Part shown: piece after piece, positions 1 through 12,644 of the stretch
Layout: every line of letters begins with the position of its first letter
How positions within the stretch are numbered: position 1 is the first letter of the stretch
NCBI GenBank assembly: GCA_025934475.1
Contig: JAICXZ010000024.1
Span: forward strand, 1 to 12,644
DNA: 12,644 nt
Direction of reading: 5' to 3'
Origin: Mucilaginibacter sp.
Lineage (GTDB): Bacteria > Bacteroidota > Bacteroidia > Sphingobacteriales > Sphingobacteriaceae
Notes under the pieces: model-generated
What the model was told of the DNA's origin: nothing
What the model saw: only the letters and a program-made list of their open reading frames with translations
Database searches by the model: none
Made by a program: the position numbers and the translations under genes

Positions 1-3000
1 GAAGCCGCTGGTTCCGGACCAGGCAGTTTGCCAGTCAAGGCCGGACGGGTAAGGATTGCCGAGCATATTGAAACCACGAACTGCATAGTTGGTGCCGGTA
101 CCAGTACCGGTATAGGCCAGGTTTGAAGAAGTAGATGTATAATAGTCTTTGAAGGTAATCGGCCCGGTATTCAAATTGCCTGCCGATGTCAGCGTTACAT
201 CCTCAGGTGCTACATACGGGTAATGCGTACGGGCTGTCCAATTGGTTGCGGCCCCCCTGAAAAAGAACAGTATCCCTGTGCCAATCGGAACGCTGTAAGT
301 ACCTCCATCGCTTGTGCTTATGGTACCTCCCGTGGTCGAGTTGGTAATATTGGTTAGCCCCAGGAAATTTCCGCTTATATAAGTAGCATCGCTGGGTGTG
401 TATTTCTCGTTATATACATATACGGAAGGGTTGCCAGCACTGGTACTACCGCCTGTACATCCGGTAATAAACGCATTAGTAAGACTGTTAGCTGTGGTAG
501 TTTGACCGGCAGTTGATCCAACGATATAATTCAAACCAAAAACAGAATTCCCGTTAACCGGTGTGCCGTTGTTTATAGGGGATGATATGATGCGATAGGC
601 TCGCTCCACCCACCTGCCTCCGGAGTAAGTGGTGCCACCCTGGAAATATCTTTCAAAAGTAAATATTCCTGTATACACATCATTTAGTCCTTGCGGAATC
701 TCGCCAATAGTTGCTGAACCCGTAGAATCTGATCGTAGCACAAACGTTGCACCGGCTTGGTTATTTATGATGACATTTTGAGATCTGTCATTATAATAAT
801 ACATCTGCGATGTTGGCCCCAGGTAAAATTTGCCTGCATTTTCTACGGACCCATAGTCGTCCATTTCGATATAGCAGGGTGAGCCTGAGGTCCCGGCATA
901 AAAAGTTCCTGCATTGGTTATCGCGTGTAAAATATTGCTGCCACCCTGTAAATACAGAATGACGCTGTTGCCCGCATTAAAGGTACCCGAATTGTAAATA
1001 AATGAACCGGTATTGTCAACCTGTAAAATGCCGTTGCCGCCCACGGTAAAATTGGAATAGTTGGTTAAAATAGCGTCTTTTAATTCAAAGATCGTATTGG
1101 GGGAGTTACCGGTAAAAGTGAGGTTAACTGAAGTTAACCCGGGATTTATGTTCACACCGCTGCCTATAACGAGTTTATTGTTCCCGGTCAATGAAAGGGT
1201 GTTATTCCCGGTAAATGTTATCGTATTTACAGACGTATTTTTGCTTACAAGCGGTGCATTGGTGGTAGCCGGTATACTTACGTTATCTGTAGTAGAAGGT
1301 ACGCCGTTTGGCGACCAGTTGGTACTTGTAGCCCAATCAGTATTTGTTGCACCCGTCCATACGTAACTGTAGCCGGCTACTACACCGTTATATACCTTAT
1401 AGGTTATAGTATAATTGCTTGCCAGGTATCCGTTTGCCCCAACTGCGGCCGACGGTGTAACAGTATAAGTTGAACCCGTGGTTTGTGCTGTTGTAGGATT
1501 TGGCGCCGTAGTCAGGTTGGTTATAGTCTCGCCGTTTACCGTGCCGTAATAAGTAAAGTCTGTTGAGTCGCTTACGTTAACCGGCGAACTGAACCCATTA
1601 ACCTTAAGCGGACCGGTGGCCACGATAACCAGGGGGGCTGTCGTTATATTGGCAGTAAAGCCCGAGGGCTGCGTCAATATATAATTCCCTGCGCTTGTGC
1701 CGCTGATAGCATATCCTGATATAGTTACAGAAATGCCAGTTCCAACATTCTGCGTTGCGAATACAGCTGTCGGCGTTCCACCAAGGGTAATACCGTCGCT
1801 GCCTATTATGCCATTCAATACCGCCGAGCCTGATATTGAAGCGGTGGTTGTTCCATCATAGCTTTTGTTACTAATAGTAATTCCGGTCAATGTTAAAGTT
1901 GCCGGGGTAATATTGGCCGTAAGACCTGCTGGTTGAGCCAGTGTATAATTGCCCGCATCGGCGCCGCTCAGGGTACTTGTTGAGGTAACCGCTATGCCTG
2001 TGCCGACATTTTTGGTTGCAAAAACACCGCTTTGAGTCAGTGTGACGACGTCTGAGCCGATAATGCCGCTCAATGTGCCGCCTGAAATTGTTGCGGTAGC
2101 AGTGGCATCATAAACCTTATTGCTGGCTGTTGCGCCCATGATCGTTAAAGTAGCTGGGGTAATGTTGGCTGTTAAGCCGGCAGGTTGGCTAAGGGTATAG
2201 TTGCCGGCATTTGCTCCGCTGATGGTATACCCGCTTACCGTTATAGCGATCCCGGTTCCAACATTTTTAATGGCAAATACGGCGGTCGGCGTGCCACCAA
2301 TGGTGACCACATCACCCGCCGCGACGCCGCTTAATGTTGCAGTCCCCGATAGCGTTGCCACGGTAGTTCCGTCGTATACCTTATTAACGCCTGATAAACC
2401 TGTAATGGTTAAAGTTGCCCCGGTCACTATTATCTTTCCGGTAACATTCGTTATATCATAATTGCTTGCTAAAAAAACGCTGCCGATTGGCGCACCTGGG
2501 ACAACTGACCCTATATAGGTGCCGACAGCGTCCGTTGAAGCCGAGCCGGTACCATAGGTAATAGTTATCGAACTTATTGTCTCTCCGTTTTGAAGTCCGC
2601 TTGCCGTAAATGCCGTTGAACCGGAGTAGCTTGTCAAAGTGGTGCCGTAGGTTTTTGAAACATTATTTGCTGTAAGCATTAAGTATGCTTTCGTAATATT
2701 AGCCGTAATGCCGGGTTGAGTTAACACATAATTGCCTGCACTTGCGCCGGTTAATGCAACCGTTACCACAATGCCGGTACCAACATTCACACTTGCAAAA
2801 GTACCGGATGAGCTAAGCGAAACAGCATCACCAGATACTGCTCCTACAAGTGTACCGCCGCTAACAGTGGCTGCGGTGGTGCCGTCATAAGTTTTATTGC
2901 TGACTATTGCGCCCGTGACTGTTAACGTTTGAACCGTAATATTGGCGCTAAGTCCCGTAGGCTGGGTTACAGTATAGTTGCCGGCGCTGGCGCCGCTTAA

Positions 3001-3714
3001 TGTATACCCGGTAACCGTAACCCCAATGCCGGTACCAACATTTTTGCTGGCGAATACAGCTGTAGGTGTGCCGCTAAGCGTTGCCGCATCACTGCCAACG
3101 ATACCATTTAAAGTTCCTGTGCCGGATAGACTTCCCGTAGTTGTCCCATCGTATGTTTTATTGTTTGCGGATAATCCCGAGATGGTTAAGACCTTAGGAC
3201 TAACCACTGTTGTGAGCCCCGAACTGAAAAAGGATCCGCCGCCGTTGTTATCCGTTATTTTAATGGTAAATCCGTACGATCCTGCGGGGGTTGAACCCGA
3301 AGTCGTGATCGTAAAAACAATAGTGCCGTTGCTCCCGCTGGGCGTAAACGATGGTGAAGTTGTTGTACCACCGGTAACGGCTTCTGTAGCTGATGTAAAG
3401 GCCCATGTAACGCCGGTAGGTGTACCACCGGTCCAGGTTAGAAGTATATTGTCGGCAGATGGTCCAGCGGTGCCGGATTCAGTTAACGAAATTGTATAAG
3501 ATATACAGCTGCAGCCGGTGCCGTAGGTAGCAGATCCGCTTTGGGTGCCATACACCACGCTCGAAACATGTTTCGCGGCTGCGAATGCAGAGATTGAAAA
3601 AACCAGGTTTCCTATGAAAGCAACTGCAATAATGGCGATCGCTTTAACCGTAAAAGCTTTGGCAGATGTTTTCAGCGTAGTTAATATACCGGCGAGAAGT
3701 AGAGCTTTTTTCAT
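1..3714 (-). CDS. Giant secreted YDG/MBG-repeat surface protein, 3' part beyond window (probable T9SS substrate)
   Basis: The frame is open without a stop from the ATG at 3714 to the left edge, giving 1238 codons; the C-terminus lies outside. I translated the whole stretch and saw no frameshift. The N-terminus has a lysine-rich start, then a hydrophobic segment at about residues 25-45 ending SISAFA|AAK, which fits an unusually long signal peptide. Residues about 54-170 look like an Ig-like beta domain. Residues 173-779 are seven repeats of about 80-90 residues, five with the N-K-x-Y-D-G/A-T signature of YDG domains and two resembling MBG domains. At 784-801 a WTG..NTDW...TNW segment starts a Gly/Asn/Thr-rich region, probably a beta-solenoid. 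The visible end has ERAYRIISSP and LGNPYPSGLDW, motifs I associate with type IX-sorted Bacteroidota proteins, so a C-terminal sorting domain is expected beyond the edge. Likely an adhesin or other exposed protein; ligand unknown. It lies beyond the terminator of the rhamnose operon and is probably unrelated to it. Confidence 0.88.
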   Translation of the reverse strand, partial: MKKALLLAGILTTLKTSAKAFTVKAIAIIAVAFIGNLVFSISAFAAAKHVSSVVYGTQSGSATYGTGCSCISYTISLTESGTAGPSADNILLTWTGGTPTGVTWAFTSATEAVTGGTTTSPSFTPSGSNGTIVFTITTSGSTPAGSYGFTIKITDNNGGGSFFSSGLTTVVSPKVLTISGLSANNKTYDGTTTGSLSGTGTLNGIVGSDAATLSGTPTAVFASKNVGTGIGVTVTGYTLSGASAGNYTVTQPTGLSANITVQTLTVTGAIVSNKTYDGTTAATVSGGTLVGAVSGDAVSLSSSGTFASVNVGTGIVVTVALTGASAGNYVLTQPGITANITKAYLMLTANNVSKTYGTTLTSYSGSTAFTASGLQNGETISSITITYGTGSASTDAVGTYIGSVVPGAPIGSVFLASNYDITNVTGKIIVTGATLTITGLSGVNKVYDGTTVATLSGTATLSGVAAGDVVTIGGTPTAVFAIKNVGTGIAITVSGYTISGANAGNYTLSQPAGLTANITPATLTIMGATASNKVYDATATATISGGTLSGIIGSDVVTLTQSGVFATKNVGTGIAVTSTSTLSGADAGNYTLAQPAGLTANITPATLTLTGITISNKSYDGTTTASISGSAVLNGIIGSDGITLGGTPTAVFATQNVGTGISVTISGYAISGTSAGNYILTQPSGFTANITTAPLVIVATGPLKVNGFSSPVNVSDSTDFTYYGTVNGETITNLTTAPNPTTAQTTGSTYTVTPSAAVGANGYLASNYTITYKVYNGVVAGYSYVWTGATNTDWATSTNWSPNGVPSTTDNVSIPATTNAPLVSKNTSVNTITFTGNNTLSLTGNNKLVIGSGVNINPGLTSVNLTFTGNSPNTIFELKDAILTNYSNFTVGGNGILQVDNTGSFIYNSGTFNAGNSVILYLQGGSNILHAITNAGTFYAGTSGSPCYIEMDDYGSVENAGKFYLGPTSQMYYYNDRSQNVIINNQAGATFVLRSDSTGSATIGEIPQGLNDVYTGIFTFERYFQGGTTYSGGRWVERAYRIISSPINNGTPVNGNSVFGLNYIVGSTAGQTTTANSLTNAFITGCTGGSTSAGNPSVYVYNEKYTPSDATYISGNFLGLTNITNSTTGGTISTSDGGTYSVPIGTGILFFFRGAATNWTARTHYPYVAPEDVTLTSAGNLNTGPITFKDYYTSTSSNLAYTGTGTGTNYAVRGFNMLGNPYPSGLDWQTAWSGTSGF
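1378..3198 (-). repeat. Seven tandem YDG/MBG-type protein repeats inside the giant surface gene
   Basis: The coding repeats in gene order are YDG-type 3198-2935, 2934-2692, then MBG-type 2691-2419, then YDG-type 2418-2158, 2157-1906, 1905-1642, then an MBG-like unit 1641-1378. The YDG-type units share N-K-x-Y-D-G/A-T near their start, a central F-A-x-x-N-V-G-T-G-I segment, S/T-A-G-N-Y (D in one copy), and end in T/S-A-N-I-T. The third unit carries SKTYGT and ends near NVTGKI; the last ends near ASNYTITY. The units are clearly homologous as protein but diverged at codon level, so this is an old domain array, not a fresh DNA duplication. YDG and MBG domains are known from large bacterial surface proteins; the assignment is by eye. 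Confidence 0.85.
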
Positions 3715-3989
3715 AATTGTGAATGTTAGGCAGGTAATAAAATTGGATATAGCTTGGTGAAATATTAAGTTGCTGTTTATGCGGCGCTCACACTTAACCT
3801 TCTTCAAAGCCTTTATACGAAAACGCTCCGGCAAAGTTGCATTAAAAGAAAATTTTTTTATTTTAAGTTAAGTAAAGCCTGTATTTAATGTGATTATCAG
3901 TTCATTAAAACTTTTAAAATAGCCGGCCTGCATTTCATAAAGGAATGATTCCGTTTATTTTATAAGATAAATTGTCACTGGACACGAAC
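3715..3989. other. AT-rich intergenic region upstream of the surface-protein gene
   Basis: No convincing ORF was seen. On the minus strand this should hold the promoter of the surface-protein gene, but I found no exact TAnnTTTG. The region is rich in A/T tracts (about 3841-3865). It contains two short palindromes: TTAAAA-C-TTTTAA at 3905-3917 and GGAAT-G-ATTCC at 3942-3952. Either could be a protein-binding site, but both are short and AT-rich enough to be chance. Confidence 0.5.
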
Positions 3990-4014
3990 AAAAAAAGGCG
4001 GCCATGTAGCCGCC
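3990..4014 (-). terminator. Rho-independent terminator of the receptor-rhamnosidase operon
   Basis: A perfect GC stem GGCGGC/GCCGCC (3997-4002 with 4009-4014, 6-nt loop) is followed on the minus strand by seven T residues (complement of A at 3990-3996). It begins 27 nt after the rhamnosidase stop codon. There is no T-run on the opposite side, so it acts only on minus-strand transcription and separates this operon from the surface-protein gene. Confidence 0.9.
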
Positions 4015-4041
4015 CTCTCTCATCAACTCAATCTTCCTCTT

Positions 4042-7000
4042 TTATTTTTGTATAGATACAATCTGCACCGGTCCCAGCAATCCCGAAGGAGAAAGTGGCG
4101 ACTTGGCATTGTAAAACGGCATGGTGGTATAAGTATATTTTTTAGTCTCAGATGTTTGCTGATCGCCGATCAGGCGGTTTACCCAAAGGTTGGTCACCTT
4201 AACTTCGATTGTATTGTTTCCCGCCTTAAGTGCCCCAGCCATGTTTACTTTAAATGGTTTCTTCCAAACGATGCCGAGGTCCTTGCCATTGACTATTACC
4301 TGTGCGAGGTTTTTTACATCGCCCAGGTCAAGCCAAAGCTGTGAACCTTTTTTGAGCCAATCAGCTTTTACGTTGATTGTTTTGGTGTAGACAGCAGTGC
4401 CTGAAAAATATTTGATGCCGGTGTTAGCATTATCGGCCCAGGAAGTCAGATTATCAAAATTAGCTTGCTCCGGCGCTCCCCGGTCTTTCTGGAAGTGAAC
4501 CGCCCAGGTACCGGCCAGCGTAATAACCGGAGTTTCGGCATGATTAGGCAGAACACGTTTGGCAAGCATAGTTTCGCCTTTAAATACCACGAAAATAGCG
4601 TCATTGGGCTCCAGGTGCAGCGGAACAGTTGTCCGGCCATCGGCAAACGAATAAGAGGCCTGATCTTTCAAGCCGGTTTCGGGATGCCATATTTCAACGT
4701 TCCGCCCGGCGATTCTAAAATCGCCATCAAGGTTCTCGGCTTTGTCCGATCGGTTGTTGATCCAGTAAATGTCGCTCCCTTTGAGTTTGCGGTGCACATA
4801 AAGGAGGGTAGCGCCGTCATCAGGTGTTTTGTACGAAAAGTCAGGAGTAACATCAACAGCTTTAAGTGCATCGCCAATAGCCTGCCCGCTGTAAACTTTG
4901 CCCTGTCCTATATTTCTGGTGGTATTGTCAGTACCCCACAAGCTGTTGACCAACCGTGCATATTCGGTTTTATCATCATCGCTTAAGCTCGGCGAACCAA
5001 CCGGGCGCGGACCAGTAACTGTAGCGCCGGCATTTACCAGTTCGTTGATTTTTTTCAATACTTTAAGCGGCATTTCGGCGCTGTTTGAATCAAGCGCGAG
5101 TACTTTATAATTCATGCCGCTTGGCGTAATCAATTCATGATCTTTTACTGATAAAAGATTAAGTAATGCGTCCGAATTGATGAAGTCATAATTGTAGCCT
5201 TCGGGTACATCCGGCAGCTTTTTACCGAACAGGGCGGTGATGTTGTTGTCCTCGCCGTAATAGTAAACCACGTCGGCTACAAATTTACCTTGCTGCAACA
5301 GGTATGAGCTTCTGGACAAATAGCTTGTCCAGGCTATGGCTTCCTCAGCCCAGGTATCATGGCGATTGAACCACTGACCGAATGGGCCCAAGCCTAACCC
5401 AGGAATCTTATCATCAGTAGGCTGGTGAACCGAAGTGTGAACTACGAAACGGTTCAATCCGCTGGCTAATTCTAAATCAGCAGTCGGCTTCAATTTTTCC
5501 GGATAGAAAGACCATGCTGTTCCGCCAAGACCAAATGCAGTCATTGACTCTGCTGCCACCAGGTTTTGCCCATAGATATGCGCCACAGATGCCGATTCAC
5601 GAATGTCAGATTTGTATTTCAAACCATCGCCCATTACACTCGGCGTCCACATGGCCGACATTGGAATATCGGCCTTGCGCTTTACGTCCATACCATCGGC
5701 GATCAAAGCACGGCCATCTTCATGCGATTCAGAGTAACGCTTCATACCACGCTCATGCAGGATTTTAGTTAACAGGTCATAATGGTTTTCGGCAACCAGT
5801 TCGGCCAATGTCTTCCGATAATCCCACAGGAAATTATCGCTTGCTTCCGCACTTTTTACAATGTGACCAGCCAACACCGGCATCCACGGAAGCATGCTGT
5901 AGCCACGGCGTTTTTGAAATTCAGCGGCCATGGCTGGCGTCCAGTTTTGTGTGCCGGCTTCCCAGCTATCAGTTACCACATATTGTAAGCCACCTTTTGA
6001 TCCCATTAGGCCGCCCGTGGCATCCTTGTACATGTCCAGGTAATGCTCAAAATAGGCGCGAACGGCAGACGAATCCAGTTTATCCACTTCTAAACCCGTT
6101 GCTTCCTGTGTTGCCGGGTGATTGGTAATCCCGGTAAGTGAATAGCCAAAACGCATGATATTCCACCTGCCGGCCGGCGGCGTCCAGCTTAGAGTGCCAT
6201 CCGCATTCATTTTTTGTGTCAGGTCGATTATGTCCGAGGTTGCTACTGCGTCGTCAGAAGCCGGTGTTGCCTGTTTGTAAAGATCTATTGCCGTAGCGTA
6301 AGCAGCTTTTTCTTCAAACCGGTTAACAACCGTGGCGGTATGCAAAACTATTTCGCCAACGTTGGTCGCTACTGGCTTGCTCGGGCCTCCCGGGCCCATG
6401 CCCATCAATGCACCTAAGTTTGGCGGCGTAATGTTTTTAAATGTTATCCTGAAATATTTTGCTGTTGTGGCCGGTATGGTTATGGTCTGTTCCAGCACGT
6501 TCCCGGCAGGGATAAAACATATCTGTTTAAAGGTTTTGCCGTCGTCGCTTACCTGCAGGCTCCGGTTATCTTTCATTTCGCCATAGAGACCGAATGGACC
6601 TCTATCGCCACCGCCAACAATAGTGACGCCTTTTATGGTGCGGGGTTTATCAAATTCAAATTGTATCCAGGCATATCCCGCCGTAGTATCCGGCGGCAAT
6701 ACACTGGTGGTTACCAGGTCGTCGTCGGTAAGTTGCGACAGAGTAAAACTCCCGCCGCTTGATGTAACCACCGGTTTTAGCTCGCTCATCGGAATGTCAG
6801 CTTCAGGTACTTTGTAAGCGATTACAGAGATATCGTGATAATACTCAGGCGCCGTAAAAGATGCTGTACCCAGACCGAGCGAGCTTTCGGCTTTTAAATT
6901 TTGGAACGGACCCGATGCGGAAGGCGGCTTTAGCAAAGTGCCACTGAAGGGCTTACCTCCGTCGACCATCGTTTCGCTCCAAACCACTTTCTTCATCCCG

Positions 7001-7410
7001 TTTTGAGCCGGTACCCACGGACCACCACTCTCGCTCCAGCCCGGCGATCCTGCAATGGCCATTTCCAGGTGCAGCGAGTCGGCCAGCTTAGCCGTGAACT
7101 TAAAAGCGTCTTTCCATTCGGGCTTCATGTATATCAGCCTGTTCTTCACAATTTGCGGCGTCATCATGGCGGCATCGAAATTTTGAAAGCCGCCGATACC
7201 CGAACGCTTCATCCATAAAAGATCGAGTTTAATGCCTTCTTTGGTGATGTTGCCGTTCATCCAATGCCACCAAACCCGTGGCTGAGCTGTAGCCGGCGGC
7301 GATACGAATTCTTGATATAACGTGTCCGGCGCTTTCTGCTGTGCGTTGGCAGAGCAGGCCCCAGCGGCTAAAAGCCCAAGAAGGGCCAGTTTTTTAGGAT
7401 AATGTCTCAT
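4042..7410 (-). CDS. GH106-family alpha-L-rhamnosidase, exported
   Basis: This 1122-residue protein is about the usual length for glycoside hydrolase family 106, calcium-dependent inverting enzymes that remove terminal alpha-L-rhamnose. Residues 1-23 form a signal peptide ending SANA|QQ; Cys19 is preceded by AGA, not a good lipobox, so a periplasmic or surface soluble protein is favoured. Family-typical features are RVWWHWMNGN and GIGGFQNFDA near the N-terminus, GSPGWSESGGPW at about 121-132, TDSWEAG with D481 and E484, and YSESHEDG with E561 and E564; these acidic residues are candidates for catalysis or metal binding. Residues about 213-325 look like an inserted F5/8-type beta-sandwich. The C-terminal part (about 985-1110) is a galactose-binding-like sandwich ending near VTNLWVNRLIGD. 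It is the second gene of the operon after the TonB receptor and is followed by a terminator. The substrate within rhamnosides (pectin, plant glycoside, bacterial polysaccharide) cannot be read from sequence. Confidence 0.93.
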   Translation of the reverse strand: MRHYPKKLALLGLLAAGACSANAQQKAPDTLYQEFVSPPATAQPRVWWHWMNGNITKEGIKLDLLWMKRSGIGGFQNFDAAMMTPQIVKNRLIYMKPEWKDAFKFTAKLADSLHLEMAIAGSPGWSESGGPWVPAQNGMKKVVWSETMVDGGKPFSGTLLKPPSASGPFQNLKAESSLGLGTASFTAPEYYHDISVIAYKVPEADIPMSELKPVVTSSGGSFTLSQLTDDDLVTTSVLPPDTTAGYAWIQFEFDKPRTIKGVTIVGGGDRGPFGLYGEMKDNRSLQVSDDGKTFKQICFIPAGNVLEQTITIPATTAKYFRITFKNITPPNLGALMGMGPGGPSKPVATNVGEIVLHTATVVNRFEEKAAYATAIDLYKQATPASDDAVATSDIIDLTQKMNADGTLSWTPPAGRWNIMRFGYSLTGITNHPATQEATGLEVDKLDSSAVRAYFEHYLDMYKDATGGLMGSKGGLQYVVTDSWEAGTQNWTPAMAAEFQKRRGYSMLPWMPVLAGHIVKSAEASDNFLWDYRKTLAELVAENHYDLLTKILHERGMKRYSESHEDGRALIADGMDVKRKADIPMSAMWTPSVMGDGLKYKSDIRESASVAHIYGQNLVAAESMTAFGLGGTAWSFYPEKLKPTADLELASGLNRFVVHTSVHQPTDDKIPGLGLGPFGQWFNRHDTWAEEAIAWTSYLSRSSYLLQQGKFVADVVYYYGEDNNITALFGKKLPDVPEGYNYDFINSDALLNLLSVKDHELITPSGMNYKVLALDSNSAEMPLKVLKKINELVNAGATVTGPRPVGSPSLSDDDKTEYARLVNSLWGTDNTTRNIGQGKVYSGQAIGDALKAVDVTPDFSYKTPDDGATLLYVHRKLKGSDIYWINNRSDKAENLDGDFRIAGRNVEIWHPETGLKDQASYSFADGRTTVPLHLEPNDAIFVVFKGETMLAKRVLPNHAETPVITLAGTWAVHFQKDRGAPEQANFDNLTSWADNANTGIKYFSGTAVYTKTINVKADWLKKGSQLWLDLGDVKNLAQVIVNGKDLGIVWKKPFKVNMAGALKAGNNTIEVKVTNLWVNRLIGDQQTSETKKYTYTTMPFYNAKSPLSPSGLLGPVQIVSIQK

Positions 7411-7437
7411 GTTGGTTTATCGTCTATTTAAAATTAA

Positions 7438-7466
7438 GCAAACGGCCCGATGAAAGAGCCGTTTGC
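7438..7466 (-). other. Intercistronic 9-bp hairpin between receptor and rhamnosidase genes
   Basis: A perfect inverted repeat gcaaacggc (7438-7446) / gccgtttgc (7458-7466) with an 11-nt loop lies in the 68-bp gap. On the minus strand it starts 12 nt after the receptor stop codon and is followed only by a broken T/A stretch, not a strong T-run. It may be a leaky terminator or a 3'-end stabiliser that lowers rhamnosidase relative to receptor expression. No separate promoter for the rhamnosidase is evident, so co-transcription is favoured. Confidence 0.7.
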
Positions 7467-7478
7467 GTTGTCGTATAA

Positions 7479-10328
7479 TTAAAACTTATAGGTTAAAGTC
7501 AGGAAGTATGATCTCGGCGGAATAGCGATCGTCGAGTAGGGTTTATTCGCAGCCACGTCGGCCTGGTACATGGCTTTGGTGTAGCCTTCGCGATCCAGTG
7601 CAGCTAAGAATGTTCCCGGCCTTGACCAGCTCATCACGCCATAGGTATCTAATATGTTGTTGATGTTCAGGCTGACTTGTAGCTTTTTCGTGAAGTCATA
7701 TCCGGCGCCAAGGTTAAACTGGCTAAAGGACGGAAGCGTGAAGGCGTTGGCCACGTTTGCCTCGCGATCACCCATATATGACCAGGTGATAAACGAAAAG
7801 AATTTGCCTGCCGTGTACGATGGCGTTACGTTCAGGATAACGTTGGCGCTGTTGTCGGCCCGGTTGCCGGAGTAATCCACCAATTGGTCATCCTGCGGTC
7901 CGTTAGCATTGGCGATCCACACTTTGTAGGTCAGCGCCTTAGAATTCTGGATAGTTGCAACTGCTTTTACGCTGAAGTTTTTCGTGAAATCCAAATGGCT
8001 CTCTAACTCGATACCGTAAGTTCTGATCTTTTCATATTCGATTGGTGGCGAGTAAAAGGTTATGTTATCGGCATTTGTAAAGGTTTGCACGTTAGGTACA
8101 TTGCTCAGAATGCTATAAAAAGGAGTCGCGAAAAGTGCGAAATTACTTTCGGTGAATTTGAGGCCCGCTTCTGCCTGGCTCACATGCTGAGCCGGCGCCA
8201 CAAGACTGGCCGATGTGAACGCTGTGTTAGCTGCAAAATAGGTGCTCAGATCCGGGGCTTTATTACCCAATGAGTAGCGACCATAAAATGCAACTTTGTC
8301 CGATACTCTGTAATTCAAGCCTGCGGAATAGGAAAAAGTATTGACTGTTTTATCAAATGCATAGTGTGTGCCAAGCGTACCACCGCCATTATCATAAAGG
8401 GTAAGCGGGTTGTCGTCGATGCCGCCATAGTTTGGATCGCTGCTTTGAGGATTTGCGATGGCCGGAGCGGCAAAGCCTTTCACATGCATGCTTTCAAACC
8501 GCACGCCATAATCAAGATTCAGAGCGTCGGTTATCTGCCAGTTGTGGCCGAAGTAAAAGGCCAGCTGGCTCTGGTTAGCCTGGTTGTCTGAAAAACCACC
8601 TCCACCTAAACCCGAAATGCCATTGGGATTGGTAACCTGGTAAACCTGACCCGCCGTGTTCGTGAGGGTAACGTTAACCAGGTCCGGATGATTTTGTATG
8701 GTGCCCAGACCCAGCCCAGCGATCCCATTCAGGTTGTCAACATGGCTATACCCGTAAAAGCCTCCAAAGGTGAAGCTCATGTTTTTGAGCGTTTTGGTAA
8801 AAGAAAACTGGTCCAAAAGCTCGTTCGATTTATTTTTTACGTAGAACAGCGGCTCAAAGAACAGCGAATTGGCCGAAACTGCCGAACCGGGGAAATTGCT
8901 GTTGGTTACCGTAAAATCATATCCGGAAAAGGAATTTACTGTTCCCAACTGGGCTCCCGTGCGTGCATTTGTAAAAGTATAAGTACCCGGCCGGCCCAAA
9001 GTACCCAATATAGCGTAAGTAACCAGGTCGTTCAGGGCAACAGGGTATACAATGGCAGTGGTATTCCAGTTGGCATTTTTTGCCGAGAACCTTACAGCAT
9101 TGTTAAAGGTCCAGCTGCTATCAAGATGCTGAGTCCAGTTTGCGCCTACAGATCTGTCGATAGAGTGTATCAGGTTGGTTGAATTGTAAGTATCGTTGCC
9201 TGATTCATTAACCGGGATTTGTGCCGAAACAGCGGGAATCAGCACAGAAGACGTCTCCGAAAAGCCTGGAGCAGGTTTAGGATTAGTGAAGCTGAGCGTC
9301 GGCGTAAACTCGAACCAGCCGTTATGATCATCAAGATATTTACCATAGATCTTTAAGGAACCTGTTTTATATTTCTTAACGATGTTCGCCTTAAATTGCC
9401 CGCCTTTATTCAGGGGATACCCTGGATCTTTCGCACCCGTGCTATAACGGTAAAATCCGCCAACGTTATAGGTCCATGTTTTGTCGGCGCTTAATGGTCC
9501 GCCAAAATCAAGATCGCCGCGGTAGAATGGATTCTGGCCATTGCCTTCCAATCCGACTTTGGCCCTGAACTCACCCTGGAAAGTTTGGCCACCTGTTTTG
9601 GAAATGTAGTTGAAAATACCACCTGGTGCATTGTTACCCAGGATGGAGGCAGTACCGCCGCGCACGGCTTCCAGCTTACCCAGCGTTGCGTCTGGACGAT
9701 AAAAATAATCCGGTCCATAGTTGCCAAAAGTTGCATTGGTAACCGGTAACCCGTCTTCCTGCATCGATACGTAGTAATATCCTGAAGCGCCATCATTGGA
9801 GCCAACGGAAACACCGCGGGAATACACCGTATTGCGAATTTCGCCCAAAGATGAATTAACATAAACGCCGGGAATGTTTTTGAGCAGATCAGCGCCGCTT
9901 AGAGGCGCCTGCTGTTCAATTTGTTTCGCGCTAACTGCCGAAATCGCGATCGAAGCGTTCATAGCCGTTCTCTTGTCGAACACACCGGTTACCACTACCT
10001 CATTCAGATTTGAGTTGTTAGGTTCGAGTGAAACCTTGATAACTGAACGTGAATTTACCGGCACGAGCCTGGTTGTATAACCTAAAAATTTGAATACCAG
10101 GGTCCCCTGTGCCGATACCGAAATACTGTAATTCCCGTCTTTATCCGTGGCGACTCCGGCATTGGAATCCTTAACAGATACGGTCACGCCAGGGAGCGGC
10201 GCCCCCTTTTCATCGGTAACTGTACCGGTGACCTTCGTTTGCTGCGCCCAAGCCGTAGTGCCGAGGCAGCTAAGCAAGAACAGCCACGCCAGGCACTTGA
10301 GATTGAACTTTTTGTAATAACTTCTCAT
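7479..10328 (-). CDS. TonB-dependent outer-membrane receptor, putative rhamnoside transporter
   Basis: The 949-residue product imports a ligand through the outer membrane using TonB-ExbBD energy. Residues 1-28 are a signal peptide (AWA|QQ). Residues about 31-105 form the carboxypeptidase-regulatory-like domain common in Bacteroidota receptors (VTGTVTDEKGAPLPGVTV, then ATDKDGNYSI). LNEVVVTG at 108-115 leads into the plug. The plug contains LEAVRGGTAS and NNAPGG (232-237) followed by IFNYISK, a pattern seen in FhuA/FecA-type single-protein receptors and not in SusC. The rest is a beta-barrel with many alternating aromatic strands, ending SYFLTLTYKF with the usual terminal Phe. No SusD gene is adjacent. 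Being first in an operon with an alpha-L-rhamnosidase suggests that rhamnose-containing oligosaccharides or glycosides are the ligand; this is context only, and a siderophore-type or other ligand cannot be excluded from the protein itself. Confidence 0.93.
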   Translation of the reverse strand: MRSYYKKFNLKCLAWLFLLSCLGTTAWAQQTKVTGTVTDEKGAPLPGVTVSVKDSNAGVATDKDGNYSISVSAQGTLVFKFLGYTTRLVPVNSRSVIKVSLEPNNSNLNEVVVTGVFDKRTAMNASIAISAVSAKQIEQQAPLSGADLLKNIPGVYVNSSLGEIRNTVYSRGVSVGSNDGASGYYYVSMQEDGLPVTNATFGNYGPDYFYRPDATLGKLEAVRGGTASILGNNAPGGIFNYISKTGGQTFQGEFRAKVGLEGNGQNPFYRGDLDFGGPLSADKTWTYNVGGFYRYSTGAKDPGYPLNKGGQFKANIVKKYKTGSLKIYGKYLDDHNGWFEFTPTLSFTNPKPAPGFSETSSVLIPAVSAQIPVNESGNDTYNSTNLIHSIDRSVGANWTQHLDSSWTFNNAVRFSAKNANWNTTAIVYPVALNDLVTYAILGTLGRPGTYTFTNARTGAQLGTVNSFSGYDFTVTNSNFPGSAVSANSLFFEPLFYVKNKSNELLDQFSFTKTLKNMSFTFGGFYGYSHVDNLNGIAGLGLGTIQNHPDLVNVTLTNTAGQVYQVTNPNGISGLGGGGFSDNQANQSQLAFYFGHNWQITDALNLDYGVRFESMHVKGFAAPAIANPQSSDPNYGGIDDNPLTLYDNGGGTLGTHYAFDKTVNTFSYSAGLNYRVSDKVAFYGRYSLGNKAPDLSTYFAANTAFTSASLVAPAQHVSQAEAGLKFTESNFALFATPFYSILSNVPNVQTFTNADNITFYSPPIEYEKIRTYGIELESHLDFTKNFSVKAVATIQNSKALTYKVWIANANGPQDDQLVDYSGNRADNSANVILNVTPSYTAGKFFSFITWSYMGDREANVANAFTLPSFSQFNLGAGYDFTKKLQVSLNINNILDTYGVMSWSRPGTFLAALDREGYTKAMYQADVAANKPYSTIAIPPRSYFLTLTYKF

Positions 10329-10340
10329 AGTGGTTTAATT

Positions 10341-10359
10341 GGGAGGTGTCGGGCCTCCT
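10341..10359 (-). other. Weak hairpin enclosing an AGGAGG in the receptor 5' UTR
   Basis: On the minus strand AGGAGG (10359-10354) can pair with CCTCC (10346-10342), giving a 5-bp core. The AGGAGG is about 25 nt upstream of the ATG, too far to be a normal Shine-Dalgarno site, and Bacteroidota rarely use one. It may affect mRNA structure or be chance. Confidence 0.35.
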
Positions 10360-10398
10360 GTTTTGTAATTTGGTTAGTTTGTTAATTGGTTATAATTG

Positions 10399-10414
10399 GT
10401 ACGGTTGGCCGTAC
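10399..10414 (-). promoter_or_regulatory. Perfect 16-bp inverted repeat at the predicted 5' end of the receptor mRNA
   Basis: GTACGG (10399-10404), spacer TTGG, CCGTAC (10409-10414) is a perfect palindrome with a 4-bp centre. It lies 11 bp downstream of the predicted -7 element, so it is either a stem-loop at the very start of the transcript or a dimer-binding operator overlapping the start of transcription. Confidence 0.5.
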
Positions 10415-10424
10415 TTGTCAAAAT

Positions 10425-10432
10425 CAAATGTA
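10425..10432 (-). promoter_or_regulatory. -7 element of the receptor-rhamnosidase operon promoter
   Basis: TACATTTG on the minus strand matches the Bacteroidota -7 consensus TAnnTTTG exactly. Transcription would start near 10418, giving a 5' UTR of about 90 nt. At the place where a -33 TTTG would sit there is none; instead the last octamer of the operator array ends 19 bp upstream. Confidence 0.65.
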
Positions 10433-10451
10433 TCGGGGGCAAAAAAAATTT

Positions 10452-10489
10452 CCGTCCTGTACCATCCTCAACCGTCCCCATCTGTCCCC
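10452..10489 (-). promoter_or_regulatory. Tandem 10-bp-period operator array upstream of the receptor operon
   Basis: Read on the minus strand there are four octamers at exact 10-bp spacing: GGGGACAG (10489-10482), GGGGACGG (10479-10472), GAGGATGG (10469-10462), CAGGACGG (10459-10452), a consensus close to RRGGAYRG. The section 10461-10489 matches 11666-11694, in inverted orientation, at 26 of 29 positions. One-turn spacing places all sites on the same face of the helix. It is most simply the binding site of the adjacent GntR-type regulator or another rhamnose-responsive factor. Confidence 0.75.
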
Positions 10490-10492
10490 ATT

Positions 10493-10507
10493 GTGTCGTT
10501 TTGACAC
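10493..10507. promoter_or_regulatory. GTGTC-N5-GACAC palindrome next to the operator array
   Basis: GTGTC (10493-10497), spacer gtttt, GACAC (10503-10507) is a perfect 5-bp inverted repeat starting 4 bp after the array. GntR-type dimers usually bind palindromes, so this could be a regulator site located about 55-70 bp upstream of the regulator start. No copy was seen near rhaT. Confidence 0.35.
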
Positions 10508-10525
10508 TTATTTTTAAAACCACTG

Positions 10526-10557
10526 TTGCACATTGGAAAAATTCTTCGTTAGCTTTG
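10526..10557 (+). promoter_or_regulatory. Promoter of the GntR-type regulator gene
   Basis: TTG at 10526-10528 (a minimal -33 box), a 21-bp spacer, and TAGCTTTG at 10550-10557, an exact match to TAnnTTTG. Only 5 bp separate the -7 element from the ATG at 10563, so the transcript probably starts at or next to the start codon. Confidence 0.65.
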
Positions 10558-10562
10558 CTTTG

Positions 10563-11588
10563 ATGAAGAATTACCTGAAGATCGTCGAGATAGACGAGTA
10601 CTCTATCACACCCAAATACCTGCAGCTGATCAATTCTATCCTGAGCGGTATCGAATCTGGCAAGATTGAGAAAGGCGATATCCTGCCTTCCATCAACGAT
10701 TTCAGCATCGGCCTGGAAGCTTCGAGGAATACGATCGAGCGTGCTTACAAGGATTTGAAGAAGATGGGAATCATTGAGTCTGTTGCCGGTAAAGGGTACT
10801 TCATTTCCAATACGCAATTCAAACAGCCGCTTAAAGTGATGCTGCTTTTTAACAAACTAAGCAGTCACAAAAAGATTATGTACGACGCCTTTGCCAGTAC
10901 GCTTGGCACAAATGGCGCCATCGACTTTTATATCTACAATAACGATTTTAATTACTTCAAGAAACTGCTTTCGGACAAAATGGAGAACTACTCCAAAATT
11001 GTCATCATCCCGCATTTTATCGAAAACAGTCACATGGCTTACGAAGTGATGAATAGTATTCCGAAGGAAAAGCTGGTACTGATGGACAAACTGGAGTCGG
11101 GCGTTACAGGCAGCTTCGGTGCCGTTTATGAGGATTTTGAAAAAGATATTTACCATGCGCTTGAGCGCTTGCTTAATAAACTGAGCAAATACACCACGCT
11201 TAAGATCATTTTTCCCGAGCATTCATATTATTCCAAAGATATTCTCAAAGGATTTATGGCCTTTTGCCGTCAGTATGCTTTCGAATATGAGATCATTCAT
11301 TCCCTAAAAAGCGAGAAGATCAGCAAAGGCACCGCCTACATCAACCTGATGGAGGACGACTTGGTGGAGCTGATCGAAAAGATCATCTCAATGAATCTGA
11401 AAGTTGGTAAAGACATTGGCGTTATATCTTATAATGAGACGCCGATCAAAAAGATTATCCTGGATGGCATCACGACCATTTCCACCGACTTCAAACTCCT
11501 CGGCGAAAAAACTGCGGAACTTGTTTTGAGTAATTCTACCGAACATATCGCTATACCATTCCTGGTTACCGAAAGAAACTCCCTGTAA
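10563..11588 (+). CDS. GntR-family regulator with LacI/periplasmic-binding-like sensor domain
   Basis: This 341-residue cytoplasmic DNA-binding protein likely controls the rhamnose genes on both sides. Residues about 8-80 are a winged helix of GntR type: GDILPSINDFSIGLEASRNTIERAY then LKKMGIIESVAGKGYFIS, matching the family pattern of G-x-L-PS, S-R-x-T-x-x-x-A-Y and G-x-G-Y. Residues about 84-341 resemble the sugar-binding domain of LacI-type regulators (alternating beta/alpha, IGVISYNETPIKKIILDGITTISTDFKLLGEKTAEL near the end, described here by its parts I-G-V-I-S and T-T-I-S-T-D). An in-frame TTG at 10533 would add ten residues but would place the -7 promoter element inside the gene, so the ATG at 10563 is preferred. 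It is divergent from the receptor operon and upstream of rhaT, with similar operator arrays on both sides. L-rhamnose or a catabolite is the likely effector by context; it is not shown by the protein itself. Confidence 0.9.
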   Translation: MKNYLKIVEIDEYSITPKYLQLINSILSGIESGKIEKGDILPSINDFSIGLEASRNTIERAYKDLKKMGIIESVAGKGYFISNTQFKQPLKVMLLFNKLSSHKKIMYDAFASTLGTNGAIDFYIYNNDFNYFKKLLSDKMENYSKIVIIPHFIENSHMAYEVMNSIPKEKLVLMDKLESGVTGSFGAVYEDFEKDIYHALERLLNKLSKYTTLKIIFPEHSYYSKDILKGFMAFCRQYAFEYEIIHSLKSEKISKGTAYINLMEDDLVELIEKIISMNLKVGKDIGVISYNETPIKKIILDGITTISTDFKLLGEKTAELVLSNSTEHIAIPFLVTERNSL

Positions 11589-11655
11589 AAAGCTGGTTAG
11601 GTTAAGCCGAGTGCCACCCTTTTGCCTTATTTTAGTAACATCAAACTAACGGTAA

Positions 11656-11693
11656 AGGGTAGGTAGGGGACAGCAGGGGACAGTTGAGGATGG
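11656..11693 (+). promoter_or_regulatory. Tandem 10-bp-period operator array upstream of rhaT
   Basis: Octamers GGGGACAG (11666-11673), GGGGACAG (11676-11683) and GAGGATGG (11686-11693) are spaced exactly 10 bp apart; a degenerate AGGGTAGG fits one period upstream (11656-11663). Positions 11666-11694 match the array left of the regulator with three mismatches. The G-rich strand reads toward rhaT, as the other copy reads toward the receptor operon. It sits 78 bp after the regulator stop in the 165-bp gap, where I see no clear terminator for the regulator. Confidence 0.75.
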
Positions 11694-11712
11694 TTGCTTA
11701 TCGTCTTCCCTT

Positions 11713-11720
11713 TATCATTG
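11713..11720 (+). promoter_or_regulatory. -7 element of the rhaT promoter
   Basis: TATCATTG matches TAnnTTTG at five of the six defined positions. The last operator octamer ends 19 bp upstream, the same distance as at the receptor promoter. A transcript from here would have a leader of about 25-30 nt, A-rich just before the ATG and without a Shine-Dalgarno sequence. A TTG at 11694-11696 is only 16 bp away and makes a poor -33 box. Confidence 0.5.
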
Positions 11721-11753
11721 TACCATCAATTATAAACCAGACTAAACTTAACC

Positions 11754-12644
11754 ATGCAGGTCATTTTCGGCATTATTTACCACTTTATTGGCGGCTTTGC
11801 TTCAGGCAGTTTTTATATTCCTTACAAAAAGGTTAGGGGATGGTCGTGGGAAAGCTTCTGGATCATCGGTGGCATTTTCTCATGGCTCATCGTTCCACCG
11901 CTGGCTGCATGGTTAACCATCCCGGGGTTTGCCGACATCATCCGTTCAACAAATGGCGGTATCCTGTTTTGGACCTATTTATTCGGTTTGCTTTGGGGCA
12001 TAGGCGGGTTAACTTACGGCCTGGGTGTAAGATACCTCGGTGTTTCACTTGGAAGCACCATCATATTAGGGCTTTGTGCCGTATTTGGCTCACTGATCCC
12101 GTCCGTTTATTACAATTTCGTTCCCCAGGCAGGCAAGGACACCATCACTGATCTGGCAACTACCCATTGGGGGCAGATGGTTTTATTGGGTATCCTGCTA
12201 ACAGTTGTAGGTATTATTATCTGCGGTAAAGCAGGTACAATGAAGGAAAAAGAGCTCGCTGCTGGTCAGGCTGATGTAGAGGATAATAAAGACTACCGTT
12301 TCGGACTCGGAATTTTTGTGGCGATCGTTTCGGGTGTTTTAAGCGCCTGTTTCAACTTCGGTATCGAGGCCGGCAAAACTATGGCCGATCATGCTAACGC
12401 GATATGGCAGGCGTCTCATCCGGGTGAAGGTAACTTTCTGTTCCGTAACAATGTAAGCTATGTCGTTATCCTTTGGGGCGGATTGACCACCAACTTTATC
12501 TGGTGTATGATTCTGAATGCCCGCAACAAAACCTTTGGCGACTATACCAACAAACAAACGCCGCTGCTGAAGAATTATTTATTCTGCGCGCTAGCCGGTA
12601 CAACCTGGTTCCTGCAGTTCTTTTTCTACGGCATGGGTGAAAGC
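11754..12644 (+). CDS. rhaT: L-rhamnose/proton symporter RhaT, C-terminus beyond window
   Basis: The frame is open for 297 codons to the right edge, against about 345 residues for E. coli RhaT, so roughly the last 50 are missing. RhaT carries L-rhamnose with a proton across the inner membrane. Recognisable family features are the start QVIFGIIYHFIGGFASGSFY, KKVRGWSWESFW, GIGGLTYGLGVRYLGVSLG, and WFLQFFFYGMGES near the visible end. Hydrophobic stretches lie at about 2-22, 35-57, 70-90, 98-120, 143-158, 183-205, 233-255 and 272-293, in line with a ten-segment transporter. A polar loop with KEKELAAGQ lies at about 164-182. It follows the regulator on the same strand with its own operator and -7 element, so it is probably an independent unit that continues into rhamnose catabolic genes to the right. 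Confidence 0.92.
   Translation, partial: MQVIFGIIYHFIGGFASGSFYIPYKKVRGWSWESFWIIGGIFSWLIVPPLAAWLTIPGFADIIRSTNGGILFWTYLFGLLWGIGGLTYGLGVRYLGVSLGSTIILGLCAVFGSLIPSVYYNFVPQAGKDTITDLATTHWGQMVLLGILLTVVGIIICGKAGTMKEKELAAGQADVEDNKDYRFGLGIFVAIVSGVLSACFNFGIEAGKTMADHANAIWQASHPGEGNFLFRNNVSYVVILWGGLTTNFIWCMILNARNKTFGDYTNKQTPLLKNYLFCALAGTTWFLQFFFYGMGES

Follow-up and report, generated by a model that had tools for sequence, protein, structure and literature searches.

Two arrays of tandem octamers flank the gene of a GntR/LacI-type regulator in a 12,644-bp stretch of Mucilaginibacter DNA (the window), and on the evidence of sequence they are probably operators of this regulator, which we name RhaR. One winged helix would sit on each octamer, and ligand-bound RhaR would activate rhaT and the receptor-rhamnosidase genes. 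Direct computation established that the arrays exist and keep a fixed geometry, that they recur before rhamnose genes and are linked to the regulator gene, and that half-site and recognition helix are paired. The features of the window, which comes from a soil bacterium, are collected in Table 1.

Table 1. Genes, octamers and promoter elements of the window, in order of position.
Feature	Position	Strand	Sequence	Comment
GH106 alpha-L-rhamnosidase	4042..7410	minus		second gene of presumed operon
TonB-dependent receptor	7479..10328	minus		first gene of presumed operon
Receptor promoter, -7 box	10425..10432	minus	TACATTTG	full match to TAnnTTTG
Receptor array, octamer 4	10452..10459	minus	CAGGACGG	start 10459; promoter-proximal; ends 19 bp before -7 box
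Receptor array, octamer 3	10462..10469	minus	GAGGATGG	start 10469
Receptor array, octamer 2	10472..10479	minus	GGGGACGG	start 10479
Receptor array, octamer 1	10482..10489	minus	GGGGACAG	start 10489
Regulator gene, candidate -7 box	10550..10557	plus	TAGCTTTG	sequence match only; outside array
RhaR (name given here), GntR/LacI-type regulator	10563..11588	plus		341 residues; between arrays
rhaT array, octamer 1	11666..11673	plus	GGGGACAG
rhaT array, octamer 2	11676..11683	plus	GGGGACAG
rhaT array, octamer 3	11686..11693	plus	GAGGATGG	promoter-proximal; ends 19 bp before -7 box
rhaT promoter, -7 box	11713..11720	plus	TATCATTG	5/6
rhaT, L-rhamnose/H+ symporter	11754..12644	plus		truncated by contig end

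The octamers of both arrays follow one another head to tail in exact 10-bp steps, one per helical turn. A preliminary description of this DNA had counted four octamers on the minus strand and three to four on the plus strand. The four and the three are borne out, and the plus array has three copies because the supposed fourth at 11656 (GGTAGGTA) does not fit the octamer pattern. Octamer 4 of the receptor array (CAGGACGG) matches NRGGAYRG, with the first base free, and not RRGGAYRG. The count of three differing positions between the 29-bp cores of the two arrays was reproduced, and the arrays do face the genes named before, the TonB receptor and GH106 genes on one side and rhaT on the other, with the regulator gene between them. 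Pairs of octamers at 10-bp spacing did not arise in any of 300 first-order Markov shuffles of the window. A scan of the host's own genome (4.3 Mb in 852 contigs, 70% complete) for three octamers in register, with at most one mismatch, returned the window's two arrays only, as three overlapping matches; the reversed-pattern control returned none. No short-spaced inverted repeat was found at either array, and the conserved element is a direct repeat. We set aside a reading of the repeats as RNA elements; they lie upstream of the -7 boxes.

A feature that had been overlooked, a fixed spacing of 19 bp to the -7 box, points to activation. The usual unit, present at both window promoters and in relatives, runs from two octamers over 19 bp down to a Bacteroidota -7 box, for which we used the consensus TAnnTTTG (PMC9723704). 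In Flavobacterium psychrophilum the -7 box is reported to span -12 to -5 (PMC9723704); on that numbering, the octamer pair closest to the promoter falls at about -39 to -32 and -49 to -42. Among 48 sites retrieved with a search pattern that lacked the -7 box, a -7-like box stood exactly 19 bp downstream in 15 of the 32 intergenic sites (the next best offset had 2) and in none of the 16 sites inside ORFs. In typed sites having a good -7 box, the gap was 19 in 33 of 35, when gaps of 17 to 21 were tried and ties assigned to 19. We also scanned the flanks of 171 regulator-family genes without bias (some genomes being present twice), looking for a -7-like box behind any 8-mer repeat; the count peaked at gap 19 with pitch 10, in 32 loci. 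At this pitch the other gaps between 14 and 24 gave 8 to 23 loci, and no gap in that range gave more than 8 loci at pitches 8, 9 and 11 to 14. This promoter geometry suggests that RhaR may act as an activator.

RhaR itself, encoded between the arrays, is the likely binder. A GntR winged helix (residues 19-81; PF00392, 35.4 bits against a cutoff of 27), with the recognition helix SRNTIERAY at residues 54-62, is followed by a LacI-type sugar-binding domain at residues about 88-341 (PF13377, 27.2 bits against a cutoff of 26.5). The AlphaFold model (mean pLDDT 90.5) contains the helices and the two wing strands of the winged helix, and a Foldseek search with it gave LacI, MalR and CcpA as best matches; 3tb6, the effector domain of AraR, was among the VIA-align rows. 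No DeoR model was found among the Pfam and NCBIfam matches to RhaR at E values up to 0.001.

The preliminary description had tied the repeats to the regulator, and relatives sustain this link. In the best 80 of 248 loci that encode RhaR relatives, a matrix trained on 22 sites, all from stretches that carry no RhaR gene, matched RhaR-flanking DNA at 0.246 per kb (20 matches in 17 loci) and DNA elsewhere in these loci at 0.0068 per kb (6 matches), a difference of about 36-fold per kb in favor of DNA beside the regulator gene. The reversed matrix gave 1 match near RhaR and 2 far from it in these 80 loci. One matrix match, in L095, is weak and is that locus's CAT-type site, a second form of the element described below. 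Conservation upstream of orthologous genes was likewise found: the RGGAYRG (GG) type of the element precedes rhaT at 7 distinct promoters, the window's included, as well as a TonB receptor gene in L036 and rhamnosidase genes.

Two octamers are the rule, being the copy number in 20 of 24 distinct GG-type arrays. The four arrays with at least three copies are the window's two, that of L036 (Mucilaginibacter sp. BT774), where five copies precede a TonB receptor gene and then a GH106 gene as in the window, and that of L166, with three copies at one mismatch; none of 32 CAT-type arrays has at least three. The search for three or more octamers that had been proposed succeeded in the own genome, where it singled out the window, and yielded little in relatives, where only L036 passed among the best 80 of 248 loci because most arrays are two-copy. 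A search for plain octamer pairs was also abandoned. Plain GG pairs without the geometry numbered 47 against 23 for the reversed control in 149 genus genomes and 21 against 9 in 151 family genomes, an enrichment of about twofold that makes single matches without the geometry unreliable, and 16 of the 48 retrieved sites fall inside ORFs. Exact GG sites with a correctly placed TA occurred in 19 of the 149 genus genomes, all of them within the 112 that encode the regulator at E up to 1e-30 (p = 0.004 for the association, kinship ignored). With up to one mismatch, GG sites plus TA gave 11 matches against 14 for the control in the 37 genus genomes that lack the regulator.

The regulators fall into two clades, one combining an NTIER helix with RGGAYRG and the other a DTAEK helix with CATGAYRG, at equal pitch and spacing. 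In the best 80 of 248 loci, the pattern CATGAYRGnnCATGAYRG had 6 matches with at most one mismatch, all beside D-type regulators. Extended to CATGAYRGnnCATGAYRG-N19-TA, again with at most one mismatch, it had 93 matches, spread over 66 of 151 family genomes; the reversed control had 3. The regulator is encoded in 65 of these 66 genomes, out of 95 encoding genomes at E up to 1e-40 (Fisher p = 5e-18 over the 151 family genomes, kinship ignored); the exception, G134, carries about 30 regulator-matching codons before rhaT. A CAT-type site precedes rhaT in 28 of 30 retrieved loci, and its orientation matches that of rhaT in all 26 rhaT loci with the site displayed.

Half-site and recognition helix go together. 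Residue 56 in the 80 loci (best of 248) is N in 26, D in 47 and A or S in 7, and a GG-type site lies beside the regulator in 16 of the 26 N-type and none of the 47 D-type cases, the weak L095 match being excluded. Where a distinct rhaT promoter and the regulator share a stretch, the site was GG/GG with the N helix (5 of 5) and with the helix SRGSIERAY (2 of 2), and it had a CAT half-site with the D helix (24 of 24, counting the CATG/CAGG hybrid of L255). The L259 rhaT promoter, also CAT-type, is additional to these 24, and separate typing assigns its helix to D. When one best site per gene was typed for 171 genes, 120 had no typed site beside the regulator gene: the N-helix genes had 20 GG/GG sites and 13 none, the D-helix genes 26 sites with a CAT half-site, 3 GG/GG and 84 none, and the 25 genes with other helices 2 GG/GG and 23 none.

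A simple N/D code at residue 56 was rejected, as L279, L281 and L282 combine a D helix with GG sites. Residue 58 fits better: all 24 GG cases have I or V there, and 24 of 25 CAT cases have A, T or C. The table behind these counts excludes the remote outlier L293 and sites with a poor -7 box, and its numbering is 15 higher; L095 is the exception to this rule. GG sites also occur in D-type genomes. In G017 a second, GG-type site lies about 500 bp upstream of a D-type regulator gene (L114), and some of the 19 genus genomes with exact GG sites of the right geometry have no regulator match at E up to 1e-30 other than a D-type one. G146 is an example, with GG sites before fasciclin genes. Either D-type proteins accept CAGGAYRG, as the hybrid site of L255 suggests, or another regulator uses the same layout.

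In a regulator tree built with the helix masked, by a quick search without bootstrap, the 22 GG rows (20 N-type and 2 SRGSIERAY) form one clade with an SH-aLRT of 99. Operator type changes three times on this tree and helix type twice, so that the pairing does not amount to many independent trials, and an independent-pairs test of helix against operator could not reach significance with so few changes. The GG clade includes Mucilaginibacter, Dyadobacter (Cytophagales; N helix) and a Pedobacter; the CAT clade includes Mucilaginibacter, Pedobacter and Chitinophagaceae, and Niastella (Chitinophagales) has the D helix and a CAT site. Pedobacter suwonensis encodes both a D-type (L097) and an N-type (L113) protein, the GG site of L113 having a gap of 18 and one mismatch. 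Since the clades are mixed over species, operator type tracks the protein and not the species.

The targets include genes for rhamnose uptake, catabolism or release, and some GG-type sites precede fasciclin, MG2 and Wzy genes. The pattern-found sites led to 20 identified downstream genes, of which 18 lie in stretches that carry no RhaR gene. Six encode rhamnosidases, of family GH78 (L155, L158, L163) or GH106 (L164, L170, L179); the other 14 comprise two rhamnogalacturonate lyases, two GDSL esterases, two GH39 and two GH2 proteins, one TonB receptor, two fasciclin proteins, two MG2 proteins and one Wzy. No site was found within 300 bp upstream of rhaT in L039, L040, L042, L043, L045 and L048-L051; in these nine loci the site precedes a gene upstream of rhaT. 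Such a site-bearing gene upstream of rhaT encodes a GH78 rhamnosidase in both scanned cases (L040 and L163). In L165, rhaT, rhaEW and rhaI are consecutive and an FGGY kinase gene follows, with lactate-oxidation genes close by; the isomerase of this locus is of the RhaI type rather than PF06134 RhaA. PF06134 was dropped as a marker of rhamnose loci, since it matched none of 12 genomes, several of which are incomplete. We also weighed a near-palindrome in GH78 promoter spacers as a second operator and rejected it; on inspection by eye it occurs in one promoter group and is absent from the window.

We hypothesize that each octamer is bound by one RhaR winged helix and that the subunits, because the octamers run head to tail at one helical turn, would be aligned along one face of the DNA. 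Winged helices of the same sense on a LacI-like body would need a flexible linker or binding by neighboring dimers, the way NanR dimers occupy (GGTATA)3 (PMC8012715). RhaR at the two nearest octamers would touch RNA polymerase beside the -33 region and, with rhamnose or a rhamnose-derived ligand in its LacI-type domain, would switch on the receptor-rhamnosidase genes and rhaT, a gene that in a relative stands at the head of rhaEW, rhaI and an FGGY kinase gene. The additional copies (three at rhaT, four at the receptor) may add cooperativity. What we infer from the computed features is that RhaR physically binds the arrays, which ligand it takes, whether it activates or represses, that it acts cooperatively and where precisely transcription starts.

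AraR is a repressor that acts on near-palindromic sites. The main rival to activation is that RhaR is a repressor too, like AraR and NanR, bound at arrays that overlap the -33 region and block RNA polymerase until rhamnose releases it. NanR is indeed a repressor (PMC8012715), the PDB title of 4egy speaks of an arabinose metabolism repressor, and the array covers the -33 position, with TTG, possibly a -33 box, directly after the octamers in 3 of 7 GG-type rhaT promoters. At the same place, however, TTG is seen in just 2 of the 43 distinct CAT-type rhaT promoters, a low count that fits activator-dependent promoters. Moreover, a repressor site would need neither a fixed distance nor a fixed sense, whereas the gap is 19 in 33 of 35 typed sites with a good -7 box and the orientation is kept in 26 of 26 displayed CAT sites before rhaT. 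We therefore prefer the activator role, since the CAT sites point with rhaT, their spacing from the -7 box does not vary and TTG is rare at CAT-type promoters, and we regard repression as unlikely, if the most credible of the alternatives.

Less credible still is that a different activator, of the AraC type or a hybrid two-component system (HTCS), binds the repeats and RhaR is a mere neighbor. AraC-type monomers make contacts in two grooves one turn apart, which counts for such a protein, as do two observations in Bacteroides: its rhamnose regulator, BT3768, is of the AraC type, and HTCS proteins have direct repeats as sites, spaced by about 21 bp or two turns (PMC3878776). The present repeats have a pitch of 10 bp and not 21, with near-identical consecutive units; they concentrate at the RhaR gene, RhaR is encoded in 65 of the 66 CAT-operator genomes, and half-site type tracks the RhaR recognition helix. 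In L165, 14 ORFs reach 120 residues (RhaR and 13 scanned), and none is of the AraC type. That the repeats arose by chance, or are low-complexity purine runs that do nothing, is hardly conceivable, given zero chance pairs in 300 shuffles, 93 CAT-form matches against 3, and the same genes preceded at fixed spacing across genera, even though the plain octamer pair is only about twofold over its reversed control genome-wide.

The proposed system would join elements that are known from separate systems. NanR of E. coli has a FadR-type sensor domain and a pitch of about 8 bp, unlike RhaR. It resembles RhaR as a GntR-type protein on a head-to-tail array, the (GGTATA)3 operator, of which at least two repeats are required and on which dimers assemble cooperatively; it differs as a repressor whose cooperativity depends on a 32-residue N-terminal extension (PMC8012715), whereas the GntR domain of the window's RhaR begins at residue 19. 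The DeoR-family RhaR proteins share the rhamnose regulon and direct repeats, their operators in four taxonomic groups consisting of two imperfect direct repeats with 10-11-bp periodicity (Rodionova 2013, PMC3870299). They differ in belonging to the DeoR and not the GntR family, and the Rhizobium member is a repressor (PMC3870299); the word GntR is absent from the main text of that paper. AraR is a GntR and LacI chimera that controls arabinose, xylose and galactose genes in Firmicutes (PMC4494728). RhaR has a C-terminal GalR/LacI-type domain like the AraR subfamily (B. subtilis AraR; PDB 4egy for the DNA-binding and 3tb6 for the effector domain) but lacks the subfamily's trait of arabinose-related control in Firmicutes: RhaR and its sites are found in Bacteroidota, next to rhaT, rhaEW, rhaI and rhamnosidase genes.

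Regulators of the MocR subfamily (GabR, PdxR, TauR) share the GntR winged helix and direct repeats and are often activators divergent from their target, but they have an aminotransferase-like sensor, and their repeats are widely spaced or mixed with an inverted box (PMC5320631, PMC4494728). The operators of Bacteroides HTCS and AraC-type RhaR proteins are direct repeats at glycan-use genes in the same phylum, with a period of about 21 bp and an AraC-type binding domain (PMC3878776, PMC3870299). In Bacteroides thetaiotaomicron, RhaR is of the AraC type, and FucR and ManR are of the GntR type (PMC3878776). The GntR regulators covered in PMC5507952 are those for arabinose, galactarate/glucarate, glucuronate and gulonate.

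The palindromic operator GTNxAC is common in the GntR family and not obligatory, as NanR, FarR, NagQ and MocR lack it (PMC4494728); the window arrays depart from it as well. Head-to-tail repeats had been called unusual for GntR proteins, which is correct, with the same four as precedents (PMC4494728, PMC8012715). A new operator class had been suggested; 10-11-bp direct repeats are reported already for DeoR-family RhaR (PMC3870299). What is known are the parts: the direct repeats of DeoR-family RhaR, the head-to-tail repeats of NanR, FarR, NagQ and MocR, and the chimeric architecture of AraR. For the predicted combination of a GntR/LacI chimera, one octamer per turn, a fixed promoter address and helix-matched half-sites, we found no published description, nor did we find a GntR rhamnose regulator in Bacteroidota in the literature searched, which took in few subscription journals and had RegPrecise outside its scope.

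We tentatively propose, while leaning slightly against so broad a reading, that the GntR/LacI chimeras of Bacteroidota are a separate class of activators, stacked head to tail so that each turn carries one winged helix, at a constant register to the -7 box. The recognition helix (residues 56-60) would set the half-site, copy number (2 to 5) would tune the promoter, and paralogues with the same layout would control loci for rhamnose and rhamnogalacturonan, perhaps also other SusC/SusD loci. To our knowledge, sugar regulators are poorly mapped in Bacteroidota outside Bacteroides. An operator with a fixed promoter address is directly searchable, and the rhamnose regulon reaches into Sphingobacteriales, Chitinophagales and Cytophagales. 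The two half-site types with their matching recognition helices offer a natural pair for the reading of direct repeats by GntR proteins. LacI proteins are two-fold symmetric dimers, and here a body related to them apparently binds DNA head to tail.

The gene of the window regulator, RhaR (GntR-type winged helix with a LacI-type sugar-binding domain), is preceded by a candidate -7 box that ends so close to the start codon that, judged from the sequence, the regulator mRNA may be nearly leaderless. Elsewhere in the window a large protein is encoded that looks secreted and contains numerous similar units, each about 80-90 residues long.

Features of the window and their coordinates
Feature	Sequence	Coordinates	Strand	Remark
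Candidate -7 box of regulator gene	TAGCTTTG	10550-10563 region		5 bp between box end and start codon
Large secreted-looking protein		1-3834	minus	

In one related locus (L165; genome G213, contig 1), RhaR is adjoined by genes for an NrtR-like regulator and a ribulokinase, and this group lies next to rhaT-rhaEW-rhaI and lactate-oxidation genes. Genome G134 (L223) has kept the operator upstream of rhaT, with only about 30 matching regulator codons there; either the regulator gene has been lost or disrupted, or the assembly is faulty here, could account for this.

Pairs of GG-type octamers (RGGAYRG half-sites), most with the promoter-proximal octamer ending 19 bp before the -7 box, occur in loci L116, L136, L145, L160 and L161 and genomes G273, G275 and G277. 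At their starts, the genes downstream resemble those in L116 and L145, which encode fasciclin domains according to a Pfam scan of these two loci. In some of these genomes, a D-type regulator (recognition helix DTAEK) is the sole regulator match. Contig 7 of G193 (L302-L304) carries four sites of the octamer/-7 layout within about 38 kb, in one glycan-use region, and one of the four precedes what looks like an ECF sigma factor gene.

In the GH78-side promoters of one Mucilaginibacter group (L039, L042 and L049-L051), inspection by eye revealed the near-palindrome GTTAACCAAAATCATTTTCGTTAAC, or a close variant, directly after the octamer pair and before the -7 region. It is possibly a second operator.
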